Part shown: positions 1 to 64,000 of the stretch, piece after piece | How the letters are laid out: every line of letters begins with the position of its first letter | Position numbering within the stretch: position 1 is the stretch's first letter | From: Bacteroidia bacterium 43-41 | GTDB taxonomy: Bacteria > Bacteroidota > Bacteroidia > Bacteroidales > Dysgonomonadaceae | DNA: 64,000 bases | Assembly: GCA_001898165.1 (NCBI GenBank) | Contig: MKTD01000066.1 | Location: 35,670-99,669 of the forward strand | Direction: 5' to 3' | Notes under the pieces: generated by a model | Database searches by the model: none | What the model saw: only the letters and a program-made list of their open reading frames with translations | Told to the model about the DNA's origin: nothing | Translations under genes and position numbers: made by a program

Positions 1-558
1 CAGGCAGGCATAATGATTTCGGTATTGGGAGCCAGCCTATCGTGGATTCTACTGTCGGTGGAAACAATGTACGCCGCTGCACGGGAGGGCGTTATGCCCA
101 AAATCCTGGCGAAAGTCAACAAAAAGCAGACACCCGTCAACGCGCTGTTGCTCACGCAACTTTTCACGCAATTGTTCCTGCTGTCGATTCTGTCTCCCGC
201 GCTCAACGAAACCTATCTTGCAGCCATCACCATCGGCACCACCATGGTTCTTATTCCTTACCTGCTCTCATCGCTCTACGCCGTGAAAGTCTCTTTCGGA
301 GGCCGGCACGAGAAAAGCATCTATAAGCTCATTGCTATTCTCGGAACGCTTTACGCTGTGTATGTCATCTACGCCGTAGGAATAAAATACCTCTTTTTGT
401 CCATTATTTTCTATGCTATCGGAGCTTTCGTCTTCCTGAAGGGAAGGCAAGAACAAAAACAAAAGCCCAAACAGTGGGAATGGGCTTTTATACTGATACT
501 GATTGCTGCGGCAATCACTCTTACGGTTTTAATCCTGACCGGAAAAATCGTCATCTGA
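1..558 (+). CDS. APC-family amino acid permease/antiporter, C-terminal part (5' end outside window)
   Basis: Frame open from base 1; multiple hydrophobic TM segments; 'AAREGVMPKILAKVNKKQTPVNALLLTQ' is typical of APC antiporters of the arginine/ornithine type. Confidence 0.8.
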   Translation, partial: QAGIMISVLGASLSWILLSVETMYAAAREGVMPKILAKVNKKQTPVNALLLTQLFTQLFLLSILSPALNETYLAAITIGTTMVLIPYLLSSLYAVKVSFGGRHEKSIYKLIAILGTLYAVYVIYAVGIKYLFLSIIFYAIGAFVFLKGRQEQKQKPKQWEWAFILILIAAAITLTVLILTGKIVI

Positions 559-559
559 T

Positions 560-2947
560 TTATCGGTTTAAGGTATATCGCACGGTTGCGCCAAAACGCA
601 CAGGATATCCTCTCTGTACGTATGCATTCTCTTTACCGGTCATATCCGATGCCCTAAAATAGAATGAGTTGTACTTTTTATCAAACAGGTTCTTTCCCCA
701 GATCTCCAATCCAAAAGAACCTTTTTCAGCGGTAATGGTAGCATTGGTTAACCCGTAGAAAGGCTGGTAAGCCGAGTTATCTTCCGTCCAGTATATTTTT
801 CCGGCACCCGTGTATTGCATATTGGCAATTAGCCTGTCGATAAACGAACCGTATCTGAAATTATAGACGTAACTCGCCCCAACGCTCAAGGTATGTTGCG
901 GAGCAAACGGAATATAATTTCCCGAATAATCCACAGGGACTGTTTTTCCGTTCTCCCTTTTTTCGGTTTGATAGTTTTTGAACTTCGCATCGGCAAAACC
1001 GTATTCGGCAAATAAGGTAAAATTGCCGGTAGGATTATACCGCATGCTCAGTTCCGCACCTTGGCTGACCGATTTTCCGGCATTGGTAACAATACGGCCT
1101 GCCTGCCCCTGATCCACAAGTTGTATGATCTGAATATCATTCACTTTCGTGTAAAACAGCGCAAATGTCGTAGAGAGCCTTCTTCCGAACATCTCACAAC
1201 GTCCGCCCAGCTCATAGGTCCAGCTAATTTCTGGCGCATACGAAAGCTGCTCTTCAAGTGTGGGTGTCTGCACGTTAGCCGCCGGTGCAGCAGGCGCGCC
1301 ACCGCCACCGGGACGCGGCGGCATCATTTTCATAGCATTGCGCATCAACGATTCCATTAGCGAGTTTTGAAGCAACTTAGAGAAAGCCTGCTCGTTGTAT
1401 CCGCCTGTTTTATATCCTTTTGAAGCTGAAAGATAGACAAAAGCCGTTTCAACCGGTTGGTACTTCAGCGCTAATTTAGGCAAGACCTGCCCGAAATTTT
1501 TGCTGAAAGCGCCTTGCATGATGGTATCTCCGTTTACGGGTGTGCCCGGAACAGTGGGGGGCGCTTGTTTGGCGCGGAATTCTATGTTTGCACCCTTACT
1601 TTGGGTGAAGTAATCAATTTCGGCATGTTCGTAGTCGAACCGGATTCCGGCAGTCGCCGACAAGCCGTTCAACCCGAAAATATCCTGCAACGTAGATTGA
1701 TGGAACAATGCCAATCCGCTCAACGGCTTTTTATATACCCCGGGAAGATCAATTTGCTCTGTAGTATATTTCATCACGTAAGGAACGTTCGGATTGCCTG
1801 CAAGCGCATCAAAAACCGATTGCAATCCGGCTACTCCCTCTTTTTTTATAGAGACCGGCGTATCAATAGTGCGGTGGTCGTAAAATCCAAAGAGGCCTAC
1901 TACCCAGCGGTATTTGCCCTGGGTTTCCGACTTTAACGTGATCTCTTGGCTGACAGAATGTTGTGTTTGCTGCTGGCGGATGGAGAAAACCGATAACGGT
2001 GTATAATCCTGATCCATCTTCATATCGTCTTTCAAAAACTGGTATCCGGTCGTGGAGTTCAGGCTGAAGCCGTCACCCAGATATTGAAGCGAAAGCCCGT
2101 TCGTCACCAGATTTCTTTTGTATGACGACGGTTCATTGAAATTCACGGCTGTGGAATCTTCGTGCATATACGGAAATGCGCCTCCGGTTACGTAATCGTA
2201 ATTCCCGAAAAGTAACGCTTTGAAAGCAGGCGTGATCTCCCACTCCAGTTTAACCTTACCTCCTGCGTTTTCGGTCGCATCTACATTTTTTCCGGTATAG
2301 TTATTTATGAAATATCCGTCATCTTTCTGATAATAGGCCGCAACCGACAAGCCGAAATTATCGGATATCTTGCTGTAATTGGAGCCCTTCACGGAAAACT
2401 GTCCATAATTCCCGCCGCTCAGCATCAACGACGTACCCTGGAACGACAACGGCGAGAGCGTATAAATATTCACTATCCCGCCAATGGCATTTCTGCCGTA
2501 AAGTGTTCCCTGTGCTCCGCGCAGAACCTCGATACGCTGAATATCCTGAAATTCAAAATCGAATGCCGACGGATTGAAACTCGGCACATTATCTACATAC
2601 AAACTTACGGTTTGAGAACCTAACCTTGCCCCGATACCGCGAATATAGATAGGTGTTGAAACCTTGGATCCGTATGATGGAATAAAAAAGTTCGGAATCA
2701 CCCCGCTCAATTCGGGTAGTGATCCTATCTGGCTATTACTAAGCTGCTTTGGAGAAACAACTGAAACTGCCGTAGGCAAATTTTTCAATTGGTTGGTCTC
2801 TTTTACAGAAGAACTTACCACCACTTCGTCCAGATAATAGACTTTAAGCGTATCCTTGGGGTTGTCCTCTTTTTCCGGCTCAATATTCTTGGAGTACAAA
2901 ACAGATACCTGGATAATTGTCAGCAAAATAACTATTAATTTTTTCAT
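560..2947 (-). CDS. TonB-dependent outer membrane receptor
   Basis: 795 aa; signal peptide; plug motifs 'IRGIGARLGSQTVSLYVDNVP', 'RIEVLRGAQGTLYGRNAIGGIVNI'; C-terminal beta-barrel 'GYPVRFGATVRYTL'. Confidence 0.93.
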   Translation of the reverse strand: MKKLIVILLTIIQVSVLYSKNIEPEKEDNPKDTLKVYYLDEVVVSSSVKETNQLKNLPTAVSVVSPKQLSNSQIGSLPELSGVIPNFFIPSYGSKVSTPIYIRGIGARLGSQTVSLYVDNVPSFNPSAFDFEFQDIQRIEVLRGAQGTLYGRNAIGGIVNIYTLSPLSFQGTSLMLSGGNYGQFSVKGSNYSKISDNFGLSVAAYYQKDDGYFINNYTGKNVDATENAGGKVKLEWEITPAFKALLFGNYDYVTGGAFPYMHEDSTAVNFNEPSSYKRNLVTNGLSLQYLGDGFSLNSTTGYQFLKDDMKMDQDYTPLSVFSIRQQQTQHSVSQEITLKSETQGKYRWVVGLFGFYDHRTIDTPVSIKKEGVAGLQSVFDALAGNPNVPYVMKYTTEQIDLPGVYKKPLSGLALFHQSTLQDIFGLNGLSATAGIRFDYEHAEIDYFTQSKGANIEFRAKQAPPTVPGTPVNGDTIMQGAFSKNFGQVLPKLALKYQPVETAFVYLSASKGYKTGGYNEQAFSKLLQNSLMESLMRNAMKMMPPRPGGGGAPAAPAANVQTPTLEEQLSYAPEISWTYELGGRCEMFGRRLSTTFALFYTKVNDIQIIQLVDQGQAGRIVTNAGKSVSQGAELSMRYNPTGNFTLFAEYGFADAKFKNYQTEKRENGKTVPVDYSGNYIPFAPQHTLSVGASYVYNFRYGSFIDRLIANMQYTGAGKIYWTEDNSAYQPFYGLTNATITAEKGSFGLEIWGKNLFDKKYNSFYFRASDMTGKENAYVQRGYPVRFGATVRYTLNR

Positions 2948-3197
2948 CGGATTAAAAATATTCTCTTAGAAACTATTTTGAATTATAACGCAAAGTAACA
3001 CGATATACAAGAATGAAACAATCACCACAAATAGTGATATTTTTCATTAATCGGGATAAAATCGCAAAAAAATGTATGTTTTTCTGAAAATATTTTGATT
3101 TTGATGCAACGTTTTTGCGTTTTTTTCATCTATTAAAATATAGTTTCGTTTTTACCAAAACTAAAAAACAGTCTCTAAGACTAAAAATTAATGGAAC

Positions 3198-3662
3198 ATG
3201 AAAAGAATTGCATTTACTACCTACGCTAAAATTATTGCCTGGATTTTGGGAATTTTGGGATTCGCCTCCTCTTGCGAGATCCCTGGTCTGGTCGAATACG
3301 GAACCCCTTCGGCCGATTATGTGGTAAAGGGAAAAGTTACCGACAAAGCCACCCAACAACCCCTGAAAAACATGGCAGTCATCCACAAATCGGACACATC
3401 ACCCTACGGGAACGATACCGTAAGAACAAACGCCGAAGGGAGTTACGAACTGAAATTCACCTCCTTTCCTTACCGCTCCGAAAATATGATCGTCTATGCA
3501 TCGGATTTAGACGGTGAAGAAAACGGTTTGTACAAGTCGGATACCCTGCGGATAAAAGCATCGGAGCTGAGACAGACAGCGAAAAAACGGGGTTGGTACG
3601 CGGGCACGTTTGAAAAAACCGGGGCTGATTTCACGCTAAACAAATCAAGCGAAAAAGAATGA
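3198..3662 (+). CDS. Small lipoprotein of the rSAM/lipoprotein system type
   Basis: 154 aa; signal + Cys ('GFASSCEIPGLVEYGTPSADYVVKGKVTD'); CarboxypepD_reg-like beta domain; stop overlaps start of the radical SAM gene. Confidence 0.75.
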   Translation: MKRIAFTTYAKIIAWILGILGFASSCEIPGLVEYGTPSADYVVKGKVTDKATQQPLKNMAVIHKSDTSPYGNDTVRTNAEGSYELKFTSFPYRSENMIVYASDLDGEENGLYKSDTLRIKASELRQTAKKRGWYAGTFEKTGADFTLNKSSEKE

Positions 3663-4783
3663 ATCTTCAGAAAAACATACTGCTTTCGCTCTATCAAGAG
3701 CATAAAAAGGCACAGGCTAAACTACACAAGCTCAACTATCTGTTTTGGGAGTGCACGCTACGCTGCAACTTCAACTGCGTACACTGCGGGAGCGACTGCA
3801 CCAGGGAGAACATTGTCCCCGATATGCCGAAGGAAGACTTCCTGCAAATCCTGTCCGATATCCGTCCTCACGTAGATCCGCACAAAACAATGATCGTGCT
3901 CACCGGCGGTGAGCCGCTTGTGCGTAAAGACCTGGAGGAGGTGGGGAGAGAGATTTACAAAATGGAATATCCGTGGGGATTTGTCACCAACGGCTGGGGG
4001 CTATCGCAAGAGCGGCTCGATGCGCTTCTCCATGCCGGACTGCGCTCCGTAACGGTTAGTTTGGACGGATATACCGAAGCGTCGCACGAGTGGTTTCGCG
4101 GCAAAAAAGGATCGTGGCTCAGGGCGTTGAACGCCATCTCACGGGTAGCAGGCACACCGGGCCTGGTGTATGACGTGGTTACGTGCGTCAATAAAAAGAA
4201 TATCGATGACCTCCGCAACTTAAAGTCGATGCTTATCTCATTGGAAGTAAAGCATTGGCGGTTGTTTACCGTTTTTCCGAAAGGAAGGGCCAAAGACAAT
4301 CCGCTGTTGAAATTATCCACTCATGAATTTGTACAAATGATGGAGTTCATCCGGGAGACCCGGGAAGAAGGAAAAATCAATGTCTCCTACGGGTGTGAAG
4401 GTTATCTGGCCGACTACGAAATGGAAGTGCGTGACGCTCCCTTTTTTTGTCAGGCAGGCGTTCATATTGCATCGGTGTTGGCAAACGGAGATATCAGCGC
4501 GTGTCCCAGCCTTCGGGGCGATTATATTCAAGGCAACATTTATAAAGACGATTTCTGGGCCGTATGGAACACCCGTTATCAGGTGATGCGCGACCGCCGA
4601 TGGACAAAAACAGGGAAATGCGCCACGTGTAAATCCTATAAATTCTGTCAGGGAAACGGATTACACCTCCGGGACGAAAAAACGGGCGAGTTGCTGCATT
4701 GCCACTTGGAGATGATGGGACAACTACAACCTCAAATAAAACGAAGGAGCGTCCTCTCAAAAGCCGTGAGTTTTTTCACCTGA
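3659..4783 (+). CDS. Radical SAM/SPASM protein (rSAM/lipoprotein system)
   Basis: 'CTLRCNFNCVHCGSDC' contains CxxxCxxC; 'TGGEPLVRKD'; C-terminal SPASM-like cysteines 'CPSL...CATCKSYKFCQGNGLHLRD...LHCH'. Confidence 0.9.
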   Translation: MNLQKNILLSLYQEHKKAQAKLHKLNYLFWECTLRCNFNCVHCGSDCTRENIVPDMPKEDFLQILSDIRPHVDPHKTMIVLTGGEPLVRKDLEEVGREIYKMEYPWGFVTNGWGLSQERLDALLHAGLRSVTVSLDGYTEASHEWFRGKKGSWLRALNAISRVAGTPGLVYDVVTCVNKKNIDDLRNLKSMLISLEVKHWRLFTVFPKGRAKDNPLLKLSTHEFVQMMEFIRETREEGKINVSYGCEGYLADYEMEVRDAPFFCQAGVHIASVLANGDISACPSLRGDYIQGNIYKDDFWAVWNTRYQVMRDRRWTKTGKCATCKSYKFCQGNGLHLRDEKTGELLHCHLEMMGQLQPQIKRRSVLSKAVSFFT

Positions 4784-4786
4784 TTT

Positions 4787-4919
4787 AACTTTTGCAAGCT
4801 ATAGGATTGCGACTAAATCGTTCACTGAAGTTAGACTATTGCTCGCCGTGGCATAATGCAAGTAAACTTGCCTTCTGTTCATTAGTCGCATGCACTATCC
4901 GAGGAAACATGCGAAAGTT
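4787..4919. repeat. MITE-like intergenic repeat, copy 1 (short/variant core)
   Basis: Begins AACTTTTGCAAGCTATAGGATTGCGACTAAAT and ends ATTAGTCGCATGCACTATCCGAGGAAACATGCGAAAGTT, matching the ends of copies 2 and 3; core differs. Confidence 0.8.
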
Positions 4920-4971
4920 CAATACTGATTGGAATTGAACCCAAATGTCTTTTCTTTGTTATAAAGTTTAA

Positions 4972-5094
4972 GGTTCAAGGTTTAAAGTTCAAGGTTTTTC
5001 ACTTTTAGCTCTTTTGTCTTGGTTCTTGGCTCTTGATTCTTGGCTCTTGATTCTTTTGTCTTGGTTCTTGGCTCTTGATTCTTGGCTCTAAAAG
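4972..5094. repeat. Heptamer-periodic intergenic array 1
   Basis: AAGGTTC-AAGGTTT-AAAGTTC-AAGGTTT then CTTGGTT-CTTGGCT-CTTGATT-CTTGGCT-CTTGATT-CTTTTGT-CTTGGTT-CTTGGCT-CTTGATT-CTTGGCT-CTAAAAG. Confidence 0.85.
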
Positions 5095-5104
5095 TCTTAC
5101 AACA

Positions 5105-5647
5105 ATGAAAAAAGCATTATTAATAGTGGATGTTCAGAACGACTTTTGTCCGGGTGGCGCACTGGGGGTGAAGGAGGGGGACCAGGTTGTCCCTGTCATT
5201 AACAGCATTATCGACAGGTTCGACTTTGTCATTTCATCACAAGACTGGCATCCCGAAGGGTCTGTTCATTTCGAGAAGTGGCCTCCACACTGCATCGCCC
5301 ATACACGAGGCGCCGATTTTCATCCCGGTCTGAAAACGGAAAAGATCGGCCTTAAGTTACGAAAAGGGACTGCCGACAAAGACGATGGTTATTCCGCTTT
5401 CGAAGCCACCAACGTTTCCTTTTCCGATTTTCTCCGCGACAACAAAATTACAGACCTGTATATCTGCGGTCTGGCAACCGATTATTGCGTAAAAGCATCC
5501 GCTCTCGACGCGATCAATCAAGGTTTCCATACATTTGTGATTACCGATGCCATAAAACCCGTAAACGTGAATCCGGGCGACGACAAGAAGGCATTAGACG
5601 AAATGTATCAGAACGGATGCGTGCTGTTGGAGTCGGACGACCTCTGA
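5105..5647 (+). CDS. pncA: Nicotinamidase (isochorismatase family)
   Basis: 'MKKALLIVDVQNDFCPGGALGV', 'SSQDWHPEGSVHF', 'GLATDYCVKASALDA'; ORF start moved from 5075 to the internal ATG. Confidence 0.92.
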   Translation: MKKALLIVDVQNDFCPGGALGVKEGDQVVPVINSIIDRFDFVISSQDWHPEGSVHFEKWPPHCIAHTRGADFHPGLKTEKIGLKLRKGTADKDDGYSAFEATNVSFSDFLRDNKITDLYICGLATDYCVKASALDAINQGFHTFVITDAIKPVNVNPGDDKKALDEMYQNGCVLLESDDL

Positions 5648-6771
5648 TTGGGTTTCACTCCGATGCCCGGCAAATCGCTTGCGATCATCTTGCCATTCTG
5701 TAACTGTGCCCCGTCAAAGCAATCGTTAGCGATAAGTAAAGCGCCGTCCAAGTCGGCAAAATCCATTCCCGCATAGAGTTGCGAAGCAGCAGAAATGGCG
5801 CACGACGTTTCCGTCATACATCCCATCATCACCTTCATCCCCAACGCTTCAGCAAGATTTCTCATTTTCCACGCCTCACGCATACCGGTACATTTCATCA
5901 GCTTGATGTTGATGCCCGAGAACACGCCTTTCAACCGTTCTATATCGGTTAACCGTTGAAGCGACTCGTCAGCAAAAATAGGCAACGGACTCTCTTCCGT
6001 CAGTCGGGCAATATTGTCTAAATCCAGCTTCGGCATTGGCTGTTCTACCATCACTATGCCCTTCTCTTTCAGCCAATGAATCATATCCAGCGCCTGATGA
6101 CGGTCTTTCCAACCCTGATTGGCATCCACCGCCAACGGCAGTGCGGTAACGGAACGGATAGCTTCAATCATCCGTTTATCGTCCGGGCCGCCTACTTTTA
6201 CTTTTAATATATTGAAACGCCCCAGCGCTTCGCGCGTTTTTTCACGCACCACATCATCCGTATCGATACCTATGGTGAAAGTAGTGTCGGGAACATTTGT
6301 TTTGTCAAGCCCGTACATCTTATACCATGGCGAGCCGATAATTTTCCCGGCTAAATCATGTAAAGCTATATCCACGGAAGCTTTGGCAGCCGTATTGTTA
6401 ATCGCAATACCATCCACATATTCCAAAATCTCATCCAGATGCGTAGGGTCGGAGAAGGCGGACAAATCAATCTTTTTCAGGAACTCGATAACCGAGGCCT
6501 GCGTTTCACCCAAATAAGGGGGAAGTGAGGCTTCGCCGTAACCGGTCAATCCATCGTATTCGATCCTTGTGAGCACAACCGGCGTGGTTGTGCGGGAAAA
6601 CCCCGATATGGTAAACGTGTGGCGGAGTTCAAGGTCATAAGGTGTCCATGATAATTTCATTTTGGAAGAGCTGTTTTTGGGTTTATGTTGTGAAAAAACG
6701 GGCGGTACAGTCAGAAATGCTGCTGCCATTGCCGATGTTTTGAGAAAATCCCGTCTGTTTTGATTCATCAT
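5608..6771 (-). CDS. Dipeptide epimerase (L-Ala-D/L-Glu epimerase-like, enolase superfamily) with Tat signal
   Basis: 'NRRDFLKTSAMAAAF' twin-arginine signal; 'LKVKVGG', 'AVDANQGW', 'VEQPMPK', 'ADESL', 'KLMKCTG' enolase-superfamily motifs. Confidence 0.88.
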   Translation of the reverse strand: MMNQNRRDFLKTSAMAAAFLTVPPVFSQHKPKNSSSKMKLSWTPYDLELRHTFTISGFSRTTTPVVLTRIEYDGLTGYGEASLPPYLGETQASVIEFLKKIDLSAFSDPTHLDEILEYVDGIAINNTAAKASVDIALHDLAGKIIGSPWYKMYGLDKTNVPDTTFTIGIDTDDVVREKTREALGRFNILKVKVGGPDDKRMIEAIRSVTALPLAVDANQGWKDRHQALDMIHWLKEKGIVMVEQPMPKLDLDNIARLTEESPLPIFADESLQRLTDIERLKGVFSGINIKLMKCTGMREAWKMRNLAEALGMKVMMGCMTETSCAISAASQLYAGMDFADLDGALLIANDCFDGAQLQNGKMIASDLPGIGVKPNQRSSDSNSTHPF

Positions 6772-6813
6772 CTTTAATCGTCTTTAATAGATAAATAGCC
6801 GTTTTATTTACTA

Positions 6814-7021
6814 AACTTTCGCAAGTTATATGATTGCGACTAAATCATCGTCTGACGATATTTTACGACCCATCCTCGCTCACGTCACTAAAAGAGTAGA
6901 ACTCGCTTCGCTCAAACAACTACTCTTTTTTTACGTTCATCGTGAGCCATGGGTACCCCGTAAAACATCTAAAGGCCTCTGCTTTAGCCGCATGCAATGT
7001 CCGAGAAAACATGCGAAAGTT
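6814..7021. repeat. MITE-like intergenic repeat, copy 2
   Basis: 208 bp; TIR-like ends AACTTTCGCAAG / CATGCGAAAGTT; internal ATCGTC-T-GACGAT and AAAAGAGTAG...CTACTCTTTT inverted repeats; strongly similar to copy 3. Confidence 0.9.
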
Positions 7022-7026
7022 GAATT

Positions 7027-8205
7027 TTATTTATAAAATACGCTCTCGGAAATGGCTTCAATGCCTTTTGTATTTACTTCACCAATTATTCTTTTGGCAC
7101 GCAGATAACGATGGGTATTGTATTTGTCAAAAAGCGGATCTACCGGATCAAGACTGCCTATTTGAATATAATCGGAGGCATGGATGAAGCGTTTATTTCC
7201 GATATAAATAGCTACATGAACAACCCTCTCTTTCGGATTTTCCTTTGTCGCTTTCGTTCCGAAAAAAAGCAGATCGCCCGGTTGTAATTTCGAAAAATCT
7301 CCGGTTTCATCCACCAGCTTTCCGGTCAACGCCTGTTGCGAAGCATCGCGTTGGAGGATAACTCCGTGGAGAAAATAGACTAACTTGGTGAATCCACTGC
7401 AATCCAGCCCTTTGGATGAAGCTCCGCCCCAAACGTAAGGAATCCCCATAAATTGTTTGGCGGTCTTCACTATACTTTCCTGCGTAAACTCAATATCTTC
7501 CAACCACTTCTTCAGCTCTTCGACCTCGGATTTTTGTATGTACGCCTCACGCCCGTCGGGATACGTTACCTGATAAAACCTACCTTTCGCTCCTCTCAAA
7601 ACCAACATATCCCCGATCACCAAATTGGAAACCGTCTGCGATTTAACATCAGCTTCTTCATAAGAGAGTGCATACAAGCCCGTTACCACAACCTTCGGTT
7701 TTTTGTTGTATTCGTGCAACTCCGCCTCAGTCATTGTCTTTATAGCATCCGAAACCCACCCGATGTATCCTTCCGGTGTCTGCACGCGTCGCCAGCCGCC
7801 TTTTTTATCCAACAATTTTACTGGCATCCCCAGCAGGGCTTCCGATACTGTTTCACTGCCGTACGAGTTGCCCAAGTGCAGCTTCTCTACCGAGTTGTAA
7901 ATCACACCCCATTTTTTTTCGCCAATCACGTCATCGGGCAACAGCCGGATACCGTTTTTAACAAGCCTCGCCATTTTTTCCGCCTCCGATACTATCTCCT
8001 GATAGGCGGCCTTACTGGTGGCTTCGCCTTTAAGAACGAGAGTATCTGAATGTTGCGATGCCGTCACATCAAAAACCTCTACCCGCCTGTCGGGTGCATA
8101 TTTCTCCTTAACCGTTTGTATAATATGCTGCATATCTCTGTTTTGAGCCATAAGATATAACGTTGAAAATATCCATAAAAGGAATAAAGAAGTTGCTTTT
8201 CTCAT
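7027..8205 (-). CDS. NlpC/P60 family peptidase with SH3-type domains (YkfC-like)
   Basis: 'GIPYVWGGASSKGLDCSGFTKLVYFLHGV', 'LQPGDLLFFG', 'VVHVAIYIGNKRFIHAS' catalytic Cys/His motifs; SH3-like segments upstream. Confidence 0.92.
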   Translation of the reverse strand: MRKATSLFLLWIFSTLYLMAQNRDMQHIIQTVKEKYAPDRRVEVFDVTASQHSDTLVLKGEATSKAAYQEIVSEAEKMARLVKNGIRLLPDDVIGEKKWGVIYNSVEKLHLGNSYGSETVSEALLGMPVKLLDKKGGWRRVQTPEGYIGWVSDAIKTMTEAELHEYNKKPKVVVTGLYALSYEEADVKSQTVSNLVIGDMLVLRGAKGRFYQVTYPDGREAYIQKSEVEELKKWLEDIEFTQESIVKTAKQFMGIPYVWGGASSKGLDCSGFTKLVYFLHGVILQRDASQQALTGKLVDETGDFSKLQPGDLLFFGTKATKENPKERVVHVAIYIGNKRFIHASDYIQIGSLDPVDPLFDKYNTHRYLRAKRIIGEVNTKGIEAISESVFYK

Positions 8206-8347
8206 ACTTTGCCGGATAATAGTAATAAATAGTAAATAGAAAGCGAAATTACTATTTTTATTCCAATTGGAGAATGATATCTGAAAGAATTAGGGCAAAA
8301 TACAGAAATTCATTATCTTTGGTTTTAAAAGTAAAGGAGAAGAATGT

Positions 8348-9109
8348 ATGAAAACAAGAATAATAAACAGCTTATCCTTCATCTTACTTGCCTTTTGTTG
8401 CGCAGGCCCCGTCGCCTGTGCGAACAATAAAAACAAACAAAATGAAAGACCTGAAAACCAGGTAGTGGGCGCTCCCCAAAACAACACCGGAGAGGCCAAA
8501 AAGCTTGCTGAAGAATTAAAAAGGAAAGGGATTACCGACAAAAAGGTTTTGGCCGCTATCGGTAATGTCCCGAGGCATCTGTTCATCGATAAAAGTTTAG
8601 CGGAATATGCTTATCGTGACCGGCCTCTGCCCATCGAAAAAGGGCAGACCATTTCTCAACCTTACACGGTAGCCTTTCAGACGGAACTGCTGCGATTGAA
8701 ACCGGGCGAAAAGGTATTGGAAGTCGGCACAGGAAGCGGATATCAGGCAGCCGTACTTTGTGAAATGGATGCGGATGTTTACAGTATAGAGCGGGTTCAG
8801 GAGCTGTACCTTAAAGCGAAAGAGAGGCTCAATAAATTGGGTTATCATCCGAATTTGTTTTTCGGGGATGGTTACGAGGGGCTACCCCAATACGCACCTT
8901 TCGACAAGATACTGATTACGGCTGCTCCCGAAAAAATCCCCGGGAAGTTGTTGGATCAACTCAAAATCGGCGGCTGGATGGTTGTTCCCGTAGGCGGCCG
9001 GCAAGGACAAAAAATGACGGTTATAAAACGAGTAAGCGAAGATAAATTCAGAGAGTCTGAATACGGCGACTTCATTTTTGTCCCCATGCAACAAGGCACG
9101 GAAGAGTAG
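8348..9109 (+). CDS. pcm: Protein-L-isoaspartate O-methyltransferase, predicted exported
   Basis: 'DRPLPIEKGQTISQPYTVAFQTELL', 'VLEVGTGSGYQAAVL'; N-terminal signal peptide. Confidence 0.92.
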   Translation: MKTRIINSLSFILLAFCCAGPVACANNKNKQNERPENQVVGAPQNNTGEAKKLAEELKRKGITDKKVLAAIGNVPRHLFIDKSLAEYAYRDRPLPIEKGQTISQPYTVAFQTELLRLKPGEKVLEVGTGSGYQAAVLCEMDADVYSIERVQELYLKAKERLNKLGYHPNLFFGDGYEGLPQYAPFDKILITAAPEKIPGKLLDQLKIGGWMVVPVGGRQGQKMTVIKRVSEDKFRESEYGDFIFVPMQQGTEE

Positions 9110-9190
9110 TGAAGTTTAGGCGGGAAAATCACTTTTATCAACGTAAAATGGATTATTTTTGCAACTTTATTTCTATAAAATTAATAATAG

Positions 9191-11236
9191 GTGAACAGAC
9201 AAAAACAATTTTTAAAACAGGCGGCGTTTCGGTTTAAGCGCTTTGCACGAAAATCGCACAGCGTTTTCAACAGTATCCACAAAACCATTACTATCGGTGT
9301 GCTTTCGGGTTGTGCATTGCTGAGCGCTCACGCCGCATCGGTAAATCCGGCGGAGAAAGCAGTGATTCAAACCAAGTCGGACACGATTCCCGAGAAAGAA
9401 CTGGATGAAGTGGTGGTTACCGCTTCAAAAACTCAACTGCCGCTGAGTATGGCAGCCAAGCTGGTAACCGTAATCACAAGCAAGGAGATTGAGCGGGCGC
9501 CCGTCCGAAGTGTAGAAGACCTTCTCAATTATGTGGCAGGCGTAGATATCCTGCAACGCGGGCCGCACGGCACACAGGCCGACATTTCTCTCCGTGGCGG
9601 CTCATTCGACCAGGCCGCCATCCTGCTCAACAACGTTAACCTTACCAACCCCCAAACCGGACATTACAGTTTCGACATTCCCGTCAATCTTTCCGATATC
9701 GAGCGCATCGAAATCGTTCAAGGACCATCATCGTTGATTTTCGGCGCCAGCGCATTTTCGGGCGGGATAAACATCATCACAAAAAAAGATACACACTCAA
9801 ACGCGTTTGCCAAACTGGAAAGCGGAATGCACGAACTCTTCGGCGCGGAAGCACGTGGCGCATACAAAATGCAAAATTCCATACATCGCTTGTCGGCAGG
9901 CTACAAACGCTCCGGCGGTTATATCCAAAACAGCGACTACAACATCGTCAATCTTCTTTGGCAAAGCCGGTTCGATATCAACGGCGCCAACATCGACATC
10001 CAGGCGGGAGTGAACGATAAAAAATACGGCGCCAACACGTTCTACGCCGCCGCTTATCCCAATCAGTATGACGATACACGTGGAATGTTTGCCTCGATAA
10101 AGGGCGAAACGGGGGGAAAACTGAAATTTATTCCGCTACTGTACTGGAGCAGGCATTACGATGTATATCATTTGTTCAGGCCCGGAACACCCGATATCCC
10201 ATCGTGGTACACAGCCCCCAATTATCACCGCAGCGATGTTTACGGCCTGAACCTGAACATGCAATACGCATCGGGCCTGGGAATCACGAGCTTCGGAGGC
10301 GAATTCCGCAACGAAGGCATTCTGAGTAGTAATCTGGGACGGTTGATGCGCCAAAAATCAGGCAATTACGACAAATGGGATAACCGTTCGAACATCAGCT
10401 TTTTTGCCGAACACAATTTCGTTTTCGATAAACTGACGCTCTCCGTCGGCGGCCTTTACAACTACAACACCGCCCTGGCCGACACACTTAAAGCCGACGG
10501 GTTTTATCCGGCAATAAATGTTTCGTACCGTGCGAGCGACGCTGTGAGCCTTTACGCATCGTGGAGTAAAGCTACCCGCATGCCCACCTTTACCGATTTG
10601 TATTACAAGGCAGGGAAACATCGTGGATTTGCCGGACTAACGCCGGAATATTCACAATCCGGCGAAGTTGGAGCACGGTACAAAAGCACTGTTTTGATGG
10701 CCAACCTGAATGCTTTTTACAGCAAAGGCGACAACCTGATCGACTGGGTACTGAACAGTTCGGATGGACTTTACCATGCGCAGAACCTGGCCTCGCTCAG
10801 CACTTACGGCATAGGAGTGGATGCCGTGATAAGTTCAGTACATATCGGTTATCAATATATGACGCAGAAAAGCGATGAAGCCAGGCAAAACAACCCGGTA
10901 TCGGCATACGTGTTTAACTATTTGCGGCATAAACTTACAGTTGGCGTGCATCATCGGATCATTAAAGACCTTACATTGTCGTGGAACCTGCGTTGGCAAC
11001 AACGCGCCGGAAATTATCTGAAATACGTTGCCGAAACAAAAGAGGAGATACCAACCGCCTACAAACCGTTTCTGCTGCTGGATATTAAAGCCAACTATAC
11101 TGTACGCAAGATAAACTTCTTTGTAAATGCCAACAACATATTCAATACCACGCACGTGGATTTCGGAAATATTCCACAACCGGGATTTTGGCTGACGGGA
11201 GGGGTAAGCTATCTGTTCGAATCCATCAAAAAATGA
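9191..11236 (+). CDS. TonB-dependent receptor (BtuB-like), GTG start
   Basis: 681 aa; 'DEVVVTASKT', 'ISLRGGSFDQAAILLNNVNLTNPQTGHYSFDIP', 'IERIEIVQGPSSLIFG'; C-terminal beta-barrel. Confidence 0.9.
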   Translation: MNRQKQFLKQAAFRFKRFARKSHSVFNSIHKTITIGVLSGCALLSAHAASVNPAEKAVIQTKSDTIPEKELDEVVVTASKTQLPLSMAAKLVTVITSKEIERAPVRSVEDLLNYVAGVDILQRGPHGTQADISLRGGSFDQAAILLNNVNLTNPQTGHYSFDIPVNLSDIERIEIVQGPSSLIFGASAFSGGINIITKKDTHSNAFAKLESGMHELFGAEARGAYKMQNSIHRLSAGYKRSGGYIQNSDYNIVNLLWQSRFDINGANIDIQAGVNDKKYGANTFYAAAYPNQYDDTRGMFASIKGETGGKLKFIPLLYWSRHYDVYHLFRPGTPDIPSWYTAPNYHRSDVYGLNLNMQYASGLGITSFGGEFRNEGILSSNLGRLMRQKSGNYDKWDNRSNISFFAEHNFVFDKLTLSVGGLYNYNTALADTLKADGFYPAINVSYRASDAVSLYASWSKATRMPTFTDLYYKAGKHRGFAGLTPEYSQSGEVGARYKSTVLMANLNAFYSKGDNLIDWVLNSSDGLYHAQNLASLSTYGIGVDAVISSVHIGYQYMTQKSDEARQNNPVSAYVFNYLRHKLTVGVHHRIIKDLTLSWNLRWQQRAGNYLKYVAETKEEIPTAYKPFLLLDIKANYTVRKINFFVNANNIFNTTHVDFGNIPQPGFWLTGGVSYLFESIKK

Positions 11237-11248
11237 CTAAGAAATTTC

Positions 11249-11457
11249 AACTTTCGCAAGCTATAGGATTGCGACTAAATCATCGTCTGACGATATTTTT
11301 CGACCCATCTTAGCTCGCATGTACTAAAAGAGTAGAACTCGCTTCGCTTTGGACAGCTACTCTTTTTTACGTTCATCGCAAGCTATGGGTACCCCGCAAA
11401 ATATCTAAAGGTCTCCGCTTTAGTCGCATGCACTATCCAAGGATACTTGCGAAAGTT
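11249..11457. repeat. MITE-like intergenic repeat, copy 3
   Basis: 209 bp; ends AACTTTCGCAAGCTATAGGATTGCGACTAAAT ... TTTAGTCGCATGCACTATCCAAGGATACTTGCGAAAGTT (imperfect TIRs). Confidence 0.9.
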
Positions 11458-11531
11458 CAGTAAGAGATTTATACAGTTTTTACAAAACAGTATATAAAAA
11501 CTCAAAATATTTCTTAAATAATGAAAAAAGA

Positions 11532-11562
11532 TTTGGAAATATAAAAACAAGCACTACCTTTG
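11532..11562 (+). promoter_or_regulatory. Bacteroidetes-type promoter (-33 TTTG / -7 TACCTTTG)
   Basis: TTTG at 11532-11535 and TACCTTTG at 11555-11562, 19-nt spacing, upstream of the ABC-GntR operon. Confidence 0.6.
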
Positions 11563-11628
11563 CAGTGTACTATCTCACTAATGCACTATTAAACTAAGCA
11601 AAGGGACTAACAGCCAAAAGCAAAAAAG

Positions 11629-12468
11629 ATGATTACCATTCAGAACTTATCCTTCAAGTACGGCAAAAAAGAGGTGTTATCCGATATTTCGATGACGCTC
11701 GAAACCGGAAAAATTTACGGCCTGCTGGGCGAAAACGGCGTGGGCAAGACCACCCTGCTCAAAATCATTTGCGGATTACAAAAACCATTCGGCGGACATT
11801 GCACGGTGCATGGTGAAAATCCGTTTAATCGAACGCCGTCGTTCCTGAACCGCATTTACTACCTGCCCGAAGAGACGGAATATATCCAAAACGACTATTC
11901 CATTAACTATTTCGCGAAAATGAACGCCCCCTTTTACCTCAAATTCGATCACACTAAATTCGAAACTATTTTGAAAGAGTTTGACATGGATGTCGACAAA
12001 AAATTAAACAAACTCTCTTACGGCCAAACAAAGAAAGCAGCCATTGCCTTTGCCATTGCCACAAACGTGGATTTACTCTTGTTGGACGAACCGAGCAATG
12101 GACTGGATATTCCTTCGAAAAGCATGTTTCGCAGAATTATGGCGGAGTATTGCCTAGACACCACTTGCACAATTATATCCACGCACCAGGTTCGTGATTT
12201 AGAAAATCTCATTGACCCGATTATTATTCTCGACAACCGCGCCGTGCTGCTCAACGAGACACTGGAGCGTATCTCCGAGAAACTCTACTTCAGCCTGCAA
12301 CCTTCGATTCCCGCCAACACGCTCTACGCCGAACCCACTTTGGGCGGCTACCTTTGCGTCAGCGAAAACGACGGGCAAAACGAAAGCCGTGTAAATCTGG
12401 AAGCGTTGTTCAACACAACCATGCAGCACAAGACACGGATAAATGAACTTTTTGCACAATCGCAATAA
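11629..12468 (+). CDS. ABC transporter ATP-binding protein
   Basis: Walker A 'GLLGENGVGKTTLLK', signature 'LSYGQTKKAAIA', Walker B 'LLLLDEPSNGLD'. Confidence 0.93.
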   Translation: MITIQNLSFKYGKKEVLSDISMTLETGKIYGLLGENGVGKTTLLKIICGLQKPFGGHCTVHGENPFNRTPSFLNRIYYLPEETEYIQNDYSINYFAKMNAPFYLKFDHTKFETILKEFDMDVDKKLNKLSYGQTKKAAIAFAIATNVDLLLLDEPSNGLDIPSKSMFRRIMAEYCLDTTCTIISTHQVRDLENLIDPIIILDNRAVLLNETLERISEKLYFSLQPSIPANTLYAEPTLGGYLCVSENDGQNESRVNLEALFNTTMQHKTRINELFAQSQ

Positions 12469-12480
12469 TCACCCTCCCTT

Positions 12481-13269
12481 ATGAACAACAATACATTCCA
12501 ATTCAACAGGTTTTACAAATTAATTGTAAGGAACCTTCAACGCAATCCGAAATCGTGGATTCAAAACGTATTGATTTTTGCCGGATTACCGCTGGTATTT
12601 TTTCTGATAAATCTTTCAAACATCAGTGCTGCAATTAATCTTGCAAACAGAGTATCCTTCTTGGAAATTTTGACGGGCTTTACATTTATATTCTCACCGT
12701 TTATGCTGTTTTTCAACTACAATCATCCCAAGAAAGGACTTTCCGAAGTGATGCTTCCCGCATCGGTATTCGAAAAATATATCGTCATACAACTTGCCTG
12801 TATCCTGATTGCCCCGCTCTCCGTCATTTTGCTTTACGGCGGAATGGATACATTGCTTGCACTTATGTTCCCCAAAATATATGGAGGTTATGCCGTACAA
12901 CAATTCTTTCAAAGTTCAATAAATTGGAATAATATCTCACAAATGTTTGTAACGCAACAGGCTATTCTGTTTTGCAATTTCCTCTTCATTCGGCGAAAGG
13001 TATTGAAAACCGCCGGAGCCTTCATTCTCTCACTGATCGTTTTTTCAACCATAATGGGTATAGGTATGACCATTTGGGATTCTCAAACTCCGTTTACCAA
13101 CGTCGAAAATCTCAGTTTCAGTTTTGGAAGCAGAAATTTTTTCGAGATTCACGTCAATGATCATCCTGTTGTCATCGCAATGCAAATTGTGCGTATTTTT
13201 TTACTAGTTGTACTGCCCGCAGCGCTGATGATCGGTTCTTATTTTATAATGAAAACCAAACGCTACTGA
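12481..13269 (+). CDS. Multi-pass membrane protein, likely ABC permease partner
   Basis: 262 aa with several TM helices, between the ATPase and GntR genes. Confidence 0.7.
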   Translation: MNNNTFQFNRFYKLIVRNLQRNPKSWIQNVLIFAGLPLVFFLINLSNISAAINLANRVSFLEILTGFTFIFSPFMLFFNYNHPKKGLSEVMLPASVFEKYIVIQLACILIAPLSVILLYGGMDTLLALMFPKIYGGYAVQQFFQSSINWNNISQMFVTQQAILFCNFLFIRRKVLKTAGAFILSLIVFSTIMGIGMTIWDSQTPFTNVENLSFSFGSRNFFEIHVNDHPVVIAMQIVRIFLLVVLPAALMIGSYFIMKTKRY

Positions 13270-13271
13270 TC

Positions 13272-13646
13272 ATGAACTTCAACGAACATAAGCCCATATA
13301 CTTGCAGATTTCCGATTCAATCTGCGAGAAAATTCTCAACAACGAGTACCTCGAAGATGAGCGCATCCCGTCCATCCGCGAGTTGGGAACTATGCTCGGC
13401 GTAAACCCCAACACCGTGATGCGAAGTTTTGAGTACCTGAAGTCCATCGATGTCATTTACGATAAACGCGGCGTGGGGTTTTTTATCTCGCCCGATGCCA
13501 GGCGTGCTGTAAAAGCCATTTACAAAGACGAATTTATGAACACGGAACTTCCGGCTATCATCAAAAAAATCAAACTGCTGGAGATAGACATTAACGATTT
13601 ATCGAAAAAAATCAGTAGAGAATTGGGAATGAAAGAGAGCTCATAA
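13272..13646 (+). CDS. GntR-family regulator (YtrA-like)
   Basis: 'KPIYLQISDSICEKILNNEYLEDERIPSIRELGTMLGVNPNTVMRSFEYLKSIDVIYDKRGVGFFIS' winged helix. Confidence 0.9.
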   Translation: MNFNEHKPIYLQISDSICEKILNNEYLEDERIPSIRELGTMLGVNPNTVMRSFEYLKSIDVIYDKRGVGFFISPDARRAVKAIYKDEFMNTELPAIIKKIKLLEIDINDLSKKISRELGMKESS

Positions 13647-13712
13647 AGTTAATTTATTGTAATTTTTATAATTTCATTAGTATTATGTATTGCATAGTAT
13701 TATTTAAGACAT

Positions 13713-13720
13713 TACTTTTG
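13713..13720 (+). promoter_or_regulatory. -7 box TACTTTTG upstream of the MacB-like cluster
   Basis: Matches TAnnTTTG; located 41 nt before the start codon. Confidence 0.5.
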
Positions 13721-13760
13721 TACAAAAAAAACAGATACTGACAAGTAAATATTGTGGAAC

Positions 13761-14447
13761 ATGATTAAACTTTCAAAAATCAACAAATCCTATCACACCG
13801 ACGCCATTTCCCTGCATGTTCTCAAAGATATCGATCTGGAGATTGAATCCGGTGAGTATGTGGCAATTATGGGAGCTTCCGGTTCCGGAAAATCCACCTT
13901 ACTGAACTTATTAGGGATTTTAGACAGCTACGACTCGGGTGAATATTACCTCAACAGCACCCTGATCAAGAACCTGACCGAGACGCAAGCTGCCAAGTAC
14001 CGCAATGAAATGATCGGGTTTGTATTTCAATCCTTCAACCTTATCAACTTCAAAAATGCGTTGGAGAACGTGGCTCTCCCACTCTATTATAAAAACATCA
14101 GCCGGAAAAAGCGAAACATTATCGCCATGGAGCTTCTCGATAGAATGGGACTGAAGAACTGGGCACATCATTTGCCCGGCGAATTATCGGGTGGACAAAA
14201 ACAACGTGTGGCCATTGCCCGTGCCATGATATCGAATCCAAAAGTCATTCTCGCCGACGAACCCACCGGCGCCCTCGACAGCCAAACCACCGTTGAAGTG
14301 ATGGATGTCCTTTCCGATCTAAACAATCAAGGAATAACCACCATCATTGTTACCCACGAGCAATCGGTTGCTGATGCCACCAAACGGATCATCAGGCTAA
14401 AAGACGGCGTGATCGAGTCCGAAACCCATAATTCGAAACCCGTATGA
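13761..14447 (+). CDS. ABC transporter ATP-binding protein (MacB/LolD type)
   Basis: '[18 protein letters not shown]', '[15 protein letters not shown]', '[13 protein letters not shown]'. Confidence 0.94.
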
Positions 14448-15706
14448 ACGATCATCTTCAGGAAATACTTCAGACCCTGCGTAAAAATAAATTGCGCACG
14501 GCACTCACAGGACTCTCGGTTTCGTGGGGAATTTTCATCCTCATTGTTTTATTAGGCGCCGGAAACGGATTAAAAAACGGAGTTATGGAAAACTTCAGCG
14601 ACAGGGCCGTAAACCGCGTAACGCTTTGGTCGGGAACAACCTCCATGGTCCATAACGGACTTAAATCGGGGCGGAACCTACAGTTTTCGAATAAGGAGGT
14701 CGACCTCATCAAAACCGATGTTAACGAAAGCCAGCTCATAGCGGCGCGCATCGATAAAACGCAAATCGTCACGTTTGGAGCTGAATACGGATCGTACAAC
14801 GTTCGCGGCGTCATGCCCGACTACCGGGAGATAGAGAAACTGGTTATCAAACCCGATGACGGCCGTTTTATCAACGACTTGGATGTAAAGGGAACCAACA
14901 AGATAATTATCCTCGACAGTAAAATTGCCGAAACTCTTTTCAAAGGGGAGAAGGCGTTGGGGAATTACGTAAAAGTAGGTGAACTGATGTTTAAAGTAGT
15001 GGGTATCAATACAAAAAAAACACGTTGGGGCACTCCGAACGCTTATATTCCGTTTTCAACGGCACAAGCCATTTTTAATCCGAACAAAAAGTTCAACCAG
15101 ATCACCTTCACTGTGGACGGGTTGGAAACCAAAGCCGAAAATGACCGTTTCGATCAATCCCTGCGCAGTTTGATGGGAAGAAGCCTTAATTTCAACCCGG
15201 AGGATAAACAGGCACTGTGGGTAAATAATTCACAAGCCGAATATATTGAGACACAAAAGATTTTTGGCGGGATCACCTTGTTTGTCAGTATTATCGGTAT
15301 ACTCACCCTCATCGCGGGTATCGTAGGCGTTAGCAACATCATGCTGGTTTCTGTAAAAGAGAGGACGCGCGAAATAGGGATCCGCAAAGCCATTGGCGCT
15401 CCCCCATTATCCATCCTGAAAATCATAATCTTAGAGTCCCTCATCATTACGGCCATCTTTGGGTACATCGGAATGATTTTAGGTATTGGTTTGACCGAAC
15501 TGATCAACTTTGTTATGGAACAATCTGCCAACGGGCAACCTGTTTCTGACGGGGTACAAATGTCGATCTTCAAAAACCCCACAGTAAACATGGGATATGC
15601 CGTTTTTGCGACCGTTGTCCTCATTATCGCAGGCATCATTGCCGGATACCTGCCTGCCCGTAAAGCAGTAAAAATCAGCCCAATTGAAGCAATGCGCCAA
15701 GAATGA
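14444..15706 (+). CDS. MacB-like ABC transporter permease 1 (FtsX family)
   Basis: MacB_PCD-like periplasmic domain; 'GVSNIMLVSVKERTREIGIRKAIGAPP'. Confidence 0.93.
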   Translation: MNDHLQEILQTLRKNKLRTALTGLSVSWGIFILIVLLGAGNGLKNGVMENFSDRAVNRVTLWSGTTSMVHNGLKSGRNLQFSNKEVDLIKTDVNESQLIAARIDKTQIVTFGAEYGSYNVRGVMPDYREIEKLVIKPDDGRFINDLDVKGTNKIIILDSKIAETLFKGEKALGNYVKVGELMFKVVGINTKKTRWGTPNAYIPFSTAQAIFNPNKKFNQITFTVDGLETKAENDRFDQSLRSLMGRSLNFNPEDKQALWVNNSQAEYIETQKIFGGITLFVSIIGILTLIAGIVGVSNIMLVSVKERTREIGIRKAIGAPPLSILKIIILESLIITAIFGYIGMILGIGLTELINFVMEQSANGQPVSDGVQMSIFKNPTVNMGYAVFATVVLIIAGIIAGYLPARKAVKISPIEAMRQE

Positions 15707-15738
15707 TACAGATGCGCGTAACACGTAATTCGTAAAAA

Positions 15739-17061
15739 ATGAATACTCAATTGCAAAAAGATAAACAAATTCACCATCCCCGAACTTCGCTTTGGAGGCG
15801 GCTTAGAGTGGCTTTATTCGACCTCGACCGTTGGTATGAAATATGGGTAACCATTACCCACAACAAGTCGCGCAGTTTTTTAACGGCATTCGGCGTTTTC
15901 TGGGGGATGTTTATGCTGGTACTGATGGTGGGAGCCGGTAATGCGTTAAGCGAAGGTATTTCATCCCAGATAGAAGGATTTGCGGGTAACTCCTGCTTTT
16001 TCTGGACACAAAACACATCGAAACCGTACAAAGGGTTTCGCAAGGGGCGGAGCTGGAACATGTTGAACAGCGATGTGGAGATCATCCGCGAAAAAGTACC
16101 CGAATTGCAATACCTCTCCCCTATGCTCTTTGGCGGATCGAACGATAAAAATGTGGTTCGGGGCGAAAAGGGCGGCTCATACCGGGTAAAAGGCTGTTAT
16201 CCCGAATACGACCTGATTGAAAAAAGCAAAATAATAAGCGGGCGGTATATTAATGATATAGACATTGCCGAAAACCGCAAGGTATGCATCATCGGTGAAC
16301 GTGTTTACGAAGTGTTGTTTCAAACCGGGGAAGACGCCATTGGAAAACTGGTGAAAGTAAACGGCATTTATTTTCAAGTCATCGGTGTAGCCCGAAAAAT
16401 GTCCAATGCAAGTATCGGCGGATCAACCGACGAATCGGTGATCTTACCTTTCAGCACCATGCAAAAAGCGTTTAATCAAGGCAATATCATTCACTTTTTA
16501 GGGGCAACTTCCCGTCCGGGAGTAAAAGTGAAAGTGGTGGAAGATAAAATTAAAGAGACGCTCAAAAGTGTTCACCAGATCAGTCCCGACGACAAGGAAG
16601 CCATCAGTTCGGCAAATATCGAAGATCAGTTTACAATGTTCAACAACCTGTTCATCGGCATCCAGGCGCTCATCTGGATTGTGGGACTGGGAACCTTGCT
16701 TGCCGGCGCCATCGGCGTAAGCAACATCATGCTCGTAACCGTTCGCGAACGGACCAAAGAGATTGGTATCCGCCGTGCGTTGGGAGCAACACCGCAAAAT
16801 ATCATCGGGCAGGTGCTGACAGAAAGTGTCGTGCTCACCGTTTTGGCCGGGATTGGCGGAATCGTTCTGGGGGTTGGCCTGCTGTCGGCAGTGGGTGTCG
16901 CGTTGAGCCAGGGCGATCAGTTTTTCAAAGACCCCCAGATCGGATTTGGAATGGCCGTAGGCTCACTGACCATATTACTGATTATCGGCACCTTTGCAGG
17001 CTCTATTCCTGCTCAACGCGCAATGATGATAAAACCCATCGAAGCGATCAGGGAAGAATAA
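15739..17061 (+). CDS. MacB-like ABC transporter permease 2 (FtsX family)
   Basis: 'GVSNIMLVTVRERTKEIGIRRALGATPQNIIGQVL'; adjacent paralog of permease 1. Confidence 0.93.
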   Translation: MNTQLQKDKQIHHPRTSLWRRLRVALFDLDRWYEIWVTITHNKSRSFLTAFGVFWGMFMLVLMVGAGNALSEGISSQIEGFAGNSCFFWTQNTSKPYKGFRKGRSWNMLNSDVEIIREKVPELQYLSPMLFGGSNDKNVVRGEKGGSYRVKGCYPEYDLIEKSKIISGRYINDIDIAENRKVCIIGERVYEVLFQTGEDAIGKLVKVNGIYFQVIGVARKMSNASIGGSTDESVILPFSTMQKAFNQGNIIHFLGATSRPGVKVKVVEDKIKETLKSVHQISPDDKEAISSANIEDQFTMFNNLFIGIQALIWIVGLGTLLAGAIGVSNIMLVTVRERTKEIGIRRALGATPQNIIGQVLTESVVLTVLAGIGGIVLGVGLLSAVGVALSQGDQFFKDPQIGFGMAVGSLTILLIIGTFAGSIPAQRAMMIKPIEAIREE

Positions 17062-17115
17062 TCCGGATTGCGGATTGCGAGAAAACAATAAACATCAAAA
17101 TTATATTCAGATCAA

Positions 17116-18222
17116 ATGAAAAAAGTATTAAAAATCGCCGGATTAGCGCTTTTAGTGCTATTGGTAATATGGACGTTCATCTTTTTATATAAAAAATCGC
17201 GTCCTAAAGTAAAAACGTATCAGATTGAAACCGTTACGAAAAACAACATCGAAAAACGGACAGTGGCAACCGGAAAGGTACAGCCTCGAAATGAAATTCT
17301 CATAAAGCCGCAAATGTCGGGCATTATTTCAGAAATTTATAAAGAAGCGGGTGAAAAAGTGGTTGCCGGCGATATTATCGCCAAAATACAGGTTATCCCC
17401 GACATGGTGAACCTGAGCGGGGCCGAGTCGCGTGTGGAAAGAGCGCAATTAGCTGCCGATCAGAGCCGTAGCAATTACGAACGCGACCGAAAACTGTACG
17501 AAAACCAAGTCATCTCGAAAGAGGAATTTGAAAAAGTTCAACTTCAGTATAGAAGCGATCAGGAAGAACTCCGGGCAGCCAGCGACAACCTGAGCCTGGT
17601 GCGTACGGGAATTACCAAAAGTTCGGCAAAATACAGCAATACCCTCGTCCGCGCTACGGTGAGCGGAACTATTCTCGACATCCCCGTCAAGGTAGGAAAC
17701 TCGGTTATACAGTCCAACAACTTTAACGACGGCACCACTATCGCCTCGGTTGCCAACCTGAGCGATATGCTTTTCGTGGGAAAGATTGACGAAACCGAAG
17801 TAGGCAAACTTTCTGTGGAGATGCCCATGGAAATCACCATCGGTGCCATTCAGGACAAGAAGATCCCGGCGAAATTAGAATATGTCTCGCCCAAAGGGGT
17901 TGAAGAGAGCGGGGCCATCCTTTTCGAGATGAAAGCAGCTATGGAAATGCCGGCTGATGTGTTTATCCGCGCCGGCTACAGCGCCAACGCCGATATTATT
18001 CTCAATCGCCGCGACAGCGTACTTTCCATCCCCGAAAGCTGTATCGAGTTCAGCAACGATTCGGCATTCGTCTATACGGTAAAAAGCGAAAAGCCGCAGG
18101 AGTTTAACCGCAAGTACGTAAAAACCGGCCTTTCCGACGGAATCAATATCGAAATCATTGAAGGGTTGAAACTCAACGATAAAGTACGCGGTAACGAGAT
18201 TATTGAAACGAAAAAGAATTGA
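17116..18222 (+). CDS. Periplasmic adaptor (HlyD/MacA-like)
   Basis: N-terminal TM; 'ATGKVQPRNEILIKPQMSGIISEIYKEAGEKVVAGDIIAKI' biotinyl-lipoyl-like. Confidence 0.92.
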   Translation: MKKVLKIAGLALLVLLVIWTFIFLYKKSRPKVKTYQIETVTKNNIEKRTVATGKVQPRNEILIKPQMSGIISEIYKEAGEKVVAGDIIAKIQVIPDMVNLSGAESRVERAQLAADQSRSNYERDRKLYENQVISKEEFEKVQLQYRSDQEELRAASDNLSLVRTGITKSSAKYSNTLVRATVSGTILDIPVKVGNSVIQSNNFNDGTTIASVANLSDMLFVGKIDETEVGKLSVEMPMEITIGAIQDKKIPAKLEYVSPKGVEESGAILFEMKAAMEMPADVFIRAGYSANADIILNRRDSVLSIPESCIEFSNDSAFVYTVKSEKPQEFNRKYVKTGLSDGINIEIIEGLKLNDKVRGNEIIETKKN

Positions 18223-18234
18223 TCGTAAAGAAGT

Positions 18235-19536
18235 ATGAGAACATCTATCATCATCGCTATTTTTTGTAGTTTGTCCGCAATGGTATCGGCACAGCAATAC
18301 ACGCTCGAAGAGTGCATCAACATTGCCTTGCAAAACAACGTGAACATCAAACAGCAGGAACTGAACAAGGCACAGCGTCACATTGCTTACACTCAAGCAA
18401 GGAACGACCTGTTGCCCAGTGTGAACGCATCCGCGGGACAGAATTTTATTTTCGGCCGATCTATTGGCCTCGACAATACCTACCAGAATACCAACTCATC
18501 ACAGACCTCGTTGGGCGTAGGAGCGAACATCACCTTGTTTGACGGATTGCGGATGAAGCATAACATCGATGCCAAACGTGCCGATTTAAGTGCCGCCGAA
18601 GCCGATTTAGAGAAGTTTAAAGACGACATGGAAATAAGCGTGGCAACGGCATTTCTGCAAGTTTTGCTGCAAAAGGAATTGTTGCAGATTGCCAATGAAC
18701 AGATCCAATTAACGGATGCCAATATGAATCGCCGGAAAGAGTTGATAAAAAGCGGCAAGATGGCTCAGGGCGAGATTTATGAACTTGAAGCGCAGCGTGC
18801 CCGCGAAGAACAAAACAAGGTCCAGGCAGAAAGCAATCTTAAGCTGGCATTGCTCGATCTGGCTCAAATAATGGAACTGGACGATTTTTCGAATTTCGAT
18901 GTTTCCGCTCCGCCGGTGGAGTCTATCATCAGTGAAGGAGTGCCGCTCTCACCATTCGATATTTTTCAAACCGCACTACTCACCCGTCCTGAAATAAAAG
19001 CAGCTGAGTACCGATGGCAGAGCAGCGAAAAAGAGGTGTTGATGGCAAAATCGCAACTTTACCCGTCACTCTCCTTTGGCGCTAATTTTGGAACCGGGTA
19101 TTACAACATGAGCGGACGGCCCAATGACTCGTTCAATAAGCAAATCCGTAACAACATGAGCAATTCGCTCGGCTTCAGCCTGCGGATCCCTATTTTCAAT
19201 AAATTCCAGACAAGGGACAATATCCGGTTGGCAGAGCTTGCCGCAGCAAACAGCCAATTGGAAATAGACAAGGTAAAAATCGATCTTCGCAAACGTATTG
19301 AGCAGGCATACCAAAACGCCTTAGGTGCACAAAGCAAGTGGAGGGCCACGCAAAAATCGGAACTGTCGGGACGGGAAGCATATCGATTCGCACAGGAAAA
19401 ATTTGATAACGGCCGGGCCAACCCCTACGAGCTTTTTCAGGCGAAAAGCAGCCTCACCCAAACATTATCCGATCAGGCACAAGCAAAATACGAATATGCT
19501 TTCCGCCTAAAAATACTGGAATTGTTAAAAAACTGA
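18235..19536 (+). CDS. TolC-family outer membrane efflux protein
   Basis: 'YTLEECINIALQNNVNIKQQELN' and coiled-coil periodicity of the OEP family. Confidence 0.92.
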   Translation: MRTSIIIAIFCSLSAMVSAQQYTLEECINIALQNNVNIKQQELNKAQRHIAYTQARNDLLPSVNASAGQNFIFGRSIGLDNTYQNTNSSQTSLGVGANITLFDGLRMKHNIDAKRADLSAAEADLEKFKDDMEISVATAFLQVLLQKELLQIANEQIQLTDANMNRRKELIKSGKMAQGEIYELEAQRAREEQNKVQAESNLKLALLDLAQIMELDDFSNFDVSAPPVESIISEGVPLSPFDIFQTALLTRPEIKAAEYRWQSSEKEVLMAKSQLYPSLSFGANFGTGYYNMSGRPNDSFNKQIRNNMSNSLGFSLRIPIFNKFQTRDNIRLAELAAANSQLEIDKVKIDLRKRIEQAYQNALGAQSKWRATQKSELSGREAYRFAQEKFDNGRANPYELFQAKSSLTQTLSDQAQAKYEYAFRLKILELLKN

Positions 19537-19596
19537 TTTCGTGTAACGGAATCTGCCCATCGTACGTCTTATAGATAAAAATAAATTACTCCGATT

Positions 19597-20325
19597 ATGA
19601 AAAATTTCGCATTGACAAATCTATTGATTCTCTCCATCGTTCTTTTCACGAACGGTGCATGTGCTCAAAGCAACCGCATTACAAATAAAAATTACAACGT
19701 AACAGCATTTTCCGCCCTGGTATCAAACACGGTGGGAAATATAGAATTCACACAATCTCCCAATTACAGCGTGAGTGCCGAAGGAGATGAAGAGATGGTT
19801 AACAACCTGATAGTAAATGTAAAAGACAACAAGCTCAACGTGTCGATGAAGAAAGACCTGAAAAGGATGTTTGGTAACCGGCAGTCGGGAAAGCTCGTTA
19901 TCAGGATAAGCTCACCAAACCTCAGCCTGATTGAATCAGACGGTGTGGGGAATCTCGAATTGAAAGGAAGACTGGACGCACCCCAATTTAAAATCGTTTC
20001 TACGGGCGTGGGAAACATCAATGCCCGGGATCTTGCTTCCGATAATATAGACATCACTTCAGACGGCGTGGGAAATATCGAAATGAAAGGATCTGCCACT
20101 TCAGTCTCTGTCGCATCAAAAGGCGTGGGAAACGTAAAGCTTGAGAACCTGAAAGCTGCGCGTGCGAAAATCGAATCGGGTGGCGTGGGAAATGTTACGT
20201 GCCATGCAACAGAATCGGTGGACATCAACGCCGACGGGATTGGCAACGTCACCTATTACGGCAATCCCATAACAAAGAATATCCGCAAAAATGGTATTGG
20301 GAAAGTAAAATCCGGAAATCAGTGA
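19597..20325 (+). CDS. GIN-domain (DUF2807) exported protein
   Basis: Signal peptide; repeating 'GVGNIEMKG / GVGNVKLEN' strand motifs. Confidence 0.88.
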   Translation: MKNFALTNLLILSIVLFTNGACAQSNRITNKNYNVTAFSALVSNTVGNIEFTQSPNYSVSAEGDEEMVNNLIVNVKDNKLNVSMKKDLKRMFGNRQSGKLVIRISSPNLSLIESDGVGNLELKGRLDAPQFKIVSTGVGNINARDLASDNIDITSDGVGNIEMKGSATSVSVASKGVGNVKLENLKAARAKIESGGVGNVTCHATESVDINADGIGNVTYYGNPITKNIRKNGIGKVKSGNQ

Positions 20326-20450
20326 TTTAATTATCAACTAATTACACTTCTCGAACAGTAAAGCACAGGGCTTAGTACAGCAACAAAATAAGCGGGCTAA
20401 CAACAATCAGGATAATATAACCACTCTACTTTTAGATTAAACTCTATTCA

Positions 20451-20482
20451 AAAACGGGCGCTTGTTCGAAAGCTCCCGTTTT
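20451..20482. terminator. Bidirectional terminator-like hairpin
   Basis: AAAACGGGCGCTTGTTCGAAAGCTCCCGTTTT between two convergent genes. Confidence 0.7.
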
Positions 20483-20553
20483 ACTATTGACCGAAAGCTA
20501 TTCGTTTACCGGATCGCTCCTGTTCCGGAGACCGTAACCGTGTCTTTCAGAAC

Positions 20554-21582
20554 CTATGAGATATATTTGACCATGTAGTATCCTCCAACCATTAACCACA
20601 AGAATAATATGAGCGCGAGCAAAAATGGTTTCACTCCGGCTTCCTTGAATTTTCTTAAATGAGTCTCAATACCCAAAGCCGTCATCGCCATTGTCAGCAG
20701 AAATGTATCTATATAATTTAGGGCATTTACAACACTCCCGGGTAGCAGGTTTAATGAATTGAAACCGATAACTGCGATAAACCCAAAAGCAAACCAGGGA
20801 ATCGTAATTTTAATTGCATGATGAGCTGTCCTTGCGCTACGATTGACTTGCCCGGCTATGATCAGGGAAAATATGAGCAGTATAGGCGCTAAAAACATGA
20901 CCCTTATCATTTTTACAATAACTGCCGTTCCGGTGACAGCCTCTCCCATGCCATTACCGGCTCCGACAACATGGGCCACTTCATGCACGGTAGCTCCCGT
21001 GTAAAGCCCCCATTGTTGAATGGTCAGATCCAACAGTCCACTTCTATACAATAGTGGGTATAAAAACATGGCAATAGTGCCAAAGATGACAACCGTAGAT
21101 ACGGCAATAGTTGTTTTATGCGGTTTATTATTTATTACGGCCTCCATACCCAAAATTGCGGCGGCCCCACAAATGGCACTTCCGGTACTGGTCAATAATG
21201 CGGTCTCTTTATCTATTTTCAATAATTTCCCCATCAGTAATCCAATGATCAATGTGCCCGTAATGATAATCACATCAATTATAACTGCAGAAAGTCCCAC
21301 AGACATAATGTTTTGAAAAGTAAGCCGGAACCCATATAGAACAATAGCTGTACGCAACAGTTTTTTTGATGCGAAGGTAATTCCCGGGAGCCACTCTTCG
21401 GGCATATTCTTTTTTAATGTATTGCCGTACGCCATTCCCAATACAATGCCAATAATAAGCGGGCTCAGGGATAAGTATTGCATTACAGGAAATTGTGCAA
21501 TGTAAAAGGATGCACAGGTAAACAGGGCGACAAAAAGTACTCCATGCAGCACATTCGCCCTTTTTTGCTCATTCGTCATCAT
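20554..21582 (-). CDS. YeiH family putative sulfate/anion exporter
   Basis: 342 aa; 'LSPLIIGIVLGMAYGN', 'STGSAICGAAAILG', 'TGATVHEVAHVVGAG'. Confidence 0.92.
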   Translation of the reverse strand: MMTNEQKRANVLHGVLFVALFTCASFYIAQFPVMQYLSLSPLIIGIVLGMAYGNTLKKNMPEEWLPGITFASKKLLRTAIVLYGFRLTFQNIMSVGLSAVIIDVIIITGTLIIGLLMGKLLKIDKETALLTSTGSAICGAAAILGMEAVINNKPHKTTIAVSTVVIFGTIAMFLYPLLYRSGLLDLTIQQWGLYTGATVHEVAHVVGAGNGMGEAVTGTAVIVKMIRVMFLAPILLIFSLIIAGQVNRSARTAHHAIKITIPWFAFGFIAVIGFNSLNLLPGSVVNALNYIDTFLLTMAMTALGIETHLRKFKEAGVKPFLLALILFLWLMVGGYYMVKYIS

Positions 21583-21731
21583 TTTTCTTTAATTTGTCTA
21601 ACTTTGTCGCAAAGTTACGACAGAATAAAACCGGTTGTTGCTTTTATATTATTATGCTCCATAAAGAAAAGTTATGAAGGCCGGTACTTTTCCTCTCTTC
21701 TTTATAAGACAATAAACAGATTACTATTGAC

Positions 21732-22622
21732 ATGTTTAATTTCAGATTACAAGTTTTCTATACTGTTGCGCTCAACGCAAGTTTTACAAAGGCAGCCAGA
21801 GAATTACACATCACCCAGCCTGCTATAACCAACAACATCAGGGAGTTGGAAAATTCCCTAGGCATCAGCCTGTTTAACAGGAATCACGGTGGAATATCAT
21901 TAACCGAAGCCGGCAGGATAGTATTCGAATACACCGAACGTGCTATCGATCAATACAAGAAGATGGAATATGAAATTGGCCGATTGAAAAAATCTTTCTC
22001 CGGAAAGCTTAAAATCGGAGCCAGCACAACCATCGAGCAATATGTGCTTCCGGTACTATTATCCAGGTTCAATAAGAAATATCCCGATATCGAAATATTG
22101 GTATTCAATCACAATACGATGAATGTAGAAAAGGATGTTCTATCCCATAAAATTGATTTGGGCGTAATAGAAGGGAATCCGGGGCAGATGGAGTTTAAGT
22201 ACATTCCTTTTATGCAAGATGAGATTGTAGCTATTGCCCATGTATCTCAACCCGTTTCTAAAAAATCACAGATATCGTTAGAGGAACTAATACACACACC
22301 GCTTGTTTTACGGGAAATGGGCTCGGGAACCCTTGATGTTATTCTCAGCGCCTTGCAGAGACATGAAATAAAACTAAAAGATATGAATGTGAAGATGCAT
22401 TTGGGAAGTACGGAAAGCATTAAAAACTTTTTAAAAAGCAGCAACTGTATAGGTCTTATATCCGTCCACGCTGTCAGCAAAGAGGTTGCACGGGGAGATT
22501 TCCAGATAATCGATATCGACGGATTAGATATCACCCGTACTTTTAATTTCATTTATCCTCAAGGCCAACAAGATGGGCTAACGGATATGTTTATCAATTT
22601 TTGCATGAAAAATAAAGAGTGA
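21732..22622 (+). CDS. LysR family transcriptional regulator
   Basis: 'FRLQVFYTVALNASFTKAARELHITQPAITNNIRELENSLGISLFNR'; divergent from yeiH-like gene. Confidence 0.94.
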   Translation: MFNFRLQVFYTVALNASFTKAARELHITQPAITNNIRELENSLGISLFNRNHGGISLTEAGRIVFEYTERAIDQYKKMEYEIGRLKKSFSGKLKIGASTTIEQYVLPVLLSRFNKKYPDIEILVFNHNTMNVEKDVLSHKIDLGVIEGNPGQMEFKYIPFMQDEIVAIAHVSQPVSKKSQISLEELIHTPLVLREMGSGTLDVILSALQRHEIKLKDMNVKMHLGSTESIKNFLKSSNCIGLISVHAVSKEVARGDFQIIDIDGLDITRTFNFIYPQGQQDGLTDMFINFCMKNKE

Positions 22623-22650
22623 GTTGATGAAGATTTCAGGTTCCCGGTTG

Positions 22651-23367
22651 TCATAAATAGAGGTAGAAATCCCGTACCAAACCTATAAATTCAGGCGTGT
22701 AAACGTGATGCTTCTCCTCAATAACCAATTCATTCCTATCCACCTTCTTCTTAACTCCCACGTTAAACTCCAACAAAATTCTTTTAGGCGAGGCACCCCG
22801 TACAGGATACACAACTGTTTCGCGGGAGAGATGGAAATTTACTTTTTCGGCCACAAGCATTATATTCTCCCGTTCCAAAAACGGATAGATCAGTGAAAGA
22901 GTTCCGGTATCGTTCAAGAGCTCTTTGCTTAATACGAAAAGGTCATTCAGGGTGAGCGAGTCCGCGTGCCGCGCATCAGTCCTTCTCATATCGGGCGATG
23001 GCAGCGAATGGGTAAAAAAAGGCGGGTTGGAGACAATCAAATCGAATTGTCCGGCCGCAACCGGCACAAAATCCTGAAACGACAAAGGCAACACCTCAAT
23101 CCTCTCTTTAAAACGCGAATTTCCAACATTCTCTTTTGCTTGCAAAGCCGCCTCCGTATCTATTTCGATAGCGGTTATTTTTGCCAGGTTGTTTCGCTGT
23201 GCGGCAATTAAGGCAATTAAGCCCGATCCCGTCCCCACATCCAGGATCGATCTGCAGTCACTAACATCTGCCCAGGCGCCCAGCAGAACTCCATCGGTAC
23301 CGACCTTCATCGCACATCTGTCGTGAAAAACAGTAAATTGCTTAAATTTAAAACAGTTATTCCCCAT
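22651..23367 (-). CDS. trmN6: tRNA1(Val) (adenine(37)-N6)-methyltransferase
   Basis: 'FTVFHDRCAMKVGTDGVLLGAWADV', 'ILDVGTGSGLIALIAAQR', 'IVSNPPFF'; start moved inward from 23586. Confidence 0.88.
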   Translation of the reverse strand: MGNNCFKFKQFTVFHDRCAMKVGTDGVLLGAWADVSDCRSILDVGTGSGLIALIAAQRNNLAKITAIEIDTEAALQAKENVGNSRFKERIEVLPLSFQDFVPVAAGQFDLIVSNPPFFTHSLPSPDMRRTDARHADSLTLNDLFVLSKELLNDTGTLSLIYPFLERENIMLVAEKVNFHLSRETVVYPVRGASPKRILLEFNVGVKKKVDRNELVIEEKHHVYTPEFIGLVRDFYLYL

Positions 23368-23497
23368 AAACGAAAGAAATTTATATTTGGCACGGAATTT
23401 GGTATATGATATACGCGTTGTAAAAACAAAATTAATACATATTCTGTTCTCACGAAACACAATATGAATTGAACCGCATAGAAAACAAGTTAATAAT

Positions 23498-25954
23498 ATG
23501 TTTCTAAATAAATTATCAATGTTAAAATCGGAAGAAAGCGAGAACAATGTGATATCGTTCATTGCCGGGGATTTTTTAGACGGCAACCAGGAAATAGACG
23601 AAAATTATTTGAGAGAAAGCCTTCCGATATTACCGTTGCGCAACACCATTGTTTTTCCGGGAAGCGGGCTTCCTATCTCTGTGGGGCGGAGTAAATCGCT
23701 CAAATTGGTCAGGGCATTGGGCAAAAAGCACCGGTATATCGGCTTAGTCTGCCAAAAAGACAATAACATTGAAGAACCTGAAAAAGAAGACCTGTATCAA
23801 ATTGGAGTTATCGCCGAAGTAATCCGCGTGATTGAACTCGATAAGAATAACCTGAGCATCATCGTTCAGGCAAAAAAAAGATTTGAATGGACAGAGTTCA
23901 CGCAGACCGAACCTTTTTTTACGGCAAACTACAAGATCCTGGAGTCGAAAAAAGCAGACAAAGACGACAGGGAGTTCAAAGCAATTTTAGACTCCATAAG
24001 GGATTCTATGAACCACATGCTCAATATTCTCGGCGATCCGCCCAAGGAACTGTTGCAAACGATCAATCACGAGTCGTTCACCGATATGCTGGTAAGCTAC
24101 AGCGCTACCAATATACCGATTGAAAACAGGGAAAAGCAGGAGTTGCTGAGCATAAATGATGAAAAAGAACAAGCATATAGGCTGCTGATGATCCTCAACC
24201 GCGAAACACAAATACTGGAGTTGAAGATGAACATCCAGATGAAGACCCGCGAAGACCTCAACCAGCAACAGAAAGAATATTTCTTACAACAACAGATAAA
24301 AACCATTCAGGAAGAGCTGGGCGGCAACACACAGCAAATAGAGATCGCAGAGTTCCGTAAAAAGGGAAAAGCCAAGAAGTGGAGCAAGGAAGTGGCTGAA
24401 ATTTTCGAAAAGGAAATAAGTAAACTGGAAAGGTTGCACCCACAGTCGCCCGATTATTCGGTTCAGTTCGGCTATCTGCAAACCATTGTGGATTTGCCTT
24501 GGAATGAGTACACCAAAGACAGCTTCAACTTGAAAAATGCACAAAAAATCCTCGATCGCGACCATTTTGGAATGGAAAAGGTGAAAGAGCGCATCATTGA
24601 GCATTTGGCGGTCCTGAAGTTGAAAGGCGATTTAAAATCCCCGATCCTCTGCCTCTACGGCCCTCCCGGAGTAGGTAAAACATCGCTCGGGAAATCGGTT
24701 GCCGAAGCATTGAACAGAAAATATATCCGTGTCTCGCTGGGAGGCTTGCACGATGAAGCTGAAATCCGCGGACACCGTCGTACCTATATCGGGGCAATTC
24801 CGGGAAGGATTATTCAGAACATCCAAAAGGCAGGAAGTTCAAATCCGGTTTTTGTGTTGGACGAGATAGATAAAGTAGGCAACGATTTTCGTGGCGACCC
24901 GGCATCGGCATTGCTCGAAGTGCTTGATCCCGAACAGAATTCAACGTTCCACGACAATTATCTTTCCATTGATTACGATCTTTCGAAAGTGATGTTTATT
25001 GCTACGGCAAATAACCTTAACACCATTCCCCAACCCCTTCTCGACAGGATGGAGTTGATCAATGTGGGAGGATACATCAGCGATGAGAAAATAGAAATTG
25101 CCTATCGACACCTCGTCCCCAAACAGTTGGAAAATCACGGTATAAAAAAGAGAGCTTTCAGCATCTCGAAACCGGCTTTACTGAAGATAATCGAAGACTA
25201 CACACGCGAATCGGGAGTAAGGGAGTTGGACAAGAAAATAGCAAAAGTAATCCGGAAGATCGCCCGGAAGATTGCCGGGAACGAAGATTATCCCAAAGTA
25301 CTGAAACCTTCCGACGTAAAAGAATACCTCGGCATCGAAGAGTACAGCAAAGACCGGTACCAGGGCAATGATTATGCGGGAGTAGTTACCGGACTGGCCT
25401 GGACAGCCGTAGGCGGAGAAATTCTTTTTGTAGAGAGTTCGTTGAGCCGCGGGAAGGGTTCGAAGCTTACGATCACCGGAAACTTGGGTGATGTAATGAA
25501 GGAGTCGGCTATGCTGGCAATGGAATATATACACGCCAATGCCGACCTGTTGAATATCGACCCCGATATTTTTGAGAACTGGAATACGCACGTCCACGTT
25601 CCCGAAGGCGCTATACCCAAAGACGGGCCATCGGCAGGAATAACAATGGTAACTTCACTGGCTTCGGCTTACACACAGCGGAAAGTACGAAATAACCTGG
25701 CCATGACGGGAGAAATTACGCTTCGGGGAAAAGTGCTCCCGGTTGGCGGGATACGGGAGAAGATACTGGCAGCAAAACGTGCCGGAATTACCGACATCAT
25801 ACTTTGCAAAGAAAACGAAAAAGATATCCTCGAGATCAAACCCGAATATGTGGCAGGATTGAACTTTCACTATGTGGAAGATGTGAAACAAGTGTTGGAT
25901 CTGGCTCTGCTGGAAGAAAAAGTAAAAAGTCCAAAGAATTTCACCATAACTTAA
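23498..25954 (+). CDS. lon: ATP-dependent endopeptidase Lon
   Basis: '[20 protein letters not shown]', '[15 protein letters not shown]' (catalytic Ser), '[20 protein letters not shown]' (catalytic Lys). Confidence 0.97.
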
Positions 25955-26052
25955 CCTGTCTTCCCATACGGATAAGTTTTGCACAACAATGATTGGGAAA
26001 ATCATTTATTGGGGCTATATTTGTAAAAACCCCCGTTTTAACCCGGAATTTT

Positions 26053-28101
26053 ATGAAATTTACTCTCTTTCATATTTTTCTTGTTGTTGTTTTTTGTGCA
26101 AACTGTTCCCTGGCAAAATCACAATCAAACGACTGGCGTTCTCATTTGGAACAGCTTGCAGAAGAGGGAGCGGACGATGCCACCATCGATAATATGTTTC
26201 AGGAACTGACGATGTTGGAAAACAATCCCATGAATTTGAACAGGGTTTCGCGCGAGCAACTGGAGCGGTTTCCGCTGATCAATGACGAACAAGCCTCTCA
26301 CATAGCCGAATTTCTGGATAAGAACCGTCCCGTTTACTCGGTATTTGAACTTCGGAATGTCCCCTCCCTCGATTTTAATACGGTAGAATTGATCCTGCCC
26401 TTTTTTTTCGTGGGCGAAACGGAGAAAGAACAGCTGTCGGTGCAGGAGATGCTGAAACGGGGGCGGCATGAAGTTCAATCCCGATTCGATAAGACCCTTA
26501 ACAAACGGGCCGGATACGGTGAATTTTCCGACAGTATCCTGCAGCGTTATCCCAACCGGAAATACCGGGGTGAAGATTTTTATACTTCGTTGAAATATGC
26601 CTTCACCTATCGCGATAAAATTCAGTTCGGGCTAGTAGGTGAAAAAGATCCCGGTGAGCCCTTTTTTCAGAAAAATTATCCTAAGGGATACGATCATTAC
26701 GGATTTCATCTTATCGTACGCGATCTAGGTAAACTTAAAACACTTGCCGTAGGTGATTATCGGTTATCTTTTGGACAAGGATTGATACTGAACAACGACT
26801 TTATACTCTCCAAATCCTGGAGCACCAACAATATTGTCCGCCGGACGCAGGGGCCCAAGCAACATTTCTCCACTGCCGAAAGCGGCTTTTTCCGTGGCGC
26901 AGCAGCCGTTTTTCAAATAGACAACGTAAACATTACCACTTTTTATTCCAACAAAAAGCTCGATGCCAACCTTTCCGGCGATGGGGAAATAACCTCATTC
27001 AAAACCGACGGCTATCACAGGACTCTTTCGGAGATGGAGAAGAAAAACAACTCGCGCGAACAGGTAACGGGAGTAAACATCAACTACCGCAAAGAGCAGC
27101 TTCAGATCGGCGTGAGTGGAATATATCATGCCTACAACCGAATGTACAACCCGGTTGTTCGCGAATACAACTACTACTATTTGCGCGACTCGTCCAATCT
27201 TAATGCAAGCATTGACTATTCATACCGCTTGAACCGGTTGTTGTTTGCAGGAGAAACCGCAATCGCCAAAAACGGAGCTACAGCAACAACCCATATGGTC
27301 CAATACTCACCGTCTGGACTGTTGTCTTTGTCGGCACTTTACCGCTACTACCCCATCTCCTATAACGCAATGCACGCGCAGGCGTTTTCCGAAGGGAGCA
27401 GGGTTCAAAACGAAAACGGGCTGTATGTTGGCGCCACCTTCAGCCCGTTGCGAAAAATATCGGTAACAACGTATCTGGATATTTTCCGGTTTCCCTGGCT
27501 GAAAGATCAGGTGGATAAGCCGTCGGGAGGATTGGATTTCTATTTTTTGGGAACGTACTCCATGGACCGGAACTCCAATTTCGAACTGCGGTACACAATC
27601 AAACAGAAAGAGCAGAACGCCGGCTATCCCGATGAAAACTCCAGAACGGTTTTGCCGTACAACACGCAAAAGATCAGGCTCAGGTATAACCACACACTCA
27701 ACAGCGGTTGGGATTCCAGAACTACTCTTGATGCCGCCCTGTACCACCGGAAACACTTCCGGAAGGAAAAGGGGTATATGCTTTCGCAAAATATCGGCTA
27801 CCGCGGCAGCAACAAGATTCGTGGCGACTTTTTCGCCGGATATTTCAGGTCGGACACCTATGCCTCCAGGCTTTATTCTTACGAAAGGAACATACTCTCC
27901 ACGTTTTATATGCCGTCGTTCTACGGCAAAGGTGTTCGATGGGCAGCGTCGGGGCGGTACAACATCACCCCTAAGCTTTCCCTCTCCGCAAAAATAGGGC
28001 GTACACGTTATTTCGACCGTGACACCATCGGCTCCGGCACGGAACTGATCAACGGCAATAGCCGGACGGATCTATTTACTTATTTGCGCTGGCAGTTTTG
28101 A
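26053..28101 (+). CDS. Helix-hairpin-helix domain / outer-membrane barrel-like exported protein
   Basis: Signal peptide; N-terminal HhH-like 'LNRVSREQLERFPLINDEQASHIAEFLDKNRPVYSVFELRNVPSLD'; long beta-rich C-terminal region. Confidence 0.75.
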   Translation: MKFTLFHIFLVVVFCANCSLAKSQSNDWRSHLEQLAEEGADDATIDNMFQELTMLENNPMNLNRVSREQLERFPLINDEQASHIAEFLDKNRPVYSVFELRNVPSLDFNTVELILPFFFVGETEKEQLSVQEMLKRGRHEVQSRFDKTLNKRAGYGEFSDSILQRYPNRKYRGEDFYTSLKYAFTYRDKIQFGLVGEKDPGEPFFQKNYPKGYDHYGFHLIVRDLGKLKTLAVGDYRLSFGQGLILNNDFILSKSWSTNNIVRRTQGPKQHFSTAESGFFRGAAAVFQIDNVNITTFYSNKKLDANLSGDGEITSFKTDGYHRTLSEMEKKNNSREQVTGVNINYRKEQLQIGVSGIYHAYNRMYNPVVREYNYYYLRDSSNLNASIDYSYRLNRLLFAGETAIAKNGATATTHMVQYSPSGLLSLSALYRYYPISYNAMHAQAFSEGSRVQNENGLYVGATFSPLRKISVTTYLDIFRFPWLKDQVDKPSGGLDFYFLGTYSMDRNSNFELRYTIKQKEQNAGYPDENSRTVLPYNTQKIRLRYNHTLNSGWDSRTTLDAALYHRKHFRKEKGYMLSQNIGYRGSNKIRGDFFAGYFRSDTYASRLYSYERNILSTFYMPSFYGKGVRWAASGRYNITPKLSLSAKIGRTRYFDRDTIGSGTELINGNSRTDLFTYLRWQF

Positions 28102-28210
28102 GTTTAATCGTAAATTATTTTATACTTTTACACTCTCGTTTATCACACGGAGAGCATACTGCCCTCCTGTCCCGTAAGGGACAATTGCAAAGGCATTATC
28201 TATAAAAAAT

Positions 28211-30082
28211 ATGGCAAATCCATTATTACAAATCGATACGCTAACCAAAAGCTTCGGCGACCGGGTGCTTTACCGCAATATCTCTTTCGGCATTGCCGAG
28301 GGCGACAAAATCGGCCTGATTGCCGGGAACGGAGCCGGAAAGACCTCATTGCTGAACATCATAGCCGGCAAAGAGCCTTGCGACGACGGACGGGTTGTTT
28401 TTCGAAACGATATCCGGTTTGCCTACCTGGAGCAATCGCCTCAGTTTGATCCGGAGCTCACGGTTCTGGAAGCTTGCTTCCAAACCGAAAACGAAGCTGT
28501 GAAAGTCATAGCACGGTATGAAGAGATTATGACATCTGCCGACCATCAGGGATTGGATGAAATTATGGTGAAAATGGATTTGTTGAAAGCATGGGATTAT
28601 GAACAGCGCATCAGGCAAGTTCTCAGTCAACTCAAGATCTTCCAACTCGACCAAAAAATCGGAGAGCTTTCAGGCGGACAAATCAAGCGGATAGCGTTGG
28701 CAAACACTCTTATCTCTGAGCCGGAACTGATTATGTTGGACGAGCCTACCAACCACCTCGACCTGGATATGGTGGAATGGCTGGAAAGCTACCTTTCCCG
28801 TTCGGGCATCAGCTTGCTGATGGTTACGCACGATCGCTATTTCCTCGACAGGGTATGTACCCAAATCATTGAAATAGACGATCGTCAAATCTACTCCTAC
28901 AAAGGCAATTATGCCTATTATCTGGAAAAGCGCGGTGAGCGTATCGCCATGCAGAATGCCGAAATAGACAGTGCGCAAAACATCTACCGCAAGGAACTCG
29001 ACTGGATGCGCCGACAGCCGCAAGCCCGTGCTACCAAAGCAAAATCGCGTATCGATGCGTTTTACGAACTGGAAGAAAAAGTAAAACAACGCCGACAGTC
29101 CGACGACATAAAACTATCGGCAAAAGGGTCGTATATCGGTAAAAAAATATTTGAAGCCAAACAGATTACCAAGAGCTTCGGCAACATCAAAATTACCAAC
29201 AACTTCAACTACATTTTCACCCGATACGAAAAAATGGGAATCATCGGCAACAACGGCACTGGCAAAACTACGTTTATAAAAATGCTGCTTGGGCTCGAAC
29301 AGCCCGATTCGGGAAACTTCGATATTGGAGAAACGGTGAATTTCGGATATTACAGCCAGGAAGGGTTGCAGTTTGATGAACAAACAAAGGTAATTGATGT
29401 AGTACAGAAAATAGCGGAAGTTATCGATCTGGGCAATGGGAACAAGCTCACGGCATCGCAGTTCCTGCAGCATTTTCTTTTCGTTCCGGCCAAACAACAC
29501 GATTATGTATATAAACTGAGCGGCGGTGAAAAACGCCGGTTGCATCTCTGTACCGTGCTCATTAAAAACCCCAACTTCCTGATTCTTGACGAGCCGACGA
29601 ATGATCTCGATATCGTTACGCTCAACATACTGGAAGAGTATCTCATCGGCTTCAAGGGTTGCCTTATCGTTATTTCGCACGACCGCTATTTTATGGACAA
29701 GGTGGTGGATCATCTGCTCTGTTTCCACGGTGACGCAGAGATACAGGATTTCCCGGGGAACTATACTCAATACCGCAATTGGAAATCGGTGGAAGAGAAA
29801 CGGATTGCCGGAGAGACAAAACCATCAAAACCGGACAAAACTGCCGAAAAGCCCAAACCGGCAGAGAAAACCAAACTCACGTTCAAGGAGAGGATAGAGT
29901 TCGAGAGGCTGGAAGCTGAAGTCCAACATCTTGAAACGGAAAAAGAACAATTAACGCAACAACTCTCATCGGGCAACCTGTCGCCGGAAGAGTTGATCTC
30001 AACCTCAAACCGCATCTCGGATATTGTCGGGCTGATCGATGAGAAAACCTTTCGCTGGCTCGAACTGAGCGAATTTGCCTAA
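28211..30082 (+). CDS. ABC-F family ATPase (Uup-like)
   Basis: Two Walker A/B sets ('GNGAGKTSLLN', 'GNNGTGKTTFIK'; 'MLDEPTNHLDLDM', 'ILDEPTNDLDIVT') and C-terminal coiled coil. Confidence 0.95.
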   Translation: MANPLLQIDTLTKSFGDRVLYRNISFGIAEGDKIGLIAGNGAGKTSLLNIIAGKEPCDDGRVVFRNDIRFAYLEQSPQFDPELTVLEACFQTENEAVKVIARYEEIMTSADHQGLDEIMVKMDLLKAWDYEQRIRQVLSQLKIFQLDQKIGELSGGQIKRIALANTLISEPELIMLDEPTNHLDLDMVEWLESYLSRSGISLLMVTHDRYFLDRVCTQIIEIDDRQIYSYKGNYAYYLEKRGERIAMQNAEIDSAQNIYRKELDWMRRQPQARATKAKSRIDAFYELEEKVKQRRQSDDIKLSAKGSYIGKKIFEAKQITKSFGNIKITNNFNYIFTRYEKMGIIGNNGTGKTTFIKMLLGLEQPDSGNFDIGETVNFGYYSQEGLQFDEQTKVIDVVQKIAEVIDLGNGNKLTASQFLQHFLFVPAKQHDYVYKLSGGEKRRLHLCTVLIKNPNFLILDEPTNDLDIVTLNILEEYLIGFKGCLIVISHDRYFMDKVVDHLLCFHGDAEIQDFPGNYTQYRNWKSVEEKRIAGETKPSKPDKTAEKPKPAEKTKLTFKERIEFERLEAEVQHLETEKEQLTQQLSSGNLSPEELISTSNRISDIVGLIDEKTFRWLELSEFA

Positions 30083-30100
30083 TTCTTTATGTAAAAGGAA

Positions 30101-31069
30101 ATGCTTACGCCCATAAGAAAAGAAAAAAATTTGTTTGCAGCAGAAATTCTTACTGCCGGTTATGCCGTAATCACCTCATTTATCGTCATAGCCCTCTGGA
30201 ACAAGCTGGATAATCCCGTTTCTTTTTTACAGGCGCGCATACTGATAGTCAGCGGTATTCTTTTGATCTATCTTGGCGCGTTCCTGTCTAAATTTGCACC
30301 GGCAACCTCCCTTGTCCGTATCCTCTTCTTTACAGGGCTCATCTCCTACTGGTACTCCGAAACTTACGCATTCAACAAAATATTCCGGAACTTGGATCAC
30401 ATCTTTGCTTCCGTTGAGTACTCCATCTTCGGATTTCAGCCGGCGCTGGCATTTTCGCAACATTTCCCATCCAAATGGATCAGCGAAGTGTTTTACATGG
30501 GGTATTCCTTCTATTTCCCCATGATGATGTTCATTATTTTATACTGTTATTTTTATCAAAGGGAGAAATTCAACAAGTTAACTTTTATATTCTTAGGGTC
30601 GTTTTTCCTCTATTATTTAATCTATATCTTTATTCCTGTTGCCGGTCCCCAATATTATTTTCCGGCCATAGGAACAGCAAATGCAGCAAACGGGATTTAT
30701 TCGGATATCGGCAATTATTTCTATTTCAATAACAAATTACTTCCCGGACCCGGCTATGGAAATGGATTATTCTATCGATGTGTCAATATGCTGCAAACAA
30801 TGGGAGAGCACCCTACCGGCGCATTCCCGAGTTCTCATGTAGGCATATCCACCATCCTGATGATATGGCTGAATAAAAACAATAAAAAGATTATGCTCAT
30901 TCTTTCTCCGTTATACCTTCTCCTCTGTGGGGCAACAGTTTACATAAAAGCACATTACCTGATTGATGTTTTCGCCGGTTGGATAAGCGCCTTTGCTTTT
31001 TACTGTTTGCTCGCGTTTTGCTTCGATAAAATCTGCAGCAACCGGTTTTATACCGGGACACGGACATAG
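30101..31069 (+). CDS. PAP2-superfamily membrane phosphatase
   Basis: 'GEHPTGAFPSSHVGIS' and 'KAHYLIDVFAGWISA' PAP2 motifs; multiple TMs. Confidence 0.88.
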   Translation: MLTPIRKEKNLFAAEILTAGYAVITSFIVIALWNKLDNPVSFLQARILIVSGILLIYLGAFLSKFAPATSLVRILFFTGLISYWYSETYAFNKIFRNLDHIFASVEYSIFGFQPALAFSQHFPSKWISEVFYMGYSFYFPMMMFIILYCYFYQREKFNKLTFIFLGSFFLYYLIYIFIPVAGPQYYFPAIGTANAANGIYSDIGNYFYFNNKLLPGPGYGNGLFYRCVNMLQTMGEHPTGAFPSSHVGISTILMIWLNKNNKKIMLILSPLYLLLCGATVYIKAHYLIDVFAGWISAFAFYCLLAFCFDKICSNRFYTGTRT

Positions 31070-31136
31070 TTATTTAGACATAATTTAAATTCCCATCTAC
31101 AGACAGGTTAAGCACCAAACCGGTTATTTAATTTTG

Positions 31137-31144
31137 TATCTTTG
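31137..31144 (+). promoter_or_regulatory. -7 box TATCTTTG upstream of rubrerythrin
   Basis: Exact TAnnTTTG match about 75 nt before ATG. Confidence 0.5.
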
Positions 31145-31217
31145 TAATGAGACTGCCATCAATCTCTCATAAATGCAACAATAAATTAGAATTTAACATT
31201 TTATAAAACGATCGATT

Positions 31218-31796
31218 ATGAAAAGTGTAAAAGGAACCCAAACAGAACAAAACCTGCTGAAATCTTTTGCAGGTGAATCCCAGGCAAGAATGCGTTATAC
31301 ATTCTTTGCAAAACAAGCCAAGGAAGAAGGATACGAACAAATTGCAGCAATTTTTCTGGAAACTGCGGATCAGGAAATGGTGCATGCAAAACGTATGTTT
31401 AAATACCTAGAAGGGGGGATGCTTGAAATTACAGCAGCATATCCGGCAGGAAAAATCGGCACTACGGCCGAAAACCTGGAAGCTGCCGCCCAAGGCGAAA
31501 ATGAAGAGTGGACAGGCCTTTATCCTCACTTTGCCGAAGTGGCCGAAGAAGAAGGATTCAAGGAGATAGCCACCATGTACCGCATGATTGCCAAGGCTGA
31601 AGCCACTCACGAAGAGCGGTATTTAAGATTGCTCGACCGTGTGAAAAACGGGACTGTGTTTGCCCGCGAAGAAGAAATCGAATGGTATTGCCGTCACTGC
31701 GGGTACGTGTTTACCGGCAAAAAACCACCAAAAAACTGCCCGGCCTGCCTGCATCCGCAAGCCTACTTCGAACCGAAAAACAGTACCTATTTTTAA
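31218..31796 (+). CDS. Rubrerythrin
   Basis: Ferritin-like diiron motifs and C-terminal rubredoxin-like 'YCRHCGYVFTGKKPPKNCPAC'. Confidence 0.96.
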   Translation: MKSVKGTQTEQNLLKSFAGESQARMRYTFFAKQAKEEGYEQIAAIFLETADQEMVHAKRMFKYLEGGMLEITAAYPAGKIGTTAENLEAAAQGENEEWTGLYPHFAEVAEEEGFKEIATMYRMIAKAEATHEERYLRLLDRVKNGTVFAREEEIEWYCRHCGYVFTGKKPPKNCPACLHPQAYFEPKNSTYF

Positions 31797-31800
31797 TAGG

Positions 31801-31828
31801 AAAAAGCGCTACTCGTAGCGCTTTTTTT
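31801..31828. terminator. Terminator hairpin between rubrerythrin and tRNA-Arg
   Basis: AAAAAGCGCTAC-TC-GTAGCGCTTTTTTT. Confidence 0.85.
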
Positions 31829-31829
31829 G

Positions 31830-31903
31830 TGACCCCGACAGGATTCAAACCTGTAACCTTCTGATCCGTAGTCAGATGCTCTATTCAGTTAAGCCACGGG
31901 GCC
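31830..31903 (-). tRNA. tRNA-Arg(ACG)
   Basis: Reverse complement GGCCCCGTGGCTTAACTGAATAGAGCATCTGACTACGGATCAGAAGGTTACAGGTTTGAATCCTGTCGGGGTCA folds as a cloverleaf; anticodon loop CTACGGA. Confidence 0.95.
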
Positions 31904-31995
31904 ATTGGTTTTGTAATTTTCGCCTGCAAAGTTAAATCAATTTTTAAAACTACACAAATGTTTTTATGTTTTATATTTGCAGAAAAATATATTCC

Positions 31996-32100
31996 ATGAA
32001 GAAAGTTTCGATATTAACCGCCTTATTTTTAGTTATATTCGTTGGAATGGCCTTTTCGCAACACAATCACCGAAATACCGGCATCAACGAAAAACATTAA
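31996..32100 (+). CDS. Short exported peptide ORF, possibly a truncated or frameshifted gene
   Basis: MKKVSILTALFLVIFVGMAFSQHNHRNTGINEKH*: clear signal-peptide-like start but only 34 aa. Confidence 0.35.
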   Translation: MKKVSILTALFLVIFVGMAFSQHNHRNTGINEKH

Positions 32101-32253
32101 GCCAAGCGTGGAATTCACTTTTTCACCCTGGCCCGGCTACAGTTTGGCTGTAGCATTCCAAAATCTCCCTTCCATGATGAGATACGGGTATCTTAATCAT
32201 ACACAAACTCAAAAAAAATTTAAGTTTCCAACCTTATTTTCGCCTAAAAACGC

Positions 32254-32284
32254 TTTGTTAATTACCTGAATTATTGTAACTTTG
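32254..32284 (+). promoter_or_regulatory. Promoter of rplM-rpsI (-33 TTTG / -7 TAACTTTG)
   Basis: TTTG at 32254-32257 and TAACTTTG at 32277-32284, 19-nt spacing. Confidence 0.6.
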
Positions 32285-32418
32285 CAGTCCGATTATTAAA
32301 ATTTATTACTTAAAAGTTTGATTTATAGCTTTTTATTTGCCATTTAGTCCCTTAGCCAGACAAAACGGGGAGCGAGAATCCGAACTTAATTTTATTAAAC
32401 GATTAAAAACAAGAAAAA

Positions 32419-32874
32419 GTGAATACGTTAAGTTATAAAACCATTTCCGTTAACAAAGAAACGGCTCAGAAAGAATGGGTTTTGGTTGATGCGAGCGGCC
32501 AATCGTTAGGACGGATCAGTTCTAAGGTGGCAAAATTGTTAAGAGGCAAATACAAACCAAGCTTTACTCCGCACGTAGATTGCGGCGATAATGTAATTAT
32601 CGTGAATGCCGATAAAGTTGAACTCACGGGTAATAAATGGACGGACAGGGTTTACTACCGTTACTCGGGCTATCCCGGCGGCCAAAAGACATCCTCTCCT
32701 GCCGACCTGATGAAAAAAAGCCCCGACAGGCTTTTCCGCAAAGTGATAAAAGGCATGTTGCCGAAAAACAAGCTCGGCGATGCCATTCTGAACAATCTCT
32801 ACGTGTATGCCGGGAACGAACATCCGCATCAAGCTCAAAAACCAAAACAAATAGATATTAATACACTCAAATAA
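32419..32874 (+). CDS. rplM: 50S ribosomal protein L13 (GTG start)
   Basis: 'WVLVDASGQSLGRISSKVAKLLRGKYKPSFTPHVDCGD', 'KGMLPKNKLG'. Confidence 0.97.
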   Translation: MNTLSYKTISVNKETAQKEWVLVDASGQSLGRISSKVAKLLRGKYKPSFTPHVDCGDNVIIVNADKVELTGNKWTDRVYYRYSGYPGGQKTSSPADLMKKSPDRLFRKVIKGMLPKNKLGDAILNNLYVYAGNEHPHQAQKPKQIDINTLK

Positions 32875-32878
32875 TAAG

Positions 32879-33265
32879 ATGGACGTAATAAATTCAATTG
32901 GAAGACGCAAAGCCGCTGTAGCTCGTGTATTCATGAGTGAAGGTTCAGGCAAGATCGTTATCAACAAACGCGAACTTGAACATTATTTTCCTTCATCCAT
33001 CCTGCAGTTCATCGTAAAACAACCGCTGAACAAGCTCAACGTGGCTGAAAAATACGATATCAAAATCAATCTGCAGGGCGGTGGCTACAAAGGACAATCG
33101 GAAGCAGCCAGACTGGCTATTTCACGCGCATTGGTAAAGTTAAACCCCGAAGACAAACCTGCTTTAAGAGCCGAAGGCTTTATGACTCGCGATCCCCGCA
33201 TTGTTGAACGTAAAAAACCAGGCCGTCCCGGAGCAAGGAAGAGATTCCAGTTCTCGAAACGTTAA
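32879..33265 (+). CDS. rpsI: 30S ribosomal protein S9
   Basis: 'SIGRRKAAVARV', C-terminal 'RDPRIVERKKPGRPGARKRFQFSKR'. Confidence 0.97.
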   Translation: MDVINSIGRRKAAVARVFMSEGSGKIVINKRELEHYFPSSILQFIVKQPLNKLNVAEKYDIKINLQGGGYKGQSEAARLAISRALVKLNPEDKPALRAEGFMTRDPRIVERKKPGRPGARKRFQFSKR

Positions 33266-33448
33266 TTTTTGGATATATTCACCGGATCTTTTGCCGGAAA
33301 AATATATAAGGATCGTGCAAAGCGGTTTCGCATAGTAACGTTTAGTATCTAAATTGTAAGGACATTGTCGGGGAAGATCACACCGGTAATTTACCTTACG
33401 GTTCGACTAAGAAAAAGAATGTAAACGAATAAAAAATCAAAACAAACA

Positions 33449-34309
33449 ATGGCAAAATTAGAATTTGACCAACTACTTGACGCCGGAGCGCACTTCGGCC
33501 ACCTGAAAAGGAAATGGAATCCGGCAATGGCTCCCTACATTTTTATGGAGCGCAACGGCATTCACATTATCGACCTTTACAAAACAATTGCAAAAACCGA
33601 AGAAGCCGGGACGGCTTTAAAACAAATTGCCAAATCCGGCAAAAAAATACTCTTCGTGGCTACTAAAAAACAGGCTAAACCGGTTATCGAAGAAAAAGCG
33701 CAAAGCATCAACATGCCTTACGTTATCGAACGTTGGCCGGGCGGCATGCTTACCAATTTTCCCACTATCCGCAAGGCGGTGAAGAAAATGAGCAATATCG
33801 ACAAGATGATCAAAGACGGGACGTTTGACACGTTGTCGAAACGCGAAAAACTGCAAATCACCCGTCAGCGCGCGAAACTCGAAAAGATGCTCGGTTCAAT
33901 CCAGGACCTCACCCGTTTGCCTTCGGCAATTTTCGTTGTTGATGTGATGAAAGAACAAATTGCTGTGAAAGAAGCCAACAAGCTTGGAATCCCCGTGTTC
34001 GGCATCGTTGACACCAACTCTGATCCGGGCGATATAGATTTCGTGATTCCCGCAAACGATGATGCGGCAAAAGCCGTTGACATGATCGTCGGGTATCTTT
34101 GCGAAGCAATAAAAGAGGGCTTAGACGAACGCAAGATTGAAAAAGCCGACGCCAGCGCAGCAGAAGATCAGGAAGAAGAAAGCGCAGCACCACGCAGGGA
34201 GAGGAAGTCGAAAGTAGCGAAAAGAGAACGCGTCAAGAAAGAAGACAAAGATGCCATCAATGCATCGGTTGTAAGCAAATACGCTAAAGACGCAGATGTT
34301 GAAGAATAA
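33449..34309 (+). CDS. rpsB: 30S ribosomal protein S2
   Basis: 'LLDAGAHFGHLKRKWNPAMAPYIF', 'WPGGMLTNFPTI', 'VDTNSDPGDIDFVIPANDDA'. Confidence 0.97.
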   Translation: MAKLEFDQLLDAGAHFGHLKRKWNPAMAPYIFMERNGIHIIDLYKTIAKTEEAGTALKQIAKSGKKILFVATKKQAKPVIEEKAQSINMPYVIERWPGGMLTNFPTIRKAVKKMSNIDKMIKDGTFDTLSKREKLQITRQRAKLEKMLGSIQDLTRLPSAIFVVDVMKEQIAVKEANKLGIPVFGIVDTNSDPGDIDFVIPANDDAAKAVDMIVGYLCEAIKEGLDERKIEKADASAAEDQEEESAAPRRERKSKVAKRERVKKEDKDAINASVVSKYAKDADVEE

Positions 34310-34396
34310 TACAGAGGACAGACATCTGCCAGCAAAGCGGTCCGATGTCTGCTCTCTGAAATCTAAAAAGGAAACAACTTAAAAAAACATAGAAAT

Positions 34397-35218
34397 ATGG
34401 CAGTTACAATGGCAGAAATCCAACATTTACGCAAAATGACAGGAGCGGGAATGATGGATTGTAAAAATGCGCTAAACGAAGCAAACGGCGACTTTGACAA
34501 AGCAGTAGAGATTATTCGTAAAAAAGGGCAGGCAGTTGCCGCCAAACGCGAAGATCGCGAAGCAAGCGAAGGTTGCGTGCTTGCAAAAACCCAAGGGAAC
34601 TATGCTGCGGTGGTAGCGTTGAAATGCGAAACAGATTTTGTAGCTAAAAACGAAGAATTCATCGCATTAACCCAACAGATTCTGGATGCAGCTATCGATC
34701 ATAAACCCGAAACATTGGAAGAGTTGCTGAACATCCAACTTTCTAACGGGACCATCTCCCAGTTAATTATGGATAAAATCGGCGCTACCGGAGAAAAAAT
34801 GGAATTGGGTTATTTCGAACACATTTCCGCCCCAACAGTGGTTTCGTATATCCATATGGGCAACAAACTGGCTACTATTGTCGGCTTCAACAAAGAAGGC
34901 GTGGCAAATAACGTGGCAAAAGACGTGGCCATGCAGGTAGCGGCAATGAATCCGATTTCGGTTACACCCGACACCATTCCGGCGGAAGTTAAAGAGAAAG
35001 AGCTGGAAATTGCACGCGAAAAAGCACGCGAAGCAGGAAAACCTGAAAACCTGTTGGACCGGATCGCCGAAGGCGCTTTGCAGAAATTCTACAAAGAGTC
35101 AACGCTGTTGCAACAAGAGTATGTAAAGGACAATAAACTGACCATTGATCAGTTCCTGAAACAAAACGACAAAGAGCTGACTGTAACCGTTTTCAAGCGT
35201 GTATCGCTGAACGTATAA
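34397..35218 (+). CDS. tsf: Elongation factor Ts
   Basis: 'LRKMTGAGMMDCKNALNEANGDFDKAVEIIRKKG', 'KCETDFVAKNEEF'. Confidence 0.97.
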   Translation: MAVTMAEIQHLRKMTGAGMMDCKNALNEANGDFDKAVEIIRKKGQAVAAKREDREASEGCVLAKTQGNYAAVVALKCETDFVAKNEEFIALTQQILDAAIDHKPETLEELLNIQLSNGTISQLIMDKIGATGEKMELGYFEHISAPTVVSYIHMGNKLATIVGFNKEGVANNVAKDVAMQVAAMNPISVTPDTIPAEVKEKELEIAREKAREAGKPENLLDRIAEGALQKFYKESTLLQQEYVKDNKLTIDQFLKQNDKELTVTVFKRVSLNV

Positions 35219-35237
35219 CAAGTTATTACGACCTCAT

Positions 35238-35270
35238 AAAAGCGCCTTGATTTCTCAAGGCGCTTTTTTT
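35238..35270 (+). terminator. Intrinsic terminator after tsf
   Basis: AAAAGCGCCTTGA-TTTC-TCAAGGCGCTTTTTTT. Confidence 0.88.
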
Positions 35271-35308
35271 CACCCTGTCCGGGCAAACGCGTTCCTCCTC
35301 TTCAATCA

Positions 35309-36217
35309 CTATTCAATGTTAACTGCCTCGAAATGGATTTTCTCAAAATTATATTTTAACTCTTTATTTCTAAACGCTTTAATATTAATGTCTCCGACAG
35401 TTACATCGTATCCGTCTTTCTTTAGTTGCCCGGTTATAGTATATGACCCGGAAGTCTCGTATTCAATCCAATCCTTATCATGAAGAGTAGGTGAGATATC
35501 GGGTTTACCGGCAAATTCCCGAAGCATTATATTATTTATCGCATTTTTTGTTGTGAATGAATATTCTCCGAGCGGAAGTTCATTTATGTTCTTCTCAGAG
35601 TTGAGAGTAAATCGGAAACCGTTATCGGTAAAAAATTCATAGCAAAACTTTTTTTGTGGAGTATTCAAATTTTCAATGGCACTGCCGCCTCTATTGAATA
35701 AAAGCCGGGTATTTTCATTTTGAAGCGTCAATAAGTTAGTAAAATAATTCCTGCATTCTATATCATTAAGAGCAGGGATATCCACTTTACCTTTTAAAAA
35801 GAATGGTTCCCGATTAGCAACTGTATTAATGAATAAATTCCCCTCAAATTCAAAATACAAAGCACCTGTTTTGTTATTGAAGCTATAGTTTGTTATTTGA
35901 AAATGATTATACGGATCAAAATAAGAAGATGTAAAAACTCCTTCGTCTCCCAAATACCAGATTTTATCAATGGCTCCGTTGTCTTTCAAGTAAAAATAAA
36001 GCGAAAACCTCTCAGCTCCCTTTCTGCGATAATTTATATGAATGTATAGATTATCGCAATTTTTGTTACACGAATTAAAAGAATCGAAGTGAAAATCATA
36101 GGTCTGGTTACCTTTGATAACCTGAACGGAACTATCACCTAAATCTTCCGGAACAGTTTTATCTTCACAATTTACGAATAGAAATACCAGCAGAAATAAA
36201 CTAAATATTTTTTTCAT
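35309..36217 (-). CDS. Hypothetical lipoprotein
   Basis: 302 aa; 'MKKIFSLFLLVFLFVNCEDK' lipoprotein signal; no family recognised. Confidence 0.7.
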   Translation of the reverse strand: MKKIFSLFLLVFLFVNCEDKTVPEDLGDSSVQVIKGNQTYDFHFDSFNSCNKNCDNLYIHINYRRKGAERFSLYFYLKDNGAIDKIWYLGDEGVFTSSYFDPYNHFQITNYSFNNKTGALYFEFEGNLFINTVANREPFFLKGKVDIPALNDIECRNYFTNLLTLQNENTRLLFNRGGSAIENLNTPQKKFCYEFFTDNGFRFTLNSEKNINELPLGEYSFTTKNAINNIMLREFAGKPDISPTLHDKDWIEYETSGSYTITGQLKKDGYDVTVGDINIKAFRNKELKYNFEKIHFEAVNIE

Positions 36218-36378
36218 AAAAATAAGAATTAAATTTACGGTTCCATGGCAAAGGAAACCCTTTACTTATTAAGATGTGAAAAGAAGAAAAACGCTGCATC
36301 AACTTGCGTTAAGAAATCCTAATAAATATTATTCACTCTATTCAAGTATCGTTATCCGATAACAAGGTAAGGGGCAGA

Positions 36379-37335
36379 TTACACCAGCTTTTCGATCTGT
36401 TTTTCCAGTTTAATCAGATCTTTGGTAAAGTTACGGATACCTTCGGCCAATTTTTCGGTAGCCATGGCATCCTCGTTCATCATCCACCGGAACGTTTTCT
36501 CATCAACGGTAATTTTCCCGATATCCATTTCCAGCGCTTTCTCCGCATCAAGCTTTTTCGCCAGTGTGCCTTCCGTTGCTTCCAGTTCTTTCAATAACGA
36601 TGGCGAGATAGTAAGCAGATCACAACCCGCCAATTCACAAATCTCACCGATATTTCGGAAACTCGCACCCATTACCTGAGTCGGATAGCCAAACTTCTTG
36701 TAATAATTGAAGATGCCGGTCACTGAAATCACTCCGGGATCCTCCGTTGCCGGAATTTCAGGTACTCCCCGGTCTTTTTTGTGCCAATCGAGAATCCTTC
36801 CCACAAACGGAGAGATCAACCGGACACCGGCTTCGGCGCAAGCAATGGCTTGCACCTGCGAGAAGAGCAACGTAAGGTTGCAATGTATTCCTTCCTTTTC
36901 CACGATTTCCGCGGCCTTTATCCCTTCCCAGGTAGAAGCAATTTTTACCAGGACCCGTTCGCGGGAAATTCCGGCAGACTCGTACAACCCAATAATTTCG
37001 CGGGCCTTGGCAACGGTCGCCTCGGTATCAAAAGACAAACGTGCATCTACTTCTGTTGAAGCTCTTCCGGGAACTATTTTCAGAATTTCCAATCCGAAAT
37101 TCACGGCTAATTTATCCATCGCTTTAGATAGCCGCTCCGATTTATCGGATGAGGACCTTCTGGCAAAATCGATCGCATCGTCAATCAGGTGCTTATACCT
37201 GGCATCTTGCGAAGCGGCATAGATTAAAGAAGGATTAGTGGTAGCATCAACAGGTTTATAAATTTCAATTGATGAAAAATCGCCCGTATCCGCAACCACC
37301 CGGGTATAAGTTTTTAGTTGCTCAAGCAGGTTCAT
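36379..37335 (-). CDS. tal: Transaldolase
   Basis: '[12 protein letters not shown]', '[16 protein letters not shown]', '[29 protein letters not shown]'. Confidence 0.96.
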
Positions 37336-37384
37336 AATGTTGGAATATTAAATTTAACAATACATAATGTTGCATCACATCCGT

Positions 37385-39043
37385 TTATTCGGTTTCCGCT
37401 GAAACATCAGCTTTGACTCCTACACCATCGGCTCCGCTCCCTTCAAGCTGTTGTTTCAGGTAATTGGATATGATGCCTGAGCTATCTTTAGCCTGAGTAT
37501 TGGTCTCGGCAACTTGTTGCATGGGTTTAGGCTGCTCAACGGTAACGGTTTCCTTTTTTACAATAAGGCGCTCTCCTATGGAAAGTTTATCAGAACGCAA
37601 TCCGTTCCACGATTTCAGCTGTGCCACCGTTACTCTGTTTTTCTGAGCAATCTTGCCCAGGTTATCGCCACTGCGCACCCGATAATATTCATTCACCGTT
37701 TTTGTAACGGTTTCCGGATCTGCGGCTTGTTGCGCAACTAAAGCATCATCCGGTTGTTGAACGGGCGGAACAACTGCTTTCTTCTTCACGACAAGGCTTT
37801 TTCCCACAGAGATCCTCGTGGACTTCAGGTTATTCCACGAACGAAGTTGTGAGACAGTCACTCCGTTTCTGGATGCTATTTTCGAAAGGTTATCTCCACT
37901 GCGCACCCGATAATAGACGTTTTCCGTATTTCCCGAAACGGATAATCCGGCTGAAACCAGATATTCATCGGTATTTTCGCGATGCGTGATATAGTCGTCT
38001 CTCCGGAAGTTCATTATTTCGTCTTTCTTTTCGAGAAACGCATACATTTTATTGGTCGGCAGCACGAGCGCATATCGTTGATAATTACCCGGCACCCTGT
38101 CTTTTTTAAACTGCGGATTCCACCGGCGGATATCGCTTAGGGGAATCTCCAGCACCTCGGATATCTGGTTAAAGTGTACCTGATTATCCACGTAGATGGT
38201 ATCAAGGCCAGCCATGTCACAAACCGATTCTACCGGACAGATATTGTGCTTGTCGTAGAAATTCATGATGTAATTCGCCGCAATAAAGGCAGGAACATAA
38301 CCACGGGTTTCACGCGGCAGGTTGTAGTAGATCTGCCAGTAATCTTGCTTGCCGCCGCTTCGGGCAATAGCTTTGTTTACATTGCCCGGTCCACAGTTGT
38401 AAGCTGCAATCACCAGATTCCAGTCGCCATAAATCGCAAATAAATCTTTCAGGTATCGGGCGGCCGCTTCGGTTGACTTGTGCGGATCACGGCGTTCATC
38501 AACCAGGCTGTTTATCTGAAGCCCGTAACCTTGTCCCGTCTTTAGCATAAACTGCCACAAACCCGTTGCACCCGCTCTTGAGACGGCTACGGGATTAAGC
38601 GCCGATTCAATTACCGGCAAATATTTCAATTCCAGCGGTAATCCGTATCTGTCGAGCGCTTCCTCAAACATGGGGAAATAGTATTCGCCAATGGTAAGCA
38701 TATACCCTACCACATCGCGCCTACGGTTGGCATACATATCTATATACTGCCTCACTACCTGGTTGTACGATAATTCCATCTCCGTGGGCAAATCGTAAAG
38801 GCGTTTAGTATAAACACTGTCGTGAAACATTATATTTGAGCCTTGACTGCATTTGTTATCCGATTTTGAAAAATCGATCTGCCACTCGTGCAGCAAAGTA
38901 GCCAGGTGTTCGTTCAGGCTTTCGGGTGCAACAATGGAGTTATCCTGAATATTATCTTTATTTGGTTGCGTATTCCCTTGAGCAAAAACAATTGTCGTAC
39001 CCGTTATCGCACACGAAAACAGGATCAAAAAAATCTTTTTCAT
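37385..39043 (-). CDS. Lytic transglycosylase (MltD-like) with two LysM domains
   Basis: 'ESALNPVAVSRAGATGLWQFM' and two 'YYRVRSGDNL..IA..N.VTV.QL..WN' LysM repeats. Confidence 0.95.
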   Translation of the reverse strand: MKKIFLILFSCAITGTTIVFAQGNTQPNKDNIQDNSIVAPESLNEHLATLLHEWQIDFSKSDNKCSQGSNIMFHDSVYTKRLYDLPTEMELSYNQVVRQYIDMYANRRRDVVGYMLTIGEYYFPMFEEALDRYGLPLELKYLPVIESALNPVAVSRAGATGLWQFMLKTGQGYGLQINSLVDERRDPHKSTEAAARYLKDLFAIYGDWNLVIAAYNCGPGNVNKAIARSGGKQDYWQIYYNLPRETRGYVPAFIAANYIMNFYDKHNICPVESVCDMAGLDTIYVDNQVHFNQISEVLEIPLSDIRRWNPQFKKDRVPGNYQRYALVLPTNKMYAFLEKKDEIMNFRRDDYITHRENTDEYLVSAGLSVSGNTENVYYRVRSGDNLSKIASRNGVTVSQLRSWNNLKSTRISVGKSLVVKKKAVVPPVQQPDDALVAQQAADPETVTKTVNEYYRVRSGDNLGKIAQKNRVTVAQLKSWNGLRSDKLSIGERLIVKKETVTVEQPKPMQQVAETNTQAKDSSGIISNYLKQQLEGSGADGVGVKADVSAETE

Positions 39044-39088
39044 TCTTTCTTTTTCAGGGAAACCCGCATGGAGTTTCCGGTTGTAATC

Positions 39089-39733
39089 TTAAAAACTAAA
39101 ACTGCATCTAAATCCGTAAGAATCCGCCAGGTAATTCGAATCTGCTTTTTTGAAAATTACCGGCTCCACACGCATCGACAAGTCGGGACTTACATCAAAT
39201 TCAAATAATTGTGCATCTACGTAGGCATCTACAATTCCAAGGCCATAAAGCGCCACGGTTAAAATTATACTGAAGTCCCGGTAATATCTGAAATAATTCT
39301 TCCTGTCTTTCAATACTCCTGAAAACCAATTTTTATCAATGGATTCAGGATCATCCCTGTATTGGTATGGGACTAATTTGTGCCATCTGTTTGTGTTGGG
39401 GTCGCTATCAAGAATGTCTCTATATCCGCCAAAATACTCCTGGTAATGGCTGTTATTCCATGTTATGGCGTATGAAAGCCCCACAAACCCGCCGTAAAGT
39501 ATGGGCAACTTCCAGTACTTCCGGTTATATACCTGTCCTAATCCAGGGAAAATGGCCGAATAGAATACTGCTTTTTTCGGATCGGGCTTGAACATTTTTT
39601 TCTCCAAGGCAGTACCTGGCGGCAATACAACCGCAATTGAATCGGGTTGCTTTGGAACGGTGTCCTGTTGCGCCGTTAACTGAAAGGCGATACTTATGAA
39701 TAATAGACAAACAATGTTCCGGTATTTCAGCAT
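39089..39733 (-). CDS. DUF5683-type exported protein
   Basis: 'KAVFYSAIFPGLGQVYNRKYWKLPILYGG' motif; placed between parB and the transglycosylase gene. Confidence 0.8.
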   Translation of the reverse strand: MLKYRNIVCLLFISIAFQLTAQQDTVPKQPDSIAVVLPPGTALEKKMFKPDPKKAVFYSAIFPGLGQVYNRKYWKLPILYGGFVGLSYAITWNNSHYQEYFGGYRDILDSDPNTNRWHKLVPYQYRDDPESIDKNWFSGVLKDRKNYFRYYRDFSIILTVALYGLGIVDAYVDAQLFEFDVSPDLSMRVEPVIFKKADSNYLADSYGFRCSFSF

Positions 39734-39738
39734 AAGCC

Positions 39739-40641
39739 TTACTTCTTCATTGTATCGAACATACCGATAATTCGTTCCAGGTCTTCGGTAGACGAAAACG
39801 GAATAGTGATTTTCCCTTTGCCGTTTTTGTTGTAGTTGAATTGAACATCAGCCTTGAAATAATTGGACAGGTGTTGCTTCAGTGCATTAAAATCATCGAC
39901 AAACGATCTGCCCGGGCTTTTTTCCCGGCTCTTGTCTTCTTTCCTGCCTGATTTTCCATTTAACGGCTTTCCCTCGGAATATTCGCGGACAATTGTCTCT
40001 ACGCTCCGAACCGATAACCCGTCTTCCAAAATAAGATTATAGAGAGAGAGTTGCGCTACCGGATCGTTCATAGTAACTAAGGCACGTGCGTGCCCCATGT
40101 CTATTTTTTTGTCCTTCACTCCCATTTGCACTTCAGCGGGGAGTTTGAGTAACCTCAGATAGTTGGTGATGGTAGTACGTTTTTTCCCCACCCTTTCGCT
40201 TAACTGTTCCTGGGTGAGCGAAAGCGAATCGATAAGATTTTGATATGCCAAGGCAATCTCGATGGAATTAAGATCTTCGCGCTGAATATTTTCCACCAGA
40301 GCCATTTCCATCAATTCGTCGTCATTCGCAGCTTTTATGTAAGCCGGAATTGAAGTCAGGCCGGCCATCAATGACGCCCTGTAACGGCGTTCTCCGGCAA
40401 TGATCTGATAAGAGTCCTCGCCTTCACGACGTAACGTTACCGGTTGAATGAGCCCGATTTTCCGGATAGACACAGCCAACTCTTCCAGCGAGTCTTGGTC
40501 GAAAACACGGCGCGGCTGGTCGGGATTAGGGTACATTTTCGAAAGTTCCACCTCACTGATGGATGTAGAGCCTTGCGATTCGCCTTCATTGTAGGCAATA
40601 AGTGCGTCTAAACCTCTTCCTAATGCGTTTTTTCTTGCCAT
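39739..40641 (-). CDS. parB: Chromosome-partitioning protein ParB
   Basis: 'RKNALGRGLDALI', 'YQIIAGERRYRASLMAG', 'ALVENIQREDLNSIE'. Confidence 0.96.
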   Translation of the reverse strand: MARKNALGRGLDALIAYNEGESQGSTSISEVELSKMYPNPDQPRRVFDQDSLEELAVSIRKIGLIQPVTLRREGEDSYQIIAGERRYRASLMAGLTSIPAYIKAANDDELMEMALVENIQREDLNSIEIALAYQNLIDSLSLTQEQLSERVGKKRTTITNYLRLLKLPAEVQMGVKDKKIDMGHARALVTMNDPVAQLSLYNLILEDGLSVRSVETIVREYSEGKPLNGKSGRKEDKSREKSPGRSFVDDFNALKQHLSNYFKADVQFNYNKNGKGKITIPFSSTEDLERIIGMFDTMKK

Positions 40642-40699
40642 AAATTAAATAAATGATATCCAATAGTTATCAGCGAATAACATTCTTAATCGTGCAAAG

Positions 40700-41464
40700 T
40701 TAAACATTTTTCTCAATTAATTCCTGTGCCAACTGCATATGATTGATAGCTCCACGCGATCCGGCATCGTACATAAGAGCCGGTTTGGCATGACTCTGCG
40801 ATTCGCTGAGCGTGATGTTTCGCTGAATAACCGTGTCGAAGACCAACTCCTTGAAGTGGCTCTTTACTTCTTCGTATATCTGGTTATGTAAACGCAGGCG
40901 GGAATCGTACATGGTAAGCACAAAGCCCTCAATCTCAAGGCTTGTGTTCAGTTTCGATTTTATTATTTTAATGGTGTTCAGCAATTTGCTCAACCCCTCG
41001 AGCGCAAAATATTCACATTGGACGGGGATAATAATGGAATCGGAAGCGGTTAAAGCGTTTACGGTAATAATCCCAAGCGATGGGGAGCAGTCGATAAGAA
41101 TATAATCGTACTTTGGCCGCAGCGGATTCAGCAAATCGCGCAAACGCTTTTCTCGATTGTCCATCTGCACCATTTCCAGCTCGGCTCCCACCAGATTGAT
41201 ATGCGACGGAATGATGTCGATATTCTCGAAAGGTGTTTTCATAACTGTATCAGCCGGCATACATCTGCCGATGAGTCCTTCGTAAATGGTATATTTCAAC
41301 GTCCGGATATCGATACCCAACCCCGACGAAGCATTTGCCTGCGGGTCGGCGTCCACAACAAGTATCTTCTTATCCATAGCAGCCAACGATGCTGCTAAAT
41401 TAATAGTAGTAGTGGTTTTTCCCACGCCACCTTTCTGATTTGCCAATGCAATAATCTTGCCCAT
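40700..41464 (-). CDS. parA: Chromosome-partitioning ATPase ParA/Soj
   Basis: 'ALANQKGGVGKTTTTINLAASLA', 'VVDADPQANAS'. Confidence 0.96.
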   Translation of the reverse strand: MGKIIALANQKGGVGKTTTTINLAASLAAMDKKILVVDADPQANASSGLGIDIRTLKYTIYEGLIGRCMPADTVMKTPFENIDIIPSHINLVGAELEMVQMDNREKRLRDLLNPLRPKYDYILIDCSPSLGIITVNALTASDSIIIPVQCEYFALEGLSKLLNTIKIIKSKLNTSLEIEGFVLTMYDSRLRLHNQIYEEVKSHFKELVFDTVIQRNITLSESQSHAKPALMYDAGSRGAINHMQLAQELIEKNV

Positions 41465-41584
41465 TTATTAATCTCCAATATGAAACAGCAAAATAAGCAA
41501 TAATTCCCTTAATTCTATGTTAATTAAATAAAACGTTCTGTTTTTTGTTGAAAAAAGATTGTGTCGGGAGTCCTAACCTACAAC

Positions 41585-42910
41585 TCACTCCCACAAAAAA
41601 TCGTTATCCCCGTCTGCTGCTCTCAATAAATTCTCTTTCTCAAAGAAAAATTCTTTTTCACCGAAGGCCGGTTTAAGATCATCAAACCATGTAGCCGAAG
41701 CGCTGTATTTTGCAAAAAAAGGAATATCGACCAGATTGGGATTACGGCACTGCAAAAACCGGAGAACAAACACTTTTTCGCCGTTTACTTCCGACACTCC
41801 CAGCAATTGCACCTTCCCTGGGCCGCAGCTCATGCTCGGGCCCCGGACCGTCCGGGCAATGCCGCTTACGTTTGTGTAAGCCTTCCTGAAAATGTTCCAT
41901 GCCCTTGTAAGGGAAACTTCAAAAAACGCTTTCGATCCGGTGTCACGGGCAACAAACATATAATACGGCACAAGCCCTAACCGGACCTGCTCTTTCCACA
42001 TCTTCGACCAGATCTCCGGATCGTCATTTATGTTTCGCAACAGAGGCGATTGTGTCCTGATCTGTGTTCCCGTATTTCGTATCCGCTCAATAGCCTGCCT
42101 TACGGCATCTGTCGTCAATTCATCGGGATGGTTAAAGTGTGCCTGAAAGGCCAGGTGTTTGCCCGCTTTATTCACTTTCTCGAACAAAAAGAGGAGGGCA
42201 TCGGCATCTTTATCCGTCAAAAACCGGTAAGGCCAGTAAGCGAGTGATTTAGAACCAATCCGTATATTCTGAATGTGGCTGAATTCTTTCGATAACAACG
42301 GTTCTATATAGGCCGATAAAATTCTTGCGTTTGCCGTTAAGGGATCACCTCCTGTGAACAGGACATCAGAGACTTTTGGGTGTTTAAGCAGGTATTTATG
42401 CAGCAGCGCACCTTCTTTCATCGCAAATTTCAGCTCGTTCATCCCTGTAAACTGAGGCCAGCGAAAGCAAAACGTGCAATAGGCATGGCAAGTTTGTCCC
42501 TGACTGGGAAAATACAACACCGTTTCCCGATATTTGTGTTGAATCCCGTGCAGCTTCTCCCCTTCAAACAGAGGTATATTGTACTCCTGTCCTGCCGGGT
42601 TCGGATTTAACTTCAGCCTTATCTTATTCACTTCATTTCTAACAACTTGTTGTTCAACGCCTGACCGCAAGATCTTCGCCACCTTGTCGTAATGCTGTTT
42701 CGATAACATCTCCTTTCTCGGGAAAGTAAGCGTAAAAATGGGATCGTCGGGAATATTGCTCCAATCGATCAATTGCTCTGCCACGTAGTTGTTTGATTTA
42801 AAGGGAAGAACATTTCCCACTATCCGTATGGCTTCAATTTGTTCGGATGATAAGCCGGATATCTGTGGCAGCTCTGTAAAATTGTGTAGGGTGTAACTCT
42901 TGTAATTCAT
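41585..42910 (-). CDS. KamA-family radical SAM protein (lysine 2,3-aminomutase-like)
   Basis: 'CHAYCTFCFRW' CxxxCxxC; 'LFTGGDPL'; PLP-lysine-like 'GPGKVQLLG'; start placed at internal ATG. Confidence 0.88.
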   Translation of the reverse strand: MNYKSYTLHNFTELPQISGLSSEQIEAIRIVGNVLPFKSNNYVAEQLIDWSNIPDDPIFTLTFPRKEMLSKQHYDKVAKILRSGVEQQVVRNEVNKIRLKLNPNPAGQEYNIPLFEGEKLHGIQHKYRETVLYFPSQGQTCHAYCTFCFRWPQFTGMNELKFAMKEGALLHKYLLKHPKVSDVLFTGGDPLTANARILSAYIEPLLSKEFSHIQNIRIGSKSLAYWPYRFLTDKDADALLFLFEKVNKAGKHLAFQAHFNHPDELTTDAVRQAIERIRNTGTQIRTQSPLLRNINDDPEIWSKMWKEQVRLGLVPYYMFVARDTGSKAFFEVSLTRAWNIFRKAYTNVSGIARTVRGPSMSCGPGKVQLLGVSEVNGEKVFVLRFLQCRNPNLVDIPFFAKYSASATWFDDLKPAFGEKEFFFEKENLLRAADGDNDFLWE

Positions 42911-43038
42911 TATTTTACAAAAATAAAAAAATAAATCGTCAATTGTAAACACTTTCTAATTAATTTGGCAAAGGTTTCCATTTTGTATTTTTTAATGAAA
43001 TTTCCTGTCGTTTTCTCGTTTTTATTAAATATAAGTAT

Positions 43039-43046
43039 TACTTTTG
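43039..43046 (+). promoter_or_regulatory. -7 box TACTTTTG upstream of arginine cluster
   Basis: TAnnTTTG match about 160 nt upstream of the GNAT gene. Confidence 0.5.
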
Positions 43047-43207
43047 CAATTCCAATGGAAATATTACTAACACATATCACTCCCGGGTACACCGTTATGG
43101 ATCTAGTCCGACGATGCTTCTAACAATTCCGGTTCTTTGCGGATTTTAGGTTACAGCCGCAAGACAGTTCCTTTTTATTTATCATTTAATTTTTTTTATT
43201 ACACAAA

Positions 43208-43822
43208 ATGGATGTGGAGATTTATACAGCTACTTCCGCTTATGCAAAATACGCGCAGGAAGTATGTGATTTAATATACGAATCGGCTCAGGCACGCGGC
43301 ACAGGTATTGCCAAACGGAGCGCAGAGTACATTGCGGAAAAGATGAATGCCGGAAAGGCAGTCGTTGCATTGGATGGGGACAAACTCGTGGGGTTTGCCT
43401 ACATTGAGACGTTCAGCCACCAACGGTTTGTAGCCAACTCGGGACTTGTGGTACATCCCGATTACCGGAATCAGGGGTTGGCCCGAAAAATAAAGCGTAA
43501 AATTTTTGATCTTTCCAGGAAGTTGTTCCCGCAGGCTAAGATCTTCAGTATTACCACCGGATTGGCAGTCATGAAGATGAACACCGAATTAGGCTTTAAA
43601 CCGGTAACTTTTTCCATGCTTACCGATGATGAGGAGTTCTGGAAAGGCTGTCAGGGTTGCCGGAATTTCGATATTCTTCAGCGCAACAACTACAAAATGT
43701 GCCTTTGCACCGGGCTGTTGTACAATCCGGCTCAGCGGGAAGCCGCAGCCAGCTCGTTTGCAAAAAAGGTAGTGAAACCGATTGTAAAGAAAAAAGCACC
43801 GAATAAGATACATAAAAAATAA
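43208..43822 (+). CDS. GNAT-family acyltransferase, candidate N-acyl(succinyl/acetyl)glutamate synthase
   Basis: 'LVVHPDYRNQGLARKIKRKIFDLSRK' acetyl-CoA-binding GNAT motif; first gene of the arginine operon. Confidence 0.8.
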   Translation: MDVEIYTATSAYAKYAQEVCDLIYESAQARGTGIAKRSAEYIAEKMNAGKAVVALDGDKLVGFAYIETFSHQRFVANSGLVVHPDYRNQGLARKIKRKIFDLSRKLFPQAKIFSITTGLAVMKMNTELGFKPVTFSMLTDDEEFWKGCQGCRNFDILQRNNYKMCLCTGLLYNPAQREAAASSFAKKVVKPIVKKKAPNKIHKK

Positions 43823-43833
43823 TAATCAAACAG

Positions 43834-45018
43834 ATGAACCAGAAAGTAGTTTTAGCATTCAGCGGCGGGCTCGACACATCGTTTTGTGTGCCTTACCTCA
43901 TCAACAAACGCAATTTGGAAGTCCATACCGTAGTGGTTAACACCGGCGGTTTCTCAGACGAAGAGTTAAAACGTATTGAGGAGCGTTCCAACACCTTAGG
44001 CGCTGCGTCTCACACAACCATTGACGCCGTGAACGATTATTACGAAAGAGGCATACGGTACCTGATTTTCGGCAACGTCCTAAAAAACAACACCTATCCC
44101 CTTTCGGTCAGTTCCGAACGTTTTTTTCAGGCATTATCCGTGCTGGAGCATGTGAAAAAGATCGGCGCCGAATATGTTGCCCACGGGAGTACAGGCGCCG
44201 GAAACGATCAGGTGCGCTTCGACCTGGTTTTTGAAGTGTTGGCGCCCGAAGTAAAGATCATTGCTCCTATCCGGGAGTTGGGATTGTCGCGTCAGGAAGA
44301 GATTGATTATTTGAAATCGAACGGATTTGATTTTTCGTGGGAAAAATCGAAATATTCCATCAACCAGGGATTGTGGGGAACCAGTGTAGGCGGCGTTGAA
44401 ACGCTGAAATCGTCGGGTATCCTTCCCGAAGAAGCTTATCCGTCGCAAGTTTCTGATTACGGCGTGGAACGCATAAAAATAGGTTTCGAAAAGGGGGAAC
44501 CGGTATCGTTGAACGGAGAGAAAATGTTGCCTGTAAACGTTATTCGCACGTTGCATAAATGGGCATCCCGGTTCGGTATCGGCAGGGACGTCCACGTAGG
44601 CGACACCATCATTGGAACAAAAGGGAGAGTTGCATTCGAAGCTCCGGCACCCCTGATCCTGGTAAAAGCGCACCACTTACTGGAAAAGCATGTGCTTACC
44701 AAACAGCAACTCTATTGGAAAGATCAGTTGTCAAACTGGTACGGCCAGTTAATGCACGAAGCGCAGTATTTAGAGCCTGTCATGCGCAACATCGAAACGT
44801 TTTTAAACGACACGCAACAGTTTGTGACCGGTGAAGTGGATGTGGAACTTCGTCCGTACCATTTTTCGGTATTGGCTTGCAGCACGGATTACGATTTGAT
44901 GAATCCTGTTTTCGGAGAGTACGGTGAAGTAAACAAATCATTTACCGGACAAGATGTGATTGGATTTACCAAAGTCATCTCCAATCCGTTGAAAATATAT
45001 TATAAAATTCACGAATAG
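43834..45018 (+). CDS. argG: Argininosuccinate synthase
   Basis: 'KVVLAFSGGLDTSFCVPYLI', 'AHGSTGAGNDQVRFDL'. Confidence 0.95.
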   Translation: MNQKVVLAFSGGLDTSFCVPYLINKRNLEVHTVVVNTGGFSDEELKRIEERSNTLGAASHTTIDAVNDYYERGIRYLIFGNVLKNNTYPLSVSSERFFQALSVLEHVKKIGAEYVAHGSTGAGNDQVRFDLVFEVLAPEVKIIAPIRELGLSRQEEIDYLKSNGFDFSWEKSKYSINQGLWGTSVGGVETLKSSGILPEEAYPSQVSDYGVERIKIGFEKGEPVSLNGEKMLPVNVIRTLHKWASRFGIGRDVHVGDTIIGTKGRVAFEAPAPLILVKAHHLLEKHVLTKQQLYWKDQLSNWYGQLMHEAQYLEPVMRNIETFLNDTQQFVTGEVDVELRPYHFSVLACSTDYDLMNPVFGEYGEVNKSFTGQDVIGFTKVISNPLKIYYKIHE

Positions 45019-45022
45019 TCAA

Positions 45023-45997
45023 ATGATTAAAGTATCCATTGCCGGAGGAACCGGTTATACTGCCGGGGAACTGCTCCGTATCCTGCTTAATCATCCCCGG
45101 GTGAAAATAGAGTCGGTAATCAGTTCAAGCTCTGTTGGCATGGCGGTTACCGATGTGCATCGCGACTTATTGGGTGAGACCGGCATCACATTTTCCGATC
45201 AAACAGGCCATCCGGACGTTATTTTCCTCTGTCTCGGACACGGGCTTTCGCGCGCCTTCCTCAACGAGAATAATGTTCCTGCAGCATGTAAGGTAATCGA
45301 CCTGGGAAACGATTTTCGCAACGATCCTGTTTTCGCCGAAAGAGATTTTGTTTTCGGCTTGTGCGAGTTCAATCGGGAGAAAATCCGTACGGCTTCCAGT
45401 GTAGCAAATCCCGGATGTTTTTCCACTTCCATCATGCTGGCCCTGCTACCGTTAGCTGTTTTGAACAAGTTGACGGAAGATGTTCACGTCCATGCCATCA
45501 CCGGATCAACCGGCGCCGGGAAAAAACCCGCCGACACCACACATTTCAGCTACCGGAGCGGTAATATCTCGGTTTACAAACCTTTTACCCACCAGCATTT
45601 AGAAGAGATTGAACTCACATTGAAAGCAGCCGGAAGCAAAAACTTGCCTCCCATACAATTGGTTCCCCTGCGCGGCGATTTTACCCGGGGGATCTTCGCC
45701 AGTGTTTACACCAGGTGGGATGCTCCGATGCCTGAAACTGAAGTGATCAACTACTACAAAGATTATTACAAGGCTTCGCCATTTGTTTTTGTTTCGGATA
45801 AACCGATCAGTCTGAAAGAGGTGGTAAACACCAATAAATGCCTGCTTCATATCGGCTTTCACAACGGATATATCCACATTACTTCTGTTCTTGATAATCT
45901 GTTGAAAGGGGCATCGGGACAAGCGGTGCAAAACATGAATTTGATGTTTGGCTTAGATGAAGCAATGGGATTAAAGTTGAAAGGCTCAGCTTTTTAG
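45023..45997 (+). CDS. argC: N-acyl-gamma-glutamyl-phosphate reductase
   Basis: 'SIAGGTGYTAGELLRILLNHP', 'VANPGCFSTSIMLALLPL'. Confidence 0.95.
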   Translation: MIKVSIAGGTGYTAGELLRILLNHPRVKIESVISSSSVGMAVTDVHRDLLGETGITFSDQTGHPDVIFLCLGHGLSRAFLNENNVPAACKVIDLGNDFRNDPVFAERDFVFGLCEFNREKIRTASSVANPGCFSTSIMLALLPLAVLNKLTEDVHVHAITGSTGAGKKPADTTHFSYRSGNISVYKPFTHQHLEEIELTLKAAGSKNLPPIQLVPLRGDFTRGIFASVYTRWDAPMPETEVINYYKDYYKASPFVFVSDKPISLKEVVNTNKCLLHIGFHNGYIHITSVLDNLLKGASGQAVQNMNLMFGLDEAMGLKLKGSAF

Positions 45998-46017
45998 AAA
46001 CTGTTTTAAATTTTTTT

Positions 46018-47145
46018 ATGAACTTATTTGATGTATATACCCTTTGGGATATCGAACCCGTCCGCGCAAAAGGTTGCCGCGTATGGGACAGGGACGGTGT
46101 GGAATATCTCGATTTTTACGGGGGCCACGCCGTGATTTCCATCGGCCATTCTCATCCTGTTTACGTGAAAGCCATTCAGGAGCAGGTAGAAAAAATCGGG
46201 TTTTATTCCAACTCCGTGGTCAACAGCCTGCAAGCCGAACTTGCCGAAAAGCTGGGGGAGCAAAGCGGTTATCCCGATTATTCGCTTTTTCTCTGCAATA
46301 GCGGAGCAGAAGCCAATGAGAACGCACTGAAATTAGCCTCGTTCCACACCGGGAAAAAACGAATCATTGCGTTCAGGGAATCGTTTCACGGACGCACGTC
46401 GGGTGCGGTTTCCATCACCGATAATGCGTCGATCCAATCCCCTTTCAATACGGGGCACGAAGTAACGTTTGTCTCCCTGAACGATTTAGATGCGATCGTG
46501 TGCGAGCTGGAAAAAGATGATGTGGCGGCCGTTATTGCAGAAGGTATCCAGGGCGTGGCCGGAATCTTCGTTCCCGAAAATAATTTTTTGCAGCAGCTTG
46601 AAAAAGCGTGCAAAAAATACAATGCGGTGCTTATTCTCGATGAGATCCAATCGGGCTACGGCCGTACCGGAAAATTTTTCGCTCATCAGTACGCCGGCAT
46701 CCAACCCGACATTATTACGGTGGCAAAAGGAATGGGCAATGGGTTTCCCATCGGCGGAGTTTTGATCTCACCCGAATTTAAAGCAAAGAAGGGAATGTTG
46801 GGAACCACGTTCGGCGGAAATTATTTGGCTTGTGTGGCTGCAATCGCCGTCCTGAAAGTTATGAAGGATGAGTCACTGGTAGAAAATGCCTCCGAAGCGG
46901 GTAATTATCTGCAAAACGAACTATCAAAATACAACGGAATTAAAGAAATTCGCGGCCGGGGATTAATGTTGGGGATTGAGTCGGAACCCGAATTCTCGGA
47001 TATACGCAACAGGTTGTTGTTCAAAAGTCATATCTTCACGGGCGGTGCAAAAAACAATGTGATGCGTTTACTGCCGCCGCTATCGGTGTCGAAGGAAGAT
47101 ATCGCTCTTTTTCTGGAAGAAACAAAAAAGTATCTAGAAGTTTAA
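46018..47145 (+). CDS. argD: Acyl-ornithine aminotransferase
   Basis: 'FLCNSGAEANENALKLA', 'LILDEIQSGYGRTGKFFAHQ', PLP 'VAKGMGNGFPIGG'. Confidence 0.95.
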   Translation: MNLFDVYTLWDIEPVRAKGCRVWDRDGVEYLDFYGGHAVISIGHSHPVYVKAIQEQVEKIGFYSNSVVNSLQAELAEKLGEQSGYPDYSLFLCNSGAEANENALKLASFHTGKKRIIAFRESFHGRTSGAVSITDNASIQSPFNTGHEVTFVSLNDLDAIVCELEKDDVAAVIAEGIQGVAGIFVPENNFLQQLEKACKKYNAVLILDEIQSGYGRTGKFFAHQYAGIQPDIITVAKGMGNGFPIGGVLISPEFKAKKGMLGTTFGGNYLACVAAIAVLKVMKDESLVENASEAGNYLQNELSKYNGIKEIRGRGLMLGIESEPEFSDIRNRLLFKSHIFTGGAKNNVMRLLPPLSVSKEDIALFLEETKKYLEV

Positions 47146-47157
47146 CGTTTAAAATAC

Positions 47158-47277
47158 AAGGTTCAAGGTTCAGAGTGAAAAGTGAAAAGTGAATTTTTTT
47201 TAGCTTTTAGTTTTTAGTTCTCTCGTCTTTGCTCTTTGCTCTGTGCTCTTTATTCTTGTATCTTTGTTCTAAAAGTC
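47158..47277. repeat. Heptamer-periodic intergenic array 2
   Basis: AAGGTTC-AAGGTTC-AGAGTGA-AAAGTGA-AAAGTGA ... TTAGCTT-TTAGTTT-TTAGTTC ... CTTTGCT-CTTTGCT-CTGTGCT-CTTTATT-CTTGTAT-CTTTGTT-CTAAAAG. Confidence 0.85.
47235..47266 (+). promoter_or_regulatory. Promoter within heptamer array 2 (-33 TTTG / -7 TATCTTTG)
   Basis: TTTG at 47235-47238, TATCTTTG at 47259-47266; 20-nt spacing; 17 nt upstream of argF' ATG. Confidence 0.5.
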
Positions 47278-47283
47278 TATTTT

Positions 47284-48237
47284 ATGAACCATTTCACTTG
47301 CGTTCAAGATATTGGCGACTTACAGTCTGCCTTGCAAAAGGCGAAGTACATCAAGGAAAATCCGTTTGCCGATCAACATCTCGGTAAAAACAAAACCCTG
47401 ATGCTCATCTTTTTTAATTCGAGTTTACGCACACGGTTAAGCACACAAAAAGCCGGGATGAATCTCGGCATGAACGTTATCGTGCTCGATATCAATCAAG
47501 GGGCGTGGAAACTCGAAACAGGGCGTGGAGTAGTAATGGATGGTGATAAGCCGGAACATATTCTCGAAGCCATTCCCGTGATGGGTTCCTATTGCGATGT
47601 TATTGGTGTGCGTTCGTTTGCACAGTTCGAAAACAAAGCCGACGACTACAACGAGGTCATTCTCAATCAATTTATTCAATACTCGGGGAAACCGGTTTTC
47701 AGTATGGAAGCCGCCACACGGCATCCACTTCAAAGTTTTGCCGATCTGATTACGATTGAAGAGTATAAAAAAACTGCCCGGCCGAAAGTGGTCCTTACCT
47801 GGGCGCCGCATCCGAAGGCATTGCCGCAGGCCGTTCCCAATTCGTTTGCCGAATGGATGAACGCAACGGATTACGAGTTCGTTATCACGCACCCGGAAGG
47901 ATATGAACTGGACAAAAAGTTTGTGGGTAAGGCCATCGTGGAATACGATAAGGAAAAGGCCTACAGGAATGCCGATTTTATTTATGCAAAAAACTGGTCG
48001 GCCTATCGGGATCCGAATTACGGAAAGGTTTTGAACATGGACAAATCGTGGACGGTAGATACCCGGAAAATGGCGCTTACCGACAATGCCTTTTTCATGC
48101 ACTGCCTCCCCGTACGCCGGAATATGATTGTTACCGACGAGGTTATCGAAAGCCCGCAATCGATAGTTATTCCCGAGGCTGCCAACCGCGTTGTTTCGGC
48201 ACAAACGGTATTGAAAGAAATTTTATTAGAATTATAA
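47284..48237 (+). CDS. N-succinylornithine carbamoyltransferase (argF')
   Basis: 'FFNSSLRTRLSTQKA', 'MDGDKPEHI' with Pro at residue 90, 'FMHCLPVRRNMIVTDEVIESPQS'. Confidence 0.92.
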   Translation: MNHFTCVQDIGDLQSALQKAKYIKENPFADQHLGKNKTLMLIFFNSSLRTRLSTQKAGMNLGMNVIVLDINQGAWKLETGRGVVMDGDKPEHILEAIPVMGSYCDVIGVRSFAQFENKADDYNEVILNQFIQYSGKPVFSMEAATRHPLQSFADLITIEEYKKTARPKVVLTWAPHPKALPQAVPNSFAEWMNATDYEFVITHPEGYELDKKFVGKAIVEYDKEKAYRNADFIYAKNWSAYRDPNYGKVLNMDKSWTVDTRKMALTDNAFFMHCLPVRRNMIVTDEVIESPQSIVIPEAANRVVSAQTVLKEILLEL

Positions 48238-48246
48238 TTTACCGAT

Positions 48247-49038
48247 ATGTCAATCAATTTAAACACACTCTCCATCGTAAAAATTGGCGGGAACATTGTC
48301 GATAACCCCGAAGCATTAAACAGTCTCCTGAGCGATTTCCATCAGCTGAAAGGGAGGAAACTGCTGGTCCACGGCGGCGGCGTAATGGCTTCGAAAATGG
48401 CTGAACGATTGGGGATTGAGACCAAAATGCTGGACGGCCGCCGCATCACGGATGCGGAGACCTTACAACTGGTTACGATGGTTTATGCCGGATGGATCAA
48501 CAAAAGTATTGTTGCTTCGCTGCAAAAAACAGGATGTAACGCTATCGGGCTTTCAGGGGCTGATGCCAACTGCATCCCATCGGAACGCCGCAGCCCGGTG
48601 CCCATTGACTTCGGATTCGCAGGCGATCCGGTTACAAGAAAAATAAACGGGAAGTTCCTCTCAACATTAATTGAAAACGATGTCGTCCCGGTTTTTTGTG
48701 CGATAACCCACGACGAAAACGGTTCGCTGCTCAACACCAATGCCGATACAATAGCTTCATCGCTTGCAGTTGCCTTGTCGGAGTACTACCGCACTACGTT
48801 GTATTATTGTTTCGAGAAAGAAGGTGTTTTGCGGGATGCCGATGACAAAAGCAGCCTGATCCCTTTGATGAACCAGGAGGCATTTGCTAAACTGAAATTG
48901 CAGGGCGTGGTTGCCAACGGGATGATTCCCAAACTCGATAATTCATTTAAAGCCATAAACCAGGGTGTTTCAGAAGTCGTCATCCTGCATGCGAAAAATT
49001 TGTTGAAGAAAACAGGGACAAGGTTAATTATTGGATAA
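48247..49038 (+). CDS. argB: N-acylglutamate kinase
   Basis: 'IVKIGGNIVDN', 'LVHGGGVMAS', 'LNTNADTIASSLAVAL'. Confidence 0.94.
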   Translation: MSINLNTLSIVKIGGNIVDNPEALNSLLSDFHQLKGRKLLVHGGGVMASKMAERLGIETKMLDGRRITDAETLQLVTMVYAGWINKSIVASLQKTGCNAIGLSGADANCIPSERRSPVPIDFGFAGDPVTRKINGKFLSTLIENDVVPVFCAITHDENGSLLNTNADTIASSLAVALSEYYRTTLYYCFEKEGVLRDADDKSSLIPLMNQEAFAKLKLQGVVANGMIPKLDNSFKAINQGVSEVVILHAKNLLKKTGTRLIIG

Positions 49039-49053
49039 ACTACCGATACGCCC

Positions 49054-50133
49054 ATGAATAAAGAATATCTCCATAACTCGATCGACTTGCTGAGAGAATT
49101 GATTTCCCTGAAATCTTTTTCGGGCGAAGAAGAGAAGCGAAGTGACTTCTTGTGCAGGTATCTTTCTGAAAGGGGGGTAGAGACGGAACGGACAGGCAAC
49201 AACATTATTGCCCGCCAACCGCATCACAACAATGTCAGGCAGACGCTGATGCTCAATTCGCACATCGACACCGTAAGGCCTGCCACAACCTATACTTTCG
49301 ATCCGTTCAACCCGCCCTTATCCGACACGCACATTTTCGGCTTAGGGAGTAACGATGCGGGGGCCAGTGTAGTGTGTTTGCTGCAAACGTTCCTGCATTT
49401 TTACAAAACAGAGTTGCCGTTTAACCTCATGTTGGTTTTGTCGTGTGAAGAAGAAAATTCGGGGCCCAACGGAATGATACGCCTCGCAAAAGAACTTCCG
49501 CATGTCCATTTTGCCATTATAGGCGAACCGACCGGAATGCATGCCGCCATTGCCGAACGCGGCTTGCTGGTTATCGATGGGGAGGCCATCGGCGTGAGCG
49601 GCCATGCGGCGAGAAACGAAGGGGTGAATGCTCTTTACATCGCCCTGGAAGATATTTTAACGATGAAATCGGTGAAATTCGACAAGATATCACCGGCCAT
49701 GGGTGAAGTAAAACTCACCGTTACGCAAATTCATGCCGGTACCCAGCACAACGTCGTTCCGGATAAATGCACTTTTGTGGTGGATATCCGCCCGACCGAC
49801 CAATATACCAACCCTGAAATTCTGCAAATTCTCCAGTCGAAGGTAAAAAGCAAGCTCACAGCGAGGAATCTCACAAACAGGAGTTCGGCTACACCGCCGG
49901 ATCACCCCTTGATGAAAACAGTAGAGAAACTGGGAATCGAAACATACGTTTCCCCCACCACATCAGACTGGATGCGTATTCCATACCCGGCAATCAAAAT
50001 GGGACCGGGCGAATCATCACGCTCCCACCAGGCTGATGAATTTGTACGGATTAACGAGTTAGCAGAAGGAATAACCGGATATATCCGGTTTATCAAAGAA
50101 TTGACCACAGTCAATCCTTTGTATCGGCTTTGA
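49054..50133 (+). CDS. M20-family peptidase, N-acylornithine deacylase (ArgE-like)
   Basis: 'LMLNSHIDTVRPA', 'GLGSNDAGASVVCLL', 'LSCEEENSGPNG', 'IKMGPGESSRSHQADEFV'. Confidence 0.92.
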   Translation: MNKEYLHNSIDLLRELISLKSFSGEEEKRSDFLCRYLSERGVETERTGNNIIARQPHHNNVRQTLMLNSHIDTVRPATTYTFDPFNPPLSDTHIFGLGSNDAGASVVCLLQTFLHFYKTELPFNLMLVLSCEEENSGPNGMIRLAKELPHVHFAIIGEPTGMHAAIAERGLLVIDGEAIGVSGHAARNEGVNALYIALEDILTMKSVKFDKISPAMGEVKLTVTQIHAGTQHNVVPDKCTFVVDIRPTDQYTNPEILQILQSKVKSKLTARNLTNRSSATPPDHPLMKTVEKLGIETYVSPTTSDWMRIPYPAIKMGPGESSRSHQADEFVRINELAEGITGYIRFIKELTTVNPLYRL

Positions 50134-50184
50134 ACCTCTTCAGTTCCGGCAGACGGTAGCCTACCGGCTACAGCGCAATGTGGA

Positions 50185-51276
50185 TTATTCCGATAGTTCT
50201 ACTTTTTCAAAAAAAGATTTTCCAACAGTGTAGGGCAATAGCTTCTTGTGCTGTAATCGTCCAATGATTATTGCTGGATGCGTATTAAATTTCTTTGCAA
50301 AATTGATAATATCTTGTTCTGATAAATTATCATTCTCCAAAATTTCACTTTCTTCTTCATCGCTCAGTGTCCATATAACTGCAAATCTGTCAGCTTCTTT
50401 CTCTTTTCTCTCGTCATATTCAGCGTATTTTACATTTTCAAGAAAAATATCTTTTTTCCCATGTTTAATAATATGTCCGGCTTCATGAAAGAAAGTAAAC
50501 CAAAATATATCATTCCTTTTATATCTGCCGCTAAGTTGGATAAAAGGGTTATCGCCCAACCAACGTGTGGATCCATTTATCGGAGCTTTGCTAATGCATG
50601 GCGTGTGTACGACCTTTACACCGGCAGAAAGACAGAGTTGCTGCATTTGATAAAAAAAGTCGGCGGGGTGTTCAGCCATCAGACTTTTTATTTCCGGTAA
50701 AACTTCTTTGAATTTTGTCTCCGAATAGACCGGTGCATCTAACTCTTCAGACTGTATTTCTCCCATTCTTAACCAGGCAGAAATGGCGTAAGGTTCACCA
50801 ATATGTGCCAGGGAAATCCTAAAGTTTGTTCTTAATTGTTGACCAAAATAAAATGCTTCCCAAGCCTCCGGTGTGCTTACTTTGAAAAAAGAAAAGAGTG
50901 CTGCTGTTTTTTCTGCTATTGACTTACATTGTGGGAGCCAACCTTTTTTTATCATATCTGCGAGCGGAAACTTTCTTGTCCATTCTTCCGCTTCCGCTAT
51001 AATGATATTTCTCTTTTGCCTTGCCAGATATTCTTCGTAATTTCGTTGACTGTTTAACCAAAAATGAGCCGGTATTTTTGTAACGCTCTCAAACTGCACA
51101 GCCATATCAGGTGTGATACCACTTTTCCCATTTAGTATCATCGATATGGTTTTCTCCGGTTTGCCGGTACGAACAGCAAATTCTTTCGATCCCATACCTA
51201 TTTCTTCAAGTTTTTCGGCAAGCGTTTCACCGGGATGAAAAACTACTTGTGGATAAAATTGATTTTGCTTTGTCAT
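50185..51276 (-). CDS. HigA-type XRE antitoxin fused to ImmA/IrrE metallopeptidase-like domain
   Basis: N-term 'FHPGETLAEKLEEIGMGSKEFAVRTGKPEKTISMILNGKSGITPDMA'; C-term 'FFHEAGHIIKHGKKDIF' (HExxH). Confidence 0.92.
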   Translation of the reverse strand: MTKQNQFYPQVVFHPGETLAEKLEEIGMGSKEFAVRTGKPEKTISMILNGKSGITPDMAVQFESVTKIPAHFWLNSQRNYEEYLARQKRNIIIAEAEEWTRKFPLADMIKKGWLPQCKSIAEKTAALFSFFKVSTPEAWEAFYFGQQLRTNFRISLAHIGEPYAISAWLRMGEIQSEELDAPVYSETKFKEVLPEIKSLMAEHPADFFYQMQQLCLSAGVKVVHTPCISKAPINGSTRWLGDNPFIQLSGRYKRNDIFWFTFFHEAGHIIKHGKKDIFLENVKYAEYDERKEKEADRFAVIWTLSDEEESEILENDNLSEQDIINFAKKFNTHPAIIIGRLQHKKLLPYTVGKSFFEKVELSE

Positions 51277-51294
51277 TATCTATATGTTGTTTAT

Positions 51295-51627
51295 TTAGTG
51301 ATAGTCTTTTATTTCAATAATTTCAACTCCTTTTATTTCGATCCAAATATACTTACCGTCTTTATCAGTAGGAATAGGTTGTTCATGAGGTTCAAATATT
51401 AATCGATAAGGATGGTCAAGGTCGCAAGCCCATTGTCCTTTTCTGTCCTCGACTAATTCATGATAGCGACCGGGTAGGTGTCTTACATCTTCTAAGGTGT
51501 CAGCATTACGTAAATCATTCAATCTGATGTTAAATTTTTTGGCTCTGATCGCACCCATTTTCCTCTGGCATTTCTTATAGTCATTGGCCAGTTTCTCAAT
51601 ATTTACATCTCCGAAAGTAATATTCAT
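51295..51627 (-). CDS. HigB/RelE-family toxin
   Basis: 'ADTLEDVRHLPGRYHELVEDRKGQWACDLDHPYRLIFEP', typical RelE/HigB core; immediately precedes HigA. Confidence 0.85.
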   Translation of the reverse strand: MNITFGDVNIEKLANDYKKCQRKMGAIRAKKFNIRLNDLRNADTLEDVRHLPGRYHELVEDRKGQWACDLDHPYRLIFEPHEQPIPTDKDGKYIWIEIKGVEIIEIKDYH

Positions 51628-51774
51628 TGCAAAAGTAATTTATTTTTTAATTAACACAAAGTGTAAATTAAAAAATTATATTTATTTAATAGAATGACTT
51701 CTGTTCTAGTAACAATAAAACACAACATAAAAGAACATCCGGTGAAATAAAAATGAAGTAAGAAAAAAACTTTT

Positions 51775-53070
51775 TTAAATCATAATTCTGAGTACATTAG
51801 AAATATGCTCTATGTATTGAGGATTAACCTCATTTTCTTTTGCATAACTACTCCATTTAGAAACCACATCGATAATTTCGTCAACAATATACAAATAGTT
51901 GCGTATCCCTATGTTTCTTCCCACAGTCAGTAAATCTTCTTTCGTAAAATTGTCCCTTTTGTTGTTTACTGACATTTGATGACGGTTTGTCCACTTACCG
52001 GCAGCTGAGTATGAGAAGCATAAGTCGTAAGCCGGTGCAAGTCGCCACTCTCCTGCCTCTGTCATAATAAAGGAGTGATTTTTTGTATGATCGTCATGAT
52101 TACGGGCTATTACGTTAAATACCATTCGCCTATACATTTGTTCCATGTCAGGATAGGGCAGGTGTAAGCGTCGCATCACCCCAAAGGTTTGCTCGTAAGA
52201 ATATGGTTTATCTCTATCAAAATGGGCCAAAGCGCAAAGAGATTGCGTGTATAGTTTCGTTCCGGTATCTGTCCTGTCGAAACGTTTGGTTATGAAATGG
52301 GCATACGACTTGTCTTCCAAAAGACGGCATTCGGTCATCTCAATTCCACAATCTGTCGCCATCCGGTAATAGCTATATTCTATTCTACCTATTCCCAGCG
52401 GATTATCCGTTACTTTTTTATCTTCTACACCATCGAACTTCAACAGCCAATAAGTATATCCCTCGGGTGCCAAAACCTGTCCCGAGCGCACATCACCCGT
52501 TTGCTTATTTAATGCAATAAGCGCTTTGGGTTTTGCACCACCCGCTGAAGTTCCGATTTTGATGATATCGTACAGGATACTGTTTTTGGAACGAATATTG
52601 GCTTTGAATTGTTCTCTTTTATTTAATACCTCCTTAGCTAATTCTGTCAATTGTCCGATATCCAATTGCGACGAAGAAGTCAGTATCGGGTCGTGATTGG
52701 CAGGCTCATATTCCAAGGCGCCCATTCCCCGTTTTCCTATGTAACTTAATCTGTCCAGCGGTGTAAACTCAACTGCCGAACGGCCTTTGGCAGCAAACCA
52801 CTCGTCCATGATTTTAGTTCCGTAATCGTCCGGCAACGAGTCGGCCATAAACCCCGGCAAGCCTTTGAAAGTTTTTCCCCGGTTTTCGGGAAAATAATAG
52901 AGTCGTTCACCCCGCTTTAAATCATCTAACGGCATAATAAGTGGAGCAATATCCCAACCTTTCAATGCAAAAGATTCGTAAAACTCCAGCACGGCACAAT
53001 TTCGTTCATCGTCCCAATAAGCCGCACCTACATCGTTGTTCCAAAGTCTGATTTTTAGTATGATATTCAA
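51775..53070 (-). CDS. HipA-family kinase toxin
   Basis: 'GTSAGGAKPKALIALN', 'HFITKRFDRT', 'FNVIARNHDDHTKNHSFIM', 'WRLAPAYDLCFSYS'. Confidence 0.94.
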   Translation of the reverse strand: MNIILKIRLWNNDVGAAYWDDERNCAVLEFYESFALKGWDIAPLIMPLDDLKRGERLYYFPENRGKTFKGLPGFMADSLPDDYGTKIMDEWFAAKGRSAVEFTPLDRLSYIGKRGMGALEYEPANHDPILTSSSQLDIGQLTELAKEVLNKREQFKANIRSKNSILYDIIKIGTSAGGAKPKALIALNKQTGDVRSGQVLAPEGYTYWLLKFDGVEDKKVTDNPLGIGRIEYSYYRMATDCGIEMTECRLLEDKSYAHFITKRFDRTDTGTKLYTQSLCALAHFDRDKPYSYEQTFGVMRRLHLPYPDMEQMYRRMVFNVIARNHDDHTKNHSFIMTEAGEWRLAPAYDLCFSYSAAGKWTNRHQMSVNNKRDNFTKEDLLTVGRNIGIRNYLYIVDEIIDVVSKWSSYAKENEVNPQYIEHISNVLRIMI

Positions 53071-53357
53071 GGTTTTTTATTTTTACGTTGTTTATTTAAC
53101 AGATTGATGGGACTTTCGGGGATATTCGGGATAAACGCGTCTAAGTTGTTCAACAAACGAAGTTCTCTCAACACAGGTAACAGTGAACTAAGCGATACGG
53201 CTTTGCCTTGCTCTATTTGAGCAATGGTAAAGAGGCTCAATCCGGTGCGTTCGGCTAATACTTTTTGTGTAAGTTTTCTTTTTCTACGATACGAACGTAA
53301 CCTTTGTCCGATTTCCTGTAGAATGGCGTTGTCAGACATATAATACCAGTCCATCAT
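53067..53357 (-). CDS. HipB-like XRE-family antitoxin
   Basis: HTH 'IGQRLRSYRRKRKLTQKVLAERTGLSLFTIAQIEQGKAVSLSSLLPVLREL'; overlaps hipA start by 4 nt. Confidence 0.9.
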   Translation of the reverse strand: MMDWYYMSDNAILQEIGQRLRSYRRKRKLTQKVLAERTGLSLFTIAQIEQGKAVSLSSLLPVLRELRLLNNLDAFIPNIPESPINLLNKQRKNKKP

Positions 53358-53727
53358 TCTTTGTTTTGGACAAAGATAATGAAAAAATACAAAATAGCAG
53401 ATATTTCAGTTATTTTTTCATTAATATGAGTAAAACAACAGAAACTTCAGTTGTTTTCCCTATAATAAAATTAATTTTTTCTCTTATGTCCATAACTTAA
53501 AATTTAGAATGCCACAATACGCGCCCCAAAGTATTGCCAGGGTTCGTTTCAGGATCAGTTCGCTACAAAAACACATCGATAGAAATATTATTCCTCACAA
53601 AAAGAGCAAACGTTGTTGTTGCTAAAAGCAACAATTGTGTTTGTCCTCGTATCTTTTGTTTTTTATAAAAATAGTATCCGCGATTATTACCGGATCCTGA
53701 AACTCAGAAACGCAGCAACCATCAGGT

Positions 53728-54252
53728 TTATTTCTTTTTTTCTATTTGTATCACTTGTGGGCGAATGGTGTCGTTAGATACAGCTTCTATTACGAAAAAC
53801 TCCGGCACTTCGGTAGCTTCGTCCGTTACAGGCATTATGGTGTATGATTTGCCCTGCTCTACCGGAAAAGTCAATTTATAATGAATGTGCGGGCTGTTCG
53901 ATTCGGCTATCGACGCGCCGATTATTCCGAACATGGCTCCTGTCATGGCCGCCTTGTCGTCCCATTGACGGAAATGACGGATTTCAATTGTCCGTTCCCC
54001 GGGCTTTACATCCACATATTTGGGAAATCCTTTCATGTAACTTCCCACGCTTAACGAGTCTATACGCACCAGCAGCGCCATCTCGGACGTCTTTTTCTTT
54101 TTAATCTGAAGTTTGTGCGTCCCCTGATGGATACGAGCAACATCGGTAGCGGTCAGTTTGTCTCCCTGGTAGCCTTTTGTGCTACCGCAACTTGTGGATA
54201 GTGCAAGACACGCGGCAATGACTCCGGTGAATAAAAATGTTCTTGTTTTCAT
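53728..54252 (-). CDS. Lipoprotein (DUF2846-like)
   Basis: 'LALSTSCGSTKGY' lipobox; beta-rich 'VDVKPGERTIEIRHF'. Confidence 0.7.
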   Translation of the reverse strand: MKTRTFLFTGVIAACLALSTSCGSTKGYQGDKLTATDVARIHQGTHKLQIKKKKTSEMALLVRIDSLSVGSYMKGFPKYVDVKPGERTIEIRHFRQWDDKAAMTGAMFGIIGASIAESNSPHIHYKLTFPVEQGKSYTIMPVTDEATEVPEFFVIEAVSNDTIRPQVIQIEKKK

Positions 54253-54476
54253 TGGATAATTTTTTGTTTTTTGATTGAAAAATTGAATTGGATTGGAACA
54301 GCTACCCCGCCGCCGCAGGATAGCTGTTGGTATTTCTGTAATTCCGTTTTACGATATGTCTGATTTTGTTTGCATTATATATTCTCTTTTTTATTGGAAT
54401 TTGTTAGATTGACAACTCCTAGTTTTATTGCATCTGTTATCAATACTATAGGAAAATTCACCTTTCAATGTAAGGA

Positions 54477-54968
54477 TTATTCAAAATCAGGGTAATAACC
54501 ATGGTATTTACCTGTTTTCATACGTTCGATAATTCCAATAGGGGCTTTTACTAAACCAATTTCAGCTTTTCGGTTTTCACCTTCCAGTTTACCTACATAA
54601 CGGAAATCTTCATTAATGCGCCAAACTTCCCATCTTTCCGATACCTTGACCTTATTACCTTCGGTATAGTCTTTACTTCTTCGAAAAATCACATTTACTT
54701 CTCCAAAAACAGGGGCATTCCCAATCTTTTTCCATAAACCCATTTTTATACCCAATTTAATAGATGTGTGCGCATGAAAGTCTATCTCTCCTTGAACCGT
54801 CTCTGTTAATTCAGGAATTTCATCCAAGGAATATTTTTCTTTGAAAACTCTGATAACACGGCTGTTTAACATAGTCATATCATCTGCAACATATTGAAAG
54901 TATTTGTAATAATCGCCACATTTAGTCCCGACAATATCGCCCAATCTTATTATCGTTCGTTTCTGCAT
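54477..54968 (-). CDS. Candidate immunity protein for the upstream RHS-tip toxin
   Basis: 163 aa intact ORF starting 5 nt after the repaired toxin stop codon; no signal peptide. Confidence 0.6.
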   Translation of the reverse strand: MQKRTIIRLGDIVGTKCGDYYKYFQYVADDMTMLNSRVIRVFKEKYSLDEIPELTETVQGEIDFHAHTSIKLGIKMGLWKKIGNAPVFGEVNVIFRRSKDYTEGNKVKVSERWEVWRINEDFRYVGKLEGENRKAEIGLVKAPIGIIERMKTGKYHGYYPDFE

Positions 54969-54973
54969 ATAAA

Positions 54974-55302
54974 TTAAAATTTAATACCAAATTTTGCCCA
55001 ATACTTTGGAGCAATGGAATTGCGCTGATTATATAAAGAGTCACCATTTTTTTCATTCCGTATTGATTAATCAGATTTTGCTCCATGATCCGTGCCCGGG
55101 TCTTTGTCAATCCTGATTTAATTGGTTCATAATCTAGCCCTGCTCTTTCTATTCCGGAACCATGATGTTCGTCAAACCTTACTTGTAGATCACGCTCTGC
55201 CATACCTACGTATTTTATATTTCCGTCCACATCCGTACCTTGATAGACAGAATAGTTCCCCTTGGTATTACTGTCTCCCGTCCAAGGATTAACCCAAACC
55301 AC
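54974..55302 (-). pseudogene. GIY-YIG-like toxin domain of an RHS protein, frameshifted at an A7 homopolymer
   Basis: 'NYSVYQGTDVDGNIKYVGMAERDLQVRFDEHHGSG...KTRARIMEQNLINQYGMKK'; adding one A restores 'NGDSLYNQRNSIAPKYWAKFGIKF*' ending at 54974. Confidence 0.65.
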
Positions 55303-55820
55303 GGAAGGTGCTCGTGTCCCGTATAACCTCTTGCAAGGAACAGCGCAGGCTCGGTTCCCGGTGCATAAGCCACGTGGGTGACACTGCCCAGATAATCACG
55401 ACAAATATAGTAAATTTTCCAATTCCCCGCTTCTTTTATATAAACTGCCGGATCCGAATATACATCGCCGCCCAAACACAACCATTCTACGTTGATTTGT
55501 GCGTCCGGTTCGTATTGTTTGCCGATGTAGTACCTGGTTAAAAGCGCCGCTGCACCTTGCGCCACGCGTATCTTCACCCGGTCTCCGCCCGCATTGTAAG
55601 CAAACGTTGCCGTGGTACCGTTTTCAGTCAGCGTGTTGGGGCGTTGGTAGGACGTATAAGTAACGCTTTGTTCCCTTACGGGCACAGCTGTCCCGGTGGG
55701 TGTAAGCATCGTCACCTGATAAGGTTTGGCCGGGTTGTCGTAATCCAACGTTCCCACACCACCTATGGAAGTGATGTTCCCGTTGGCGGCATATACGATG
55801 GCTTGTCCCGCGGTTTGGAG
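55288..55820 (-). pseudogene. RHS-repeat core fragment (N-terminally truncated)
   Basis: 'QAIVYAANGNITSIGGVGTLDYDNPAKPYQVTMLTPTG', 'YYICRDYLGSVTHV', 'ARGYTGHEHLPWFGL'; upstream RHS sequence missing at the IS110 junction. Confidence 0.8.
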
Positions 55821-56347
55821 AAATGGTTGAACTTCCTACCCAGAAACGTAAGGCATGCAGCCTGCTGTTTATCCAACAAATCTATTTGTTCCATACACTG
55901 CTTGAGCATTTCAATGTCAGTTTGATTGAGTACGCCATCCAGGGAGTCGGTAATAACCTGGAGCCCATGCTTGTTTCTGGTACGCCCATGTACCAGCCGG
56001 ACAAGTTTACCGGGGTCGCGTTCCCCCCGGATAATGGCTCCGATGACCTTTCGCAGGGACACATTATTCCCCTGGTTGGAAACATAGTTGCTTAAACGTA
56101 TGTTGCACCGCTGCAACTGGTTGCCCATCTGTTGTTCAAGGCGGACCCTGCTTTTGGTCAGACGGTGAATGCTGGAGCTCTCCATCGCGACCAGCCCGCA
56201 GCCATTCGCTATCAACGTGTCACGCAAAGCTGTCAGCTCGGGAGTGAGTGTCCCGTAACGTTGCTCTAAAAGTTTTTTACCTTGTTCGTCCAATATACAA
56301 GCAAATACGCTATCTTTGTGAACGTCAAGGCCACAAGTTCTTTCCAT
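55820..56347 (-). mobile_element. IS110-family transposase remnant (internal deletion and C-terminal truncation)
   Basis: 'GLDVHKDSVFACILDEQGK', 'LVAMESSS', 'NIRLSNYVSNQGNNVSLRKVIGAIIRGERDPGKLVRLVHGRTRNKHG'; central part missing. Confidence 0.85.
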
Positions 56348-56636
56348 AATTTGCCGGAATTAAATTGTTAGACAATTAGTTTATTTCATTGGTTTACAAA
56401 AACCAACTTACAAAGGTAAGATTTGTGCTTCGAGCACGGTACGGCAAGCCTGTGAAAGTTGCTGTGGCCTTGATTTTTATTTTCATGCGCTTGGAAATAC
56501 CTTTATTTTCATGTACTTTTGTGTAGCAGCATATTTTTTTGGTTTTGTTTTACAACACAAAGTTGCTGAATTTCAACGACTTTACAAAAAGAATTATGCT
56601 GCTATTTTTATATTAATCAGCAAGTTATTTTACTAC

Positions 56637-56650
56637 TTGCGAAAGTTGAA
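56637..56650. repeat. End remnant of the MITE-like repeat (CTTGCGAAAGTTGAA-type)
   Basis: CTTGCGAAAGTTGA matches the right termini of copies 2/3 but lacks the rest of the element. Confidence 0.4.
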
Positions 56651-56699
56651 TAAATAAAATAATTTTGATGTTTTTATTGTGAATTATCTAAACAATTGA

Positions 56700-57260
56700 A
56701 TGAAAAAAATATTTCCATCGGATGGATTTACTGAATTATACAGTACTTATTATAAAAAATCCTTTTTGTTTACTAAGTCCTATGTTCAAGATAAGTATGT
56801 AGCGGAAGATATTGTTTCCGAAGCGTTAATAAAATTGTATGAGAAACTGCAGAAAGAAAAGATTGAAAGTATTCCCGCTTATTTATTGACCTTATTGAAA
56901 AACCAATCGTTGGATTATTTGCGTAAAAAAGCGGTCAGGGATAGAGTTCACGCAAATTATTCCAGTGTGGATAATGAAGAACTAAATTACCGGATATCCA
57001 CTTTGCAGGAATGCGATCCCAGCCTTATCTTTTCCAAGGAAATACAAAGTATCATTGATATGACATTGGCAAAGTTGTCTCCGCAAACCAGAAAGATCTT
57101 TGTCTTGAGCCGCTATGAAAATTATTCCAATAAAGAGATTGCCGCAGAGTTGAATATTAGTGTGAAAAGTATTGAATACCATATCACTAAAGCCTTGAAT
57201 CTATTTCGCAAGAATCTAAAAGATTACCTCCCTTTGTTTTATTTTCTTTTTGTTTTTTAA
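56700..57260 (+). CDS. ECF-type RNA polymerase sigma factor
   Basis: 'YVAEDIVSEALIKLYEKL', 'LSPQTRKIFVLSRYENYSNKEIAAELNISVKSIEYHITKAL'. Confidence 0.94.
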   Translation: MKKIFPSDGFTELYSTYYKKSFLFTKSYVQDKYVAEDIVSEALIKLYEKLQKEKIESIPAYLLTLLKNQSLDYLRKKAVRDRVHANYSSVDNEELNYRISTLQECDPSLIFSKEIQSIIDMTLAKLSPQTRKIFVLSRYENYSNKEIAAELNISVKSIEYHITKALNLFRKNLKDYLPLFYFLFVF

Positions 57261-57346
57261 AAAAAATAGATTTTTTGTTTAGGGTTGCCGGGATGTAATA
57301 CGTCATCTAATTATAACAACGGCAATTTAATTTCCTTTTGCAGGAG

Positions 57347-58303
57347 ATGGACATGGACGATTTATTAAAAAAATATATCGAAGGAGATACCAATAGAACA
57401 GAAAATAGAGACGTATTTGAATGGATCAGGCAGTCAGACAAAAATGAACAGAAATTCAAAGCGTTGAGACGATTGTATGATATTTCCATATGGAGGAGTG
57501 ATGCAGTCGCAGCTCATGTTGTACAAAAAAAGAATCAAAAACGGAACTTCAGTATATTTATACGCATTACAGCCGCCTGTGTACTGGCCTCGATCTTATT
57601 CTATTTTTATCAGGAGATATCGGACAAACATATCGAATGGCGGATAGGGAAATCGGGCGCCAAAATGCAAGAAATGAGCGTGCCCACCGGACAATACGCC
57701 GAATTGGTGTTGGACGATGGTACAAAAGTATGGCTTAATTCTAAATCAACACTTATTTATCCTTCCCACTTTACCCGTACTGAAAGAACTGTACAGCTTT
57801 CCGGAGAAGGATATTTTGATGTGGCTCACGATCCCGACCGTCCATTTAAGGTGGAGACCCAAGAATATATAATAGAAGTGCTGGGAACGGAATTTAACGT
57901 CCGTGCTTATGAGGGATTACAGCCTTTTGAGACCTCTCTATTGAAAGGAAGTGTGATGATCAGATCTGTACAAACGTCGAAAGATCTCTATTTGAAGCCA
58001 AATGAGCGGGCTATTGCGAAAGATAACGAATTAAATATAACCTTTTTCAACAAAGATGAATTTTTGTGGCGGGAAGGAATTCTTTTTATTGATGATGAGA
58101 CTATTTATGAAATTCTGCCGGTATTGGAGCAATACTTCGATATGAAATTCATAATAGAGGAAGAAAGTGTTGAAAAACATAGAAAATATACCGGAAAATT
58201 TCGTATTCAGGACGGGATTGAGCATATCTTGAATGTACTTCAGATTCAAAATAAATTTTCATATGAAATCAATCAGGAAGATAAAATAATTATTATTAAA
58301 TGA
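57347..58303 (+). CDS. FecR-family anti-sigma factor
   Basis: Central TM; 'VPTGQYAELVLDDGTKVWLNSKSTLIYPSHF', 'GEGYFDVAHDPDRPFKVETQEYIIEVLGTEFNVRAY'. Confidence 0.95.
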   Translation: MDMDDLLKKYIEGDTNRTENRDVFEWIRQSDKNEQKFKALRRLYDISIWRSDAVAAHVVQKKNQKRNFSIFIRITAACVLASILFYFYQEISDKHIEWRIGKSGAKMQEMSVPTGQYAELVLDDGTKVWLNSKSTLIYPSHFTRTERTVQLSGEGYFDVAHDPDRPFKVETQEYIIEVLGTEFNVRAYEGLQPFETSLLKGSVMIRSVQTSKDLYLKPNERAIAKDNELNITFFNKDEFLWREGILFIDDETIYEILPVLEQYFDMKFIIEEESVEKHRKYTGKFRIQDGIEHILNVLQIQNKFSYEINQEDKIIIIK

Positions 58304-58387
58304 GTGCCTATGAAATGAGAAATCTTATATCAATATTTGAAATATGAGTTAAACAACTAATTGTTAATAATATCAATTTAATTAATA

Positions 58388-61300
58388 ATGGAACATATTT
58401 ATAGAAAAAAAGTGAGTGCTTTTAAGAAAATAAGAAAACTCTGTACGTATAACATGCGTATATCTGCGCTTCTTGTATTTACCTTTTTTACGTATACCCT
58501 GAGTGCGAATTCACAAGATGTAAAAGTAAATTTAACAGTTAACAACAAGTCTATTATAGACGTATTAACGGAAATAGAAAAGCAAACGGATTATTTATTT
58601 GTTTATAGCTCCGATGAAATTAATACCCATAGAAAGGTTTCGGTGCATGCTAATAATGAATCTATTACCAAGGTACTGCAAGATATATTTTCCAATACGG
58701 ATATTGAGTCAAAAATTGAAGGGAAAAATATCCTTTTAGTAAAAAAACAGGAAAATATAACGGGCGTACGCCAATCGGGAACGGTTGTGACGGGAATGGT
58801 CAGTGATTATTTGGGAGATCCACTTCCCGGTGTCAATATACGGGTAAAAGGAGTCAATGCAGGAACCATTACGGATATTGATGGTAATTTTAAGATGGAA
58901 GTCCCTTATGCAAACGCAACGTTGGTATTTTCTTTCGTAGGTTTTCAGCCACAGGAAATAGCTCTTGGAGGGAGAAATCACATAGCGGTACAATTAATAG
59001 AGGACAGCAAAGCATTGGAAGAAGTAGTGGTTATCGGTTATACCACACAGCGGAAAGCAACGATAACCGGTTCGGTGTCGACAATTACAACCAAAGATCT
59101 TAAACAAAGTCCCACGGCAAACATCAATAATGCGCTGGCAGGACGTATGCCGGGATTAATGGTCAATCAATTCAGAGGAGGTGAGCCGGGAGTAGATGTG
59201 GCTGATGTCAATATTCGGGGTATGGGAACATACGGAGATAAGTCACCTATTATCATTGTGGATGGCGTTGAGAGAGATATGAGTTATTTGTCTGCGGAAG
59301 AGATAGAGACTTTTACAATACTCAAAGATGCGTCTGCTACTGCTGCTTATGGTATCAGAGGAGCCAACGGTGTTATTATTGTAACTACAAAACGAGGTCA
59401 GGCACAGGAAAAATCTACGGTGAATTTTAAAGCATCCGTAGGGGTAAATCACCCGGTGAAATTTCCTCAATATTTAGGTTCGGCCGATTATGCCTCACTG
59501 TATAATGAAGCCATGATAAACAGCAATCCGAATACCGATCCATCCTCTCTCACTCTGTTCCCAGAGCAATCCATAGAAAACTTCAGAAAAGCAAAAGGAG
59601 ATAACTCGGATGGTTTGGGATATAACTGGGATTATTTCGATTATGCGTTTAAACCGGGAGTCCAGCAGGATTATAGCCTTTCTGTCAGAGGTGGCTCTAA
59701 TCAAGCGCGTTATTTCGTGATGGGGAATTACTATGAGCAAAGCGGAAATTATAAACATACCAATTTAACGCAATACGATACCCAGGCGGTATTCAAGCGC
59801 TATAATTTCCGTGCCAATGTAGATGTCGATATCACGAAAGATTTTTATGTGAAAGTGGATCTTGGCGCGCGTATTACGGATAGAAACGCACCCGGGACCA
59901 CAGCTTCGAGAGTGGTTGCCATTGCCAACACTCAACCGCCCTATCTACCGATAACCTTGCCTGATAACGGACATTCGGATAATGAGACCTATGTTTTGAA
60001 TAACCCATATGGCTTACTATATGGCGATTTCTTACATCGTTACAATATATTGGGAGAGTTGTCGCGTACCGGTTATTTGAATGAAAAGAAAACTTTTTTG
60101 AACGGTTCTTTTGCAATCGGGCATAAGTTGGATTTCATCACCGAAGGCTTAAAAGTTGAAGGCATATTCTCTTACGATGCCGAAGAAGGACGTTGGATAA
60201 GAAGGGTACTTGAATCACGTGCCGACGGTTATGCAAGTTATGGTCGGTATGCCACCTTTCAGCCGGCGGAAGGAAATAACGGTTCGTTCTATATGAATAA
60301 TACCGGTTATGAAGGTCGGTATATATTGGGTAATCCTTGGTATAATACCGATGAAACAATAGGAAATAGTTTAAGTCATAATGCTGCTCAAAGTAAGACC
60401 TATTATCAGTTGAAGCTGGAATACCTGCGTCAGTTTGGAGGACAGCATGATGTGTCGGGCCTGGTTTTATTTAACCGCTCGACACGCAGTTACGATAACA
60501 GGATAGAATATCGTTATCAAGGTATCACGGGGCGAATGACCTATGCTTTTGAAAATAAATACTTGGCAGAATTCAATATCGGATACAACGGATCAGAAAA
60601 TTTTGCTCCCGGTAAACGATACGGAATATTTCCTGCCGGTTCATTGGGGTGGGTTATTTCTGAAGAATCTTTTATGGACGGTACGAAAAAATGGTTGGAC
60701 AATCTTAAGATCAGAGGGTCGTACGGCTTAGTGGGAAGCGATAAAATATCGGACTCTAATAACGATCGTTTCGCATATCTGCAGTTTTTCGTAGGCGGAA
60801 ATGGGTATAATTTTGGAATAAATGAGTTTGGAAGCGGGCTCGGTGGCTTGCAGGAAGGGAATTTTGCCAATCCGAACCTTACCTGGGAAAAAGCCAGGAA
60901 ACAGAATATCGGTATTGATGCTTCTCTCTTTAACCAACGCCTTAATTTTTCCGTTGATTATTTCTATGAGTACCGGTATGATATCATTACCAGCTTAAGC
61001 GGAGGAAATAAATTAGGATTTCCTGATATTGTAGGAAAAGATGCCCCCTTTATCAATTCAGGGATTGTGCAAAATCGAGGTATTGATTTTGAAATAGGAT
61101 GGAACGGACGTATAGGAAGAGATATAAAATACTATATTAAGCCTAATTTCACTTTTGCGCGCAACAAAATAAAATTTATGAATGAAATTCCTTATGATGA
61201 GGAATATCGGAAAAATACCGGGAAACGGATTGATGAACATTTTGTATATGTATTCGACCGGTTTGTCTATGATCAGGAAGATGCCGACCGTCTGAACGCG

Positions 61301-61927
61301 ATGAACGGTGGAAATGGATTTCAATCGTGGGGCAGGCTTTATCCCGGTGATGTCGTATATAAGGATTTGAACGATGACGGAAGGATCGATGATGAAGGAG
61401 ACCGCATGAATATGGGATACCCAAGGACTCCGGAAATACAATTTGGAATCCCTCTGGGAATACAATATAAGGGGTTTGATCTGAGTGTTCTTTTCCAGGG
61501 CGCGACAAATAGTAGTGTCCTATTGAATGGTGCGGCTGTATGGGATTTTCCGGCATACGAACAAGATCAGACAGGAAAAGTGAAACCCATGCATTTTAAC
61601 CGGTGGACGGAGGATACAAAAGATACGGCTACCTATCCGCGTCTTACTATCGGTGCGAATAATAACAATAAGAACGGAAGCAGTAGTTTGTTCTTATATG
61701 ATGCATCCTACTTACGATTGAAAAATTTTGAAATCGGATACTCTTTATCGAGAAATGCAATCAAATTTGCCGGATTACAAAATGTAAGAGTCTATCTGCA
61801 GGGAATGAACCTCCTTACATTTGATAACCTCAAGAAGGTTGATGTTGATCCCGAAACAAGAAGCGGGGATGGTTCGTGGTATCCTGTACAACGTATTTTC
61901 AATTTTGGAATAGATATAACTTATTAA
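58388..61927 (+). CDS. SusC/RagA-family TonB-linked outer membrane protein with N-terminal STN domain
   Basis: STN 'VKVNLTVNNKSIIDVLTEIEKQTDYLFVYSSDEI'; CarboxypepD_reg 'VTGMVSDYLGDPLPGVNIRVKG'; 'ITTKDLKQSPTANINNALAGRMPG'. Confidence 0.97.
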   Translation: MEHIYRKKVSAFKKIRKLCTYNMRISALLVFTFFTYTLSANSQDVKVNLTVNNKSIIDVLTEIEKQTDYLFVYSSDEINTHRKVSVHANNESITKVLQDIFSNTDIESKIEGKNILLVKKQENITGVRQSGTVVTGMVSDYLGDPLPGVNIRVKGVNAGTITDIDGNFKMEVPYANATLVFSFVGFQPQEIALGGRNHIAVQLIEDSKALEEVVVIGYTTQRKATITGSVSTITTKDLKQSPTANINNALAGRMPGLMVNQFRGGEPGVDVADVNIRGMGTYGDKSPIIIVDGVERDMSYLSAEEIETFTILKDASATAAYGIRGANGVIIVTTKRGQAQEKSTVNFKASVGVNHPVKFPQYLGSADYASLYNEAMINSNPNTDPSSLTLFPEQSIENFRKAKGDNSDGLGYNWDYFDYAFKPGVQQDYSLSVRGGSNQARYFVMGNYYEQSGNYKHTNLTQYDTQAVFKRYNFRANVDVDITKDFYVKVDLGARITDRNAPGTTASRVVAIANTQPPYLPITLPDNGHSDNETYVLNNPYGLLYGDFLHRYNILGELSRTGYLNEKKTFLNGSFAIGHKLDFITEGLKVEGIFSYDAEEGRWIRRVLESRADGYASYGRYATFQPAEGNNGSFYMNNTGYEGRYILGNPWYNTDETIGNSLSHNAAQSKTYYQLKLEYLRQFGGQHDVSGLVLFNRSTRSYDNRIEYRYQGITGRMTYAFENKYLAEFNIGYNGSENFAPGKRYGIFPAGSLGWVISEESFMDGTKKWLDNLKIRGSYGLVGSDKISDSNNDRFAYLQFFVGGNGYNFGINEFGSGLGGLQEGNFANPNLTWEKARKQNIGIDASLFNQRLNFSVDYFYEYRYDIITSLSGGNKLGFPDIVGKDAPFINSGIVQNRGIDFEIGWNGRIGRDIKYYIKPNFTFARNKIKFMNEIPYDEEYRKNTGKRIDEHFVYVFDRFVYDQEDADRLNAMNGGNGFQSWGRLYPGDVVYKDLNDDGRIDDEGDRMNMGYPRTPEIQFGIPLGIQYKGFDLSVLFQGATNSSVLLNGAAVWDFPAYEQDQTGKVKPMHFNRWTEDTKDTATYPRLTIGANNNNKNGSSSLFLYDASYLRLKNFEIGYSLSRNAIKFAGLQNVRVYLQGMNLLTFDNLKKVDVDPETRSGDGSWYPVQRIFNFGIDITY

Positions 61928-61945
61928 TTAATACAGATAAAAACA

Positions 61946-63841
61946 ATGAATAAGATAAAGTTATTTGCCGGAATAATAGCATCTATGTCTCTCGTATTCA
62001 TGGGATGCGGTGATTATTTGGATAGGATGCAGGACGATAAAGTAAATGAGCAGGAAGTATTCACCCGTTTTGATTACGTAAATCAATTGGTGACAGATCT
62101 TTATAGGGATAGTAAATTAGCAAATAGGCCACTCCTATATTTCAACCATTTCAGTACGGCCGCTATTACGGATGAAAGTAGTGCCAGCAGCCATGAAGCA
62201 GCTATCCCGCATCAATTCCATATTGGGAATTACGGTCCGTCTCAAGGGATGCCTGATCGTAGTAGTGTAGGGCAATATTGGTGGGATCTGTATACTAAGA
62301 TCCGTAAAGCAAATATCATACTGGAAGGGGTGGAAAAATACAATACACCTGATAATCCACAAATGGGAAGAGAAGGGGATATTGTGAAAAGAGTGGGAGA
62401 AACATATTTTCTGCGTGCGTACCTGCATTTTTTGTTGCTGCGCTCTTATGGAGAAGTTCCCTATGTTGAGCATGTTATAAATCCTGATGGTGACATGTCA
62501 TTCGTTCAATTATCGGCACATGAAATAGTGGACCGTATTTGTGCCGATGCTGATGAGGCATATGCCCGGGTTGCAGCCTTTAACGGAGGACAGGATTTTG
62601 GTCGTGTAGATCAGGGAGCCTGCCTCGGACTTAAAGCAATGGCAAGGTGGATCGCTGCTACGCCGATGTATAATGGAGGTAATTTCCCGAACGATACACG
62701 GTTATATAAAGATGAATACGGATACGATCCAAAAAGGTGGGAGGCGGCTAAAACGGCAGCAAAAGCAGTGATGGAGGCCAAAGATAACAGCGGTGGATTA
62801 CGTTATTCGTTGTATACAAAATATGATGAAACCGATTTTGGGGACCTTAATAACAATAATACGAGTAAAAGTAAAGTCTATCGGCGTTTGTGGAGTATGT
62901 TCTATGATATGGATGCAATCCAAAACGAATGGGTTTGGTTTGTAACAAGGGATAAGGATACCGGCTGGTCGGGTGATGTATTGCCTCCGTCGCAAGGTGG
63001 ACATGCAAGACAGCGACCTCTTCAGCAACAAGTGGATGAATATGAATATATTGCTCCGGATGGATATGGGTACCCGGTGTATGTCGACAGGGCTGTCTCC
63101 GACGGATATGACGATGGAAATCCTTATGAGAGCGTCCGGCGTGATCCTCGCTTTTATCGCGATATCCGTTACCATAGTTCTGTTTATCGGGGTGCAACCT
63201 TGAACACTGCTGAAGGAAATGATGCTGTAAGCGGAAGTTATCTTGATAATGCATCCCATACAGGTTACTATTTACGTAAATTTTACAAAGATGGATGGGC
63301 CAGGGGAGACGGATCTCATGTAATTAACGGTCCTGCTATTTGGCGTCTTCCCGAGATAATGTATATCTATTGCGAAGCTGTAAATGAAACGACCGGACCC
63401 AATGAAGAAATCTATAACATATTAAATGAAATACGCGCGCGTTCTTTTATGGCTCCCATTCCTCCGAAAGCAAAAACGGACAAAAAGTTAATGAACGAAT
63501 ACATACAAAGGGAACGCCGTGTTGAATTATTCTATGAAAATCATCGTATATGGCATGCCCGATTATACCTGGAGCCTGATGATCCGGCCGAAATAACTCT
63601 TGAAAAAGCTTATCTAAATGCCAATAGTTGGCCGTACCCTAAAACGCAACGTTGGTCTCACGGAATGAAGCCCGTGGAAGATAAGAATGGAAAAATAGAA
63701 GTGAGCGGTAAAAAATATAGGATGCAACGATTTGAAATTCAGGAGGGTCGTATGTTTGAAACGCCAAGACATTATTTGTTCCCAATAATGACGGATGAAT
63801 TGAAACGAACCCCGGGATTGGTTCAAAATCCGGGCTGGTAA
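61946..63841 (+). CDS. SusD/RagB-family lipoprotein
   Basis: 'SLVFMGCGDYLDR' lipobox; 'IRKANIILEGVE', 'RAYLHFLLLRSYGEVPYV', 'YIQRERRVELFYENHRIWHARLY'. Confidence 0.96.
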   Translation: MNKIKLFAGIIASMSLVFMGCGDYLDRMQDDKVNEQEVFTRFDYVNQLVTDLYRDSKLANRPLLYFNHFSTAAITDESSASSHEAAIPHQFHIGNYGPSQGMPDRSSVGQYWWDLYTKIRKANIILEGVEKYNTPDNPQMGREGDIVKRVGETYFLRAYLHFLLLRSYGEVPYVEHVINPDGDMSFVQLSAHEIVDRICADADEAYARVAAFNGGQDFGRVDQGACLGLKAMARWIAATPMYNGGNFPNDTRLYKDEYGYDPKRWEAAKTAAKAVMEAKDNSGGLRYSLYTKYDETDFGDLNNNNTSKSKVYRRLWSMFYDMDAIQNEWVWFVTRDKDTGWSGDVLPPSQGGHARQRPLQQQVDEYEYIAPDGYGYPVYVDRAVSDGYDDGNPYESVRRDPRFYRDIRYHSSVYRGATLNTAEGNDAVSGSYLDNASHTGYYLRKFYKDGWARGDGSHVINGPAIWRLPEIMYIYCEAVNETTGPNEEIYNILNEIRARSFMAPIPPKAKTDKKLMNEYIQRERRVELFYENHRIWHARLYLEPDDPAEITLEKAYLNANSWPYPKTQRWSHGMKPVEDKNGKIEVSGKKYRMQRFEIQEGRMFETPRHYLFPIMTDELKRTPGLVQNPGW

Positions 63842-63855
63842 AAAACATCATGAAG

Positions 63856-63910
63856 TAATAAATAAGGTTATCCGAAGTATAAATTATTTTTCGGATAACC
63901 TTATTTATTA
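63856..63910 (+). terminator. Long-stem terminator after SusD
   Basis: Perfect 21-bp inverted repeat TAATAAATAAGGTTATCCGAA ... TTCGGATAACCTTATTTATTA, 13-nt loop. Confidence 0.75.
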
Positions 63911-64000
63911 GTTCCTATGTTTGTAATTTGAATTATCGGCCGAAAATAGCATAAGCCAAGAGAATTATTACATTTGCAAAAGAAGCAGACAAACCCAATA

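Follow-up and report, generated by a model that had tools for sequence, protein, structure and literature searches.

The window analysed here is a 64,000-nucleotide stretch of contig MKTD01000066.1 from Bacteroidia bacterium 43-41. Near its beginning are two genes on the forward strand, both with ATG starts. The first (3198-3662, +) encodes a 154-residue lipoprotein, the proposed protein substrate, and the second (3659-4783, +) encodes a 374-residue radical SAM/SPASM enzyme without a signal peptide. The stop codon of the former and the start codon of the latter share an ATGA (3659-3662, +), from which translational coupling is inferred, and short overlaps of this kind recur in relatives. Both proteins pass the curated cut-offs of existing NCBIfam models: the lipoprotein matches TIGR04134 at 110.6 bits (6.7e-32; cut-off 39.8) and the enzyme matches TIGR04133 at 540.4 bits (1.5e-162; cut-off 425), with further Pfam matches of the enzyme to Radical_SAM (5.8e-20) and SPASM (2.9e-8). 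The genome contains one copy of the TIGR04134 lipoprotein family. A first-pass annotation, made from sequence alone, had placed the two reading frames at these positions with their ATGA overlap, proposed both family names, and described a radical SAM CxxxCxxC motif with a C-terminal cysteine cluster as well as a lipoprotein cysteine after GFASS followed by EYGTPSADY. All of these claims held; the annotation quoted EYGTPSADY, but missed this tag as the key feature pointing to a specific chemistry.

Diverging from the pair is a gene encoding a TonB-dependent receptor (560-2947, -) with a Pro/Ala/Gly-rich insert, MMPPRPGGGGAPAAPAANVQTP, which scores under every named TonB receptor cut-off. On the other side, between the enzyme gene and a nicotinamidase gene (5108-5647), are short tandem repeats of GTTTAAAGTTCAAG and TCTTGATTCTTGGC units (4966-5089), with a 42-bp period and a 100% match over 1.9 copies.

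The lipoprotein begins with a signal peptide extending to the lipobox FASS-Cys26 (3198-3275, +). The bacterial lipoprotein lipobox criterion is met by the sequence and by a helix at residues 3-19 of the AF2 model, and lipidation is predicted at Cys26 (codon 3273-3275, in GFASSC), the only cysteine in the protein. The EYGTPSADY tag follows at residues 33-41 (3294-3320, +), identified by the invariance of Tyr34 and Gly35, by its top rank among patterns beside the radical SAM gene and by the motif table. Within it, Tyr34-Gly35-Thr36-Pro37 (3297-3308, +) is the proposed modification site and corresponds to an X-Tyr-Gly splice site in which X is Glu33. The remainder, approximately residues 38-150 (3309-3650, +), is a transthyretin/CnaB-like β-sandwich, an assignment based on the AF2 model, weak Foldseek matches and a sub-threshold Pfam match to CarboxypepD_reg. 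The model (pLDDT 87) consists of a signal helix, a linker and a β-sandwich from residue 38, and places Tyr34-Pro37 on the lower-confidence linker, outside the fold. The Foldseek hits, to the transthyretin-like domain of carboxypeptidase D and to CnaB domains, are weak and only generic for a β-sandwich; there is no catalytic match for this domain. A phylum-wide search with TIGR04134 recovers mostly sub-threshold β-sandwich domains of large proteins.

In the enzyme, the radical SAM cluster motif CNFNCVHC (residues 36-43; 3764-3787, +) is followed by GS, fitting the signature WE.T..CN..C.HCGS. The SPASM region (4448-4702, +) reads C264...C282...C321-C324-C330-GNGLH...C348. The CNFNCVHC motif and Cys246, Cys264, Cys282, Cys321, Cys324, Cys330 and Cys348 are invariant in 45 relatives. 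The protein thus has both features expected of the SPASM class of radical SAM enzymes, CX3CX2C and the SPASM cysteines, except that the fourth cysteine of CX2CX5CX3C is replaced, and one auxiliary cluster must therefore be bound differently. Across the TIGR04133 family (enzyme residues 330-336), this cysteine is mostly replaced by GNG together with an invariant His336, and it may be that the GNGxH sequence supplies an unusual cluster ligand. The AF2 model of the enzyme (pLDDT 91.5) is nearest in Foldseek to the peptide-modifying SPASM enzymes SuiB, SkfB and anSME.

The two families occur together well beyond this genome. A scan of 295 Bacteroidales genomes, with the lipoprotein called at the TIGR04134 cut-off and the enzyme at 1e-50 or better, detects the lipoprotein in 41 and the enzyme in 72; both are present in 40 of the 41 lipoprotein genomes (Fisher p about 2e-28). 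The single exception, G524, could reflect assembly loss. A first set of loci was assembled from the enzyme loci of 78 relatives and the window, and in most of these a small secreted protein is encoded directly upstream of the enzyme on the same strand. Among 65 scored loci, the partner gene overlaps the enzyme start in 25 and is separated from it by 0-30 nt in 24. Given this recurring overlapping or near-abutting arrangement and the genomic co-occurrence, the pairing is not due to chance.

In an alignment of 41 TIGR04134-like proteins, where mean column identity is 26%, Tyr34, Gly35 and one turn glycine are invariant, and Pro37 and Asp103 are nearly so; the lipobox cysteine is not among the invariant positions. 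A further alignment of 31 lipoproteins has invariant Tyr34, Gly35 and Pro37. The setting of the tag varies. Short forms read ACYGTPQD, with the tyrosine immediately following the lipobox cysteine, others have AQYGAP after an apparent signal-peptidase-I site and no lipobox, and in some proteins the tag is present twice. In enzyme-bearing genomes, proteins of TIGR04134 size encoded away from the enzyme also have Tyr-Gly near the mature N terminus in all cases except L170; among these off-locus lipoproteins, the long ones of L179 are divergent. Homologous lipoproteins with no enzyme nearby (L178, L184, L185 and L187) lack Tyr-Gly at the corresponding place; a genome-wide search for the enzyme covered only the genome of L178, in which it was not found.

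The tag is not confined to TIGR04134-like proteins. Where no such partner is present, the enzyme may instead be accompanied by coiled-coil lipoproteins containing REGACVYGSPEV once or twice, or by lipoproteins of 50-140 residues in which KYGVP occurs one to three times near the C terminus. Those non-TIGR04134 partners that were searched against Pfam and NCBIfam gave no match above cut-off. In an exhaustive scan of AB.C and A.BC residue patterns over the mature parts of secreted open reading frames near the enzyme, YG.P ranks first, at 63 of 73 loci, with the next best pattern at 35. With TIGR04134 homologues excluded it still leads, at 20 of 44 loci against 12 for the runner-up. Spurious reading frames and homologous proteins are included in these counts, which are rankings and not independent events. 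Close to the enzyme, the tag is about 31-fold denser than in the remainder of the same loci. Across 186 distinct TIGR04133-associated tags the pattern is YGxPxxx[FY]: position 8 is aromatic in 46%, compared with 19% and 8% for its two neighbours, and residue 3 is Gly in 9 tags and Pro in 19. Tags are repeated two to six times within single partner proteins, a feature that can be likened to multi-site splicing. Several partners per enzyme are common; upstream of one enzyme there can be arrays of distinct small secreted proteins that all contain Tyr-Gly (five in L115, four in L129 and three in L125). Three loci of the first set, L117, L121 and L142, have no tagged partner. A truncated frame in L117 hints at a broken partner gene, and the L121 assembly contains Ns.

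After the tag was recognized, 80 further loci were fetched from public genomes via the enzyme profile. A nearby same-strand reading frame with YG(x1-3)P occurs at 64 of the 69 TIGR04133-like loci in this second set, and at 49 of the 69 if a strict signal peptide filter and YG.P alone are applied. Loci of this set without a tagged partner include L244, L253, L261 and L272. A few of the 64 (L246, L263) are probably stray reading frames, and the second set overlaps the first in taxonomy, making it a replication on new loci and not a fully independent sample. No tagged plausible secreted partner was found at ten outgroup loci (nine deltaproteobacterial AhbD-like and one archaeal NirJ2/AhbD-like), where a looser scan gives a few stray tagged frames; two of the nine AhbD-like loci were scored, and both are AhbD. 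Family members are present in Bacteroidota, Neomarinimicrobiota, Fibrobacter, Spirochaetes and Firmicutes/Coriobacteria. The Firmicutes enzymes, at 272-299 bits, are under the TIGR04133 cut-off and adjoin small lipoproteins with YGPP one to three times. In three Firmicutes loci (L301, L302 and L303), small non-secreted neighbours, two of them zinc-ribbon-like, carry IYGPxP or LYGPP. Since these proteins are tagged without being secreted, the partner need not be exported.

The identity of the pair, its co-occurrence and the presence of the tag as the common element of unrelated partners are thus shown. That the YGxP tag is the reaction site of the TIGR04133 enzyme is an inference, and a likely one. 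The nature of the reaction is less certain. A known enzyme excises tyramine from the protein backbone at X-Tyr-Gly, and PIRPLYGLPI and AVAAGYGVVFP are working tags for it; no RiPP leader is needed, and the tag functions inside large proteins (PMC10533398). Because the lipoprotein tag matches this splice site, the balance tips slightly towards TIGR04133 being a stand-alone splicease-like enzyme that excises tyramine at the tag, although this is inferred and no chemistry has been measured. Against it are the lack of PlpY, the replaced SPASM cysteine, weak support for a sister relationship to PlpX, the fact that PlpX is scored about as well by AhbD as by TIGR04133, and the few loci without a tagged partner.

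In the tyramine excision model, a cytosolic SPASM enzyme would recognize and react at Tyr-Gly-x-Pro-x-x-x-[Phe/Tyr] in proteins destined for secretion, most of them lipid-anchored. Modification of the prolipoprotein would accompany its coupled synthesis or follow shortly afterwards; export and lipidation would come next, an order that is itself inferred. An electrophilic ketoamide would thereby be placed on the flexible linker between the lipid anchor and the β-sandwich, where it could serve in reversible covalent inhibition of cell-surface proteases. This use is inferred only by analogy with spliceotides, which are reported to be potent protease inhibitors (PMC10373908, PMC11117315). In the short forms, the residue preceding the tyrosine is the lipobox cysteine, which could complicate lipidation after splicing.

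Three further points raised by the first-pass annotation bear on this interpretation. It took the lipoprotein to be either a substrate or a co-acting partner; because partner folds vary while one short tag stays, the substrate role is strengthened, but the modification itself has not been demonstrated. It named absent co-occurrence across genomes as grounds for refutation, a condition that was checked and is not fulfilled. Finally, it judged thioether chemistry unlikely on the basis of the single cysteine, and this also held: any cysteine after the tag occurs in only 7 members of the 31-member alignment, and some partners have no lipobox. A sactipeptide-type maturase is accordingly rejected for want of a conserved acceptor cysteine.

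The alternative that survives best is a different chemistry at the tyrosine or glycine of YGxP, such as a C-C or ether crosslink from the tyrosine to residue 3 or to the position-8 aromatic, tyrosine oxidation or epimerization. This remains possible. In its favour, the fold relatives of the enzyme crosslink or oxidize (SuiB, SkfB, anSME, ChlB), position 8 has an aromatic peak, and TIGR04133 lacks both PlpY and one SPASM cysteine. However, Gly or Pro at residue 3 argues against a Cβ crosslink there, the position-8 aromatic is missing from half of the tags, and the two unvarying family residues coincide exactly with the splice-site pair. A cyclophane of the triceptide type, joining the tyrosine to residue 3, was considered first and was set aside because some tags have Gly or Pro as residue 3.

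It is unlikely that the lipoprotein is instead a co-acting partner (a chaperone, anchor or redox partner) of an enzyme whose real substrate lies elsewhere. Tight pairing and translational coupling would fit a stable complex equally well, but partner folds differ (β-sandwich, coiled-coil, unstructured small lipoproteins and, in some Firmicutes, zinc-ribbon-like non-secreted proteins) and only the tag is constant. Moreover, several partners often accompany one enzyme, and the enzyme lacks an export signal, unlike its exported partner. Least tenable is the view that YGxP has nothing to do with the enzyme and instead directs lipoprotein sorting or export to the surface: the TIGR04134-type tag lies 0-15 residues after the lipid-bearing cysteine, in the region of Bacteroidota lipoprotein export signals, but the tags of other partners are internal, C-terminal, repeated or located after a signal-peptidase-I-like site, and the four homologous lipoproteins without a nearby enzyme lack the tag.

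TIGR04133/TIGR04134 is a known but uncharacterized family pair; what is new is the YGxP tag as a family hallmark across unrelated partners. No papers naming either family were found in the literature searched, although an earlier description is not excluded, and the 939 splicease systems predicted by Scott et al. 2022 (Chem 8:2659; cited in PMC10533398) may already include TIGR04133. The near-constant tag defines precisely which residue and which mass to search for, making the chemistry of the pair directly testable. If tyramine excision does occur, backbone editing to β-amino acids would extend to exported lipoproteins of gut and environmental bacteria and would not be confined to peptide natural products, and these enzymes would be a new source of tools for introducing ketoamides into proteins without a leader and possibly without PlpY.

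Among known systems, the closest is the TIGR04133/TIGR04134 rSAM/lipoprotein pair itself, defined in NCBIfam as hypothetical equivalogs. The window pair has the same gene order and spacing and no essential difference, and the partner set of TIGR04133 enzymes is broader than TIGR04134, including unrelated lipoproteins with the same tag. AhbD heme b synthase (TIGR04545) is comparable to TIGR04133 in its HMM score with a PlpX query (154 versus 152 bits), but it has HCRA in place of HCGS, and no tagged secreted partner occurs at the nine AhbD-like loci. The WE.T..CN..C.HCGS signature is common to TIGR04133, PlpX and GDL enzymes and is absent from the AhbD, MftC, PqqE and TIGR04053 examples examined. 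In a phylogenetic tree, TIGR04133 forms one clade (100%) beside PlpX, the GDL maturases and intermediates; the sister grouping has 83% SH-aLRT support and a long branch, and a sister relationship to PlpX is thus only weakly supported.

The GDL-motif system (a TIGR03913 maturase with DUF1843 peptides) has a related maturase, and most partner peptides examined have Tyr-Gly near the N terminus. However, the GDL partners occur two or three together as short peptides without lipidation, and no Pro follows their Tyr-Gly. In the DUF1843 peptides of L209, L201 and L202, Tyr-Gly is sometimes replaced by Tyr-Ala or Tyr-Met. The Tyr-Gly in these peptides suggests that TIGR03913 maturases may share the TIGR04133 chemistry. 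A Bacteroidales locus, L206 (G239:C3, 5449-6096), encodes six KYGYP repeats (five KYGYPC and a final KYGYPG) adjoining a gene whose radical SAM product falls between TIGR04133, TIGR04103 and TIGR03913; the repeat protein resembles a multi-core precursor.

The most informative comparison is with the PlpXY spliceases (TIGR04103, nif11-class rSAM maturase 3). PlpX, a radical SAM/SPASM enzyme, belongs to IPR026482 and works together with the RRE protein PlpY (PMC11002830). As a positive control, a Nostoc enzyme scores 853 bits, over the TIGR04103 cut-off, and its Nif11 precursor, the only one used, ends in LYGLPPELF, which fits YGxPxxx[FY] with Phe at position 8. The PlpX criterion of an X-Tyr-Gly...Pro site in a neighbouring precursor is met both at TIGR04133 loci and in this control. 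The systems also share repeated sites, the HCGS signature and full-length HMM similarity, with PlpX matching the TIGR04133 profile at 2e-44 along almost all of its length. In contrast, the window enzyme reaches only 113.3 bits against the TIGR04103 cut-off of 725, there is no Nif11 or NHLP leader, phmmer with the Nostoc PlpY candidate detects no PlpY-like reading frame near any TIGR04133 locus, and the fourth SPASM cysteine of PlpX is replaced, most often by GNGxH. Given the missing PlpY, the unmet cut-off and the replaced cysteine, TIGR04133 is not filed as a member of PlpX, and the claim is limited to its working like one. Its proposed substrates likewise differ from spliceotides, being exported lipoproteins that would retain most of their chain.
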